Assembly: GCA_009746045.1 (NCBI GenBank)
Contig: RPFO01000026.1
Location: 1,530,150-1,594,149 of the forward strand
Source: Mesostigma viride
Taxonomy: Eukaryota; Streptophyta; Mesostigmatophyceae; Mesostigmatales; Mesostigmataceae
Length of the DNA: 64,000 nt
Direction: 5' to 3'
Shown: positions 1 to 64,000 of the stretch, piece after piece
Layout: each line of letters begins with the position of its first letter
Numbering within the stretch: position 1 is the first letter of the stretch
Notes under the pieces: generated by a model
Database searches by the model: none
Seen by the model: only the letters and a program-made list of their open reading frames with translations
Told to the model about the DNA's origin: nothing
Made by a program: the position numbers and the translations under genes

Positions 1-612
1 ATTGAGTGGATTCATCTCAATCTCCCCATCAGAAACCCCTGGGGAGAGGGTGACCTCGTCATCAGACAGCTGAATGCTGCCGATGACGGGTCCTGGGACC
101 TTCTTGGTCCGCATTTTGAACATGTATGCGTCCCTCTTCAGCTTCCTCTCGTACCCCCCCGCTTTCTGAGCGGATGAGGGGACGATCGGCACCCCCGCTT
201 GTTCTCCACCGCTTTTGGCTATTCCGCCCTCCTCCTGAGGAGGTTGGGACGGTGCCTTAGCGGGGAGGTCAGCGGGGCTTGCCTGAGGGCTGGGGGACCG
301 CATACTGCTTACGGATTTTTGCGAGCTAGCTGGGCTAGAAAAAACAGATTTTTCGGCCTGTTCGGCCAAGGAGGTTACCTGTTTTTGCAGGGCTGCCAGC
401 TGCCGCTCTTGGGCGGCTGCCTTGACGCTTTGCTGAGCCATCGCTGTCGCTAGCTGCCTAGCCACTAGCTGTTCCTGCTCCGCCTGCGCCCTTCTTGCTT
501 TTTTAATTTTCTTGGCCGCAGCCTTCTCCTCTACTGTTGGCACCGTCTGCCAGCCAGCATCATCTATCCGCTTCTTTTTGAATTTCAGGCCTGGCATAAT
601 AGGATCTCCCAT
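1..612 (-). CDS. Gag N-terminus of a second Copia copy (partial)
   Basis: This is the reverse complement of the start of the gag ORF at 4691-5302, from its ATG (610-612 on the minus strand) to the window edge. The visible part encodes the same Lys/Arg- and Gln/Ala-rich N-terminus. I noticed one base difference from the plus-strand copy, an Arg/Cys change in the antisense frame near 450 versus 4870. The rest of the element lies to the left of the window. With the element at 4217-11520 it forms a head-to-head pair about 3.1 kb apart. The near-identity means both copies are young or were produced by a recent duplication or inversion. Structural nucleocapsid role inferred from the intact copy. 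Confidence 0.85.
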   Translation of the reverse strand, partial: MGDPIMPGLKFKKKRIDDAGWQTVPTVEEKAAAKKIKKARRAQAEQEQLVARQLATAMAQQSVKAAAQERQLAALQKQVTSLAEQAEKSVFSSPASSQKSVSSMRSPSPQASPADLPAKAPSQPPQEEGGIAKSGGEQAGVPIVPSSAQKAGGYERKLKRDAYMFKMRTKKVPGPVIGSIQLSDDEVTLSPGVSDGEIEMNPLN

Positions 613-643
613 GATTTTGTCTATGGTAAACGACTTTAATTCA

Positions 644-1086
644 AGTTAATAAACGAGTGGACCTCTCAATGCTCAATGGCCTAACGCATGTGTTTATTAC
701 AATAAATCACAAGCCCCGCACCCAACGTGCACAAGGGCATTTAGCATTGTCGACAAGCAACGCTCTGCCTGGCTGCCACGTCTGGAGCAGCCGACAGTGG
801 CCGTTGGGCTCTGTGGTGCAGCCTGAGTGGCGCGACGCCACTGCTAGACTCTCAGGACCTTAGTCCAACATCCGACACCTCAATGTCAGTCCCGAGTGGG
901 TACTGGCGACGCCGTACCGCCAATCCTACTTGGGTACTGGCGTCCGTCACCAGGACTCGGCTATCGAATAGTCTAGCCTGCCGAATCACATATAGCCGGG
1001 ACTTCTGACCGAGCCTACACGTGCGAAACCCCAGATAGCACATTGCTATCTGGTACTTAGCCTATGTCCACGACTAGAGGCTAACT
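644..1086 (-). repeat. 5' LTR of the minus-strand Copia copy
   Basis: A 443-bp LTR, the same length as those at 4217-4659 and 11078-11520 and apparently identical in sequence. It begins AGTTA and ends TAACT when read in the element's orientation. Its outer edge at 1087 abuts unrelated sequence; the matching LTR is outside the window, so its target-site duplication cannot be tested. Confidence 0.9.
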
Positions 1087-1231
1087 GTTGGGGCCACGAA
1101 AAGTGACCAAGTCCTGGGAGGGACGTTGGAAGTGGCAGTTGACAGCAACCATCCCGCTATCCCGCAAAAAGGCAGAAAACAGGGGAGTGTTGTCATTAGC
1201 AGCAGTGTCAGCAGGCGCAAAGCGACTGCCA

Positions 1232-1360
1232 GCCGGCAGTACCCACGGGGAGCGTGGCATTGGCGTCTAGCAGCATAACCAAAAAGTGGCGGGCCGGGGT
1301 GGCCCCCTCAAGGCTATGCAAGTCCTCGAAGAACTTCTGGCGTTCCAACGCAGGTAGACC
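1232..1360 (-). pseudogene. LINE apurinic-type endonuclease remnant
   Basis: The minus strand reads a segment with YAPHSG, then RQKFFEDLHSL, then HFLVMLLDANATLP. This spacing resembles the APE-type endonuclease of non-LTR retrotransposons, where an N-x-YAP block is followed by a helix and then the catalytic GDFN block; here GDFN has become LDAN. The frame stops at 1208 soon after, and no reverse transcriptase follows, so it is a short decayed piece. The match rests on motif memory only and is not certain. Confidence 0.35.
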
Positions 1361-1429
1361 ACTATGGGGTGCGTAGCCCACCCCCACCGTGAGGTGGTGT
1401 TTAGACCGCCCCTCGACGGTGGGAGTTGG

Positions 1430-1560
1430 GTCATGCTGGGGGGTAGTACCACCCCCAAGTGGCTGGAAATTTTTTTTCACATATTTATGGTTTGGAAGCA
1501 TAACTGGATTTTTATCCCATGCACAGGTCTGTTTTCCAGAAAAGTGCACTTTAGATATGT
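1430..1560 (+). mobile_element. Remnant related to the right end of transposon Y
   Basis: The stretch containing a repeated CCCCCA block, then CATATTTATGG, and later GTCTGTTTT-CAG resembles 62310-62445, the right interior of the TTAA-flanked element Y, in the same order. It lacks the terminal GAGTCCCC end, so it is an internal or degraded fragment. It separates the LINE endonuclease remnant from the RNase H remnant. Confidence 0.4.
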
Positions 1561-1584
1561 CCCATCCCCTTGGAATTGTCCTCC

Positions 1585-1713
1585 TTGGCCAATATTGAGC
1601 ATATCCCTGGGGTCGACAATCCTGCTGATGCTTTGACCAAGCTAGTGCAGAAGGCAGCAGTGCAATACAAGGTTCTTCAGTCTCTGATGGACCCATCTCA
1701 GCAAGCTGTCTAA
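1585..1713 (+). pseudogene. RNase H C-terminus of an older Copia element
   Basis: Translation from 1585 gives a 42-residue C-terminus containing IEHIPGVDNPADALTKLVQK and ending SQQAV-stop at 1711-1713. The H-I-P-G-x-x-N-x-A-D-x-L-T-K block is the conserved end of Ty1/Copia RNase H and corresponds to HLPDEENLADALTKIP in the intact element at 4217-11520, but the sequences differ enough to be another family. The upstream part of pol is missing, and the coding sequence breaks off at about 1584 against unrelated DNA. Confidence 0.75.
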
Positions 1714-3280
1714 GCTGGTGCCTGGTTATAGGGCATTGGAGAGCAGATTGTGTGGTAGTGTCAGCATTGTGACTGGCATAATACCTGTATTTTAGTCTGT
1801 ACTAAGGCTCATGGACCATGGTACACTCACTCTGATTTTAATCAGGATACAGCCAGGTTTTGGCTGGGGTTCATGCTGTTGACTACACAAGGTTGACAGG
1901 TCCATTACAGACCATGTATTCTATTTTAAAAGAAATGTATATTTGTACATACTTCTCACAATGGTCTGGGAACCTTTATACTGGGGTTTATAGGGCGGGG
2001 TTCGATTCCCTGGTATTATGTTTCTACAAGCTGGCCTGTTCAGGTGTTTGCCTGTTCAGACTTCCCTAGTTCCCCAGGGCAGGATTTAATTGTTGCCTAT
2101 GTGTTTCATTTTGTCATTTGTTTGCTGTGGCAGTTTACCATCTGGCAAGTAGACGGGCGCCGTAAGACGGGCGCCAATAGACCCCTGTTGAGAGAATGAC
2201 AGGCAAACTATTGTAATACGCCTTACTTTGTCAAGTGGTATTTTAATTGTCATGGATTTATGGTACTTATGTTGAATATGTACTGGGTTTTATGGGATTA
2301 GTATCTGGGATTAATGTAACTCACCGCCAGAAGGTCATTGTACTGGAGGCTCTACCGAGGTGATGGGATTAATTCCTGGAGAAGACCTCATAGAATTAAC
2401 CTGTATGTATTTAATTTTGTGTGCTTCTAATATCTGGTGGTACTCTGTAATGCCACTTCCATAGGTTTTTATCCATTTCTCATGGAATGGTTTTCCCTGT
2501 GGCAGATCTGTTTCTTTTCCAGTTCTTTAAAAGAAAAGGCTGGGGGAATGGCAATGGCCATTAAAGACATCTGTTCAAGCTTCAAGCTGGAGTGAAGGAC
2601 ATCTCAAGCTACTTCAAGGGTCCCTGGCAGGGGATGTGATCCCTAAAGAAAAGAAGGGATTGGAGTTAACGTAAAGGATTTACGTTAGATGGATAGAGAT
2701 TGTTACGCTCTTTCCAACGGCACCTTGAACGCCTCATTTGGTTAAGGAACGTAAAAGTTATGACGTTTCCTAGGCTGTGCCGACAGTACCCGGCGCGCCA
2801 CTGTGGGCGCGTACGGACACAGGATGTACAAGTGTCACTTTGATAGTCCGCAGGACGTTGACAGGACTTGTACAGGACTTGATGGTCAATTGATAGGTAG
2901 GCGCGCTGTAGCGCGCCAGGACCTATGAGACAATTGATGCTGAGTAGTGTACGGATAGGTCCACAGGACTAGCCGTATGGACAATTGATAGATCTGCGCG
3001 CCAAAGGCGTGCCAGAGTCTGTGTAATCAATTGATTGACAGTTCAGCTGTGACAGTGCAGCTGAATACTTGGACGCGTCCCTAACAACCTATATGTGTGA
3101 CTTGGTCGCACGTCCGGGACGCTAGTTCTTGCGTGCACGTTCTCTTGGCACTGCGACCCTGTCGCCCGTGCTGCGTGCAGTCTTGGAAGTGACGTGACTT
3201 ACGTCTGTGTTTCCTTGTTATTAATAAAGGCAACTTCCTGCAAGAACCATGGCGGAATTCGTGGCATTCACTCTCATACA
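1714..3280 (+). repeat. 3' UTR, polypurine tract and probable LTR of the older Copia element
   Basis: No gene is seen here. About 930 bp of AT-rich 3' UTR follow the RNase H stop. A purine-rich run at about 2645-2667 is in the place of a polypurine tract, and the following roughly 610 bp up to 3280 would then be the 3' LTR. It carries AATAAA-like TTAATAAAGG near 3220. The segment ends where sequence matching other LINE 3' UTRs (28085, 39160) begins. The LTR call is inferred from position, since the 5' partner is absent. Confidence 0.4.
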
Positions 3281-3346
3281 ACTATATAGAATAGCAATAG
3301 CCCTAGCAATTGTAACCATTGGAGTCACTGCCGCTAAGGCAGCCAT

Positions 3347-4144
3347 AGTTACGTTAAATAGTCGGCCGAATTAACTTGGGTGCTCGGAAGTGGTTATTCC
3401 GGGCAAAATAGTGTTCCGGCCCGATTTGCCTCAGGCGGCAAAAGGTTCCGGCACTATTTAACGTAACTAAAACCTGGCCTCGTGGAGGGGGGACGAAGAG
3501 CCCGAGACATCCGCCTAGGCCGCTGAGCACGCACCACTAAATGCGCCGGAGCTGCCTCAGTAAGGATTCGAACCCCTGACCTCCAAGGTGCACAGGTTTT
3601 AGTTACGTTAAATAGTGCCGGAACCTTTTGCCGCCTGAGGCAAATCGGTCCGTAACACTATTTTGCCCGGAATAACCACTTCCGGGCACCCAAGTTAATT
3701 CGGCCGAATTAACTTGGGTGCTCGGACGTGGTTATTCCGGGCAAAATAGTGTTCCGGCCCGATTTGCCTCAGGCGGCAAAAGGTTCCGGCACTATTTAAC
3801 GTAACTAAAACCTGTGCACCTTGGAGGTCAGGGGTTCGAATCCTTACTGAGGCAGCTCCGGCGCATTTAGTGGTGCGTGCTCAGCGGCCTAGGCGGATGT
3901 CTCGGGCTCTTCGTCCCCCCTCCACGAGGCCAGGTTTTAGTTACGTTAAATAGTGCCGGAACCTTTTGCCGCCTGAGGCAAATCGGGCCGGAACACTATT
4001 TTGCCCGGAATAACCACTTCCGAGCACCCAAGTTAATTCGGCCGAATTAACTTGGGTGCTCGGAAGTGGTTATTCCGGGCAAAATAGTGTTCCGGCCCGA
4101 TTTGCCTCAGGCGGCAAAAGGTTCCGGCACTATTTAACGTAACT
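3347..4144. mobile_element. Foldback DNA element built of three palindromes
   Basis: A 798-bp insertion in Q, flanked by the 5-bp duplication GCCAT (3342-3346 and 4145-4149); the uninterrupted site is visible near 28148 and 39212. Both ends are AGTTACGTTAAATAG inverted. It consists of a truncated palindrome (3347-3468), a 132-bp spacer (3469-3600), a 206-bp palindrome (3601-3806, centre 3703/3704), the same spacer inverted (3807-3938) and another 206-bp palindrome (3939-4144). The whole is one giant inverted repeat whose left arm has lost about 84 bp. There is no coding sequence, so it must be moved by a transposase encoded elsewhere. Superfamily not identified. Confidence 0.85.
3807..3938 (+). 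repeat. tRNA-like spacer module inside the foldback element
   Basis: This 132-bp module begins AAAACCTG and ends CAGGTTTT, and occurs inverted at 3469-3600. It contains a perfect Pol III B-box, GGTTCGAATCC (3833-3843), and about 40 bp later GCTCAGCGGCCTAGGCGG, which resembles a tRNA D-arm/A-box. The order is B then A, the reverse of a normal tRNA gene. The acceptor ends that I tried do not pair convincingly, so it is called tRNA-like rather than a tRNA gene. Confidence 0.45.
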
Positions 4145-4216
4145 GCCATGCCTAGAATGTTTGCCTAGCTGTGCCAACATACCTAGTCACGCCCGTGCGG
4201 TGCCGCCAACGCACGG

Positions 4217-4659
4217 AGTTAGCCTCTAGTCGTGGACATAGGCTAAGTACCAGATAGCAATGTGCTATCTGGGGTTTCGCACGTGTAGGCTCGGTCAGAA
4301 GTCCCGGCTATATGTGATTCGGCAGGCTAGACTATTCGATAGCCGAGTCCTGGTGACGGACGCCAGTACCCAAGTAGGATTGGCGGTACGGCGTCGCCAG
4401 TACCCACTCGGGACTGACATTGAGGTGTCGGATGTTGGACTAAGGTCCTGAGAGTCTAGCAGTGGCGTCGCGCCACTCAGGCTGCACCACAGAGCCCAAC
4501 GGCCACTGTCGGCTGCTCCAGACGTGGCAGCCAGGCAGAGCGTTGCTTGTCGACAATGCTAAATGCCCTTGTGCACGTTGGGTGCGGGGCTTGTGATTTA
4601 TTGTAATAAACACATGCGTTAGGCCATTGAGCATTGAGAGGTCCACTCGTTTATTAACT
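4217..4659 (+). repeat. 5' LTR of the Copia element
   Basis: A 443-bp terminal repeat running from AGTTAGCCTC to TTTATTAACT, matched at 11078-11520 and, inverted, at 644-1086. The short terminal inversion is AGTTA/TAACT rather than the usual TG/CA. A TGTAATAAAC stretch near its 3' end could contribute to polyadenylation. Confidence 0.92.
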
Positions 4660-4690
4660 TGAATTAAAGTCGTTTACCATAGACAAAATC

Positions 4691-7123
4691 ATGGGAGATC
4701 CTATTATGCCAGGCCTGAAATTCAAAAAGAAGCGGATAGATGATGCTGGCTGGCAGACGGTGCCAACAGTAGAGGAGAAGGCTGCGGCCAAGAAAATTAA
4801 AAAAGCAAGAAGGGCGCAGGCGGAGCAGGAACAGCTAGTGGCTAGGCAGCTAGCGACAGCAATGGCTCAGCAAAGCGTCAAGGCAGCCGCCCAAGAGCGG
4901 CAGCTGGCAGCCCTGCAAAAACAGGTAACCTCCTTGGCCGAACAGGCCGAAAAATCTGTTTTTTCTAGCCCAGCTAGCTCGCAAAAATCCGTAAGCAGTA
5001 TGCGGTCCCCCAGCCCTCAGGCAAGCCCCGCTGACCTCCCCGCTAAGGCACCGTCCCAACCTCCTCAGGAGGAGGGCGGAATAGCCAAAAGCGGTGGAGA
5101 ACAAGCGGGGGTGCCGATCGTCCCCTCATCCGCTCAGAAAGCGGGGGGGTACGAGAGGAAGCTGAAGAGGGACGCATACATGTTCAAAATGCGGACCAAG
5201 AAGGTCCCAGGACCCGTCATCGGCAGCATTCAGCTGTCTGATGACGAGGTCACCCTCTCCCCAGGGGTTTCTGATGGGGAGATTGAGATGAATCCACTCA
5301 ATCAGGCGGTCGAACAGGCCGCCGCCCAGTTTGTAGAGGCACGCCGTCTTGCACAGCAAGAGCGGGACCGCAAAAAGACAGCGGCCCGCAACATGACTGC
5401 TGAAAAGCAGCTGGCTGCCATGCAAGCTGGAGAGGTGCTCCATGAGCGCCTCTTCAATGAGCTGGTTGTTGCACAGGGGGACGAGGGGGTCACGCTAACA
5501 GCGGACCAACTCAATTCCCTCCTGTTGCAGCTGACCAAGCTGCAGGAGAAGATGCAGGCAACAGAAACGCCTGCACTCCCTGCACATACCCTCCCCACCC
5601 CTGGCACTGATTTGAGCCAAAGGGTGGTTGGAGGGGCCGTGTCACCAAGGGTGCTGCAGGGCAAGAGCCAGGGCACTGTCCCCAGCTCCCCCAGCAAACC
5701 CCCAAGTGACCCGGATGCCCAGGAGCTCCACCGCCGCAAGGTGGTGGAGAATAAACTCCTAGAGGCCATGATAGCCCGTGAGGGCGGCCTGGCAGCCCAA
5801 GCAGCAGCGCTGCAGCAGCTTGGCCAGGCCAAGGGTTTTCCTACCAGCAGTGGAGTAAGGCAAGGGGAACAAGACCCTGCGCCTGCAGCTGGAACACCAC
5901 CAGCCACTGCACTAGCACAGCAAGCTGGAACACAACCACCTTCTGCGGAGGCCCAGCAGACTGCACCCACACCAGGGCAGTCAGATAAGAGCAAGGCGGT
6001 GGCAAAAGGGACCCCAGTGGACCCAACCCCACCCACCCTTAAGGGGGACGTCCAAGAGCTGCTTGCCATACTCACGGCACAGCTCAAGACCATGGCCACC
6101 AACCCCATGGACGACCTGTCGCGCACCCAGCTGGATGGCCTCCTGGCCAGTATCTCCCAGCTGGAAAGGGGCAGGGCGAACATGGAGGAGGCTGATCTTC
6201 AACAAGCAGTCAAGACTTTCTTGGCTGAAAAGAAGGACCCGGTCAAAGGTACGTTTAACCCAAAACAAAAAGAATCTAAAATAGAAATCCCTGGCTTACC
6301 TGAGGGTTACACCCAGGAACAGGCCAAGGAATTTTTGTTTAGCCTGAACTACTGTTTTGAGTCTCTGAATGTCCAGAACTGGTTCAGTGCCTTGCGTGCA
6401 TCCACCACCATCCATAGGTCAGCCCCAGCCATTAAAACCTTGGTCCAGATTTACCAAGAAAAGGCTGGGACACCTAACCTAGCAATTGCATTGTGGCCAG
6501 CCTTCATGGATGAGCTTAAGCACTTGCTGGTGGATAGGACACAGTTTGAATCCATCCGTGGTTTCAACTGGCTTAATGCTTACCAGGTCAACAAGCAAGA
6601 CTATGCCACTGATTGCAAGAATTATAGGTTGGCTGTAGAAAAGGACCCTGATCTCAGGGGTCTGCCTGCTAGCTACCTGCTGTATTCATGGTTGTCAAAT
6701 GCTAACCTGGACAAAGCTGTGTACGCCACTGTGGTTGCAGGTCTCAAACCTCTGTGGAACGATTTCCGGGCGGGGATGAACCATATCCAAGACTGCCTGA
6801 CTCCCCTGGCTATAGGTGCTCCGTCTGCAACCCCAACCCCCAAGGTCCAACAGACCCAAGGGAAGGGGCAAGGAAAAAAGCGCCAGCTAGGGGGGCAGCA
6901 GGGCGGCCAGTCCAAGAAGGCCAAGGGCAACCAGCCCCAAGGCCAGCCGGGACAGCCTGCTCAGCTCAAGCCAAACCAGTGGAGGCGGCCCACCCCCCCA
7001 CACCTGCCCCACCCACCCCTGCACCCACTGCTCAGCCCCCCCATGCAGGTCCCAAGAACAAGTGCACCCGGTGTGGCACCAAGGGACACCAGCGGGCGGA
7101 CTGCAAGTGGAACCCCGCAGTAG
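4691..7123 (+). CDS. Gag (capsid) polyprotein of the Copia element
   Basis: An 810-residue ORF starting at the first ATG downstream of the 5' LTR (31 bp after it). Residues 1-60 are very basic. Residues about 30-70, 215-290 and 350-400 are rich in Ala, Gln, Glu and Leu and look coiled-coil, separated by Pro/Ser-rich linkers. About 530-740 is a compact region with Trp and aromatic residues (for example NYCFESLNVQNWFSALRAST) that should be the capsid domain. The 0-frame C-terminus is a Gln/Gly/Pro/Lys tail without a zinc knuckle; the knuckle is encoded in the overlapping pol frame. It should assemble virus-like particles in the cytoplasm. Identification rests on position and composition, not on a recognised Gag signature. 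Confidence 0.85.
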   Translation: MGDPIMPGLKFKKKRIDDAGWQTVPTVEEKAAAKKIKKARRAQAEQEQLVARQLATAMAQQSVKAAAQERQLAALQKQVTSLAEQAEKSVFSSPASSQKSVSSMRSPSPQASPADLPAKAPSQPPQEEGGIAKSGGEQAGVPIVPSSAQKAGGYERKLKRDAYMFKMRTKKVPGPVIGSIQLSDDEVTLSPGVSDGEIEMNPLNQAVEQAAAQFVEARRLAQQERDRKKTAARNMTAEKQLAAMQAGEVLHERLFNELVVAQGDEGVTLTADQLNSLLLQLTKLQEKMQATETPALPAHTLPTPGTDLSQRVVGGAVSPRVLQGKSQGTVPSSPSKPPSDPDAQELHRRKVVENKLLEAMIAREGGLAAQAAALQQLGQAKGFPTSSGVRQGEQDPAPAAGTPPATALAQQAGTQPPSAEAQQTAPTPGQSDKSKAVAKGTPVDPTPPTLKGDVQELLAILTAQLKTMATNPMDDLSRTQLDGLLASISQLERGRANMEEADLQQAVKTFLAEKKDPVKGTFNPKQKESKIEIPGLPEGYTQEQAKEFLFSLNYCFESLNVQNWFSALRASTTIHRSAPAIKTLVQIYQEKAGTPNLAIALWPAFMDELKHLLVDRTQFESIRGFNWLNAYQVNKQDYATDCKNYRLAVEKDPDLRGLPASYLLYSWLSNANLDKAVYATVVAGLKPLWNDFRAGMNHIQDCLTPLAIGAPSATPTPKVQQTQGKGQGKKRQLGGQQGGQSKKAKGNQPQGQPGQPAQLKPNQWRRPTPPHLPHPPLHPLLSPPMQVPRTSAPGVAPRDTSGRTASGTPQ
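6874..6880 (+). promoter_or_regulatory. Candidate -1 ribosomal frameshift site A AAA AAG
   Basis: In the gag frame the codons are GGA AAA AAG, giving the canonical X XXY YYZ heptamer A AAA AAG. Slipping back one base puts the ribosome at 6880 in the pol frame, which is open from 6754 to 10713. The site lies within the 370-nt gag/pol overlap (6754-7123). The following 60 nt are G/C-rich and could form a stimulatory stem. Function is inferred from sequence and phase. Confidence 0.75.
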
Positions 7124-10100
7124 GCGACGTGGACCTCTGCTTCGGTTGCAAGCACCCCCGCCATCTGCCCCCCGGCACGTGGTGCGACCGGCAGGACAAG
7201 GCTCCAAAAGGATGTACGTCCTCACAGCACGCCTATGTGGATTTATATGATCTCATTATCATTGGGGATAAAGACAAGGGACTGCTAGATTTTGAGGCAG
7301 CTCAGAAAATCTCCTCCACGTATAATGTGATACTGCCCTACCTCAAAGCTCTTACCCCAGCTGCTGTTGACACAGTAGACTTAAGGGAACTAGCAACCCA
7401 GCTCCACATAGCCATGGGTCATGAGGTGGTGGCAGAAAAGATTGCCAGAAGAGCAGGAGGTTCACGACTCAGGAATGCTGTCAGGTTGGCTAGAAAACAC
7501 TGCCAGCAATGTCAGTTCCATGGCCCAAAACCTCCCAAATGGCATGTCGCAACACCACCCACCCAAAGGGGAATAATTGTGGGTGATGTCGTGCATATCG
7601 ATGGTGAACAATATCTGATCCTAAAAGACACATGGTCCAGATTCACTGTCATGGAACCCCTACCTGGAATGGCTAAAGAGCAACTGCGTGCAGCACTTGT
7701 GATAGCATTGCCCAGATTCTACCCAGTTGACACTATACTGCTTGATCAACAGTTTAGCTGTCTGGCTGAGTGTGAAGGATGGGATGCTAATATTGAGATT
7801 GCTGGATTGCAAGATCATGAAGGGCAGGGTGTCATTGAAAGAACCATCAGGTCAGTCAAAACTTTAGTGGCGAAATCCACTGACCTGAAAGCCACATCTG
7901 GAAGCTATGCTGACAGAGCACTGTGGTGCAGTGAAATCTGTGCTACACTTAACCTTAGACCTGTGTTGCATGCACCATGGGGGGAAATCCTTCCCATTGG
8001 CTTACAGGCAGGTGTGTACCCTCCAGAGGTATTAGCTCTGTATAACACAGTAAGAGCTAAAGTGGCTGATAAGCTAGCTGAAAAGGACATAACACACCCC
8101 AGAACAGTATTCCAACTGGGTGAACAAGTCCTATATTTCAAAGAAACCAAACATGGCAAGACAGGCATGTGGTATGGTCCGTGCACTGTTCTAAGAATGA
8201 CCAAAAAAGGAAAAAATATGGATATTCGAAGTTTGGAAACAGGGAGAAAACACAGGGTGAGCAGTCATAGAGTTAAGAAGTATTTCCCTCCTTTGGCAGA
8301 CGTGCCAGGGGAAGAGTCCTTGAACATGGATTCCCTCCTTAACTCTGGTGAGCAAGCAGAACCACCCAGCATTCCAACACCAGGAGCTGATGATGGCACT
8401 ACCACACCCTCTGTCATTCCTCCACCCCTCAGTGAGGTACGTGTCACCCCACAACCTGGTGTAAGTCCCTCTGGGCAGAGTTCAACCAGGCATGAGGTAC
8501 CAGAGCAAAACAAAGGCAATCCAGCTGAGTTCAAATCCAAGCTAGAAAAAGCCCTGGCAGCTCTGCATAAGGCTCACAAGAGCAAGGCTAAACAAGCCTC
8601 AGGTTTGGCCAAGGTCTCTGCTGTGTGCTCCGATTATAGCCAGGAATCCTGCATCCTAGCTGTGGACACTCAGGCACAGGTCAGTGTGATCAGTGCACAA
8701 GCCATTCCTGGTCTGCAACTTGCACCCTCACCATGGACACAGGTGCAAGATTTTTCAGGCAAAACAACCTTAGATGTGTTGGGTCAAGTAATGATCCCCA
8801 TACTTGGCATCCAGACACCTTTCCAGGTAGTGGAAGGGTACATGGGCAATGCTTTGTTGGGAGAACCCTTTATCTCTTACCCAGGTGTCACCATCACTGC
8901 TAGCCAGCTGCGTGTGACTGGGGTAGGAGCCATTCCCTTGGATCACTACAAGATTCCATTGTCCCAACTGGTTCATGGATTAGATGCCTATATCAAGGCC
9001 ATTAACATCAAATATGGGCCAGGTGAAATCCCTGACCTAGAGAAAAAGGTGCACAATCAAAGGCCACACCCGCAGTCCTTTGGGGTTGGAAAGTGGGACT
9101 TAGCCATGCACTCTCCTCACAACTATGATGCTCTAATCCAACAATGCAAAACACAAAAAGGGTTTCAAAAATGGATCCAAGCCATTAGGCACCAAGCCCG
9201 CGAAGAGTGGGTGCTGCCAAACCCTAAGCATCCTGACTATAAGCCACCTGTCACTCCTGTCTGGGAAATTCCAGAAGGTGCCAAAAAGTTGAGACTCAAG
9301 TTTGTGCTAAAACACAAGGCACAGCCAGTAGGCTCACCTATATATCATGCTAGGCCATGTGTGACAGAATTAAAAGGCATGTCAAAACTGTCCAAGGGTG
9401 AACTCTACACTCCTGGGCTGCAGCAAACATCCCTCAGGATACTGCTCTCTGTCTTCCTCCACCATCTCAATGCTGGCCAAGATTATGCCTGCAAAGCTAC
9501 TGATATCAAAAGGGCTTTCCTTAGAGGGGACCCTGATAAAGCGCAAGATGTGTGGAAGGGTCAGGTCTATGTGGTTCCCACCCCTGCTGCATGGGCACAT
9601 GATATTGATGAGCCATATCTACTCCTAAATCTAGGGGTGGAAGGTTTGCAAAGTGCTCCCACTATCTTCAGAAAATCAGCAGAAGAGGTGTTCAAGAAAC
9701 TTAATGCCACTTATGATGATCTGGACCCTTGTCTCTTTGCTGTGCCCACACCCTCTGGCTTGCTCCTGTTTGTGTGGCATGGTGATGACCAACTGATTTG
9801 TGGACCAAGAGCTGAAGTTGACAAGTTCATTCAGCAGGTTCAGCAGTCATATGAGATTGGAAAGCAGACAGAGCTGGGGCCAGAACCCCTACAGTTCTGT
9901 GGCATAATGCTAGCACTGGAAGAGCAACAGGAACAGTGGGTGTGTACTCTATCCCCGCCTGCCCAGTACTTAGAAGAATGCCTAGAGCTGCTTGATATTC
10001 CGTGCATTCCTGCTCACATGTGTGCTACTGTCAAAGGAAAATTAGGGTGGCTGAGTGCTATCTGTGCACCTCATCTGGCAGTGGTCAGCAGGATTGATGA

Positions 10101-10713
10101 CACAGTATTACAAACCATGAAACCTAAGGATCTCCAGAAGCTACTAAAGGCTGGACCTTCCCTTGTCATTCATCCACTCAACCTCATGGAAGATATTCAC
10201 ATTAACTGTCTGATGGACAGCTCCATGGAGAGTAGGGTAATAACAAAAATGGATGCCAGGGAGGCTGGGGTGTTCTTCCTTACCAACAAGGGAGACTATA
10301 TGTCCATGGTGTCGTGGTACAGCAGATTGCATCGCAGAAAAGCTGTTGGCAGTAACTCTGCTGAGTGCCGTGCTGTGGTGTCTGCTGTGCAGCATGCTCG
10401 ATCCCTTCAGCACATACTAACCTGGTTGCAAACTCAGGCTGGCAGCAAGGCTGATGTGCATGCTCACTTACACACTGACAGTCAGTCAGTCATTAGTTTC
10501 CTTAACAAGAAATCTGTGACTGCTGCTGTGCATACTGATCTGGACTGGGTGATTTTGAAACAGGAAACAAGCTATTTTTCCAGCTGGCAGCATCTGCCAG
10601 ACGAGGAGAACCTGGCTGACGCATTGACCAAGATTCCGTCATTAGCAGCAACCCAGTACCAGCTTCTGTGTGATGCAATGAATCCCTATCTGTCTAGTCA
10701 GACAAATGGATGA
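6880..10713 (+). CDS. Pol: zinc knuckle, integrase, protease-like, reverse transcriptase, RNase H
   Basis: The open frame runs from 6754 (1319 codons, no ATG needed) and is probably entered by frameshift at 6880. Numbering from 6754: CCHC knuckle at about 104-117 (C-x2-C-x4-H-x4-C) and a second C-x2-C-x4-H-x6-C at 129-144; integrase HHCC (H218, H222, C250, C253) and core D283, D331, E362; protease-like AVDTQAQVSVIS at about 636-647 with LLGEPF at about 701; RT at about 800-1050 with ATDIKRAFLRGD and the catalytic WHGDD at about 1008; RNase H at about 1148-1295 ending LADALTKIP. Two oddities: the protease active site reads DTQ instead of DTG or DSG, and it follows the integrase instead of preceding it. 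RT and RNase H clearly place it in Ty1/Copia. Confidence 0.92.
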   Translation, partial: APARGAAGRPVQEGQGQPAPRPAGTACSAQAKPVEAAHPPTPAPPTPAPTAQPPHAGPKNKCTRCGTKGHQRADCKWNPAVGDVDLCFGCKHPRHLPPGTWCDRQDKAPKGCTSSQHAYVDLYDLIIIGDKDKGLLDFEAAQKISSTYNVILPYLKALTPAAVDTVDLRELATQLHIAMGHEVVAEKIARRAGGSRLRNAVRLARKHCQQCQFHGPKPPKWHVATPPTQRGIIVGDVVHIDGEQYLILKDTWSRFTVMEPLPGMAKEQLRAALVIALPRFYPVDTILLDQQFSCLAECEGWDANIEIAGLQDHEGQGVIERTIRSVKTLVAKSTDLKATSGSYADRALWCSEICATLNLRPVLHAPWGEILPIGLQAGVYPPEVLALYNTVRAKVADKLAEKDITHPRTVFQLGEQVLYFKETKHGKTGMWYGPCTVLRMTKKGKNMDIRSLETGRKHRVSSHRVKKYFPPLADVPGEESLNMDSLLNSGEQAEPPSIPTPGADDGTTTPSVIPPPLSEVRVTPQPGVSPSGQSSTRHEVPEQNKGNPAEFKSKLEKALAALHKAHKSKAKQASGLAKVSAVCSDYSQESCILAVDTQAQVSVISAQAIPGLQLAPSPWTQVQDFSGKTTLDVLGQVMIPILGIQTPFQVVEGYMGNALLGEPFISYPGVTITASQLRVTGVGAIPLDHYKIPLSQLVHGLDAYIKAINIKYGPGEIPDLEKKVHNQRPHPQSFGVGKWDLAMHSPHNYDALIQQCKTQKGFQKWIQAIRHQAREEWVLPNPKHPDYKPPVTPVWEIPEGAKKLRLKFVLKHKAQPVGSPIYHARPCVTELKGMSKLSKGELYTPGLQQTSLRILLSVFLHHLNAGQDYACKATDIKRAFLRGDPDKAQDVWKGQVYVVPTPAAWAHDIDEPYLLLNLGVEGLQSAPTIFRKSAEEVFKKLNATYDDLDPCLFAVPTPSGLLLFVWHGDDQLICGPRAEVDKFIQQVQQSYEIGKQTELGPEPLQFCGIMLALEEQQEQWVCTLSPPAQYLEECLELLDIPCIPAHMCATVKGKLGWLSAICAPHLAVVSRIDDTVLQTMKPKDLQKLLKAGPSLVIHPLNLMEDIHINCLMDSSMESRVITKMDAREAGVFFLTNKGDYMSMVSWYSRLHRRKAVGSNSAECRAVVSAVQHARSLQHILTWLQTQAGSKADVHAHLHTDSQSVISFLNKKSVTAAVHTDLDWVILKQETSYFSSWQHLPDEENLADALTKIPSLAATQYQLLCDAMNPYLSSQTNG

Positions 10714-11027
10714 TGAAATAGGGCACTCCAGACTAATGGTGCAGACTATGGTCTTTCCCAGCTGGTGGCAACTTGGCAACAAACATAATAATTTCTTGAT
10801 GTGCCCCCTGGTTTTTCCATAGCCACTCATCACTCCACTGACTTGTACAAACAGGGGATCCTAGGTTCAGAAACCTCAAAGACACTGTCAGATTTAAAGG
10901 CAATGGGGTCTGTGGGCGCTTTAATTCACAACGTCCATTGTGGTCTGATATGAGTTTTCCTGTACCAATGTCTTATTCATGATATTGCCAAGTACCTGAA
11001 AAAAACAAAAAGGAATAAAAACTGGAG

Positions 11028-11065
11028 GTGCAGCACTGATGCCTTAAAAAAAAAAAAAAAAAAAA
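11028..11065 (+). mobile_element. Tiny poly(A) retroposed insertion before the 3' LTR
   Basis: GTGCAGCACTGATGCCTT followed by twenty A lies between two near-identical copies of GAATAAAACTGGAG (11013-11027 with one extra A, and 11066-11079). This has the form of a 38-nt, strongly 5'-truncated, poly(A)-tailed insertion with target duplication at the polypurine tract/LTR boundary. The upstream copy, with its AAAACAAAAAGG lead, is probably the original polypurine tract. Confidence 0.55.
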
Positions 11066-11077
11066 GAATAAAACTGG

Positions 11078-11520
11078 AGTTAGCCTCTAGTCGTGGACAT
11101 AGGCTAAGTACCAGATAGCAATGTGCTATCTGGGGTTTCGCACGTGTAGGCTCGGTCAGAAGTCCCGGCTATATGTGATTCGGCAGGCTAGACTATTCGA
11201 TAGCCGAGTCCTGGTGACGGACGCCAGTACCCAAGTAGGATTGGCGGTACGGCGTCGCCAGTACCCACTCGGGACTGACATTGAGGTGTCGGATGTTGGA
11301 CTAAGGTCCTGAGAGTCTAGCAGTGGCGTCGCGCCACTCAGGCTGCACCACAGAGCCCAACGGCCACTGTCGGCTGCTCCAGACGTGGCAGCCAGGCAGA
11401 GCGTTGCTTGTCGACAATGCTAAATGCCCTTGTGCACGTTGGGTGCGGGGCTTGTGATTTATTGTAATAAACACATGCGTTAGGCCATTGAGCATTGAGA
11501 GGTCCACTCGTTTATTAACT
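11078..11520 (+). repeat. 3' LTR of the Copia element
   Basis: 443 bp, apparently identical to 4217-4659. It is followed directly by CACAACCAGG, the continuation of the Q LINE 3' UTR. Confidence 0.92.
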
Positions 11521-11836
11521 CACAACCAGGCATAGCCTTAGCCTAGTCCTAGTACAGCCATGCTACGCCGTGGCTATGGTCAGATTACTTGCCCATGCTA
11601 TACTTGTTATGTCACGCTTACATGGGTCTTATTGCACCCACAGTTTGCCGGATCGTTAGCCTGTCCTTTTAGCTAGCGCGCCCGATTGCAGCTGTGGCAT
11701 GCCTTTGGCATGAAGGAGACTGGGGGTCTCTGCCCTTTCTCCTGTAGTGCACACACAGGGATTAAAAGCACTTCAGTGCTCCGTGACTCCCCAACGGGAG
11801 CACGTGTTTAATTAATTAATTATTAATTAATTAATT

Positions 11837-12195
11837 GGGGGCCAAGCATGTCCATGAGTTGACCTTCGGGTTGGTATATCACAACCTTACATATATGCAG
11901 GGTAGGCCATGTCGGTATAACTGCCGTCAAAGTCAGGGGGGTCAAGACGAGCGTTTTCATTTTTGGTAGAATGTGCATTTTGAATTATGTTATAAGAGCT
12001 AGGCACCTACCACTTCAGGAATGATAAACAATCAGTTGCTGAACAGTTTGAGCCATTGGGGTCATCACTTGGGTGGGTATACCAGCAGTTACACTACCCA
12101 GTACAGCCCATAGCGGGGGTACCGGTGGTAAAAAGCAACCAAGGGGGTAGGGGTGGGCATACTCACTACCTACTAATACCTACTACTAATATGGC
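11837..12195 (+). mobile_element. Fragment of the X-type TTAA element
   Basis: This stretch matches the interiors of X (33960-34315, inverted) and X' (43848-43909 plus 51399-51700), including the ACATATATGCAGGG and TACCTACTAATA blocks. It has neither terminus. It is the DNA directly after the Q tail. Noncoding. Confidence 0.65.
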
Positions 12196-12483
12196 CCCGG
12201 CTCTGGTGAGCTTCGGGGAGGGGAGGCGAGCAGTAAGCAGTGCGGCTCCAGTCATGTGCCAGGACATAGCAATGGAGTGATGAGTAAGACGTGAGAGGGT
12301 TACATACACGTGCCAGAAGACATCCAGGGTGACCGCAGGGCTGGTTTTCCGCAAAACGGTCTTAAAGTTGGTACAAAAAGCTGCCAAGTTCCGGCCAGTG
12401 CCCAATGTACAGACCACGAGCATCCGTATTGATATTTTTTAAATTATTTATTACGTGCATTCGCTGCCCATGTGCGTTCTAGC
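12196..12483. other. Unassigned spacer
   Basis: About 290 bp with a short minus-strand open frame (12166-12423, 85 codons) that I do not recognise and that runs into the X-type repeat. I see no supporting splice sites or family signature. Confidence 0.4.
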
Positions 12484-12735
12484 TAATCAAGTAACGTGCG
12501 TGCACGTGTTTGCAACTGACTTGCCCGTTGAAACTCTACGGCGGAGCCAATTTTCGGAAGAACCTCACCCTTCTGCTTGCAAATTCGGGACAAATTCGGT
12601 GGATGGATGGATCATGGATGGATGGATTGTCGGATTTTCATCCCCTATTCCTATGTTTTCTCACGTGTACGGCCTTATAAGCTTCGCCAATTCTGGCGAA
12701 CCTAACGGTTCTTCCGAAAATTGGCTCCGCCAGAT
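12484..12735 (+). mobile_element. MITE, copy 1
   Basis: Core ends are GGCGGAGCCAATTTTCGG and its inverse, enclosing about 195 bp with GGATGGATGG runs. A second copy lies inverted at 13250-13500. The similarity extends about 55 bp beyond the left core end (through TTGAAACTCTAC), so a slightly larger segment was duplicated. No coding capacity. Confidence 0.7.
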
Positions 12736-13000
12736 TAACGTGCATTCGCAGGCTGGGCTCCGGCGGGGCGCGCCGCGCCGCGGCGCCCCCTCAGGTTTAA
12801 GATCAACTCAGTAAGATCGTCAACCCTGGATTTGATTTTAGGTTTAAGACCGCAGCCCTGGGTTGGCCAGACCCCCGTCTTAAACATGAGGGGGGTGTAG
12901 ACCAGAGTCCTGAATTCCTGAACGAGTCACGCCCGTTTTAAGTCGACGATTCCGAATCTTTTCCCGGCAAAGTCACGCTGCTAAACGTGCCAGTGGGCCA

Positions 13001-13025
13001 CAACAACAACAACAACAACAACAAA
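13001..13025 (+). repeat. (AAC)n microsatellite
   Basis: About eight AAC units, followed by a short direct repeat of ACGTGCCAGTG on both sides (12985 and 13025). The rest of 12736-13249 shows no gene; part reads GC-rich and may be host spacer. Confidence 0.8.
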
Positions 13026-13249
13026 CGTGCCAGTGCCCAATTATCCGGCGAATATACTTGAGATCCTCTGCAGTATCCACGGCACAGTACAGCTGTTGGG
13101 AGCCGTGACGGCAAAAAGGTATCTCACCATGTTTTTGCCGTACGACGGTCGGAATTTTTTAAAGTATCTTTTAATTGGTTTCCCAAGTCGCCCATTTGGC
13201 AGTTCAAGGCTCCCATTAAGTGTCTTTTGAAGGATAATGATGAGTCAAT

Positions 13250-13500
13250 GATCTGGCGGAGCCAATTTTCGGAAGAACCGTTAGGTTCGCCAGAATTGGC
13301 GAAGCTTATAAGGCCGTACACGTGAGAAAACATAGGAATAGGGGATGAAAATCCGTCAATCCATCCATCCATACATACATACATCCACCGAATTTGTCCC
13401 GAATTTGCAAGCATAAGGGTGAGGTTCTTCCGAAAATTGGCTCCGCCGTAGAGTTTCAACGGGCAAGTTGCAAACACGCACGTTACTTGATACGCGGTAT
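13250..13500 (-). mobile_element. MITE, copy 2, inverted
   Basis: Inverse of 12484-12735 with the same terminal GGCGGAGCCAATTTTCGG repeats; the internal GGATGG run has partly become CATACATACATACAT. With copy 1 it can form a long hairpin around a 515-bp spacer. Confidence 0.7.
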
Positions 13501-14685
13501 GCCAGTCATGTTTCATAAATTTCGTTCCCGCGGTTTCGAATCTCTTGTCTGACCCTCTTCCGGCACCTGCTCCGGCAGATAAAATCAAGGTCGTCAGATC
13601 GCGACTCTCGGGTTTATATTTTCCCATGGGGAGACCTAAGGAGAAATGGGTACCAAGTAGCGACCAGCTGGTTACTCATGAGTGTGTAAAAGATGTGGCA
13701 GGTGACCGGTTTAGTAGGATCGTCGGATCGCGCGACTCACGGCAGGATCAGGGCACGATCACATTTTACTGATTTTAGCTCGGTCAACAGAAACCTCGCC
13801 TGCGTGGACCCCAAAGGTACCCCGCCGCCACGATACCCCAAAAGCGCCCTTCGACCCAAAGGCGCCAGATAGGATTGGCATGCTAGGAATTAAGATCTGG
13901 AATTGCCGTTCTGACTCTAGCCTGGAGTGCCGGGTCCAAGTCTGTCGACCGCTGACAAGATTGGAATCTTCTGTCTTGTGTGGAATTTTCGTGTGCAAGC
14001 AGAGGCCAGTGTTGTTTCACGCGGGGTGATGTTGTCATAACGTAGCCTTGTGTCAAGGCTTTCTGGCTCAGACAACATGACACCGTAGCAGGTCGCCGCT
14101 TGGTACACGCTGACAAACTCCAGAGATGGTGGCACACGAGGAGTTATCGCCACGCGCTATCCTCGTGTCAACAGTAGTAGATCTCACTTTCACCCACGAG
14201 TAGGCCCATTAATGAGGCGCTGTTGCCATGTAAACTTTTACACGCCAGCAGCATGGCATGCGCACTCGAGGTGTTGCGTCACATGGCAGTTATGTAAGGG
14301 AGTTATGTAAGATGAATGAGATGGAATGCTCTAAGGCGCACCCCGCCGATGATCAGGCACGAACGTCAGAGCGCTTTGAGCGGATGAGGCTCACAGGAAG
14401 CCTGCGGATTGCAAATGCTCTTGCTGTCGACAGACATACGTACGTATATAACTTTTAGTCCATTCTATTCATTTTAATCAATTCTAATCCATCCGGCCTT
14501 CAATTTGCATGTTTTCACTGGTTTGTTTTCCAAGTCTTCGAGGCCGTGAGTAGCTATTGTAGAGGCTGGTGTTTCTTTCAAGTGGAGAACTGCGGACAGA
14601 ATTCAGCTAGCAATGCAGGTTTTGTCAGTGCGTTTAGCCTGATAGTCCTGGTGCGCTTTTCCTCCCCGTCGTTTTGCTGTCACAG
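13501..14685 (+). other. 5' flank and possible first exon or intron of the host gene
   Basis: No confident gene. The sequence immediately before 14686 is a textbook 3' splice acceptor: a T/C-rich run (TTTTCCTCCCCGTCGTTTTG) followed by CTGTCACAG. This implies at least one upstream exon in this stretch, but I could not choose its donor or the start codon. Confidence 0.4.
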
Positions 14686-17685
14686 GCCGTTCGAGTGCGG
14701 AACCTCATCCCTGGCCGACGAGGTCCACCTTCAAATCCAGCGGGCTAGATCCAGGACCCGAGCGTCCTGGGACGGCGCCAAAAGCGAATATTTATTAAAT
14801 TACCTACCCTCCTGCGATCGGGAACGATCCCAGGTGTCCACCAGCTTGGACACCCGCATGGACGGCAAGGCACTCAGGGCCAGGCGCAGCATCGATTCCG
14901 ACGACTGCAGCTACTCGACGGGTGACTCGGGCCAATCCTCTCTGCCCGTTGTGAGCGATAGCCTTTGCAGGGGCTGTGGCGCCACGCCCATCCTTCCCAT
15001 TGGTGACCAGGAATCTGACGCCGTGTGCTTATGTGTCCCTGGCAAAACCGTCATGTCTCGCCCAGACACCGACGCCCGCTGCCGGTCGGCCCTTACCGCG
15101 CGCATGCTGTCAACAGCGCGGCCCAGCACGCCTCTGAATGACATGCCCTCTGTGATGGACGTCGACTCTGGGTCCACCAGAAGTGCCCGCGCGACCATGG
15201 GCCCCCGCGCCAGCAGTGTCCCGGTCCCTGTGTCAGGGTCCCTGGCTGTTCCCCGGTCCGTGCCGGCGCCTTTCTCTCCGTTGGCCAGTCCAGGGGGCGG
15301 CGCCTTTGGATGCCAGGATAATCGCGTTGTGAGAGGCGGCAAGGCCCTAGTGCCGATGGCCCCGGTCCCGCAACCCATGCCCACTTGTGGCACGGTGTCT
15401 GAAGGACTAGGGGCCGCTGCCTTGACTAGCGGTGGCGCGGCGCAAGGAAGTAGGTTGCCCTCAACGCACGTGGGGATGGGCTTGCACAATGATCAGGTGT
15501 CATCAGGGGCAGGCTGCCGATCCTCTGGGGCTGGAAATACGGCACCCGGGGCGAGCAACGTGGCATCCGCGCTCAGCGGGTTCCCCTCAAACCTGGCAAC
15601 GATTTGCACGGGCGTGGGCCCTCTTCGCGTGCAGGAGGGGTTTGTGATCGCCCTGCCGAATGCACCGTCGTCATCAGCACCACGGTCCTCGTCATGGGTG
15701 CCCCCCTCGAATGAACCCTCAATCGGGGCCTCCCCCTCGGGGCCTTCTAAACCCTCGTCCTCGGGGCCTTCATCATCAGGGTCTTTTTCATCCGCGTCCA
15801 TGTCTTCCCACACGGCATCGGCCTTATCCTGTGGGCCGGTGTCATCCTGCGCTCCTGGCGCGCCCTCCCTCTCCTCGTTGTCCCATACAGTTGTGTGTGG
15901 CAGCCGTGACAGCAACAGCATCGACAGCCGGCAAAACAAGGAGCGCAACAGCAGCGACAGCCGCGACAATGGCGGCAGCAGCAGCAGCGGCAACAACCAG
16001 AGCGGCAGCAACGGTAGGAGCAGCAGCAGTAACAACAGGAGGGACGACAATAACAATGACGACAACAAGGACGATAAAACTAGCCGGAACAGCAACAAAG
16101 GCCAAGTCGGGAGGGTGCCGCCGGACGCCAGAAGACCAACCATTGCAACCGTGGCAACGATGGAGGCCAGCAGAGCGCCCCCACCCGCCCCCGCCCCCCG
16201 GCGTGCTCCGCGTCTATCGGACGACGTGGAGCTGATCTGGGGCAGCGGATGGGAGCCCAGGGCAGGGGCGCAGTGGCAGATGGCAGCAGCGAGGCTCGAC
16301 GGGGACGCCCGCGACACCTCGTCGGGCGCTAAGTCTTGCGTGGATGCCTCGGGCGGATCTTCTGTTAACTCCGCCAGCGCGGGCTCTTTCGTGAGCCCGG
16401 GCGGGAATTCCGGACTCCAGGATGGTGTGTTTGCGCCCGATGGTGCAGCCGGTGCTGCGGCGCCGCTGATGACCTCAGCGGCTGCGCCACCGGCATCCGG
16501 GGCAGCAGCATCCACACCATTCCCAGGAAGCGGCCCGAATGCCCTTGAGGATGGCGGCGCCAAGGTGGCCGGGAATGACCTTTCTAGGGCCAGGCACTCA
16601 TCGGGCGCTGCGGCGCAGCCACTTGGCGGTTTATCGGGCCCCTCGTCGCGCTCGTTTGCGTTCAGCGCTCAGCAGCCCACGCCCGGCGCGCTCGTGCGCA
16701 CGCGCGTTCAGAAGTTCAACGTGCTGCCGCCTTCACGCCTCGGTGGGCTGCCCTGCGTGGAGGCGGTCCCGCTGGGGAGCGGCGAGGGGCCGTTCCTGCA
16801 GCCACGGTACAAGGGCTATGCTGGCGTCCCGCCGCCAGTGGTCGCTGCCACATCGGGCCTCGTGCGGCGTGGCAGCGGCTCGTGCGTGTCAGCCATGGCG
16901 CGAGAGGCGATGGTGAGGGAGGCTGGAGGGAAGGATGGGGTGGGCGATGTGAGGGAGGGAATGGTGAGGGAGGATGGCCGGTGGGAGACGGCGGCGGATG
17001 GAGGAATCATTTGTGCGGTCCCCATGGCCTTGGATGGGCAGGAGGCGGATTCGGGACAGCTGTCACGCGGTGGTGCCAGGAGGGGCGGTGTCGTGGAGGC
17101 CGGCGGGGGGGCGGACGCTGGTACTAGCGAGGGGGAGAAGTATGAGGGGAAGGGGCAAGGGAAGGAGTGGGAATGGTACCACGGACAAGGTGGCGGGCCA
17201 GACATCATGGGGACATCACCTTACGGCCACGCGGCCGCGGAGGGGATGGCGGTGACGGCCGGGGCAATGGCAGCGGAGCCACCGCGACACTTGCGCGCTG
17301 GTATCACTACCCGCAGCGGCGGCAGCGGCAGCGCGGACCGAGGTTTTGGTGGCGGGGTGGGTGCTTCTCTGGGTGTTGGGCTAGCCGAGGAAGGCAGGTC
17401 CCACAAGGGGGTCTTTTATCACCAGCCACGGGGCTCCGGTGCCGGTCAGTGGTCTATCGCGCGGGATGGCGGCAACCACTCGGCGGCGAACAAGCGACGG
17501 AGGGACCTGGCGAGTGATTCGGTGGACGAGGAAGGATGGTGCATGGAGCGGCTGTTGCACGCGGCGGGCGTGTTGGGGGGTCAGGATGGGTATGAGGGGT
17601 ACCCGGAGCGGGATGCGTCGGCAGGCAAAGTGGAGGAGTGGCGCGGGGGCGTCTCGCGCATGCACTCGGACTCGCACCTGCAGAG
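14686..17685 (+). CDS. Host gene, exon 1 (as visible): large Ser/Gly/Ala-rich protein
   Basis: An open frame of about 1000 codons. It starts after the acceptor at 14685 or, if that is not used, at the first in-frame ATG at 14858. The protein is low-complexity: Ser/Pro/Ala-rich at first, then a Ser/Asn/Asp/Arg tract (about 15900-16090), then Gly-rich segments with repeated MVRE blocks. The only distinctive motif is PGALVRTR (about 16685), which recurs as MPGPLVR at the ends of the next two exons. The exon ends at a GTGCGC donor (17686) leaving two bases of a codon, which exon 2 completes as AGG. No recognised domain; function unknown. Composition and splice phase support a real gene rather than a chance ORF. 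Confidence 0.6.
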
Positions 17686-18135
17686 GTGCGCTCCTGAAAT
17701 GGGTGAAGGAGAACGTGTCACCCCATGTTCCGCGATGTTTGTGTGCAGTGATGGTTGTGTCTTTCACGATTCGTTTGTCTTCCCTGGACTTCCACGTTTC
17801 TCTTGTTAGTCTACTTTCCCTGCATTGTCCTGAAACAAGGAGGATCATATTCGACAGATCTGATTTGCCAGATCTGACACTGTTTTTTTGTTATCATTAT
17901 TTTATTGGTTTTTTGTAACTTGGTATTGTTCGATAAGGGAGATCAATGAGTAAATAGAAACTCGTGGTCCCCTACAAGGCGGGTACCGAATAGAGGTGTG
18001 GTGTGGGAAAGTGGGGCTAGCGAGCGGGAGATCTGTTACTTGTACAGAGCAGTAAGTTTGACAGTTGGCTGCACTTTCCCTCCCGCCTTTGCCCCCCCTC
18101 TGTCTTCCCCTCCCCTCCCCTTCGAAAAAAAACAG

Positions 18136-18894
18136 GAATGGGAGTAAGAAGCGCGTATTCCTGGCCGATTCCACCCCAGGCACCTTTGATATGTTCCCGC
18201 CCACCAACCGGCTGGCGCTGTCTCCCAGCACCACCCACTTGGGTGGGCGGCCCGCCGGCGACAAGTGGCATGCGATCTCAGAGAATGTGAACGAGGCAGG
18301 CCAGGTGGCAGCGCCGTGGGAACCGACACTGTCCACCCGCACAGACCGTCCTCGCCGCAGCTACGAGCAGCCGCCCGTCTCTACTATGGCCCCCCGGGGC
18401 GGTCACCCGGACGGCCCCACCCCAAGGCATCGTGGTGCATTTGACCCTTACCCGGTCGTCCGGTGCAACTCAGTCCCCGCTGTGCGCATTGTGGGCCCAC
18501 CGTGGGGGAGCAAGCCCTCATCCCCGGAAAGGCACGCCATGACAGGGGCGGTGCCGGAGGGAGGCGAGACAAGGCAAGCAGCGCGGAAATTGAAAGCGCA
18601 TGTGGGAGGACAGGTCCTTAACTCGGGATCGTCCCCCGAGCGGCCGGTGTGCTCAGGCCCCACTTCTTCGGATAGCTCGGGCGATGCGACGATGTATGAC
18701 GGCACGGTGGCCTATCTGGGAGGGATGGGAAAGCCCCGGGGGTTGACCAACGACTGGCGCAAGCCCTTGCGCGCGTTCTATGACAGGCAGGCGGTGGCAG
18801 GGGGGGCAGGGGGGGCGGGCGCAAGCGTTGCAGTGTATAGCGGGCGCGAGGAGGTGGAGGAGGATGCGATGCCCGGACCGCTGGTCCGCACGCG
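18136..18894 (+). CDS. Host gene, exon 2
   Basis: The exon begins after a long C/T tract and AACAG (18131-18135) and ends at a consensus GTGAGT donor (18895). The intron before it is 450 nt and the one after it 632 nt. The first base completes the Arg codon left by exon 1, and the last two bases (CG) are completed by C of exon 3, so the frame stays open across all three exons. The peptide is Pro/Gly/Ser-rich, with a basic start (NGSKKRVF), and ends MPGPLVRTR. No domain recognised. Confidence 0.65.
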
Positions 18895-19526
18895 GTGAGT
18901 GAAACAAGGTTTCGTTTGCTCTTCCCGTTGATAGTACAGACAGTATCCCGTGGTGAATAAACCGGGTAGACCTTTGGATTGTGTGTAGCCCAGCCCACGA
19001 ATATCACACACGCACGCACGCAGTGAGCAAACAAGCTTTTCTTTCCTTAGCATGTTGGTAACACATACGTCTACGTGCGGTGAGGGGACTTGCATTTTTG
19101 AGTCCGTTCCCTGTAGGGCAGTCCCATCAAGGAGCATCTCTCGCTGTTTGTATTTGTTGTCATCGCTTTCAAAGTGGTGTCCAGGGGCGTACGGGACGGC
19201 ATGTTGATGTAATCCTCGCGGCGGTCAGGGCGGAGTTCTGGCATCCTCCGTCACCCACCCAATCCCCCACCTGTCCGCTCCCCTGTCGATCTCGATCCCC
19301 AATACGAATGGGTGGGTATCCCTTGCCCATGCCCTGTCGGTTTAATTAGATTGGCAATTAGATTGTCGATTGTGGGCCGACAGTACCTCACCTGGTATGG
19401 TAGTAATACACTTGTAGTACCACATGGGCAGGTTTGGTGCCTTCTGCGAGTTCATCCATTAACTTAAGCCCCTCCACCTGTTCGTCATTTCCCCCCCCCC
19501 CCCCCCCCCCCCACTCCCCCTTGCAG

Positions 19527-21210
19527 CAAAGCGCGGGCGGCTCTTGACACTCTGTGGATGCAGTCCGCCAACGCCGACCGCGTCCTGCGCCGCGCCTCCC
19601 TGAAAGCCATCACGGGGCCCCGCTGGTCCGGATTCGCTGACGCCGCCGGCACGACTAAATCGGCGTCTGGCACTCCCCCTGGCTCCCAGGATGCCGCCGT
19701 GCGAAACAGGGCCGATGCGCCCCCTCTGGCGTCATCGTTGGTTATGGCCGTGCCGCCGTCGACGTGGGCACCAACCTTCATTGGCGCGCTCGTGCAAAAC
19801 CCCGCATGGGCCAGCAGGGCGGTGGCCAGCGATAGGGACTGGGGAATGGACAGCGTGATGGTCCGTGCGACGGACGACGTCACCACGAATGGCACCATCC
19901 GCCCTGGCCACATCATCGGCTCCAATCACGTCATCATCCCTAGTCGTGTTGTGTCGTCAGCGCCAGCTGGCGGCGCCCGGTTGGACTCCTCGTGCGCGTC
20001 TGCGTCCCATCACGGGACGTGTGAACGCAGCCAGGGAGCCGCCACTGCGCCTTCCTACCCGCCCATGGCAACCAGCCGGCCGTGTTCGGGGTCGCCCCAC
20101 GGCACGGCTGTCCTCCCGAACGGACGATCGGGAGGCTCGATCGACATTGTCACGGATGCCAGCAGCGCCGACATGACAGAGGCCTCCCTGAGCCCGACGC
20201 GGAACGGTCCAGGAAGAGAGGGGAGCCCGGCCAGCCACTTATTGGCAAGCATCGACGATGTAGTTTCCAACACGACCACCGCGTCCGCCACGTCTCTCCA
20301 TGCAAGGGGCGGCGAGGACACGGCTACCGATACCCCGATGGGCGTATATGGTCCCGCCGTCACCGCGGCCGATGCCCACACCCAGATGGGCGTTGCAGAC
20401 GCCAGCTCTGCCGGTGTGGGCACCACAGTGTACGTGGCTGGCACTGACTACCCGATCCCACAGGGCTTGGAGCGGTTCAGCTCGTGCGGCGCGGGGGAGC
20501 AGCCAATCTGCGCGGCGCAGGCGCTGGCCGCGGGGCTCCACGGGGAGGCCTGGGAGCGGCTCGAGATGCTTCACCTCCAGCAACAGCGGCAGGAGAGGTT
20601 GGAGAAGGAGCTGATGGTGGGTGTGCCGGGCCCCTCGGAGGATTACGCTTCCCCCCAAAGCCTTGAACGCAGCAAGGCCTCATGGCTGTCGAGTCGCGAC
20701 AGGTTTCCTTCAGGCGTGCTCGTGGCACGGTCGCGGGATGAGTGTGCTGGCGGCTCGGTGCTGCCGAATCGGGTCGTGTCTCCGCAAATGGGGGTCCGGG
20801 GGGGGGGCCGACCGGGGGTGTTTGAGCAGAGTGGGTCGCAGGCGGCGCGCGCGTGTGCCGAGTCGGCTTGCCTCGCGGACAGCCTCTCGCAGCAGTTCTT
20901 GGCCAAGTGCATGGAGGCGTCGCTGCGGCTGGCGGAACGGGGGGCGTCGAGTGGTATTATGGGGGTTGTGGGTGGCAGCGTGGCAGCGTCGCCCCCGGCG
21001 GGCGGGGATTTTAGGGTTGCGGGGGACAAGGCGCCCTCCGCCGCGGTGAACAAGGAGCCCTCCGCCGCGGGGGACAAGGCGCCCTCCGCTGCGGGGGACA
21101 AGGCACCCTCCGCTGCGGTGAACAAGGAGCCCTCCATTGCGGGCGATGCGGCGTCGCCGCTCAACATGCCGGGCCCCCTCGTTCGAGGGTTTGTGCGTGG
21201 TTTCTCGTGA
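19527..21210 (+). CDS. Host gene, exon 3 with stop codon
   Basis: Preceded by a run of C (19488-19512), more pyrimidines and TTGCAG. In frame with exon 2 it reads RKARAALDTLWMQSANADRV and continues to TGA at 21208-21210. The N-terminal part is Ala/Thr/Ser-rich. In the middle is a charged helix-like stretch (QQQRQERLEKELMVG). Near the end is an 11-residue repeat, five units built on GDKAPSAA / NKEPSAA (about 21025-21150). The C-terminus, MPGPLVRGFVRGFS, repeats the MPGPLVR motif again. Function unknown; possibly a structural, regulatory or RNA-associated low-complexity protein, but nothing shows which. Confidence 0.65.
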
Positions 21211-22562
21211 AGGATCACCGGCGTGGCGATGTGTGCGAGGATTTCCAAGATGGAAAGTTGAATAGTATGTGAGCTTGGTGCTTACGGGTGTTCTACAACG
21301 TTTCCTTTTTTTTTGCGGTATGCCAAACGCACAGCGAGGCTGTGAGTTGGCTGCTGTGGTGGCCAGGCCGAGGCGTCTACCAGTCGCAGCATGCCTGTGA
21401 CTGGGCGGGCTCTTGGGCAGGCCTGGCTGACTAAGTACTTGCGTGCCATGTGCGGGGGCATGTCATGGAGTACACGAATGCTGTACTTATCAAGTCTGGC
21501 GTATACCAGCCTTGTCATGATTGGACACTCTGGGGATGGCCCAGGGCATCCATGTCAACGTGTGGGTTGTGGGGGTAGTGGGCACTTTTTTGCCTCTGCG
21601 GGACTTGGTGTCATGCGACAGGTAGGCAGGTTTATCGTGTGACTGCCTCGGCTTGTACATATTTTTTGAAGTCCCCATTTGGGTGGGTGTAATTTATTGT
21701 AGCTGTGTTCGGTTTGTTGATGTTTCACCTGTTTTTGATGATGGCGCTGGAGTCCTATTGGGGAAGCGTGAGCATGATGAGGTACTACGAGAAGGCAAGC
21801 TTGATGGTTGGCCCATGGGATTCTGTTGACGAGTTCTTTTTTATGGAAGTCGTTGGGGAAACATCATATCTTTAATGCGGAAAGCTGCACACACATGTTC
21901 TGATGCACTTGCACTTTGGTCACTTGATGTCGGTCAGGTTATATATTTTCTAACGAAATTTGTTAAATACTCTTGTGTAGGTGAGCACTGAAGCTAAGGT
22001 CCATTGGAGTGCCTTCCTACCATCTGGAGAAACAAGTTTCTTACAACAAGTGCATGCAGGCTTGAACAGTCGAGCCTAGCCACACCAATGACACCATCAA
22101 AATAATCGTACAAATCATGTCAAGCTGGCCAGTTCACCATGCTGGGGCCCAGCACATGCCCTCTTGGTCCAATTTGTCCCCAACAGCAGCGAGGGTGGGT
22201 GGGTGGGAGCTGCAATGAAGGCCTCCCTATGTTCACCACACCAAGTGCTCTACTAGTACAAAGTGAGACTCAATGTGAAAATGAATAACAAACGGCCCAT
22301 GCTCTCAGGGCGCCGCGGCCCCCTCAAAAGGGCGCGGGCACGGTTGACAGGAGGCACTAGTACCGGCGCAGCGTACGCCGGTAAGCAAGTTCTGATTTGG
22401 CACTCCGCAAAGGTGAAAACTATTTGCGTTCAGTGCCGGTCCGTGGAAAACGCGATCTGCGAATGAATCCAGGCCGGAATCGAGCTGGGGACCTCTCGCA
22501 CCAACTTTTGCTGACTATAGGACGGACGTCTCCTGATCCTAAGGCATCGCCAGCTGACACCT
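21211..22562 (+). other. 3' flank of the host gene
   Basis: No further gene seen. A TGTAA motif, the usual poly(A) signal of chlorophyte genes, occurs at about 21688. Around 22480-22510 the minus strand reads GAGGTCCCCAGCTCGATTCC, resembling a tRNA T-arm with a degenerate B-box, perhaps a SINE remnant. The stretch ends with the 11-bp target duplication of element A (22552-22562). Confidence 0.45.
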
Positions 22563-24523
22563 CATACATCCTAAGCTACTTCCTACCACGAGCCACGAGC
22601 CACGAGGTAGCCATGGCTGACGGCGGAGCTCATAACTTTCACGTTTGAGCCCCAAATTCAGCTGTGAATATCACTATCGCTTCGTCTCTCTAAGACGCAC
22701 ATGCTGATATAATTTTCCGAATCTAACACGCAATATATGACGAGCAAACGTCCTTTGACGCAACGCAGTTTGGCGGATGCGCTCGCCCATGAAAATGCGG
22801 CAGCTGCGGCTGCAGCTTCGCCATCAGGTCCGGTAGACAGCGGTGACACTAGTCGTGCACTGGTGGCCACCCAGCAACCTCCCGGGCTTAATGCCTCGCC
22901 ATCGGCATCGCCTGACCCGAAACGCACCCGCCCAGCCGACAAAACAGGATGGTCCCGCCCCTCGGAACCGCGCTTTCGGCCCCACCCTTTCAAGGTCGAT
23001 GATCACGACTGGAACAACCTGTCTCCTTACGATGCTATGGACTGCATCTTCTACGGGGACTACGCCTCGCTTTACGACCTGTGCCTCCATCTTTACGACC
23101 AAGGTCGCCTCATCGGCAGCAACGGCTGCCGCTGGCAAACCCACGGCGCCCTGCTTGGCTGCCCCCGCCCCCAGCTCCAGCACACCATCCTCAACTCCCT
23201 TCTCGAGCGCTCTGACGACGAGATCTGGGCTCCATCCATCTCCGCCCCCACCCTCCGTTCCATCCTCACGGAAGCCTTTCAGCAGCACGTGACCCCCCTT
23301 GCTGCTGACGTCGCAGCAATGGGTGGCACGCTGGCTGTTGAACTTCCTCACATTTCCGCCGCTGCCGCCTCCACCTCCACTGCCATTTCCGCCTCCACTG
23401 CCGACATCAAAGCCCAGCTCCTCGACCTCGACCAACGCCTTCAAGCCACCGCCAACGCCCTTGAGAGCTTGCATGACACCGCCGGCCTCACCGCCCAGGC
23501 GGTGAAGGACATCGCCGCCCAGCCGGCGTCTGCTGGCCCGGCCGGCGATGCTCCCTCCACCTGGGCGGACTTGCTTAAGCAGCACACCACCTCCACCACC
23601 TCCACCATCTCGGCACAACTCAAGCAACAAGCCCTCGACCTTCGCGAGGAAACCGACATCGCCCGGCGCAGCCACAATGTCATCGTCAAGCACTTCGACC
23701 AGCCGGCAGGTGAGACCTCCACGACCCTTCTTGAGGCATTTAAGCGCGACATTCTTGCCCCCATGCTACTCACTGGTGAGCTGGACATGTCGGCTGTCCG
23801 CCTCCCCCGCGCGCGGGGGAAGGCTGGCCCGGCACCCGTGCTCCTCACCTTTAAGTACATGGCGGACAAGCTGTCGTTCCTCAAATGCCGCAAGAAGCTC
23901 TCGAGGACTCGCTTCACGCTGGACGACGACTTGACCCTGGCCCAGCAACAGCGGCGACGCGAGCTATGGCCGGCCTACCTTCAGCTCCGGCACAGCGCAG
24001 GGGGGAAGCCGGTATACTGGAGGGGGGCGGTCATCCACGTTGACCACAAGCCCTGGCAGCCCCCTCCTGCCACCCCAGACTAGGGAATTCATACCAGTAG
24101 TGTAGATTAGTCAGGCTTAGCCTAGCATGTGGCCCACGCGCATGTGCGCCCATAATGGCCCCCATGGATGTTGTCTACAGGATTTAGCCAAGCCCTGCCT
24201 ATAACGGGACCCCCATGGATGTTGCATTAAGAATTTCGCCATTCTATGCCATGCAGAGAGATGCTCTCTGTAGAGAAGCCATGTCCTAGCTCTTGTATAG
24301 CCATGATGATCTTCCCCACCTATGACAGGCTCCCCTTCGCTGGGTGTTGCCTGAAACTCTGGGTGGTGCAGGTGCCCTAGTGCACCTAGAGCAAGTGTTG
24401 TTTACATTCCCACCCTTGCAGGAAGTAGCTTAGAATGTATGATAGGCCATATGCCCCTTCTCTGGGCTATGTGCTACATATACTCCCAACGGAGTTATGT
24501 TACAATTCAATTCAATTCAATTC
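22563..24523 (+). mobile_element. Complete ORF1-only retroposon, copy A
   Basis: A 1961-bp element bounded by AGCTGACACCT at 22552-22562 and 24524-24534. It holds a 5' leader with tandem CACGAGC units, one intact ORF (22737-24083), a 440-bp 3' UTR, the hairpin ACTCC-CAAC-GGAGT (about 24480) and an (AATTC)n tail. There is no endonuclease or RT. Copies B, C and D share the same start, ORF and UTR, so this is a defined family and not a truncated LINE. Confidence 0.85.
22737..24083 (+). CDS. LINE ORF1-like RNA-binding protein (intact)
   Basis: 448 residues from ATG at 22737. N-terminus: low-complexity Ala/Ser/Pro. About 80-190: a folded-looking region with SLYDLCLHLYDQGRL and EAFQQHVTPLAADVAAMGG. 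About 210-290: heptad-like, probably a coiled coil (DQRLQATANALESLHDTAG). About 310-390: RRM-like (HNVIVKHF, RLPRARGKAG, VLLTFKYMADKLSFLKCRKKL). About 395-437: a C-terminal block with TLDDDLTLAQQQRRRELWP and VYWRGAVIHVDHKPW, matching the layout of L1 ORF1p (coiled coil, RRM, CTD). It would trimerise and coat its RNA with nucleic-acid chaperone activity. Only copy A keeps a continuous frame. Confidence 0.82.
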   Translation: MTSKRPLTQRSLADALAHENAAAAAAASPSGPVDSGDTSRALVATQQPPGLNASPSASPDPKRTRPADKTGWSRPSEPRFRPHPFKVDDHDWNNLSPYDAMDCIFYGDYASLYDLCLHLYDQGRLIGSNGCRWQTHGALLGCPRPQLQHTILNSLLERSDDEIWAPSISAPTLRSILTEAFQQHVTPLAADVAAMGGTLAVELPHISAAAASTSTAISASTADIKAQLLDLDQRLQATANALESLHDTAGLTAQAVKDIAAQPASAGPAGDAPSTWADLLKQHTTSTTSTISAQLKQQALDLREETDIARRSHNVIVKHFDQPAGETSTTLLEAFKRDILAPMLLTGELDMSAVRLPRARGKAGPAPVLLTFKYMADKLSFLKCRKKLSRTRFTLDDDLTLAQQQRRRELWPAYLQLRHSAGGKPVYWRGAVIHVDHKPWQPPPATPD

Positions 24524-24769
24524 AGCTGACACCTACAGTCCAACCGCAAAAGTTCTCCTTTCCGGGGAGTGATGCAAGCCATTCGGATTTTGCACTAGAT
24601 AAATCATTCGAGATCTGTTTGTGTAGGAGTACTACACATGGTGTCCAGTCGAGACTTGTTCAGTCTCGACACGTGAGACGGGCTGAACACGGCTGGAACC
24701 TTCTTTAGAAGGGGGCGTAGCCGGTACTATCGAGATCAGCCAAGCGTATATTCTGATTTTGCCGGTAAG

Positions 24770-24943
24770 TAAGTACTTGTGTGTCATATCATATAATTAA
24801 TTAATAAGCGCGTGACTGTGTCACGTGGGTGCCAACTGTACAGAGTAAATGAACCTTCAACCCTATATACACAACGAGAAGGAGGGAGGGCGCCCTAGCT
24901 TCTCTCACTCGTTTGTGTGTCATGCGCATGGGCATGCCACGGA
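24770..24943 (-). repeat. LINE 3' ends in minus orientation
   Basis: Two minus-strand 3' termini: (AAGT)n at 24763-24775, and a (TTAA)n tail at 24795-24806 followed by a CGTGACTGTGTCACG hairpin and GGGCGCCCTAGC. The second is matched, inverted, at 53736-53845, where its tail is (ATT)n instead. The stretch from 24535 to 24769 shows no gene. Confidence 0.6.
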
Positions 24944-25687
24944 GTGCCCCATATCTGTTCATCATTGTCGTGGATCATGCCATTCGGAAGTTTACGCATG
25001 TCTCTCGCCTTAACCAGGTGGAGGGCAAGTGTGGCGTGCTCCTGAAGAAGCTTGAGGCCATCACCGCCCACACCGAGGCCCTGGCCACACAGGTCCCCAA
25101 GATAGCGGAGCAGACGGCCACCATTGCATCCCAGCCACCCCGGCAGGATGTTGGCGACCTCCCGCCGCTCTCCTACGCGGACCTGCTGCTGCGGTCAGCA
25201 ACCGCCTCCACCACCGACGCCATCGCCACAAAGCTCCAGGAGCTGGAGGACCACCGCCAGGCCCAGCAACGGGAGGGGCACCGACCGCGCTCGCCGCGAG
25301 TGCCGAGTGGTGCTACGTCGCTTCCCCCAGAAGCCAGGTGAGACGTCAACCTCTCTTGCTGACGAGCTCAAGAACCAGCTTCTTACCCTCATGGGCCTGG
25401 TACTAATTAATTAATTAATTAATTATCAACATCACTCCGTTGGGAGTCAATGTAGCACATATCCCTGAGAAGGGGCATATGGCTTTTAATACATTCTAGG
25501 CTACTTCCTGCAAGAGTGGAATGTAAGCAGCACTTGCATGCTCTAGGTGCCCCAAGGGCACCGGCACCCTCATGATCTTCACACTATGCCCAGCTAAGGG
25601 GGAGTATGTCATGTGGGGGAAGATCATCATGGCTATACAAGAGCTAGGGCATGGCTTCTCGACAGAGAGCATCTCTCTGCATGGCAT

Positions 25688-27705
25688 TAATTAATTAATT
25701 AATTATCAACATCACTCCGTTGGGAGTAGATGTAGCACATAGCCCTGAGAAGGGGCATATGGCTTTTAATACATTCTAGGCTACTTCATGCAAGGGTGGG
25801 AATGTAAGCTACCCCTGCTCTAGGTGCACCAAGGCACCTGCACCCTCATGATGTATCGCGCTATGCCCAGTTAAGGGGGAGCGTGGCATGTGGGGGAAGA
25901 TCATCGTGGCTATACAGGAGCTATGGCATGGCAGGATCAAATACAGGAGCTATGGCATGGCTTCTCAGCAGAGAGTGACTCCCTGCATGGGCACAACATT
26001 ACTAAATAAGGCTAGGCATCGTCTGGAGTGTGGCTCATCATAGGCACACATGTACATGACTAAAAAGGCTAGGCCTCAGCTGGTATAGTGCCTGTAGTAG
26101 GCGGGCATGTACAAGGCCACTGTCTAACTATTCTACACTACTGCTGTATTCCCCTAGGCTGGGGCTGGAGTTGCTGGGGCCGCGGTGGTCGAGGGGGTCG
26201 CTTGCCAGGGCTTGTGGCCGACGTAGATGGCCGCCCCCTTCCAGTACACCGGCTGGCCCGCCTTGGTCTGCCGGAGCTGGGTGTAGGTCGGCCATAGCTC
26301 CCGTCGCCGTTGTTGCTGTGCCAGGGTCAAGTCGTCGTCCACGGTGAAGGGAGTATTCGCGAGCCGCTTGCGGCGTCTGAGAAACGAAATCTTGTCCGCT
26401 GGGCTATCAAAGATGAGAAGAAGCGGAGGCGCCCCTGCCTTACCCCGCGCGCGGGGGAGGCGGTGGGCGGTCAGCTTGATCTCACCAAGAAGGCCCATGC
26501 GTGCAAGGATTTTGCTCTCAAACGCACGTGCAAGCTTCTCGGAATTCTCACCTTCTTCCATGTCCAAGTTCTTGAGTATGGCGTTGAGGCTGCGCTTGTC
26601 GAGCTCGGCCTCCTCGCGGAGGTCAAGCGTCTGCCGCTGGAGCTGGGCTGCGACGGCGGAGGTGGTGGAGGTGGTATGTTGCTTAAGCATGTCCGCCCAG
26701 GTCGTGATGGGAGGAGCATCGCCGGCCAGGCCCGCCGGGGCTGGCTTGGCGGCAATGTCCTTCACTGCCTGGGCGGTGAGGCCTGCTGTGTTCTGCAAGA
26801 CCTCGATAGCGATTGCATTATCCTTGAGGCGCTGGTCGATGTCACGGAGCTGGGCGGTGATGGAGTCGGTGGAGGGGGAGGGGTGGAGGCGAGGAGGGTG
26901 GCGGTGGCGGTGGGGATGGTGGGAAGCTCAGCAGCCAGCGTGCCGCCAATTGCCGCCACACCTGCTGCAAGAGGGGTCACGTGCTGCTCGAAAGCTTCCT
27001 TGAGGAGGGTGCGGATGGTGGCTTCGGTGGGGAAGGTGGGGGGGGGCGGTGGGGAAGCCCAGATCTCGGATTCGGAGCGTCCAACAAGGGAGCAGAGGGC
27101 GAAGCGTTGAAGCCTGCCCAGGGCGAGGCATGCGGTGAATGATTGGGAGAGCCTCGGCGGGGTCGACAAGCTTGCCGTCACCAGGCCAGCGGCCACGGTT
27201 GTGGGACGTGAGGTACACGCACAGGGCTAGAAGCGAGGCGTGATTGCCGTAATACAAGTCTTCCATGAACCAACCGGGGCTGCGCTGCCAGAAGCCGGGG
27301 CTGTTGACGTCAAAGGAGCGCTCTTCCCAGGGCGGCTCAGCAGAGCGACTGCGCTTAGTAGGTTCAGGCGATGCTGATGGCGAGGCGAGCCCGGAAGGCT
27401 GGGCGAGCACCAGTGCACTACTAGTGTCACCGTTGCCATCTGGGCCGGTTGGCGAAGCTGCAGCCGAGGCTGCAGACGTATTTTCATTGCTAAGCGCAGC
27501 CGCCAGGCTGCGTTGCGTCGAGAGGCGTTTGCTCATCGTATATTGCGTAATAGCGTCGGAAAATTATATCAGCATGTGCGTCTTAGAAAGACGAAGCGAT
27601 TGTGATATTCACAGCTGAATTCGGCGCTCAAACGTGAAAGTTATGAGCTCCGACAGCCATGGCTACCTCGTGGCTCGTGGCTCGTGGCTCGTGGTTAATG
27701 CTCCG
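25688..27705 (-). mobile_element. ORF1-only retroposon, copy D
   Basis: A 2018-bp element with TGCATGGCAT duplicated at 25678-25687 and 27706-27715. Read on the minus strand: leader with CACGAGC tandem units, ORF1, 3' UTR, hairpin ACTCC-CAAC-GGAGT, (TTAA)n tail. Same layout as A, B and C. Confidence 0.83.
26154..27536 (-). pseudogene. ORF1-like protein of copy D, frameshifted
   Basis: The start MSKRLSTQRSLAAAL matches copy B, and the C-terminus (26154-26798) retains the RRM-like and CTD blocks ending VGHKPW. The frame breaks near 27115 (an extra GGCAGGCTT-like segment) and again at the Pro-coding C-run near 26875-26890. Otherwise about 80-90% like B and C by eye. Confidence 0.75.
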
Positions 27706-29580
27706 TGCATGGCATAGCACGGCTAAATTCTTAATGCAACATCCATGGGGGTCCCATTATAGACCTGGCCTGGTACTAAGGTGAGGTAGAACTGCGTGGG
27801 TGCCACCGCCTTCCCCACTCACGGGACAAGGCGGCTCCCCCACCAGTCCTGCTCACCTTCCCCTCCCCTAAGGATAAGCAGCGGTTCCTCTCTCGTCGCA
27901 AGAGGTTGCACGACCTCACCTGGACGCTGGATGACGACCTGACCCCGGCCCCGCTCAGCAACAGCAGCGACGCGACCTGTGGCCGGAATACCTCCGCCAT
28001 AAGTAAGCAGGACCCCCAGAAGCCCAAGGTGTACTGGAGGGGCAGGGACCTGATGATCAACCACAAGATGTGGACGCCCCCAGCGGGCTAGAATAGCAAT
28101 AGCCCTAGCTTGTAACCATTGGAGTCACTGCCGCTATAAGGCAGCCATGCCTAGAATACATGTTTGCCTAGCTGTGCCAACATACCTAGTCACGTGCATG
28201 CCGCCAACGCACGGTACACAACCAGCCTTAGCCTAGTCCTAGTACAGCCGGCATGCTACGCCCTGGCTATGTTCAGATTACTTGCCCACGCTATACTTAA
28301 TTGTTATGCTACGCTACATGGGTCTTTATATTGCACCCCGACAGTCGGTTTGCCGGATCGTTAGCGTGTCCGTTTAGCTAGCGCGCCCGAATGCAGCTGT
28401 GGCATGCCTTTGGCATGAAGGAGACTGGGGGGTCTCTGCCCTTTCTCCTGTAGTGCACACACAGGGATTAAAAGCACTTCGGTGCTCCGTGACTCCCCAA
28501 CGGGAGCACGTGTTTAATTAATTAATTAATTAATGCCATGGGCCGGGCACGTGCGCGCTTTACTAGCTGCGTTCGATCCCGGTTTTGACATCCTTAACGA
28601 CCGCGAACACGGCAGCGGCGGGCCCTGGCTACTGCCTGTCCGACCTGATTGATGCGGATGATACCACCCTCATCGCGCGCCCTGAGCACATTCAGACCTG
28701 GCTAGACTGTCTGGGCTTGAAGGCGCGGGCGGTGGGGTTGGAGATTAGGGTCAAAACTGAGACGATGGTGATTGGGGCTTCCAGTCGGCCGCCGCTGCCG
28801 CGGCTGCTCGACGGGACGGAGGTCCCGTTCCGTGATTGCTTCAAACTGCTGGGGAGCATGCTCCCCGACACGGTCGCCGACGATGTGGACTTCCGCATCG
28901 GCCTGGCCTGGGCTAGGCTTCGCTCGCTCAAATCCTACTGGCACTCGAAGGGCCTGGACGAGCAGCGCAAGCGCATGCTCTTCAAGGTCCTCGTCCTCAC
29001 CGGGTGCTTACGTCTGGCGCCGAGGCCATGGACACTCACGGACACACTGCATGGCTACCAAGCTCAAGACGGCACGGTTTACAGGATGCTTCGACATGTC
29101 CTGAATGTAGGGTTTTCCACGCATATAGGTCATTAGAGTCTTTGTATCAGGGTATGCCTCGCATTTCGGACGAGATTAGGCAGCGTAGGATTAGGGAGCA
29201 TTTGTAGGACATCTTGCTCGCACCAGTCAGGTAGATACCGGCATACCGCCCTTGGTCTGCCGGTCCGGCCCCCAGCGCGGCTTGGCCAACTAGGGCGGCA
29301 CATATCCTGACCTGGCCTGGCTCCAAGCTAGGACATACATTCCTAGAAAGCTGGGTAAACCTGCACCATGAACTACATCCAGATGTTGCTGGCCGACCTA
29401 GTGGTCCCAGCCCAGTTTGAACACCGCATTCAATCCCTCTCTCTTGCTTGGACTGCTAATTATTATGCAGAACAAGAAGAGGTGACAGAAGATTGTCCAG
29501 GCCCACACGCCAGCCCGGCTGTGGGCAAGCTAGCCCCTGCCCCCCCAAGCGGAAGGGGCGCTTCTTTGCTATAGCTTACT

Positions 29581-31552
29581 TCGATTCGGCGGCTTCGCCC
29601 ACCTCCATCCATCCAGCAAGGAACGGATGATGTCGTCGGCGTCGTATTGGAATTTGAGGATTTGTTGCACGTCAGCGAGCGGCATGGTGAAAAATGCCTA
29701 ACTAAAGGTCGGCCGGTTGCAGGCGGGTCCCGAGGCTTGTATATTTGGTTAAAGCAAACGGTGCAGGCGGTGGGGTGGCAGCCGGGCGCGGTGTTAGCCT
29801 CAGCGCATCCATGGAAGTGGCTTCCGTGGTGCGTAGCTTTTTGTGAGCGGCGGGGGCGGGCGGTGTCGGCGGCAGGGCTGGCTTCCGTTCCTCAAGTACG
29901 TCTTCGATCGAGCGGTTTTCCGGAGCTGGGGGTGTTGCTGTGGCCTCCATAGCTACGATTATTAAGAAGACGTATCACTACGGACATCGGGGTCGCAGGT
30001 ATATGCTGTCAGTCACGGGCGGAATGCCGCCATATCGAGCCAAGAAAGATCGATATCTGCTGGGCAGGCCGATGACTGTAGCGTACGAAATCGGAGGCGA
30101 TAGCTGCAGGAAATCATATCAGCGTGTTCATCATCAAATTAAAGACGAGTTGAATGCAATCAGCGCCTATTACGGGCCCGGCCCATACCAACAATTACCA
30201 GCTGATCGCCGATCGGCGACCGTCGCCGCTGCCGGGTCATCCTCAGGCGCTTCTGTCGCGTCTGCGTACCACAATCTCCGGCGCTATCATGGCGGCTGGC
30301 CATGCTCAGCTTTGGTAAAACCCAAATGAGCTGAGCTGACGTGCCTGCCTTAACTGCATGCCCGGTGGGGTGGGCGAGGACCTGTCCCATGATTAACAAA
30401 AGGAGGGCTCTCAGCCGAGGACAAGGAACTGTCCCTCGTGCCTGATGGCCACCTTATTGCCTCCCCTGCTATAGAATAATGCTTTCACAACACACACTTT
30501 GCACAGTCTGATAATGAAGCCGCACATGCGGAATTTATTGAGAAAGTTAATACAATTACAACACGTTGATAGTCTCAATATCGATGCACTCCATGCTCAC
30601 GAGCCCGCAGTTAGGCAGCGCTCCATGACATGCTACCGGCCTTGCTCCCAAGGAAAGGGAGAAACACGAAGGCCACTAACGAGAGACTCGAAGAGACTAC
30701 ACGCTACGTGAGAGTCCTCTTCGACTATGAACCAAACCATTCGTCATGCCACACGCATGACACACGCCACACTTGTCAGTCCAGCCATGAATGCCAAAAC
30801 TATCTTGCTGCCTGAACCATGCAAACAGAAACCGCATTCCAGTTGCCGTCCTGGCTTACTACCACACATGCCAACAAAAACAGGAAGGCATCCCGACAAA
30901 TCTAAATTGCTACCCTGTTGCCGATCTCATCTCCTAGAGGCTCCGGCATTTCTGTCCCTGGGAATGTCCGGCATTTAGTCACGACCACCAAGGTCGAAGC
31001 ATAATATCCTTCAAACAATCTGCACGCTCACACCTTGCGTGTGAGTGGCCCAGCAAACATTGCTTCTAATCTTTCCTTTCTAGAAGAAATCCCTTTGTAG
31101 GGCTGCCAGCGATTTCGCATTCATTCCAGCGATCTGGCTCCGCACCGCAAATTGTCCTTTTCCATTTTCTGTCCAGTCCTCATAACGTTGACCCGCTATT
31201 CTACACCACAAAGACACCTGGCCTGTCAATAGCCTCGGCGCTGTTGAAGTCCAGCAGTCCAGCTCCAGCTCCAGCTCCAGCTGTCCACTAACTCGCGTAT
31301 GAGCCTCTCGACGCTGCGCACTTGTGCTGCCGTCCGCTCAAGTACGTCAGTGCTGCGCGCCCAGCCGTGCCTCAGTGGCCCGGCGCGCGCCCACGTGCAC
31401 TTTCGTCCGCTCTTATGCTGCAAGTGCTAGTGTCCCCCCCCCGGTCACTAGCCTTTGTCGAAAATGCGCAGAAAACAAATTCCTTGCGCACGTCACCGGT
31501 ATTGTGCATAGTGGGCGCCCGGATGACATAGCTCGCGTCCGTGACACTTCGA
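29581..31552 (+). other. Unassigned stretch with one unrecognised ORF
   Basis: An open frame at 29940-30329 (129 codons) has a basic N-terminus (KKTYHYGHRGRRYML) and no recognisable domain. A (CCAGCT)n run lies near 31257-31285. I see no splice sites or family match that would make any of this a gene; it may be host spacer between insertions. Confidence 0.35.
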
Positions 31553-31950
31553 CATGCAGCCGGAGGAGACCCCAGACTCTCTTCTCGACGTCGAGCTGAA
31601 GAATAAACTCTTGGCGTGCATGCATGGCACTGCCAGCTGTGCGACACTGCACTGAGGGCGCCTGCCGGGCAGTGCCCCATCCATGCACGGGCCAAGGCTG
31701 GGCCCCCTCCAGTGGTCTTCTTCACCGGCCTTCAGCGACATCACAGCCCAACTTTCGGTTCCTCTCTCGCCGCAAGAAGCTGGTGAACACCTCCTGGTCG
31801 CTTGACGACGACCTGACGCCAGCCGGCCAGCCCAGCAGCAGCAGCGCCGCGATCAGTGGCCCGACTACATCCGCCACAAGACCAACCCCGAGAAGCCCCA
31901 AGTGTACTGGTGGGGCGGGGACCTTGTCAACAAGAAATAGCTGTGGAAGC
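31553..31950 (+). pseudogene. Third-subfamily ORF1-like remnant
   Basis: QPEETPDSLLDVELKNKLLA corresponds to KPGETSTSLADELKNQLLT of G, and FRFLSRRKKLVNTSWSLDDD to the RRM/CTD junction. The middle is frameshifted and the end lacks the last block. It is more divergent than F or G, so it marks an older member. Confidence 0.65.
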
Positions 31951-32719
31951 CCCCCCGGGCTCCCCGGGATAGAGCACTCAAGCTAGTTGATCTAGATGGG
32001 GGCACTCGATTATGGGATAGCTTAGGCATTACAGCACTTGAAATGATATTAGCGCACAGCGTTATAGTACCTTCAATTAGCTCTGGCACCTTAATTGTGG
32101 TCATCAGCTTGCCCCTTAGCCGACGTCTTGAGCCCACCTCACCTTTGTAGCATTAATGAATTAATTAGATGTCCACGTGACTGCGTCACGTGAGCATAAG
32201 TCCTCAGTGGGAGGGGAACATGCCGGATGGAATGGATGGTATAAGCTATCTAGGTCCTAGTTACAGGGGTGTGGGCATTGCGGCCCGAATCGCTATGACT
32301 GTGCCATACTTGGTCACACGCGGAGCCCCCACAGGCTTGGGGGTGGTCTCCTTCATCACTACTTGCCATCTATCCTTGCGCACCATCTGCCTCCATATTA
32401 CAGACAAACCAGGAGGCTGCCCGGGGGTGAGCCCGTCACGTCTAGTGTAGCACATGTCCATGCCGAGTCTATCACGAAAAGTCCACGGGTGGCGGCCCTG
32501 CCGCGCGCGGCCGGGGGCACGCCAGGTGAGGACATAATGCCCAGGCTGGGCGGGCTTGGTGCCAGCTAGTCTATCTGATGTATCTACCTGATCTGTGCGG
32601 GCCAGGTGCCCGGCTAGGCCCAGGCGCCTGTGCCTAATAATGTGGGAAACATAGGGCAAAAAATCAGCGTACAAATCCTCATTACTAATGTGCAAACCAA
32701 AGGGGATGTTAACTGTTAA

Positions 32720-34417
32720 CCCCTCATTGGTCTTGCAGCCGATTTTCCGCCAAAAATCGACTTGCAGCCGATGCATCGGCTGCTCCGCGGGGGACCAAAT
32801 TGCGCGAAAACTATTGAGAATTAGGAAAAGTTTAGCTGAGAAGATCGAAAGTTTATAATTTTCCTCACAGCATGGTACTAGGGTTCGCATACTTCTGACA
32901 AAGTTATAGAGGTGTTCTGGCCGGTCAAAGTACAAGGGGTCAGGGTACTTTTTCGCGTAAAACGTGCATTCCGGAAAACGACGACCTGGCCATGGCGGCT
33001 TGCGCCCACGCATGGCATTTACGTTTGCGTTCGAATTTTCTGGCCAAACTTAGGAAATTGATTTTATACGTCCTAAAGATGCTACAGGCCAATTTTTGGT
33101 TCGCGGGAATGCCATTTGATAGGTGTCGGCAGCGTTCTTGCTGGAAAAAACTGCGATCAGGCCGGACGATAGAAACGTTGACAGCAATACCTTTACGGCG
33201 TATGTTAAAGGATATATTGGTTTATTTGTACTTATTATGATACATAGTAGTCATAAACGTGCAAGGGTGGCAAGAAATCGCCGAATCTAGCGACCATGCT
33301 GCACAACTTTGGTGTGCCAAAATGCGCCATTTTGCGGCCACCGCCTGGGCCAAGGTAACGCCATCCATGCCTGGTAAAGCTTCAGCATCGTTTTCCTATC
33401 GATGTTTGACATTTATATATACGTTCTAGCTTGTGTAGCACATTCTTTTTGCATTATTCATGCTCTTTCTTGACCCTGGCCTGGCCCCTTTCTAAAACAC
33501 CCTTCTTATATGCTTCCCTCAGTCAGTTGACCTGCCACAGTGTGATGGTGATAAGTTTTAGATGCTTTATGGGTTTGAATACCTCCATATATGTTTGTTA
33601 TACATTTCCCATACACATATTGCATGATTGTGAGGCAGTTGGCTGGTCTCTGTGGCATCATCAAGCACGTAACTCGTGAGTAAAAGCTTCCCATTGACAG
33701 CATGTGCCACCAGGTGTGCTGGCCATCACCTGGCAAGCTATAGCAGCTTAGGCCTAGTTTATCCTTGCTAGGGCAGGCTGAAATAGGCTCAACGTCACTA
33801 GTTTGTTGGTGGCTGCCTCCTATAATGTATGCCTTGCGTAGGGTATCCGTACCACGTTACCTACGTGCATGGACAAGGTGGCACCTGCACATAGGTGCCA
33901 TGTAAGGGCAGTGTGATGATGCAGTTATGTTTCCCCATCATTGTGGAAGGGAAATGTATTGTATGGCATGGTTGGGGGCCATATTAGTAGGTATTAGTAG
34001 GTAGTATGCCCACCCCTACCCCCTTGGTTGCTTTTTACCAACGGTACCCCTATGGGCTGTACTGGGTGTAACTGCTGGTATACCCACCCAAATGATAACC
34101 CCAATGGCTCAAACTGTTCAGCAACTAATTGTTTATCATCCCTGAAGTGGTAGGTGCCTAGGTCTTATAACATAATTCAAAATGCACAATCTACCAAAAA
34201 TGAAAACGCGCGTCTCAACCCCCCTAACTTTGGCGGTAGTTTTCTATGGCCTACCCTGCAGATATGTTAGGTTGTGATAGCTCACCCCGAAGGGCAACTC
34301 ATGGACATGCTTGACCCCCAAGGACAGCCCTTGGATGTTGGTAGGTTGGGTGTGGGGTGGTTTGCAAATTTAGCATTTTGCAGCCGATTTTTCGGCTTTA
34401 AATGGGACCAATGAGGG
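32720..34417 (-). mobile_element. X: piggyBac-like non-autonomous element
   Basis: A 1698-bp insertion in LINE H. It starts CCCCTCATTGGTC after a TTAA (32716-32719) and ends GACCAATGAGGG inverted. The right-hand TTAA seems lost; K, the uninterrupted paralogue, has TTAA at the same place (about 54981). Its homologue X' is flanked by TTAA on both sides. The open frames inside (82-110 codons) carry no transposase motif. Confidence 0.65.
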
Positions 34418-34595
34418 CCTTGCGCAGCATCGTGGTGACGGCGCCGTCCGGTCGTTGCTCCAGCTCCTGCATCAGTGTCCACGTCTCGGCGCCGTAGGTC
34501 AGGATCGTCAGAATGACGACCTTGAAGAGGTCACGCTTGACGATCCGGGGTAGGGCGGGGTTGCTCCACCAACGGCGGTGGTCATGGAGGTGCGC

Positions 34596-35526
34596 AGGGA
34601 TCCGCACCCCAGCCCAGCCTGCGCGGCCGACAGCCACATCGGCTTCCTCCCTCTGCAAGGATGACATCCGCGCAGTGCTGGAGGAGCACGTGACCTGGCC
34701 GCTGGCCGAGAAGCTGACATCGCTGAACACCACGCTCAACACGGTGGAAGCCCGGGTCTCCAACGTGGAAACCAAGGTCGTCCACAAGCTACAACCCCAG
34801 TTCACGGCGCTACACACCGCGGCGCAGGCTTCGGAAACGCATGTTGCACTTGTCTCTCGCCTTAACCAGGTGGAGGGCAAGTGTGGCGTGCTCCTGAAGA
34901 AGCTTGAGGCCATCACCGCCCACACCGAGGCCCTGGCCACACAGGTCCCCAAGATAGCGGAGCAGACGGCCACCATTGCATCCCAGCCACTCCGGCAGGA
35001 TGCTGGCGACCTCCCGCCGCTCTCCTACGCGGACCTGCTGCGGTCAGCGACCGCCTCCACCACCGACTCCATCGCCACAAAGCTCCAGGAGCTGGAGGAC
35101 CACCGCCAGGCCCAGCAACGGGAGGTCACCGACCGCGCTCGCCGCGAGTGCCGAGTGGTGCTACGTCGCTTCCCCCAGAAGCCAGGTGAGACGTCAACCT
35201 CTCTTGCTGACGAGCTCAAGAACCAGCTTCTTACCCTCATGGGCCTGGTAGGTGAGGTAGAACTGCGTGGGTGCCACCGCCTTCCCCACTCACGGGACAA
35301 GGCGGCTCCCCCACCAGTCCTACTCACCTTCCCCTCCCCTGAGGATAAGCAGCGGTTCCTCTCTCGTCGCAAGCGGTTGCACGACCTCACCTGGACGCTG
35401 GATGACGACCTGACCCCGGCCCCGCTCAGCAACAGCAGCGACGCGACCTGTGGCCGGAATACCTCCGCCATAAGCAGGACCCCCAGAAGCCCAAGGTGTA
35501 CTGGAGGGGCGGGGACCTGATGATCA
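34596..35526 (+). pseudogene. ORF1-like protein of G, 3' end displaced by M1
   Basis: A frame open through this segment encodes a long coiled coil (about 34670-34990: TLNTVEARVSNVETKV, NQVEGKCGVLLKKLEAI), an RRM-like region (RECRVVLRRFPQKPGETSTS, RLPHSRDKAAPPPVLLTF) and FLSRRKRLHDLTWTLDDD. After that the frame drifts, as in F, because of a small deletion in the LSNSSDAT region. The last codons and the stop lie beyond M1 at 39127-39158. The 5' end is truncated within the ORF. Confidence 0.75.
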
Positions 35527-36908
35527 GTGTGAGATCATACGCCGTATAATACGGTATAATACGGTATAATACGTAATACGCTGGCTTTTAGCGTATAATT
35601 TTTCATACGTAATACGTTTTAGCGCATAATGACGTATAATACCGTATAATACCGTATAATGCCGTGTTTTCCGCGTTTTTTTTACGTTTTGCGCGGCTAG
35701 GATGCCAGAACGACAGGGCAACGATTTGAAGCCACAGATTTCGTATCTCTACTAAGTACTGACCCGTCTGAACTTTCACAATTCGACGCGATCTTATTTT
35801 GACATTGTGGTGCACAGTGCGCGCACCGTGCGGAGGTGGCCATGGCGACGTGCGTTCCGTTAAAATATGGCTAATCCGGCGGGCGACAGGCGAAAAAATT
35901 AAGCCGATGGTTAAAAGTGATGTTCTATTATGATGTTTCATAGCAAGATCTGCACTATTTGCAAATTCGCTGCCTTTGTTGGTACAGATTTGCACGGGGG
36001 TCTCATCCAACGTCAATTTAATTTGGCCGCGATGAATAATCTAGCATGTGTGCCTGCGACGGTAGAACTCGACATTCGTGGGTTATTTTGATGCAGCAAG
36101 AGCCGTTTAGTAACGGACACCATGAAAATAACCTAAGCATCTTCGATCTGCGGCCATTTCCTGTCATTTCTAAAATGATTTCGTTCAGGCCTGCGCGATC
36201 CGCGGTTAATCCATCCATGGCTGGCTGGCTTTTCTTGCGCGCCTGGGTAGGAAATAATGCCGGCCGTGGTACGCTGATTTGCCGCATGTCACCGCCCAGT
36301 CTGTTTGCGCTCTTAATGAACCTGGCATGAAACTTTTGGCGCCGTTTCTGGGTTTTTCTTGCTATTTTGTTCTCCACTTGTTGCAGTTGTGCTATCAGAT
36401 CATTTCCGCAGCTTTCAATATTTCAATGGTTTTCCTTACGCTGCGTATGCCATGCTTCCTAAAGCTACCCAGAATTGATCGGGCAGTTATCTGGCTTTGC
36501 TACGCTTCCTGTATGGAGGTTTTCACACGGTAGACATTCTATATTGCGTAGTCAAGGACCCTAGCTGCCTGGGAGCGGCATCACCGTTGCAAGGAGCTGG
36601 CGAGCTCATAGACGCCTGTCATGCTCTTCAGCCTGCTGGAAAACAAGGTTGTTGTATGGAAGGTGAGAATATGTGAGTTACTCATCACATCCCCACCTGT
36701 TTAGCCTCCGTGGTTCCCCAACGGGGACACGAGATTAATTAATATTAATTAATTAATTAATTCAGTTAATTAATTAATTAATGCACACCACGAGTCACAC
36801 ACCTGTAGTCACATGCAGCTCAGTATATTCACATAGCATCGCACCATGCAAACATACTACATGCATTAATTGTATACTACTGTAGTATTTGCGTGCATGC
36901 ACAGCCAC

Positions 36909-38809
36909 ATATATATTCATTGAGAATGATAGATTACGGAGGTGAGATAGGCATGCAACATAAGGAAAAACCCGATAACTGGGAGAATAACCCTGAAGAA
37001 ATTAATAGTAATCTGACACAGACATCCAAGGATCACGCCAGCGGCACAAGGTACAACCACATATATATATATATATATTAAAACGGTGACCCTGCCTACG
37101 TCGAAGAGGAGCTCCGGGCCACCGTGGAACAGCGCACCCATGTCCTTGAGACTTGGGCGCGCCTCAAGGACCCCCAGACCAAAGGGCTTCTCCTGTGGTT
37201 TTGCGCCCACCCGCGGGTGGTTCACTGGCTCCGTGGCGCTCCCCCCCACTTGGTGCGGCTTGCCGCGGAAGGCCATGACGAGCGCATTCAGGCCGCCTTG
37301 CAGGTGCTCCTCCCCGGCCCTGGCCTGCCAGCTCACTCCATGCGCTTGGCCACCCTCCCCTGCCGCATGGGCGGGTGTGGGCTCACCCGCGCCGCCCGCC
37401 TCGCCCCCGCCGCCTTCCTTGGCTCTGTTGCTCAGGCCTGGGCGGAGATCCGCCGGTTGGTCCCCAGCGCCGTCAGCGCCATTCCCGACTTGGTCACCCC
37501 ATCCCCCTTTCCCTTTGTGCAGGCTGTGCAGGATTCTTACCTCGGGATCCAGCAGGCTTGCGACCTCGTCCGCCCCGCTCAGGCCGTCCACCGTCGCCTG
37601 CCCCGGGGCACGCCCGGCGTGTCCACTGTCGTCAGTCCTAGTGTCTTCCCTGCCTGCGTTCATGAAAAACAACAAAAGACCTACGCGGGTATACTACACT
37701 GTGCCGACTGGATGGGTCTGCATGCGAGCTTGAACGATCAGGGGAAGGCTTGGCTTCACTCCGTTTCCCTTGAGGGGAGCGTGGGGTCCGCATTCCTGCG
37801 CGCCCTCCCCATGAGCCCTTTGTTCACACTGGTTCCGGCCCTTTACGCCATCGCTCTCCGCCACCAGCTCTTTGCCCCGCAACCTCTCATCACGGCGGGT
37901 GCGTCCTGCGGCAGCTGCGGGCTTGCTCTGGATACTACTGGGACGCACTACATCGCGTGCATGGGTGGCCAGCAGAACCAGAACTGGTTCCTCTATCTCC
38001 ATACCGCTCTCCTCCGGGTGGTGTGTGCCATGGTTCGGTCGGTCTTTCCCCACTCCACCATTAAGTGCGAGGACGCGGATGGGGCCGCCCTCTACTCACC
38101 CAACCACCGCCCCGACATTACCGTGCTTGACTACGACGGGCAGGGTTGCCACCTGCTCATCGATGTCTCCGTGGCTCGGCCGCTTTCCGGTCGCCACATC
38201 CTCCGGGCGGCTGTGGATGCCGGCGCTGCTGCCGCTGTGGCTGAGCGCGACAAGTTTGCCTCCTACGGCAATGTGGGGCCCCACCGGGTCATCCCCTTTG
38301 TCCTTGAGGAGTTCGGGGCCATGGGCCCCAAGACAGCGGAGTTTTTCCACGAGTGCTGCCAGCGCCGTGAAGACCGCCTCGACCTCGAGGGTCAGACCGC
38401 CCCGTGGTCGGCCCGCACGTGGTCCTCGTATTGGCGGCAGCGTCTGTCACTCGCCCTCACTCGCACCGTGGCTGATGTGTTATTCCGCCGCACCCGGGCC
38501 GACTTTGTCGCGACCCATGCGGTCTAGATTCCTTCCAGGCCTGCATGGTGGGCCGGCAGCGCTGTTGCTGCGTGTAGTTTTGTGATGTATAGTTAGTTGT
38601 ACCTTGTGCCGCTGGCGTGATCCTTGGATGTCTGTGTCAGATTACTATTAATTTCTTCAGGGTTATTCTCCCAGTTCTCAGGTTTTTCCTTATGTTGCAT
38701 GCCTATCTCACCTCCGTAATCTATCATTCTCAATGAATATATATTAAAATATATAATTACTTGCATCAAAGTGAAGGCACCCAAGTAAACATAACCAATA
38801 TAAAGCCAC
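36909..38809 (+). mobile_element. RLE LINE, copy 3, with inverted arms
   Basis: Inserted in M1 between two AGCCACATATATA sites (about 36903 and 38809). The 3' half of the RLE LINE ORF (37083-38527) and its 3' UTR are flanked by about 147-bp inverted arms (36909-37056 and 38597-38744). The arms are near identical. A (TA)n run precedes the coding part. This layout may come from 5' inversion (twin priming) during insertion. Confidence 0.65.
37083..38527 (+). pseudogene. C-terminal half of RLE LINE ORF: CCHC knuckle and restriction-like endonuclease
   Basis: An uninterrupted 480-codon frame to TAG at 38525-38527, 5'-truncated (no RT). It reads TKGLLLWFCAHPRVVHWLRG, then the maturase-like thumb region, a CCHC knuckle (C-x2-C-x9-H-x3-C, around 37907-37960), then NHRPDITVLDYDGQGCHLLIDV (PD...D motif, around 38105-38170) and a C-terminal SARTWSSYWRQRL block. 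The CCHC followed by PD-(D/E)xK is the hallmark of R2-type site-specific LINE enzymes. It is 70-75% like copies 1 and 2 by eye, so it is an older lineage, though still free of stops. Confidence 0.8.
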
Positions 38810-39924
38810 ATATATACACATACACACAATTATGCATGCGCACGTTTACATTCTCAGTATTACATGCAATACATCGATCGTGTCCACAATATCCACCGTA
38901 TAGAGTATAGCCGAGGGTAGGGCAACCTTGGATTATGTCCAAAACAGTGTTAAAAACATGTGGATTGATGGTGGGTGTCTTAAAATGTGTAAAATCAGAG
39001 TATTCTGAGTGTGTCCGTACGAAAACGTATAATACCGTATTATACCGTATTATACCGTATTATACATTATACTCCACCGTGACCGTATAACGCGTATAAC
39101 GTACGATCTCACTCTGCTGATGATCAACCACAAGATGTGGACGCCCCCAGCGGGCTAGAATAATAACCCTAGCTTGTAACCATTGCATGGCGTCACTGCC
39201 GCTAAGGCAGCCATGCCTATGTAGACTGTTGCCTAGCTGTGCCAACACACCTAGTCACGTGCCGCCATGCAACGCACGGTACACAACCAGCCATAGCCTT
39301 AGCCTAGTCCTAGTACAGCCATGCTACGCCCTGGCTATGTTTAGATTACTTGCCCACGCTCCTTGCTATGATATGCTCACATGGGTCTTATTGCACCCAC
39401 AGTTTGCCGGATCGTTAGCCTGTCCTTTTAGCTAGCCGCGCCCAGTGTAAAATCGTACGTTATACGCGTTATACGGTCACGGTGGAGTATAATGTATAAT
39501 ACGGTATGATACGGTATAATACGATATTATACGTTATCGTACGGACACACTCAGAATACTCTGATTTTACACATTTTAAGACACCCACCATCAATCCCCA
39601 TGTTTTTAACACTGTTTTGGACATAATCCAAGGTTGCCCTACCCAAAATACTCAATGAGGTGTACATTGTGGACACGATGTAGCATGTAATACTGAGCTA
39701 AGGCTCGTCTTGCACATAGTAATGTGATCATAGTTAGTACTATACATGCAGTTCCAACTGGTGAGGAACCCTTGCACATGCATGCACTTGCTCTATTCAT
39801 ATTATGTGCAAACGTGTGCATGCATAATTGTGTATATGTGTGTATATATCTGGCAGTGCATGCACGCAAATACAATTAATGCATTATATGTTTGCATTGT
39901 GCGATGCTATGTGCATATACTGAG

Positions 39925-41258
39925 CATATACTATTCGCATTGCCTCCCTGCCTGCACGGATGGGTGGCTGCGGTCTGACTCGTGCCGCCCGGCTGGCCCC
40001 AGCAGCATTTTTGGGCTCCGTCGCTCAGTCGTGGGCGGAAAGCTGCCGGCTCCTGCCCCTTTTGGCAACGGCCGCGCCTGACCTCCTGGACCCCAGCAGC
40101 CCTTTGCCCTTCATCACCGCCATCCAGGAGGCCTATGCTGAGATCCAGCAGGCCTGTTCTCCCGTCCGTGCCGCTCAGGCGGTACAGCGCCACCTCCCTC
40201 GCGGCACTCCCTCGGTCGCCTCCGTTCAATCTCCCGCCGCATTCCCTGCTCGCGTCATCGATAAACACCAGAAAACCTACGCGGGTATTCTGCACACGGC
40301 TGATTGGATTGCTCTTTTCGCGGACCTCAACGCCCAGGGACGTGCGTGGCTGTTCTCGCTTTCCTTGCGGAGTGTGGGCTCGGCGTACCTTCGTGCTCTT
40401 CCCATGGCCCCCCCATTCGCCTTGGCTCCCAGCCACTACTCGGTGGCGCTCCGGCACCAGCTATTTGCCCCGCAGCCTCTTGTTCCGGCCGGGCGGCCTT
40501 GTGGTAGCTGTGGGCAGCCGCTGGATCCCACGGGGACTCACTACCTTGCCTGCATGGGGGGCCAACAGAATCAGAATTGGTATTTGTATTTGCACACTGT
40601 CCTCCTGACGGTGGTGCTCGCCATGATTCGGTCGGTTTTCCCCCACGCGAACATCCGGTCCGAGGATGCGGATGGCGCTGCCTTCTATTCCCCCAACCAC
40701 CGGCCTGACATCGTGGTGCTGGACTTTGAGGGGGGTGGCCGGCATCTGCTTATTGACGTTTCGGTGGCGCGGCCCTTGGCTCTTAGCCACGTGGCTGGGG
40801 CCTCCCTCACGGCAGGTTTCACGGCGGACCGGGCGGAGCGGGCCAAGCTCCTGGCCTACGGCGACGTCGGGCACCATCGTGTGGTGCCCTTTGTCCTGGA
40901 GGAGTTTGGGGCCATGGGGCCCCTGACCTCCGCCTTCTTCAAGGAGTGTTGCCGGCTCCGGGAGGACCGGCTGGACCTGGAGGGCCAGCGGGCCCCATGG
41001 TCGGCGCGGACCTGGACGTCATATTGGCGTCAGCGCTTGTCGGTGGCGCTGACTCGGGCCATGGCTGACATCATGCTCCGCCGTACGCGGGCTGATTTTG
41101 CGGTGCAGCAGGGCTATTAGGTTCCTCCCGTTAGGCGTTTCCATTGGTCTTATCGTAGTATATAGAGCTATGACATGGCTCTGTACATAGGTTTATAGCT
41201 GGGCGTTTGCTTTGGTTTGAGTGATTTCACTCTGCTGTAAGTAATTATATTTTTAATA
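39925..41258 (+). mobile_element. RLE LINE, copy 2, 5'-truncated
   Basis: Inserted in M2 with CATATACTGAG duplicated at 39914-39924 and 41259-41269. Nearly identical to the 3' third of full-length copy 1 (43910-45240), including the 3' end GTAAGTAATTATATTTTTAATA, so the family moved recently. Confidence 0.85.
39960..41120 (+). pseudogene. CCHC knuckle and restriction-like endonuclease of copy 2
   Basis: An open frame of 386 codons to TAG at 41118-41120. It starts within the ORF at MGGCGLTRAARLAPAAFLG, has CGSCGQPLDPTGTHYLAC (CCHC), then RPDIVVLDFEGGGRHLLIDV (endonuclease PD...D) and ends DFAVQQGY. It differs from copy 1 by few residues (for example GFTADR versus GYTADR). Truncated before the RT, so it cannot move itself. 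Confidence 0.85.
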
Positions 41259-42877
41259 CATATACTGAGCTGCATGTGACTGTGTGTGACGATCCACCCC
41301 GCCATGTGGCCCCTCGCCCTCGAGGCTGCCATGTGCTCCGCTAGCTTCCCATGAACATGGCCCTGGCAGCGCTAACTGCAAATCCCAACATATTAAATTC
41401 TTCTAGTTCTTGCCCAGATTAACAAAGCTTTCATCGCGTGCAGCAGCAACCATGCCGTGGCTCCGGAGCAGGCAGGACCGGCACTTCGAGGAGATCAGAT
41501 GCAGGCCGACGATGCAGTTGCATGCAGGCCGACGAACAAATGATAAACTCCGGCCACCTGCTTTGCTAAATCCATGTGCTTCGTCTAGCCAGCATCCACA
41601 TTTTATGACATGCAGACCAGAAGAATAAATACCCAAAGACCTTATGTCGGATAAACAAACCGATCTGACTCGGCAAAGCATTAGCAGTACCTCCTGCACA
41701 GTGCGGCCGAAATATCAGGACGTGATATAGCATGCGCTTCCCAACCGCGCCGTTGCCTGGGCGTGAATTTAACCATTCATTACCAATTGACTTATGAGTA
41801 CGTAGCTATCGATAGCCAAGCTGGCTAGTTCCTGCGCTTGTATGTTGTAAATAACGCAATCGCTAGGGTGCTATTCCGTGCTTTCGCCATGCACACGTAA
41901 GGCAAAATTGGGTAGGAATTCCTATGTATGCACTAAGTGCTCAGTCAGCACGTCGGCTGCTCAGTGCTCGCCCCTCTGTGACTCCCTACCTACCGCCACG
42001 TTTCAATTTGCAATCCATGTGCTACAGTTCAGACCTGGTTCAGACGGGTTAGTAGAGATACGAAAGCATGTGATCAATCTCACTGTCCGTAGTTTCAAGT
42101 CGTTGCAATGTTCCACTGTCATCACAGCCGCGCAAAAACAGCCTTGTTCCGCACTGAAACGCCAAAAAACCGCGGAAAATACGGCATTATACGGTATTAT
42201 ACGTCATTATGCGTCATTATGCGCTAAAACGAATTACGTATGAAATATTATACGCTGTCATTAAGCGCATACCGTATTATACCGTATTATACCGTATAAT
42301 ACGGCGTATGATTTTACATTACGATTGCAGCTGTGGCATGCCTTTGGCATGGAGGAGACTGGGGGTCTCTGCCCTTTCTCCTGTAGTGCACACACAGGGA
42401 TTAAAAGCACTTCGGTGCTCCGTGACTCCCCAACGGGAGCACGAGTTTAATTAATTAATTAATTAATGGAGGTGCGCCCACGCCATGCCGATCCGTGTCG
42501 TCATACATCGTCCTCGCAGTCGGGAAGCCAACTGCCGAGCAGCTTGAAGCGGCCTGAAGGAGGGTAGTTGACCTCGGCATCGTCTAAGAGGCGGAGTGTG
42601 GGTGGGGGCCCTGCCATGCCGAGGGCCAGGGCCTCCGTTTTGGGGCTGATTTCTAGACCAACCGCCGGAGCCTCGAGCGCCAGGCAGTCCAGCCAAAGTT
42701 GGGCAGACTCCGGCTTCTCGATGAGCGTGATGTCGTCGGCATAAATGAGGTCAGCTAGTAAATTCTGCTTGTTAGTCGGCCCCCCTTCCCCAAGCTTGTT
42801 CGTGATCGCTAGGCCAGGGGCACGGCCTGCAATGCTAGCAAAGCGAGCACGTGCCTGGCGCATTGTAGCATAAGCTA

Positions 42878-43143
42878 TTATATAATATAAATTAAATTAA
42901 ATTAAATTAAATTAAATTAAATTAAATTAAATTAAATTAAATTAAATTAAATTAAATTAAATTAAATTAAACTAAATTAAATTGAATTAAATTAAATTAA
43001 ATTAAATTAAATTAAATTAAATTAAATTAAATTAAATTAAATTAAATTAAATTAAATTAAATTAAATTAAATTAAATTAAATTAAAGTAAAGTAAATTAA
43101 ATTAAATTAAATTAAATTAAATTAAATTAAATTAAATTAAATT
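42878..43143 (-). repeat. (AAATT)n pentanucleotide array, tail of LINE S
   Basis: About 53 units of AAATT with a few substitutions (ACTAAATT, AAGTAAAG). It directly follows the LINE hairpin in the minus orientation, so it is read as an exceptionally long reverse-transcription tail or one that expanded after insertion. Confidence 0.85.
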
Positions 43144-43178
43144 ATAACATGCCTCCATTGGGAGATCATGTAGCACAT

Positions 43179-43495
43179 AAGTAAGTAAGTAAGTAAGTAA
43201 GTACTTGCGTGTCATGCGCAAAGGCATGCCACGGAGTACTATGCTAATCTCATTAGAAAAATAATTACACAATTAAAAGTTTAAACAAATATCGTCTGCA
43301 TCATCCCCCAACCGTTAAGCACTAGATGGGGATGTAATCCTCATCCGAGCTGTCCTCTACTGTAATGGCAGACGAGGCGGTAGTGTAGCGGCTATCCTCA
43401 GGACCAATAACCTCCACCTGCAGACTTCTACCCTGGCTAGCAACGGGCGGCGGGGGCCGTGGGGAGAAAACAGGAGCATACCCCTCGGGGAGATG
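43179..43495 (-). mobile_element. R: short LINE 3' fragment with (AAGT)n tail
   Basis: GTAGCACATA is present at 43169-43178 and 43496-43505 as a target duplication in LINE S. The minus strand encodes the ORF2 C-terminus PEDSRYTTASSAITVEDSSD-EDYIPI-stop (43322-43460), followed by a 3' UTR with a CATGC hairpin and an (ACTT)n tail. The same family occurs at 53519-53735 and at 60199-62550. Confidence 0.75.
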
Positions 43496-44044
43496 TAGTA
43501 GCACATATTCCTTGATGGGTGGTGGAGTGGAGAGAGCCGCGTAATCGGACTATCCTAACGCTAATCTATCTAGTCTATCGAAAAATCCTAACTACCCTAC
43601 TCATCAAAACGCCTCCTCCTCTTGGGGGGAGGTGGCTTGCCCACAGGGTCGGGCGTGTGAGCCTTGACAATCTTCTGCGCCACCGCGTCTTGTTTTGCAT
43701 GGCAGTCCAAAGAAGGGAGAGAGAGTGGATTAAAGTAAAAATTAAATTAACCCCTAAATGGGCAGAAATACTGCCGATGCATCGGCTGTAACTTCACAAT
43801 TTTGCAAACCAGATGCCATCCAACCCACCCATATCCAATGGCTGTCCTTGGGGGCCAAGCATGTCCATGAGTTGCCCTTCGGGTTGGTATATCACAACCT
43901 TACATATATATTAAAAATATAATTACTTACAGCAGAGTGAAATCACTCAAACCAAAGCAAACGCCCAGCTATAAACCTATATACAGAGCCATGTCAAAGC
44001 TCTATACTACGATAAGACCAATGGAAACGCCTAACGGGAGGAAC

Positions 44045-45180
44045 CTAATAGCCCTGCTGCACCGCAAAATCAGCCCGCGTACGGCGGAGCATGATGTCAG
44101 CCATGGCCCGAGTCAGCGCCACCGACAAGCGCTGACGCCAATATGACGTCCAGGTCCGCGCCGACCATGGGGCCCGCTGGCCCTCCAGGTCCAGCCGGTC
44201 CTCCCGGAGCCGGCAACACTCCTTGAAGAAGGCGGAGGTCAGGGGCCCCATGGCCCCAAACTCCTCCAGGACAAAGGGCACCACACGATGGTGCCCGACG
44301 TCGCCGTAGGCCAGGAGCTTGGCCCGCTCCGCCCGGTCCGCCGTGTAACCTGCCGTGAGGGAGGCCCCAGCCACGTGGCTAAGAGCCAAGGGCCGCGCCA
44401 CCGAAACGTCAATAAGCAGATGCCGGCCACCCCCCTCAAAGTCCAGCACCACGATGTCAGGCCGGTGGTTGGGGGAATAGAAGGCAGCGCCATCCGCATC
44501 CTCGGACCGGATGTTCGCGTGGGGGAAAACCGACCGAATCATGGCGAGCACCACCGTCAGGAGGACAGTGTGCAAATACAAATACCAATTCTGATTCTGT
44601 TGGCCCCCCATGCAGGCAAGGTAGTGAGTCCCCGTGGGATCCAGCGGCTGCCCACAGCTACCACAAGGCCGCCCGGCCGGAACAAGAGGCTGCGGGGCAA
44701 ATAGCTGGTGCCGGAGCGCCACCGAGTAGTGGCTGGGAGCCAAGGCGAATGGGGGGGCCATGGGAAGAGCACGAAGGTACGCCGAGCCCACACTCCGCAA
44801 GGAAAGCGAGAACAGCCACGCACGTCCCTGGGCGTTGAGGTCCGCGAAAAGAGCAATCCAATCAGCCGTGTGCAGAATACCCGCGTAGGTTTTCTGGTGT
44901 TTATCGATGACGCGAGCAGGGAATGCGGCGGGAGATTGAACGGAGGCGACCGAGGGAGTGCCGCGAGGGAGGTGGCGCTGTACCGCCTGAGCGGCACGGA
45001 CGGGAGAACAGGCCTGCTGGATCTCAGCATAGGCCTCCTGGATGGCGGTGACGAAGGGCAAAGGGCTGCTGGGGTCCAGGAGGTCAGGCGCTGCCGTTGC
45101 CAAAAGGGGCAGGAGCCGGCAGCTTTCCGCCCACGACTGAGCGACGGAGCCCAAAAAGCTGCTGGGGCCAGCCGGGCGGC
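44045..45180 (-). other. CCHC knuckle and restriction-like endonuclease domain
   Basis: Within the frame 45415-44045: CGSCGQPLDPTGTHYLAC (zinc knuckle) near 44630-44680, then RPDIVVLDFEGGGRHLLIDV near 44410-44475, where PD and the later D form the PD-(D/E)xK core. R2-type enzymes use this domain to nick the target. It is continuous through 1371 bp. Confidence 0.82.
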
Positions 45181-45599
45181 ACGAGTCAGACCGCAGCCAC
45201 CCATCCGTGCAGGCAGGGAGGCAATGCGAATAGCATGTGGCGGGAGGTCGGGGCCCGGGACCAGCTGCGCCAAGGCCGACTGGATGCGTTCGTCGTGGCC
45301 CTCGGCGGCCAGCCGGACCTGAGCGGAAGAGCGCCCCGGAGCCAGTGAACGACGCGAGGGTGAGCGCAAAACCACAGAAGCAGACCCTTGGTCTGCGAAT
45401 CATGAAGGCGCGCAATCAAGGGCAGTACCTCAGTGCGTGCCTCGAGGGCGGCCCGCAGAGCATCGATGACAAACGCGGGGTCGCCAACCGGAACGCCGAG
45501 GACATCCAACCCATGGAGGCGCTCGTCCCGGCCCAAGAGCTGGGGCGGAAAGCCGGAGCAATCACCTTGGGGCGAGTACACCGCGCACTTGGCAGGGTC

Positions 45600-46215
45600 A
45601 ACTGGAGGTTGATGTCGGCCACCGCGGTCTGCAGTGCCAGCAGAGCCGCGGTGGTGTCCGGCACAGGGCCCAGAAGGTAGATATCATCCAAGTAGGCCTG
45701 AATAGCGACCGCCGGGTGGGCAGCATGGACCGCTTGGAGGCAACCCTGGAGGGGGGCGGCAAAGTACAGGGGTCCCAGGGGGTCCCCTTGCTGGGTGCCC
45801 GACCGCGACAGCAGGCCGCCGCGAGTGCCGTCCTCCATGATGTGAACCAGTTGGCCGGGCTGGCCGTAGCACACGGCTGTCCAAGCGTACAAGTCCTCGA
45901 AGGACTCCATGACGGCCGCAAACATGCTGGCGCGGGACAGACTGTTGAACGCGTTGTGGCAGTCGACCTTGACGACAGCGTGGGTGGGGTGGGCCTCGAG
46001 GTAGGCCTGCACCGAATGGATGAGGATATCCGCCCCGCCTGGAGTCGTCACCCCCAGCTGGGCCGCCACCGAGGTCTCACCCGCTGCGAGGGGCGGGCAG
46101 AAAAAGGCACGGAGCTCGGGCGCCTTTTGGCGGCAGATCACTTTGCCCACGAGCTTGCGGAGCACCTCACCGCAGGCGATCGGGCGCACCTTGCCCTCGG
46201 GGGGGGCAAGACACC
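45600..46215 (-). other. Reverse transcriptase domain
   Basis: Read on the minus strand: GKVRPIACGEVLRKLVGK (motif 1/2, about 46140-46195), VVKVDCHNAFNSLSR (motif A, about 45935-45978), SGTQQGDPLGPLYF (motif B, about 45760-45805) and AYLDDIYLLG (motif C, about 45667-45697). All catalytic aspartates are present. The GxQQGDPLGP form of motif B is typical of the RLE clades rather than L1 or RTE. Confidence 0.88.
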
Positions 46216-47632
46216 CTTGAGCAGAGCGAGGAGGCGAGCGCCCGCTAACCACTCGCGCGCAGCGGGAGGAACGCGACCAGCCGCCAGGTCAATGAGGGTG
46301 TCAAAGAGAATGTCCTCGCCCCCATGCCCCACCAGGACCTCCAAGTGCTCGTAGCGCCAGCCCGACGGCCCGGTAGAGGAAGCCCGCGGGACCGCACGCA
46401 TCACCTCCAGGAAGCAGTCGCGGTCCAGCCGGAGGGGGGCCGGCAGGGGGTCCGGCACGGGCAGCTGGAATCCGGGCTCCGCAGGGTGAAGAGCCTCCAA
46501 GGCCGCCAGGGTAGCCGCATTGGCGGGGGCCAGCTTGGCCATTTCCAAGCGGGTCATGGCCCGGCTGAGCTGCCCCTCGCGGACGAGGCGGATGACGTCG
46601 GCGGCCACCCGCTCGAAGTTGACCTCCCCCGACAGCCGGGCCGTGCGCGGGGGCGGCACGCCAAACAGCCCCTCCCAGTCCCCCTGCAGAAAGCGTCGGC
46701 AACGGGCAATAACCGCACCCTGGAGGCCGCGCACACCACGCCCGAGAGGGGTGAGGAGCAGGCGGGGGGTCACCATGTGCAGTTTAAAGCCCAGCGGGTC
46801 GTCCGGAGCGGCGTGCATGCGCCGGAGAGAAACGATTGCACATTGCGCGAAAAGGCTACGCGCGCGGTGGGGGAGGTCGGTCAGGGTAGACGTCGGGTTG
46901 ATGGCGCATGCATCCCAGGGAACCGTGTCAAGCCAACGCCAACTGGCCGAGTAGTCGGGCGGCGGGGGCTGGGAGCCGGTGGGAGCCGAGGCGGGAGGGG
47001 GGAGGGGGCCGGGACTGCTGGCCGGTTGAGGGGCCGTTGAGCAACACAGGCGCGCGCGTGCTGAGCGCGCCCGTGAATGGAGTACACCCGCTGGCAGTGA
47101 GCTTCCGGGCACCGGTAACAGCTCATGGCCTGCAGATCCGCCGCGCCGAGATCGGGGTGCACAGCGCGAAGGTGCTGGCAGAGGAGGTTACGGTTGTGGA
47201 ACACACCAGCACACGGGGACCCCGTGGGAAGCAGCACGGCACACCGGTGAAGGCCGTCGGCGGGCGCTGAGTGGCGGGGAGCGGCGCCAGCAAAGGCAGG
47301 ACGTGGGGCCTGCGGCGTCTCCCCAGCCGGGCCGGCAGGCGCGCGCACCACGACCCGACCAGCGCCCGGCAGCCCGCCGGGGCCACGGAGGAGGCAGTGC
47401 CCACCGGGGAGACCCCCAGCGGAGGGGGATCGAGAACGCCGGCGCCCCTCCCAGGGGGACTCGCCAGCGCGCCCGCGACCACCCCAGGCCCCGGCAACGA
47501 GGCCGGGGGCGGCGGCCGAGGGGTCGGGGAGGCAGCTGGCCCCGGGGCCCGGTGGGGACCCGGCAGGGGACCCAGCGAGACCGGGGGCGGGCCGAGAGGA
47601 AGCGCAGTCCCAGGGGGCGGCACAACAGCCCG

Positions 47633-47761
47633 GCACAACGGGCAGCGCGGCACGGAGTGGAGCAAGCTGCGCGCGATGCACGCTTGATGGAATGTGTGGC
47701 CGCACGCGGGCAGGCGACACAAGCCATCCCCCGGCCGGAAGGGCTCAAGGCAGATGGCACA
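47633..47761 (-). other. RING-H2 finger in the RLE LINE
   Basis: C-x2-C-x15-C-x1-H-x2-H-x2-C-x11-C-x2-C, with CAICLEPF at the start and CPLC at the end, fits RING-H2 perfectly. Such domains usually recruit ubiquitin-conjugating enzymes. C2H2-type fingers follow (HLRAVHP at about 47150-47200 and CYRCPEAHC at about 47085-47130), as in R2-like N-termini that bind target DNA. Confidence 0.8.
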
Positions 47762-48918
47762 GGAGCCCGACTCGGGGTCGTCCCCCTCCAGAAGGGACCG
47801 GACATGAGGGGGGGCGGGTCCCAGCCGGCCTCCCAGCAACCCGGGAGAGCAGCAATCTGGGCGCGCGAGAGGATGCCGACCGGTTGGTCAGCCGCGGGGT
47901 GCCATTCGTGCGGGATGCCTGCCAACTCCAGGATGTCGTGGAGGAAGGCAGAAACAGGCGTCCCCGCGGTTAGGGGCTGGGCGCGCCCGGCCGAGTCCAC
48001 CAAGATGGCCTGGCCGCCCTGAACCGCGATGGGGGCCCCGAACTCCACACGCAGCATGGCGGCCTGCGCCAGGCTGAGGGAGGTGATGAGAAAGCCCCCA
48101 CTGGCAACCGGGCCGGGAGGCGGGGCCTGGGCGTCCAAGAAGAGGCGAAGCTGCCGCGGGGACATGAGGCCCAGGTCGGCGCCGCCCGCGAGGTAGGCCG
48201 CCCGCACCGAGACCTGTGCGTCTCGAGCCACCGCCGTGACGAACTCGACCACCTCCTGACCCACCCGCTCGTCCAGGGAAAGCAGCTCTTCCTGCCGGGC
48301 GGCCGGGAGATGCCACGGCAGCCGGCAGCCGGCGTGATATCCTTCCAAGACATACCCCCAAAGAGTCGAGGCCGTCACCGGGGGGCGGCGGAAAGAAATG
48401 TCGCCCGCACCTGCGCAACTAGGGCCAGGAAGGCCGGGGGCCTAGGGAGCGAGGGGAAGGCGGCCTGGAACCCGACCGCGTCCAGCAACAAAGGGCAGTA
48501 CGCCCAAGAAAAGGTGGCGCGGCCCACCACGCCGACAATGTGCGAGGGCGGCCACGAGGTGAACGCGTGGGCCCGGGGGCCGCCGTCCCACGCGGCAAGG
48601 ACGGGGGTGGCGGCTGGGTGGCCAACCGCGGCCGGGGGAAGGGAGGCCAGAGCGTCGGGGAGCGAGGGGCCGGGGGCGGGCGCCGGGGTCGCCAGGCCCG
48701 CCGGGGGTCGGCCGGGCCAGCCCAGGCGACAGCGCCGCGCCCCCGTCGGCGGGGCCAGGCGACGGGTGGGGCCCCGGGGCCGAGGGCGCCAGGGCCCGAG
48801 CAACGGCGGCCCCATCGGGCAGGCCACGGCCCGCCCCGAGGGCCTCGGCAGGGGGGCACACGGGGCAGGGGGCCGGAGCACCCAGCGGGGAGGGCAGCCC
48901 GGGGGCCCGCCGGGGGGG

Positions 48919-49053
48919 ACAGCGCGGGCACGTCCAGGAGCCCGGCGGGACCCGGTAGAGCCGGGGAGTAAGACACTGCAAGTGCCACCCGGAATTGCAA
49001 GCATCACAAACTAACATGTGGTGCCCGCGGTGCCCGCTCCGGCAGACCTCGCA
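48919..49053 (-). other. PHD finger in the RLE LINE
   Basis: Numbering from the ATG at 49206: C52, C55, C67, C70, H75, C78, C93, C96, with the conserved W two residues before the last pair (SWTCPRC). This is a complete C4HC3 PHD signature. PHD fingers read histone H3 tails, so the domain could direct the element to a chromatin state. Confidence 0.82.
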
Positions 49054-49314
49054 GACCAAGGAGGGGGAGACCGGGGCGCCCGAGCCCCCCGCAGCCGGGT
49101 CGCCCACCTCCGCAAGAAGGGCCGCAAGCCGAGAGGACCGCCGAGGCGCCAACCGGGGAGCGGGGGAGCCGTTGGGCGAAGGGGGTCGTGGGTCGTCCAT
49201 GAACAATCAGGGCAGGCGTGGCAGCCACCGAGGGGGGGGGCGGGGGGTGTGGGGGGCGGAGCCCCCCACGCGGGGGGTTTGGGGGGCGGCAGCCCCCCAA
49301 CGCGCTGCGGTCGC

Positions 49315-51393
49315 GGTACCGCCTGCCGTCCGGCACTTTGAAGCCCGCCGGTGCTATAATTCCTATCGTCCACGCATGTTTTCCCCTGCCTCAAACCGCA
49401 CGTTGCATTTAAATCTGGAGCCCAAAATTCACTGAAAACGTGTGCCAGCCGGTAGCAAACTGGGCCAAGCTGCCACGGAATGGTGGTACCGCCTGCCGTC
49501 CGGCACTTTGAAGCCCGCCGGTGCTATAATTCCTATCGTCCACGCATGTTTTCCCCTGCCTCAAACCGCACGTTGCATTTAAATCTGGAGCCCAAAATTC
49601 ACTGAAAACGTGTGCCAGCCGGTAGCAAACTGGGCCAAGCTGCCACGGAATGGTGGTACCGCCTGCCGTCCGGCACTTTGAAGCCCGCCGGTGCTATAAT
49701 TCCTATCGTCCACGCATGTTTTCCCCTGCCTCAAACCGCACGTTGCATTTAAATCTGGAGCCCAAAATTCACTGAAAACGTGTGCCAGCCGGTAGCAAAC
49801 TGGGCCAAGCTGCCACGGAATGGTGGTACCGCCTGCCGTCCGGCACTTTGAAGCCCGCCGGTGCTATAATTCCTATCGTCCACGCATGTTTTCCCCTGCC
49901 TCAAACCGCACGTTGCATTTAAATCTGGAGCCCAAAATTCACTGAAAACGTGTGCCAGCCGGTAGCAAACTGGGCCAAGCTGCCACGGAATGGTGGTACC
50001 GCCTGCCGTCCGGCACTTTGAAGCCCGCCGGTGCTATAATTCCTATCGTCCACGCATGTTTTCCCCTGCCTCAAACCGCACGTTGCATTTAAATCTGGAG
50101 CCCAAAATTCACTGAAAACGTGTGCCAGCCGGTAGCAAACTGGGCCAAGCTGCCACGGAATGGTGGTACCGCCTGCCGTCCGGCACTTTGAAGCCCGCCG
50201 GTGCTATAATTCCTATCGTCCACGCATGTTTTCCCCTGCCTCAAACCGCACGTTGCATTTAAATCTGGAGCCCAAAATTCACTGAAAACGTGTGCCAGCC
50301 GGTAGCAAACTGGGCCAAGCTGCCACGGAATGGTGGTACCGCCTGCCGTCCGGCACTTTGAAGCCCGCCGGTGCTATAATTCCTATCGTCCACGCATGTT
50401 TTCCCCTGCCTCAAACCGCACGTTGCATTTAAATCTGGAGCCCAAAATTCACTGAAAACGTGTGCCAGCCGGTAGCAAACTGGGCCAAGCTGCCACGGAA
50501 TGGTGGTACCGCCTGCCGTCCGGCACTTTGAAGCCCGCCGGTGCTATAATTCCTATCGTCCACGCATGTTTTCCCCTGCCTCAAACCGCACGTTGCATTT
50601 AAATCTGGAGCCCAAAATTCACTGAAAACGTGTGCCAGCCGGTAGCAAACTGGGCCAAGCTGCCACGGAATGGTGGTACCGCCTGCCGTCCGGCACTTTG
50701 AAGCCCGCCGGTGCTATAATTCCTATCGTCCACGCATGTTTTCCCCTGCCTCAAACCGCACGTTGCATTTAAATCTGGAGCCCAAAATTCACTGAAAACG
50801 TGTGCCAGCCGGTAGCAAACTGGGCCAAGCTGCCACGGAATGGTGGTACCGCCTGCCGTCCGGCACTTTGAAGCCCGCCGGTGCTATAATTCCTATCGTC
50901 CACGCATGTTTTCCCCTGCCTCAAACCGCACGTTGCATTTAAATCTGGAGCCCAAAATTCACTGAAAACGTGTGCCAGCCGGTAGCAAACTGGGCCAAGC
51001 TGCCACGGAATGGTGGTACCGCCTGCCGTCCGGCACTTTGAAGCCCGCCGGTGCTATAATTCCTATCGTCCACGCATGTTTTCCCCTGCCTCAAACCGCA
51101 CGTTGCATTTAAATCTGGAGCCCAAAATTCACTGAAAACGTGTGCCAGCCGGTAGCAAACTGGGCCAAGCTGCCACGGAATGGTGGTACCGCCTGCCGTC
51201 CGGCACTTTGAAGCCCGCCGGTGCTATAATTCCTATCGTCCACGCATGTTTTCCCCTGCCTCAAACCGCACGTTGCATTTAAATCTGGAGCCCAAAATTC
51301 ACTGAAAACGTGTGCCAGCCGGTAGCAAACTGGGCCAAGCTGCCACGGAATGGTGGTACCGCCTGCCGTCCGGCACTTTGAAGCCCGCCGGTT
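49315..51393 (-). repeat. 170-bp tandem array, 12.2 monomers
   Basis: Units start with GGTACC at 49315 and every 170 bp up to 51355; the last is partial. By eye all copies are identical. Each contains GTGCTATAATTCC and ATTTAAAT. The array lies between the leader of the RLE LINE and its 5' target duplication, so it belongs to the element and not to the host. Position and form resemble the promoter monomers of mouse L1. Confidence 0.9.
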
Positions 51394-52954
51394 GAAACCC
51401 TTACATATATGCAGGGTAGGCCATGTATAACTGCCGTCAAAGTCAGGGGGGTCAAGACGAGCGTTTTCATTTTTGGTAGAATGTGCATTGTGAATTATGT
51501 TATGAGAGCTAGGCACCTACCACTTCAGGGATGATAAACAATTAGTTGCTGAACAGTTTGAGCCATTGGGGTCATCATTTGGGTGGGTATACCAGCAGTT
51601 ACACCCAGTACAGCCCATAGGGGTACCGGTGGTAAAAAGCAACCAAGGGGGTAGGGGTGGGCATACTACCTACTAATACCTACTAATATGGCCCCCAACC
51701 ATGCCACACAATACATTTCCCTTCCACAATGATGGGGAAACATAACTGCATCATCACACTGCCCTTACATGGCACCTATGTGCAGGTGCCACCTTGTCCA
51801 TGCACGTAGGTAACGTGGTACGGATACCCTACGCAAGGCATGCATTCTAGGAGGCAGCCACCAACAAACTAGTGATTTTAAGCCTATTTCAGCCTGCCCT
51901 AGCAAGGATAAACTAGGCCTAAGCTGCTATAGCTTGCCAGGTGATGGCCAGCACACCTGGTGGCACATGCTGACAATGGGAAGCTTCTACTCACCGGTTA
52001 CATGCTTGATGATGCCACAGAGACCAGCCAACTGCCTCACACTCATGCAATATGTGTGTGGGAAATGTATAACAAACATATATGGAGGTATTCAAACCCA
52101 TACAGACTCTAAAACTTATCACCATCACCCTGTGGCAGGTCAACTGACTGGTGGAAGCATCTAAGAAGGGTGTTTTAGAAAGGGGCCAGGCCAGGGTCAA
52201 GAAAGAGCATGAATAATGCAAAAAGAATGTGCTACACAAGCTAGAACGTATATATGAACGTCAAACATCGATAGGAAAACGATGCTTAAGCTTTACCAGG
52301 CATGGATGGCGTTACCTTGGCCCAGGCGGTGGCCGCAAAATGGCGCATTTCGGCACGCCAAAGTTGTGCAGCATGGTCGCTGGATTCGGCGATTTCTGGC
52401 CACCCTTGCACGTTTACGACTACTATGTATCATAAAAAGTACAAAGAAACCAATATATCCTTTAAAATACGCCGGAAAGGTATTGCTGTCAACGTTTCTA
52501 TCGTCCGGCCTGATCGCAGTTTTTTCCAGCAAGAACGCTGCCGACACCTATCAAATGGCATTCCCGCGAACCAAAAATTGGCCTGTATCATCTTTAGGAC
52601 GTATAAAATCAATTTCCTGAGTTTGGTCAGAAAATTCGAACGAAAACGTAAATGCCATGCGTGGGCGCAAGCCGCCATGGCCAGGTCGTCGTTTTCCGGA
52701 ATGCACGTTGTACGCGAAAAAGTACCCTGACCCCTTGTACTTTGACCGACCAGAACACCTCTATAACTTTGTCAGAAGTATGCAAACCCTAGTACCATGC
52801 TGTGAGGAAAATTATAAACTTTCGATCTTCTCAGCTAAACTTTTCCTAATTCTCAATAGTTTTCGCGGCATTTGGTCCCCCGAGAAGGGGCCGACGTGTC
52901 GGCTGTAACTCAGTTTTAGGCGGAAAATCGGCAGCCAGACCATTTAGGGGTTAA

Positions 52955-53518
52955 ATTATAACATGCCTCCGTGGGGAGGTCATGTAGCACATATTTCATG
53001 ATGGATGGGGTGGAGGAAGCCGCGTGATCGAACGATCCTAACTCTATCTAGAAAATCCTGACTGCACTACTCATCAAAACGCCTCCTCCGCTTGGGGGGG
53101 GGTGGCTGAGAGAGAGTGGATGCGGTATTGAAACTGGGCTGGGACCAGTAGGTCATCGATCCAGCAACATCTGTACGTAGTTCGTGACATGTTTCCCTAC
53201 CCTTTTGGGAATGCCCTTGGGGCCAGGCCGGCAGGTCAGAATGTGCCGCCCTGGCTGGCCAAGCCGCTGGGGGCCTGCCAGACCAAGGGCGGTGTCGACC
53301 TGGCTGGTGCGAGCAAGGTGTCCTACAAATGCTATCCTACGCTGTCTAATCTCGCTATCTAAGCTATGCTTCGCTATCTAATCTAAGCTATGCGTCAGCC
53401 TACCTATGGTATTGCACTGTTTGTATTGCACCCACAGTGTTGCGCCCCGGCCAGCATGCATGCACCGGCCATGCTGTGGAGAGAGCGCTCTGTGGTCTGC
53501 CCACTTGCGGCAGTGAGA
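52955..53518 (-). pseudogene. Second S-type LINE 3' portion
   Basis: The minus strand encodes a broken ORF2 C-terminus: RQRRIAFVGHLARTSQVDTA (about 53280-53340), then a stretch down to PKRRRRFDE-stop (about 53075-53105), then a 3' UTR with a CTCC-hairpin remnant (about 52970). It lacks the long (ATTTA)n tail of S. 53350-53518 has GCTATC repeats and no gene. Confidence 0.6.
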
Positions 53519-53735
53519 GAAGTAAGTAAGTAAGTAAGTAAGTAAGTATACTTGCGTGTCATGCGCAAAGGCATGCCACGGAGTATATACTATGCTAATC
53601 TCATTAGAAAAATAATTGCACAAAAGTTTAAACAAATATCGTCTGCATAATCCCCCAACCGTTAGGCACTAGATGGGGATGTAATCCTCATCCGAGCTGT
53701 CCTCTACTACGTACTGTAATGGCAGACGAGGCGGT
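53519..53735 (-). mobile_element. Second R-type LINE 3' fragment
   Basis: Starts with an (AAGT)n tail (53519-53547) and carries the SDEDYIPI-stop C-terminus (53669-53710) of the R/N family. A small insertion (TACGTACTG) has entered the coding part near 53707. Confidence 0.65.
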
Positions 53736-53888
53736 GTGAGAGAAGCTAGGGCGCCCTCCCTCCTCCTCACTGTGTATATAGGGTTGAACGTTCCTTTACT
53801 CTGTATTGGCACCCGTGTACGTGACGCAGTCACGTACGTGCTTATTATCATCATTATTATTATTATTACTACTACTATTATTATTAAA

Positions 53889-53919
<31 letters not shown>

Positions 53920-53930
53920 CCAGCTGATGC
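53736..53930 (+). repeat. LINE 3' end with hairpin and (ATT)n tail
   Basis: Matches 24807-24912 inverted. CGTGACGCAGTCACG hairpin at about 53818-53834 precedes an ATT/ATC microsatellite (53842-53920). In the other copy the same 3' end is followed by TTAATTAA. Confidence 0.6.
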
Positions 53931-54310
53931 CTTAGAATCATATAGCCATGGACATGTGTGCCTATGATGTGCCACACACCAGATGATGCCTCGCTTTATT
54001 TAGCTATGCTGTGCCCATGCAGAGAGCTACTCTCTGCTGAGAAACCATGCCCTAGCCATTGTTTAGCCATGATGATCTTCCACCCCATGCCGGGGCCTTC
54101 AAATGAGCTCTGATACATCATGGTGGTGCAGGTGCACCTTGTGCACCCAGAGCTTGTGTACTTTACGGCCCTACCCTTGCAGTAAGCAGCCTAGAATGTA
54201 TTACAAGCCATATGCCGGCCTCATCAGGGATATGTGCTACCTCAGGGGTTGTCTCCTTGACATCAACACCCGTGCACGGAGTTATGTTCTTAATTGATTA
54301 ATTAAGTATC
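53931..54310 (+). mobile_element. L: A-family 3' UTR fragment
   Basis: Matches 59655-60000 of copy B (CAGCTGATGCC, CTCTGCTGAGAA, CTAGAATGTATTA). The usual ACTCC-CAAC-GGAGT end is replaced by a longer segment with GTCTCCTTGACATC, and the tail is TTAATTGATTAATTAAGTAT. 54311-54419 shows no gene. Confidence 0.6.
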
Positions 54311-54429
54311 AAGGAGACATTAATTAACCAGCACAGGCCAGAAATCGGGAGAATCCGGACCATGGTAGCTCGAGCCTGCCGTTATCTAGTCCGCGTTTTC
54401 GAGTCGTTCAGGATGATGAATTAAGTATT

Positions 54430-56004
54430 AATTAATTAATTAATTAATAGACACGTGACTGCGTCACGTGAGCATAAGTCCTCAGTGGGAGGGGAACATG
54501 GGATGGAATGGATGGTATAAGCTATCTAGGTCCTAGTTACAGGGGTGTGGGCACCGCGGCCCGAATCGCTATGAATGTGCCATACTTGGTCACACGCGGA
54601 GCCCCCACAGGCTTGGGGGTGGTCTCCTTCATCACTACTCGCCATCTATCCTTGCGCACCATCTGCCTCCATATTACAGACAAACCAGGAGGCTGCCCGG
54701 GGGTGAGCCCGTCACGTCTAGTGTAGCACATGTCCATGCCGAGTCTATCACGAAAAGTCCACGGGTGGCGGCCCTGCCGCGCGCGGCCGGGGGCACGCCA
54801 GGTGAGGACATATCGCCCAGGCTGGGCGGGCTTGGTGCCAGCTAGTCTATCTGATGTATCTACCTGATCTGTGCGGGCCAGGTGCCCGGCTAGGCCCAGG
54901 CGCCTGTGCCTAATAATGTGGGAAACATAGGGCAAATCAGCGTACAAATCCTCATTACTAATGTGCAAACCAAAGGGGATGTTAAGGGCCTTGCGCAGCA
55001 TCTTCGTGACGGCGCCGTCGAGTCGTTGCTCCAGCTCCTGCATCAGTGTCCACGTCTCGGCGCCGTAGGTCAGGATCGTCAGAAGTGACGACCTTGAAGA
55101 GGTCACGCTTGACGATCCGGGGTAGGGCGGGGTTGCTCCACCAGCGGCGGTGGTCATGGAGGTGCGCCCACGCCATGCCGATCCGTGTCGTCATGTCGTC
55201 CTCGCAGTCGGGAAGCCAACTGCCGAGCAGCTTGAAGCGGCCTGAAGGAGGGTAGTTGACCTCGGCATCGTCTAAGAGGCGGAGTGTGGGTGGGGGCCCT
55301 GCCATGCCGAGGGCCAGGGCCTCCGTTTTGGGGCTGATTTCTAGACCAACCGCCCGAGCCTCGAGCGCCAGGCAGTCCAGCCAAAGTTGGGCAGACTCCG
55401 GCTTCTCGATGAGCGTGATGTCGTCGGCATAAATGAGGTCAGCTAGTAAATTCTGCTTGTTAGTCGGCCCCCTTCCCCAAGCTTGTTCGTGATCGCTAGG
55501 CCAGGGGCACGGCCTGCAATGCTAGCAAAGCGAGCACGTGCCTGGCGCATAACATAATCCACTACAATAATAAACAGGTACGGCGACAGGACGCAACCCT
55601 GCCAGACGCCGGTCTGCAGTGGGCATGGCGGGGTAATGCCGTGTTGAGTGCGCACCGAAGTGGTGGACCCCTCATACAGCGTGCGGATGACGGTAATCAG
55701 GGGAGTGGGGACGCGAGCGCGAGCAAGTACAGCCCATAGAGCGTCCCAGAGGACAGAATCAAAAGCCTTGATGAAGTCGACGAAGATCAGGATTGCGGGA
55801 AACTCACCAGGTTGCAGGAGAGCGATTTCCTCGAAGAGGCGACGCGCGACGAAGATGGCCATGACGGTGTTGCGCCCAGGACGGAAGCCCATTTGACTTT
55901 CCCCAAGGTGACAGTCGAGAGCAGAACGAAGGCGGTTGAGGATCATGCGCATGAACAACTTAAGTGCGGCGCTCTGGATGCAGACTCCTCTGTAGTTGGC
56001 GGGG
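54430..56004 (-). mobile_element. LINE K, 5'-truncated
   Basis: AATTAAGTAT at 54420-54429 and 56005-56014 forms the target duplication. The minus strand contains RT and the C-terminal region of ORF2, a 3' UTR, the CACGTGAC-GCA-GTCACGTG hairpin (about 54449-54470) and a (TTAA)n tail. Same family as H. Confidence 0.8.
54537..55990 (-). pseudogene. Reverse transcriptase and C-terminus of LINE K
   Basis: From 55958: NRLRSALDCHLGESQMGFRP, motif A FVDFIKAFDSVLW, motif B TGVWQGCVLSPYLFIIVVD, then a frameshift at 55470 (GGCCCCCTT versus GGCCCCCCTT in H), LIYADDITLIEKP (motif C), FKLLGSWLPDCEDD, a second frameshift near 55085, TYGAETWTLMQELEQR, RHRRLGLAGHLARTDQVDTS, and TAG-terminated C-terminus at 54537. 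An APE-type LINE (RTE/L1-like RT). The endonuclease and ORF1 are missing because of 5' truncation. It is the best RT candidate here for the ORF1-only elements. Confidence 0.82.
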
Positions 56005-56014
56005 AATTAAGTAT

Positions 56015-58000
56015 TGAATTGAATTGAATTGTAACATAACTCCGTTGGGAGTATATGTAGCACATAGCCCAGAGAAGGGGCATATGGCCTATCATACATT
56101 CTAAGCTACTTCCTGCAAGGGTGGGAATGTAAACAACACTTGCTCTAGGTGCACTAGGGCACCTGCACCACCCAGAGTTTCAGGCAACACCCAGCTAAGG
56201 GGAGCCTGTCATAGGTGGGGAAGATCAGCACAGCTATACAAAAGCTAGGGCATGGCTTCTCAGCAGGGAGTGACCCCCTGCATGGGCACTGCATAATTAA
56301 ATAAAGCTAGGTATCATCTGGAGGGTGGCTCATCATAGGCACACATGTACATGAAGTAGAAAAGGCTAGGCGCAGCTGGTATAATAGTGCCTGTAGTAGG
56401 CGGGCATGTACAAGGCCACTGTCTATCTATTCTACACTACTGCTGCTGTATTCCCCTAGGCTGGGGCTGCCGGAGTCGCTGGGGCCGCGGTGGTCGAGGG
56501 GGTCGCGTGCCAGGGCTTGTGGCCGACGTAGATGGCCGCCCCCTTCCAGTACACCGGCTGGCCCGCCTTGGTCTGCCGGAGCTGGTGGTAGGTCGGCCAT
56601 AGCTCCCGTCGCCGTTGTTGCTGCGCCAGGGTCAAGTCGTCGTCCACGGTGAAGGGAGTGTTCGCGAGCCGCTTGCGGCGTCTGAGAAACGAAATCTTGT
56701 CCGCTGGGCTGTCAAAGATGAGAAGAAGCGGAGGCGCCCCTGCCTTACCCCGCGCGCGGGGGAGGCGGTGGGCGGTCAGCTTAATCTCACCAAGGAGGCC
56801 CATGCGTGCAAGGATTTTGCTCTCAAACGCACGTGCAAGCTTCTCGGAATTCTCACCTTCTTCCATGTCGAAGTTCTTGAGGATGGCGTTGAGGCTGCGT
56901 TTGGCGAGCTCGGCCTCCTCGCGGAGGTCAAGCGTCTGCCGCTGGAGCTGGGCTGCGACGGCGGAGGTGGTGGAGGTGGTGTGTTGCTTAAGCATGTCCG
57001 CCCAGGTCGTGATGGGAGGAGCATCGCCGGCCAGGCCAGCCGAGGCTGGCTTGGCGGCAATGTCCTTCACTGCCTGGGCGGTGAGGCCGGCCGTGTTCTG
57101 CAAGACCTCGATAGCGATTGCATTATCCTTGAGGCGCTGGTCGATGTCACGGAGCTGGGCGGTGATGGAGTCGGTGGAGGGGGGGGGGGTGGAGGCGAGG
57201 ACGGGGTGGCGGTGGCGGTGGGGATGGTGGGAAGCTCAGCAGCCAGCGTGCCGCCAATTGCCGCCACATCTGCGGCAAGAGGGGTCACGTGCTGCTTGAA
57301 AGCCTCCTTGAGGAGGGTGCGGATGGTGGCTTCGGTGGGGAAGGTGGGGGGGGGCGGTGGGGAAGCCCAGATCTCGGATTCGGAGCGTCCAACAAGGGAG
57401 CAGAGGGCGAAGCGTTGAAGCCTGGGGCGAGGCATGCGGTGAATGATTGGGAGAGCCTCGGCGGGGTCGACAAGCTTGCCGTCACCAGGCCAGCGGCCAC
57501 GGTTGTGGGACGTGAGGTACACGCACAGGGCTAGAAGCGAGGCGTGTGACCCGTAAAACACGTCGTCCATGAACCAACTGGGGCGGCGTTGCCAGTATCC
57601 GGAGCTGTTGATGTCAAAGGAGATCTCTTCCCAGGGCGGCTCAGCAGAGCGACTGCGCTTGGGTTCAGGCGAGGCAGATGGCGAGGCAAGCCCGGGAGGC
57701 TGGGCGAGCACCAGTGCACGACTAGTGTCACTGTGGCCATCTGGGCCGGTGTGCGAAGCTGCAGCCGAAGCTGCAGACGTATTTTCATTGCCGAGCGCAG
57801 CCGCCAGGCTGCGTTGCGTCGAGAGGCGTTTGCTCATCGTATATTGCGTAATAGCGTCGGAAAATTACATCAGCATGTGCGTCGTAGAAAGACGCATCGA
57901 TTGTGATATTCACGGCTAAATTCGGTGCTCAAACGTGAAAGTTATGAGCTCCGCCGTCAGCCATGGCTACCTCGTGGCTCGTGCGCATCTGTGGTTTTTT
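56015..58000 (-). mobile_element. ORF1-only retroposon, copy C
   Basis: A 1986-bp element with AATTAAGTAT at 56005-56014 and 58001-58010, the same sequence that flanks K. The minus strand has the CACGAGC leader, ORF1, 3' UTR, hairpin and a tail of (AATTC)n (56015-56030). Confidence 0.83.
56456..57837 (-). pseudogene. ORF1-like protein of copy C, one frameshift
   Basis: The N-terminal frame (57837-57067) gives MSKRLSTQRSLAAAL to the alternating Pro/Thr tract; the C-terminal frame (57103-56456) gives MQNTAGLTAQAVKDIAA through the RRM-like block (LNAILKNFDMEEGENSEKL, RLPRARGKAGAPPLLLIF) to VGHKPW and stop. The only break is in a C-run of the Pro tract (57175-57190). Otherwise the coding sequence is complete. 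Confidence 0.8.
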
Positions 58001-58010
58001 AATTAAGTAT

Positions 58011-58064
58011 AATCAGTTAATATATTAATTAACCAGGTAGACACCTCCTCCTATGGCAGGGTCC
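58011..58064. other. Spacer between divergent copies C and B
   Basis: About 54 bp of AT-rich DNA between the 5' ends of C (minus) and B (plus), including B's target duplication ATGGCAGGGTCC at 58053-58064. The two leaders are close enough for a shared bidirectional promoter region, though nothing shows this. Confidence 0.5.
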
Positions 58065-60026
58065 TCCTATGCCACGAGCCACGAGGTAGCCATGGCTGTC
58101 GGAGCTCATAACTTTCACGTTTGAGCGCCGAATTCAGCTGTGAATATCACAATCGCTTCGTCTTTCTAAGACGCACATGCTGATATAATTTTCCGACGCT
58201 ATTACGCAATATACGATGAGCAAACGCCTCTCGACGCAACGCAGCCTGGCGGCTGCGCTTAGCAATGAAAATACGTCTGCAGCCTCGGCTGCAGCTTCGC
58301 CAACCGGCCCAGATGGCAACGGTGACACTAGTAGTGCACTGGTGCTCGCCCAGCCTTCCGGGCTCGCCTCGCCATCAGCATCGCCTGAACCTAAGCGCAG
58401 TCGCTCTGCTGAGCCGCCCTGGGAAGAGCGCTCCTTTGACATCAACAGCCCCGGCTTCTGGCAACGCAGCGCCGGTTGGTTCATGGAAGACTTGTTTTTC
58501 GGCAATCACGCCTCGCTTCTAGCCCTGTGCGTGCACCTCACGTCCCACAACCGTGGACGCTGGCCTGGTGATGGCCGGCTTGTCGACCCCGCCGAGGCTC
58601 TCCCAATCATCCACCGCATGAGTCGCCCCAAGCTCCAACGCTTCGCCCTCTGCTCCCTTGTTGGACGCTCCGAATCCGAGATCTGGACTCCCAAACCGCC
58701 CCCCTTCCCCTCCGAAGCCTCCATCCGCACCCTCCTCAAGGAAGCTTTCGAGCAGCACGTGACCCCTCTTGCAGCAGCTGTGGCGGCAATTGGCGGCACG
58801 CTGGCTGCTGAGCTTCCCACCATCCCCACCGCCACCGCCACCCTCCTCGCCTCCACCCCCCCCCTCCACCGACTCCATCACCGCCCAGCTCCGTGACATC
58901 GACCAGCGCCTCAAGGATAATGCAATCGCTATCGAGGTCTTGCAGAACACAGCAGGCCTCACCGCCCAGGCAGTGAAGGACATTGCCGCCAAGCCAGCCC
59001 CGGCGGGCCTGGCCGGCGATGCTCCTCCCATCACGACCTGGGCGGACATGCTTAAGCAACATACCACCTCCACCACCTCCGCCGTCGCAGCCCAGCTCCA
59101 GCGGCTGCCAGACGCTTGACCTCCGCGAGGAGGCCGAGCTCGACAAGCGCAGCCTCAACGCCATACTCAAGAACTTGGACATGGAAGAAGGTGAGAATTC
59201 CGAGAAGCTTGCACGTGCGTTTGAGAGCAAAATCCTTGCACGCATGGGCCTTCTTGGTGAGATCAAGCTGACCGCCCACCGCCTCCCCCGCGCGGGGTAA
59301 GGCAGGGGCGCCTCCGCTTCTTCTCATCTTTGATAGCCCAGCGGACAAGATTTCGTTTCTCAGACGCCGCAAGCGGCTCGCGAATACTCCCTTCACCGTG
59401 GACGACGACTTGACCCTGGCACAGCAACAACGGCGACGGGAGCTATGGCCGACCTACACCCAGCTCCGGCAGACCAAGGCGGGCCAGCCGGTGTACTGGA
59501 AGGGGGCGGCCATCTACGTCGGCCACAAGCCCTGGCAAGCGACCCCCTCGACCACCGCGGCCCCAGCAACTCCAGCCCCAGCCTAGGGGAATACAGCAGT
59601 AGTGTAGAATAGTTAGACAGTGGCCTTGTACATGCCCGCCTACTACAGGCACTATACCAGCTGAGGCCTAGCCTTTTTAGTCATGTACATGTGTGCCTAT
59701 GATGAGCCACACTCCAGACGATGCCTAGCCTTATTTAGTAATGTTGTGCCCATGCAGGGAGTCACTCTCTGCTGAGAAGCCATGCCATAGCTCCTGTATA
59801 GCCATGATGATCTTCCCCCACATGCCACGCTCCCCCTTAACTGGGCATAGCGCGATACATCATGAGGGTGCAGGTGCCTTGGTGCACCTAGAGCAGGGGT
59901 AGCTTACATTCCCACCCTTGCATGAAGTAGCCTAGAATGTATTAAAAGCCATATGCCCCTTCTCAGGGCTATGTGCTACATCTACTCCCAACGGAGTGAT
60001 GTTGATAATTAATTAATTAATTAATG
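58065..60026 (+). mobile_element. ORF1-only retroposon, copy B
   Basis: A 1962-bp element with ATGGCAGGGTCC at 58053-58064 and 60027-60038. CACGAGC leader, ORF1, 3' UTR, ACTCC-CAAC-GGAGT hairpin (about 59983-59996), (TTAA)n tail. Almost the same length as copy A (1961 bp) although the tails differ. Confidence 0.85.
58216..59586 (+). pseudogene. ORF1-like protein of copy B, frameshifted
   Basis: Starts MSKRLSTQRSLAAAL. Breaks occur at the Pro-tract C-run (about 58855-58866), at an extra CTGC near 59104 and at a 2-bp loss in GCGCGGGG near 59292. The final frame ends VGHKPWQATPST and TAG at 59584-59586. Closest to copy D. Confidence 0.78.
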
Positions 60027-60093
60027 GCAGGGTCCCCTCGTCCCGTCGCAACCCACTGGCAAACTTGCGCGCGCCATCCATCCATCCATCGGG

Positions 60094-60198
60094 GTTAATG
60101 CTCCGTGACTCCCCAACGGGAGCTCGAGTCTAATTAATTAATTAATTAATTAATTAATTAATTAATTAATTAATTAATTAATTAATTAATTAATTAAT
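60094..60198 (+). repeat. Q-type LINE end with a long (TTAA)n tail
   Basis: GGTTAATGCTCCGTGACTCC, then the CTCCC-CAAC-GGGAG hairpin, then about 66 bp of TTAA/AATT repeats (60133-60198). It is a very short (about 40 bp plus tail) retroposed 3' end. Confidence 0.7.
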
Positions 60199-62550
60199 TG
60201 CGCGCGCCCTGCACCGACGCGGCGCGACCCGGACCTACAAGTGACACAATTGCTTGGGGATGCAGGGCTTCTGGGATTTTATGTGCTCCGCGCCCGCATG
60301 ATAGACACTTGGAGAGATGGGCTGCCGTCTGCGATAAGCACCCTCCTGAGGGGCATGATCCTGTTTTCTCCCCACGGGCCCCGCGGCCCATTGCTAGAAT
60401 GCAGGGAAAAAGTCCGCAGGTGAAGGTTATTGCCCCTGAGGATAGCCGCTACACTACCGCCTCGTCTGCCATTACAGTAGATGACAGCTCAGATGAGGAT
60501 TATATCCCCCTCTAGTGACTATACGGTTGGGGCATGATGCAGACGATATTTTAAGGGGACTCGGCGCGGCGAATATTTTCCGCGCCAAAAAAATTCCGCG
60601 GTACCCTCCGTACCGTGAAAAGTGGGTGCACGGTGCGCGCACCCCTTGCGGAAGTGGCCATGGCGACTGCTTTTAGACGAAACGTGACAAATCTGGCTAG
60701 CGGAAAGCAGAAAAAATGCTCGATTCTTGGAGAAAATTAGTGACTGATGCTAATTTATGGTGGGATAGTTGCGATCTATAATGTCGCGGGCTCTTTTTCT
60801 TTACCATCGGCAGGGGGGGTCCGGCCTGAATTTCTGTCGGGATGAATAAAGTATAATGGATGCCTGCAGGTGTGATTGTCGATTGTTGCCAGTTTTGATG
60901 GTCCTAATGGAAGCTAGTTTAATGATGTTTCTAAAGCCGTAAAAATTCCCGCTGCTGTCTTTACCTTTCCCGTCATTTTGCGGTAAGATAACATTAGGCC
61001 TGCGCGATGCGCGCCCGACCTCTCCATGAAAGGGTGGCCTTTCTTGTGCGCCTGGGCACGAATAAATGCCCGTTATGGTACGTTCTTGTATTAAACGTCC
61101 TAAGATAGCGCTTTCCTGCTTTCTTAGCTCGTTGAGCGTAAGCTTTTTGCCTTCTTTCCGGCCAGATGCAGCCATGAACTTGCGGGTCCTGGCGCTGCAT
61201 CGCTAGATTCCTGGATGTTTTTTAGCAAGTTCGTCTGTGACGTGGCTGGCTTGCTGCAGCGCGTGGCCCACAACCTGTCGGGAAGGTGTAATGCTTTTAT
61301 TTCCATGCTTCTCTGAAATTTCTTTTGCTTTATAGACAGTTGTGTTCGAGGAAATTCACGCGGTCTTCCTAAGCAGCGGCATCATTTTCCCCAGACACTG
61401 ACGAGCTGGCACCTGTCTCCTAAAGAAAGTGGCTCGTGCTTGTTAGAAAGGAGGCAGTGTGCATTTTGCGGGACACAATGCTTTGGTGGCACATGCGTCA
61501 GGTAGGTTGTTCCAATGGTCTCTTCACCTTTCCCACTGAGTAAATGATAGCCTTTGTCATGCTAACCAGAGCAGCTAGCCACAGGTTGGCTGGATAAAAA
61601 GTCAGCTTATTTTCTCTTTATATACTGCGTGTGTGGTCCTCCACATGTCCGGCTTGTTGGGCATTTTGGAACAGGGTTTTTAATGTGTTGTTGGGTGGAA
61701 CAACTTGGTTGTTGGCACAAAATCACACATTATTAGCCTGAGATAGGCATGACATATGCTGCTCAGGCGTGTCGTCCTACCAGCCTTGTTGTTAAGGGTA
61801 GACTCACAAGGCTGGCTGTGCCGATGGAGGGGTGGGGCGTATGACGCTCCGGACATCCTCCTCACACTCCGTGATCAAAGTGGGCATGTTTTTGGGTGTC
61901 TAGGGTAGCAAAACAGATGTCATTTTGGCTCAGCACTAGCTCAATTCTCTTTTAGCGTCTACCCAGGTGGCATCACAGGAAAATCAATAACTTGAGCTAC
62001 GCTTGTCAGAATGAGCTCAAACTTTGGGGTTGTGTTTCCCCCCACTCAGTGGAATATCGCATGTATGGATGACCCAATCTGATGTGTTAATGATTTGATT
62101 TATTTTTTTTGGCTCAAAAAAGTACCCATTTTGCGGGAAAATTAATAACTCAAACAAATGTGACCATTTTGGCCATGTAAATAGCCCAGCTTTTAAAAAA
62201 GTGGGGGAACTTTGCAGGTATGTATGGGCAGGTCATTTAGACAAGTGGTTTGTCTTGGGCAAAATATCTCATAAATAGCGTCTTTTTCTATTTTTAGCTC
62301 GCCACCGGTGCGTGGTTGGGGGTAGTACCCCCAACAAGTGGTGGTATGAATGTCCAAACATCATATTTATGGTACCCAATCATCACTAGATGGTTCCCAT
62401 GTGCATCGGAACTGATACTCACTAAAGTCTGTTTTTCAGGCTTTTGGACGTGCGAGTCCCCTTAACTTTCGTGTAATGATTTTTTCTAATGAGATTATCA
62501 TAGTACTCCGTGGCATGCCCATGCGCATGACACGCAAGTACTTACTTACT
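60199..62550 (+). pseudogene. LINE N: ORF2 C-terminus and 3' end, interrupted by Y
   Basis: Own sequence is 60199-60550 and 62466-62550. The frame at 60380-60515 encodes the ORF2 end with PEDSRYTTASSAITVDDSSD-EDYIPL and TAG at 60513-60515. The 3' UTR continues beyond Y to CCGTGGCATGCCCATGCGCA (hairpin) and an (ACTT)n tail. Same family as R; 5'-truncated. Confidence 0.7.
60555..62461. mobile_element. Y: TTAA-flanked (piggyBac-like) element
   Basis: A 1907-bp insertion with GGGGACTCG at the left and CGAGTCCCC at the right, flanked by TTAA at 60551-60554 and 62462-62465. The empty site, with one TTAA, is present in R (about 43288) and at about 53625. The interior 60600-61400 resembles that of M1; the minus-strand ORF 61175-60801 (124 codons, Lys/Arg-rich, start MAASGRKEGKKLT) is not recognised. 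No transposase identified. Confidence 0.75.
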
Positions 62551-63306
62551 CTAACGGCTACCATGACACGTAAAGAATCCATCTTCTGACAAATCGCAGG
62601 CGCCCTTGCCATCAGATGGCGAGGGTAGAGCACGGTCAGTAGGCTAGGCAAAGCCATACATAAACCAGATATTGTTCTAGCATCTGTGCTATACTGTGGC
62701 CGCAACGGTGTGGAACGCACCCCTGCCAGCGCACGGGGTCTAAACCACTCCCCCAAAAGATGAAGACATCGTGGTTGCCCAAGCCAAGGTTGCCTCACCA
62801 GGAACTTGAGCCCCAATGTGTGCCAAACTAGCATGCGCGGCAGATCATGACATTGACATAAAAGTGCCATCATCCCACCCGCGCATCAATAAATAATGTG
62901 CCGATATCATCGTGAAAGCAAGGTGTCAAGTCAACCCATGCTCGTGACATACCCCTGCGCACGACATGCGGCAAAACCAGAAAAAAGGCCATTGATGAAT
63001 AGGACATCTCGCCTCACTGTAAACCGTCGGTAGGATGAAAGCCGAAAGCGTCCCCGCGTGCCATGCTGATGTAAACGCAGCCTTCCGACAGGGGATGTAA
63101 GCCCCACCTCTGCACCACCCTCCGAAACCCCGCAAACGAGGTGTGACTTCACATCACAATGGTTCCTGTCATGGGCCCTCCCTCCATGCTCGTGCCAGGT
63201 GTGTACCTTCTCGCTCTCGGTGTAGCGGAAGTCTCGGTGTAGCTTTCGGTGTACATTATATTTTCTCGCTCTCTTGGCTTCAAGTGCATCTCCCATTCTC
63301 TCCCAC
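62551..63306. other. Unassigned spacer
   Basis: Two minus-strand open frames (62436-62873 and 62931-63338) are present. The second starts [20 protein letters not shown] but shows no known domain. TCTCGG-TGTAG repeats lie near 63205-63250. I cannot support a gene here. Confidence 0.35.
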
Positions 63307-63433
63307 ATGGCTTCCAGGGCGCTCGCTGCTGTAGTCATCAGGCAGCAAGAAGCGAGGCAGCTTCAGCTTGCGCCCGGACGCCACCGCGGCTGCGGCGGCG
63401 ATGCGGAACTCCCGGCGCGCCCGCCACCCGCGC
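63307..63433 (-). CDS. Possible host exon
   Basis: On the minus strand a CCTTACCGCTGCAG acceptor-like sequence precedes a GC-rich open segment reading [20 protein letters not shown] and [17 protein letters not shown], followed by a GTGGGAG donor-like site at 63306. Composition is unlike the AT-rich surroundings. Function unknown and the call is tentative. Confidence 0.25.
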
Positions 63434-63517
63434 ACCCTGCAGCGGTAAGGCATACGCAGGAGGGGGCAAAGGAACATCTCAGCTTGCTGGAGAAAGTGCT
63501 GGGGGCCGTGTGCAGGA

Positions 63518-64000
<483 letters not shown>

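Follow-up and report, generated by a model that had tools for sequence, protein, structure and literature searches.

A restriction-like-endonuclease LINE family of Mesostigma viride that carries both a PHD and a RING-H2 finger

How LINEs choose their place in chromatin and how they escape from host control is largely an open question, and in PMC4120745 the authors stated that they knew, in 2014, of no functional study of the PHD finger in LINEs. The window, that is the whole stretch of 64,000 nucleotides analysed here, comes from the basal streptophyte alga Mesostigma viride and holds an element in which a PHD finger and a RING finger stand beside a reverse transcriptase (RT) and an endonuclease. 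Such a combination would allow a direct test of histone-reading targeting and of ubiquitination as a counter-defence in a LINE. The questions raised by the locus are whether the fingers belong to a family or to one aberrant copy, whether a single protein carries them, and what they might do there.

The insertion is that of a LINE with a restriction-like endonuclease (RLE); it lies on the minus strand, from 51398 to 43910, and is flanked by 12-bp target duplications. The first-pass annotation had called the element complete on account of this duplication, which is correct for the insertion (43898-43909 and 51399-51410) but not for the reading frame, which is broken by stops. The features, in the direction of the element, are the following.

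51399..51410, no strand: target site duplication on the element 5' side, CCTTACATATAT on the plus strand
49315..51392, minus strand: 170-bp tandem array at the element 5' end, 12.2 copies, 100% matches
49177..49200, minus strand: opening codons of the frame that holds the PHD finger (MDDPRPPS), from the window sequence
48919..49053, minus strand: PHD finger, C4HC3 (Pfam PF00628, E 2.3e-10)
47816..48572, minus strand: middle region of ~250 aa with an approximate lower limit and without known domain, from the reading frames
47633..47761, minus strand: RING-H2 finger, C3H2C3 (Pfam PF13639, E 4.3e-12)
47157..47243, minus strand: C2H2-like finger, C-x9-C-x12-H-x4-H (pattern by eye, no Pfam match)
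47046..47111, minus strand: C2HC-like finger, C-x4-C-x11-H-x3-C (pattern by eye, no Pfam match)
45416..46288, minus strand: RT core, RVT_1 (Pfam PF00078, E 3.6e-9)
44612..44665, minus strand: CCHC knuckle (motif and alignment of relatives)
44405..44467, minus strand: restriction-like endonuclease motif HRPD...D (motif and R2 profile match)
43910..44044, minus strand: 3' UTR with its end near TTTTTAATATATAT, from the flank comparison of copies
43898..43909, no strand: target site duplication on the element 3' side, the same 12 bp, CCTTACATATAT

The last bases of the 3' UTR are indistinguishable from the duplicated ATATAT target. The 170-bp array at the other end was absent from the first-pass annotation; it is common to many copies of the family, with a repeat number that varies among them.

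Both cross-brace fingers fall exactly where they had been placed from the sequence, and both belong to their Pfam families, the PHD finger at 40.8 bits (cut-off 24) and the RING-H2 finger, whose C3H2C3 ligands are present, at 46.5 bits (cut-off 27.3). The RT likewise has the catalytic aspartates claimed for it, in VDCHNAFN (45944-45967) and AYLDD (45683-45697, minus strand), and the CCHC knuckle and the PD...D endonuclease are also there, whereas of the announced C2H2 fingers only one is C2H2-like. The domain order is thus PHD, uncharacterised region, RING-H2, two C2H2/C2HC-like fingers, RT, CCHC and RLE, of which the last three, in this succession, are those of an RLE-type LINE. As a profile of 28 rows, the RT-RLE part matched R2 among PDB sequences at E 1.6e-38, while as a single sequence it had no PDB match at E 1; its predicted structure gave an R2-like fold match from RT to RLE. 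Read as one frame, the protein would be about 1,700 aa long.

The middle region was considered as an OTU protease, since by eye it looked OTU-like (a Cys at a helix start and late beta strands), and this was dropped as a claim. Pfam gave no OTU match at E 5, a sequence search of the PDB found nothing at E 10, and the best Foldseek hit, made with a poor single-sequence model (pLDDT 42.1), had E 0.61.

The element is a young, high-copy family. Genome-wide, 223 places match the pattern of a site on the PHD side, against 0 for a reversed-pattern control, and 545 places match the site before the RT. A complete PHD finger occurs in 30 of 40 insertions examined and a RING finger in 32 of the 40; the finger protein is identical in every one of these cases (30/30 and 32/32), metal ligands included. 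Both fingers are complete, at the same places, in 28/40, and the remaining 12 lack one or both through truncation, rearrangement or a fetched piece that was too short. One copy is truncated inside the first PHD codon and several others start within the coding part, as expected of 5' truncation, which together with dispersed copies and TSD-like repeats is the behavior of an RLE-type LINE. Of the 19 copies whose 3' end could be read, 14 show such repeats, 13 of them with ATATAT, by a detection that is biased toward AT-rich matches. Past ATATAT, the 19 readable 3' flanks all differ, and no poly-A was found at the element 3' ends in these flanks.

The analysis therefore supports a LINE family that carries PHD, RING, RT and RLE, and not one aberrant copy. 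Of the two outcomes that the first-pass annotation had named as fatal to its claim, loss of the Cys/His ligands is not seen in the copies examined, and capture of the fingers from host genes by this single copy, for which no observation speaks, is excluded by their identity from copy to copy, their joint presence in most insertions and the hundreds of genome-wide matches to the PHD-side site. An older capture, shared by the whole family, is likely.

Whether one protein carries all the domains is less direct, as PHD, RING, RT and RLE of the window copy are spread over several frames with stops between them. Other copies differ from it in length at the intervening sites. In copy L043 a natural frame of 485 aa runs from the PHD finger to the middle region, and in L038 and L046 one of 956 aa joins the middle region, the RING finger, the two smaller fingers and the RT start, so that the middle region is in frame with the PHD finger in the former and with the RING finger in the latter two; the RT-CCHC-RLE part lies in one 748-aa frame in 12/20 fetched copies. 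The whole protein was not seen in one frame in any copy, the longest being 956 aa among the 20 fetched copies, several of which are 5'-truncated.

These observations could mean that the frame breaks are real and the family fragmented, with assembled copies mostly dead or trans-mobilised, and with PHD/RING and RT made as separate proteins or joined by slippage at a run of C before the RT. Beside the absence of any frame above 956 aa, this would agree with the 8-C run, an out-of-frame length, found in 51/51 loci, which represent 38/38 of the insertions read at this site and were chosen for their likeness to the window copy. Across the genome, the C-run has this same out-of-frame length in 84 and an in-frame length in 16 of the first 100 matches listed of 545, a tally by length only, from coordinates in contig order. 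At the PHD-side site, 88 are out of frame and 12 in frame among the first 100 matches listed by contig order of 223, again from coordinates, with letters for 80/100. In-frame lengths thus occur at both sites among the matches listed, and four relatives (P0001, P0003, P0004 and P0021) have one uninterrupted frame across the C-run region and the RT start, both of which argue against a fragmented family. Furthermore, at five sites the window copy is without a base that most other copies carry, in two versions. Gaps that fall where other copies have two alleles are as expected of polishing in repeats, and the assembly was polished with Illumina reads according to PMC6947507. We infer that assembly or polishing, at polymorphic sites and homopolymers of a repeat, accounts at least in part for the frame breaks in the window copy, and consider a fragmented family improbable. 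More generally, polishing of an assembly may interrupt the reading frames of young repeats.

The reading that we favour, and hold to be rather probable, is that of a young and probably recently active RLE LINE of a green-algal lineage, with one protein of ~1,700 aa from PHD to RLE and target-primed insertion at ATATAT. The RLE would nick the target at ATATAT, the RNA of the element, which ends near AAUAUAUAU, would pair with the nicked tract, and the RT would prime there, as in target-primed reverse transcription. The 170-bp array may serve as a 5' promoter that can be renewed, by analogy with the monomers of mouse L1, which have this role. With less weight, the PHD finger might anchor the particle to chromatin through H3 tails, and the RING finger might bring in an E2 enzyme, so that ubiquitin is attached to a host factor or to the protein of the element itself.

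Alternatively, the two fingers could be structural zinc modules only, cross-brace parts for nucleic-acid binding or scaffolding that have no histone or ubiquitin function. Zinc fingers are common in RLE LINEs, as reported in PMC4640811 and PMC12278014. Details of both fingers point the same way: the PHD loop ahead of the third Cys is basic (HRGHH), whereas that of CHD4 is of the acidic GGE type, and an alignment to 5d0m places a Ser in the RING finger where ligases of the ARK2C/RNF165 type have a Trp. This Trp, after the sixth ligand, contacts the E2 in RNF165/ARK2C. On the other side, both fingers exceed the curated cut-offs for canonical PHD and RING by a wide margin, and the element keeps the Arg following the last RING Cys, which is the linchpin residue. 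Among solved sequences, the nearest to the PHD finger belong to chromatin proteins (CHD4, WSTF, ATXR5 and KDM5B) and the nearest to the RING finger to E3 ligases. On balance, a purely structural role is a serious possibility, if one that we lean against.

Changes in the PHD finger were counted in two copies whose 5' piece has diverged. In L033 the finger shows 2 synonymous changes and no replacement, while the rest of the piece shows 1 synonymous change and 7 replacements; in L035 the finger is unchanged, with 1 synonymous and 1 replacement change plus one-base gaps outside. The count is suggestive of selection, with far too few changes to claim it.

The favoured reading, an active RLE LINE with one long protein, also has a bolder extension. 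This would be the first known retrotransposon with a chromatin reader and an E3 ligase in its own integration protein, whose PHD finger would steer it to H3 tails near ATATAT (TATA-like) and whose RING finger would ubiquitinate histones, or silencing or repair factors, at the nick. We regard this as unlikely. If it were true, related RLE LINEs, each with one RING-like, PHD-like or Chromo part, would portray a lineage of LINEs that repeatedly recruits chromatin and ubiquitin modules.

These parts lie N-terminal to the RT in P0032 (Symbiodinium), P0027 and P0029, whose RTs belong to the same broad group with 25-30% identity, and consist of RING-like (E 0.0057) and PHD-like (E 0.039) matches, both below the cut-off, or a Chromo domain (E 1.7e-11); each protein has one such part, against PHD and RING jointly in the element, and the position of P0032, a long branch in the RT tree, is unsure. 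The closest RT-RLE relatives are P0001, P0003, P0004, P0005, P0006 (Cymbomonas), P0007 and P0021, with 36-51% identity (42% for P0021), and all except P0005, which falls outside, share a starred clade with the element (97/92). Their available sequences begin at or shortly before the RT, so that they do not cover the N-termini; the two fingers together were found in none of the relatives outside the Mesostigma genome, of which the close ones begin near the RT. Residues 100-700 of the RING-side frame had no match at E 1e-3 among 7,992 candidates scored, a capped and uninformative set pre-chosen by shared words, and the viral contigs scanned contained no relative of the element.

Among known LINE groups, the R2 elements with solved structures (Bombyx, Taeniopygia and Platysternon) have ~15% identity to the element, and their RT rows form a separate supported group (100/99) without it, in a tree where P0037 and R2 meet by long branches and the depth is unsure. 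R2 inserts in 28S rDNA, whereas the target here, judged from flanks alone, is ATATAT with 3' flanks that vary from copy to copy, and PHD and RING are additional.

The CRE clade (SLACS, CZAR and CRE1) comprises RLE LINEs with repeat regions and zinc-finger-like parts, three traits common to the element as well, and inserts in one place, the spliced-leader RNA genes, with a poly-A tail, according to PMC12278014. The element, in contrast, sits at ATATAT, ends near TTTTTAATATATAT and does not insert as CRE elements do, because its flanks differ among copies and poly-A is absent. Diplonema proteins, among them one that its source calls 'SLACS reverse transcriptase', match the element distantly and are the sole representatives of the CRE side of the RT tree, which is an open fork.

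CR1/L2 LINEs belong to the Jockey superfamily and use an APE-type endonuclease; they have the PHD finger in common with the element. In PMC4120745, this finger is known from CR1/L2 ORF1s and is suggested, by comparison with other proteins, to be an epigenetic reader, and RING has 0 occurrences in the main text. No LINE with RING, and no RLE LINE with PHD or RING, was found among the entries listed from the literature searched, which lay outside Repbase and most subscription journals. LINEs with a PHD finger thus have a precedent, and the join of this finger with RING, RT and RLE was not found described there.

The LINE on the minus strand of the window is organized, in 5' to 3' order, as a 170-bp array, a PHD finger, a region devoid of known domains, a RING-H2 finger, two C2H2/C2HC-like fingers, the RT, then a CCHC, and last an endonuclease motif of the PD...D type. 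Re-reading of the minus strand confirmed the coordinates that the first-pass annotation had assigned to the element, the PHD and the RING; that the domains of this copy are spread over different reading frames was a point absent from it. The features of the window are listed below.

51398 to 43910, minus strand: the element, flanked on both sides by CCTTACATATAT
43898-43909 and 51399-51410: target duplication CCTTACATATAT, one at each element end
49315-51392, minus strand: 170-bp tandem array at the 5' end of the element (12.2 copies, 100% matches)
48919-49053, minus strand: PHD finger (Pfam 40.8 bits, cut-off 24, E 2.3e-10)
47816-48572: middle region from PHD to RING, about 250 aa, without recognised domain
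47633-47761, minus strand: RING-H2 finger (Pfam 46.5 bits, cut-off 27.3, E 4.3e-12)
within the element, minus strand: RVT_1, the RT (Pfam 37.1 bits, cut-off 29.6, E 3.6e-9)
3362-4144: 338-bp tandem repeat
4658-10713, plus strand: two long overlapping frames of 821 and 1335 aa, the second with RVT_2 (E 7.7e-9); likely a Copia-like LTR retrotransposon
42501-42896, minus strand: 131-aa frame containing YADD, as in the RT of a different LINE (Pfam search at E 0.001 gave no match)
42888-43144: (TAAAT)n array of 51 units, adjoining the element
63580-63990: GAGAGGGG array

A likeness of the middle region to an OTU protease, perceived by eye only, was supported by none of the tests run.

The RT stretch, used as query, gave 1,195 first-look candidates, 40 of which were scored, all with 100% identity as printed. 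The sample consisted of 40 insertions including the window copy; about 8 kb was retrieved around 20 of them, and only short pieces for the rest. A complete PHD occurs in 30 of the 40 insertions, with an identical protein sequence in all of them; at the DNA level 29 are exact and one (L033) has two silent changes, while a 31st insertion that reaches the PHD (L048) is truncated within its first codon. The RING is present in 32 of the 40, again with identical protein (32/32), and both fingers are complete in 28, the remaining 12 missing one or both through truncation, rearrangement or a fetched piece that was too short. The fingers thus belong to a family rather than to one copy, and neither of the possibilities raised in the first-pass annotation, loss of their ligands or capture by a single copy, is what the insertions examined display. 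Exact-pattern searches of the genome found the site beside the PHD at 223 places and the site just before the RT at 545, with 0 for the reversed-pattern control in each case.

In nine of the 20 fetched copies the coding part could be aligned nearly end to end, with 99.63-99.85% identity, so that the element is, on sequence grounds, young. Two copies, L033 and L035, are rearranged: a 5' piece that has diverged (identity 96.6% and 97.9%, respectively) is joined to a nearly identical remainder, which hints at a subfamily. In L033, the PHD has two synonymous and 0 replacement changes, and the same piece outside the PHD has one synonymous and seven replacement changes, a pattern no more than suggestive of selection on the PHD. 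The endonuclease end also occurs in P0002, the highest-ranking named protein match and a protein of the Mesostigma viride gene model Mesvir1/5833 (86% identity over 57% of the query), which as predicted joins an Enkurin domain to this LINE end; the join may reflect either an error of the gene model or insertion of a LINE into a gene.

Between copies there are a few substitutions, and some stretches differ in length by one base. At five sites, a base absent from the window copy is present in 11/14, 16/18, 15/20, 19/20 and 20/20 of the other covering copies; this extra base comes in two versions and looks like a polymorphic base dropped from a repeat consensus, and other differences fall in C runs. 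According to PMC6947507, the published NIES-296 assembly was built from PacBio RSII reads with Canu, polished by Pilon using Illumina reads and combined with optical maps. We infer that part of the frame breakage arose when near-identical copies were assembled or polished.

Long frames persist in individual copies: 485 aa in L043, beginning at the PHD start and taking in the middle region, with the last part off frame; 956 aa in L038 and L046, from the middle region across the RING and the fingers as far as the RT start, the first 96 residues in L046 preceding the join and being out of frame with the PHD; and 748 aa from RT to endonuclease in 12 of 20 copies. Most copies go out of frame at two sites. 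The one beside the PHD has the in-frame length in 12 of the first 100 among the matches listed. The C-run before the RT core (window about 46196-46203) needs one further base to be in frame, and 16 of the first 100 among the matches listed have it, as judged by length, letters not being shown. All 51 C-run loci read (38 insertions), selected because they resemble the window copy, have the shorter, out-of-frame form; undercalling and real slippage are candidate causes of the two lengths. Third-position GC content indicates a frame switch near both sites in L046 and more frequent switches in L050. Natural frames support one protein piece by piece, no copy examined being in a single frame throughout, and they strongly suggest rather than demonstrate a product of about 1,700 aa.

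Of the 20 fetched copies and the window copy, two are cut short and the other 19 have a 3' end that can be read; the insertion sites of these 19 were compared. A repeat of 9-20 bp was found at the 5' side in 14, and none was accepted in the other five. ATATAT lies near the start of the repeat in 13 of the 14; elsewhere in the window, outside the element, this hexamer is infrequent (26 of 56,499 positions). Nine of the 14 repeats are at least 12 bp long, and ATATAT is present in eight of the nine, so that the preference is not merely matching of short AT-rich ends. As the element's 3' end is near TTTTTAATATATAT, a natural model of priming would be that the RNA end there pairs with the nicked target.

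As for the fingers, the PHD is nearest to those of CHD4, WSTF, ATXR5 and KDM5B, several of which bind H3. A role as K4me3 reader is unlikely because it has no Trp two positions ahead of the His, where readers of this mark such as BPTF and ING have one that forms the cage. The RING comes closest to RNF165/ARK2C, Arkadia, RNF13 and EL5; in the alignment it retains the Ile after the first Cys-x and the Arg after the last Cys, and has Ser at the place of the RNF165 Trp, which contacts E2. Its putative ligase activity is possible, not assured.

PHD fingers are known from ORF1 of LINEs of the CR1 and L2 groups, for which PMC4120745 suggests an epigenetic-reader role, its authors knowing of no functional study of a LINE PHD. 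Among RLE LINEs, PMC4640811 describes extra domains, namely a Ulp1 protease in NeSL of nematodes and in one family of Utopia, and RNase H in Utopia of oomycetes; none with a RING was found in the literature searched. Parts N-terminal to the RT that are RING-like in P0032 (Symbiodinium) and PHD-like in P0027 fall below the Pfam cut-off, and in P0029, likewise an RT protein from the element's broad group, a Chromo domain stands at this position (E 1.7e-11). Single chromatin or ubiquitin-type modules thus recur in this group, and PHD and RING occur together only in the element's family among the families seen here. By kind, the family is a known one, an RLE LINE.

The 5' array varies between insertions, and exact matches to a 69-bp stretch of its 170-bp unit were found in 12 of 20 copies (1 to 15 each). 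Such tandem 5' repeats are reminiscent of the monomers of mouse L1. They also resemble the repeat regions described for CRE elements in PMC12278014.
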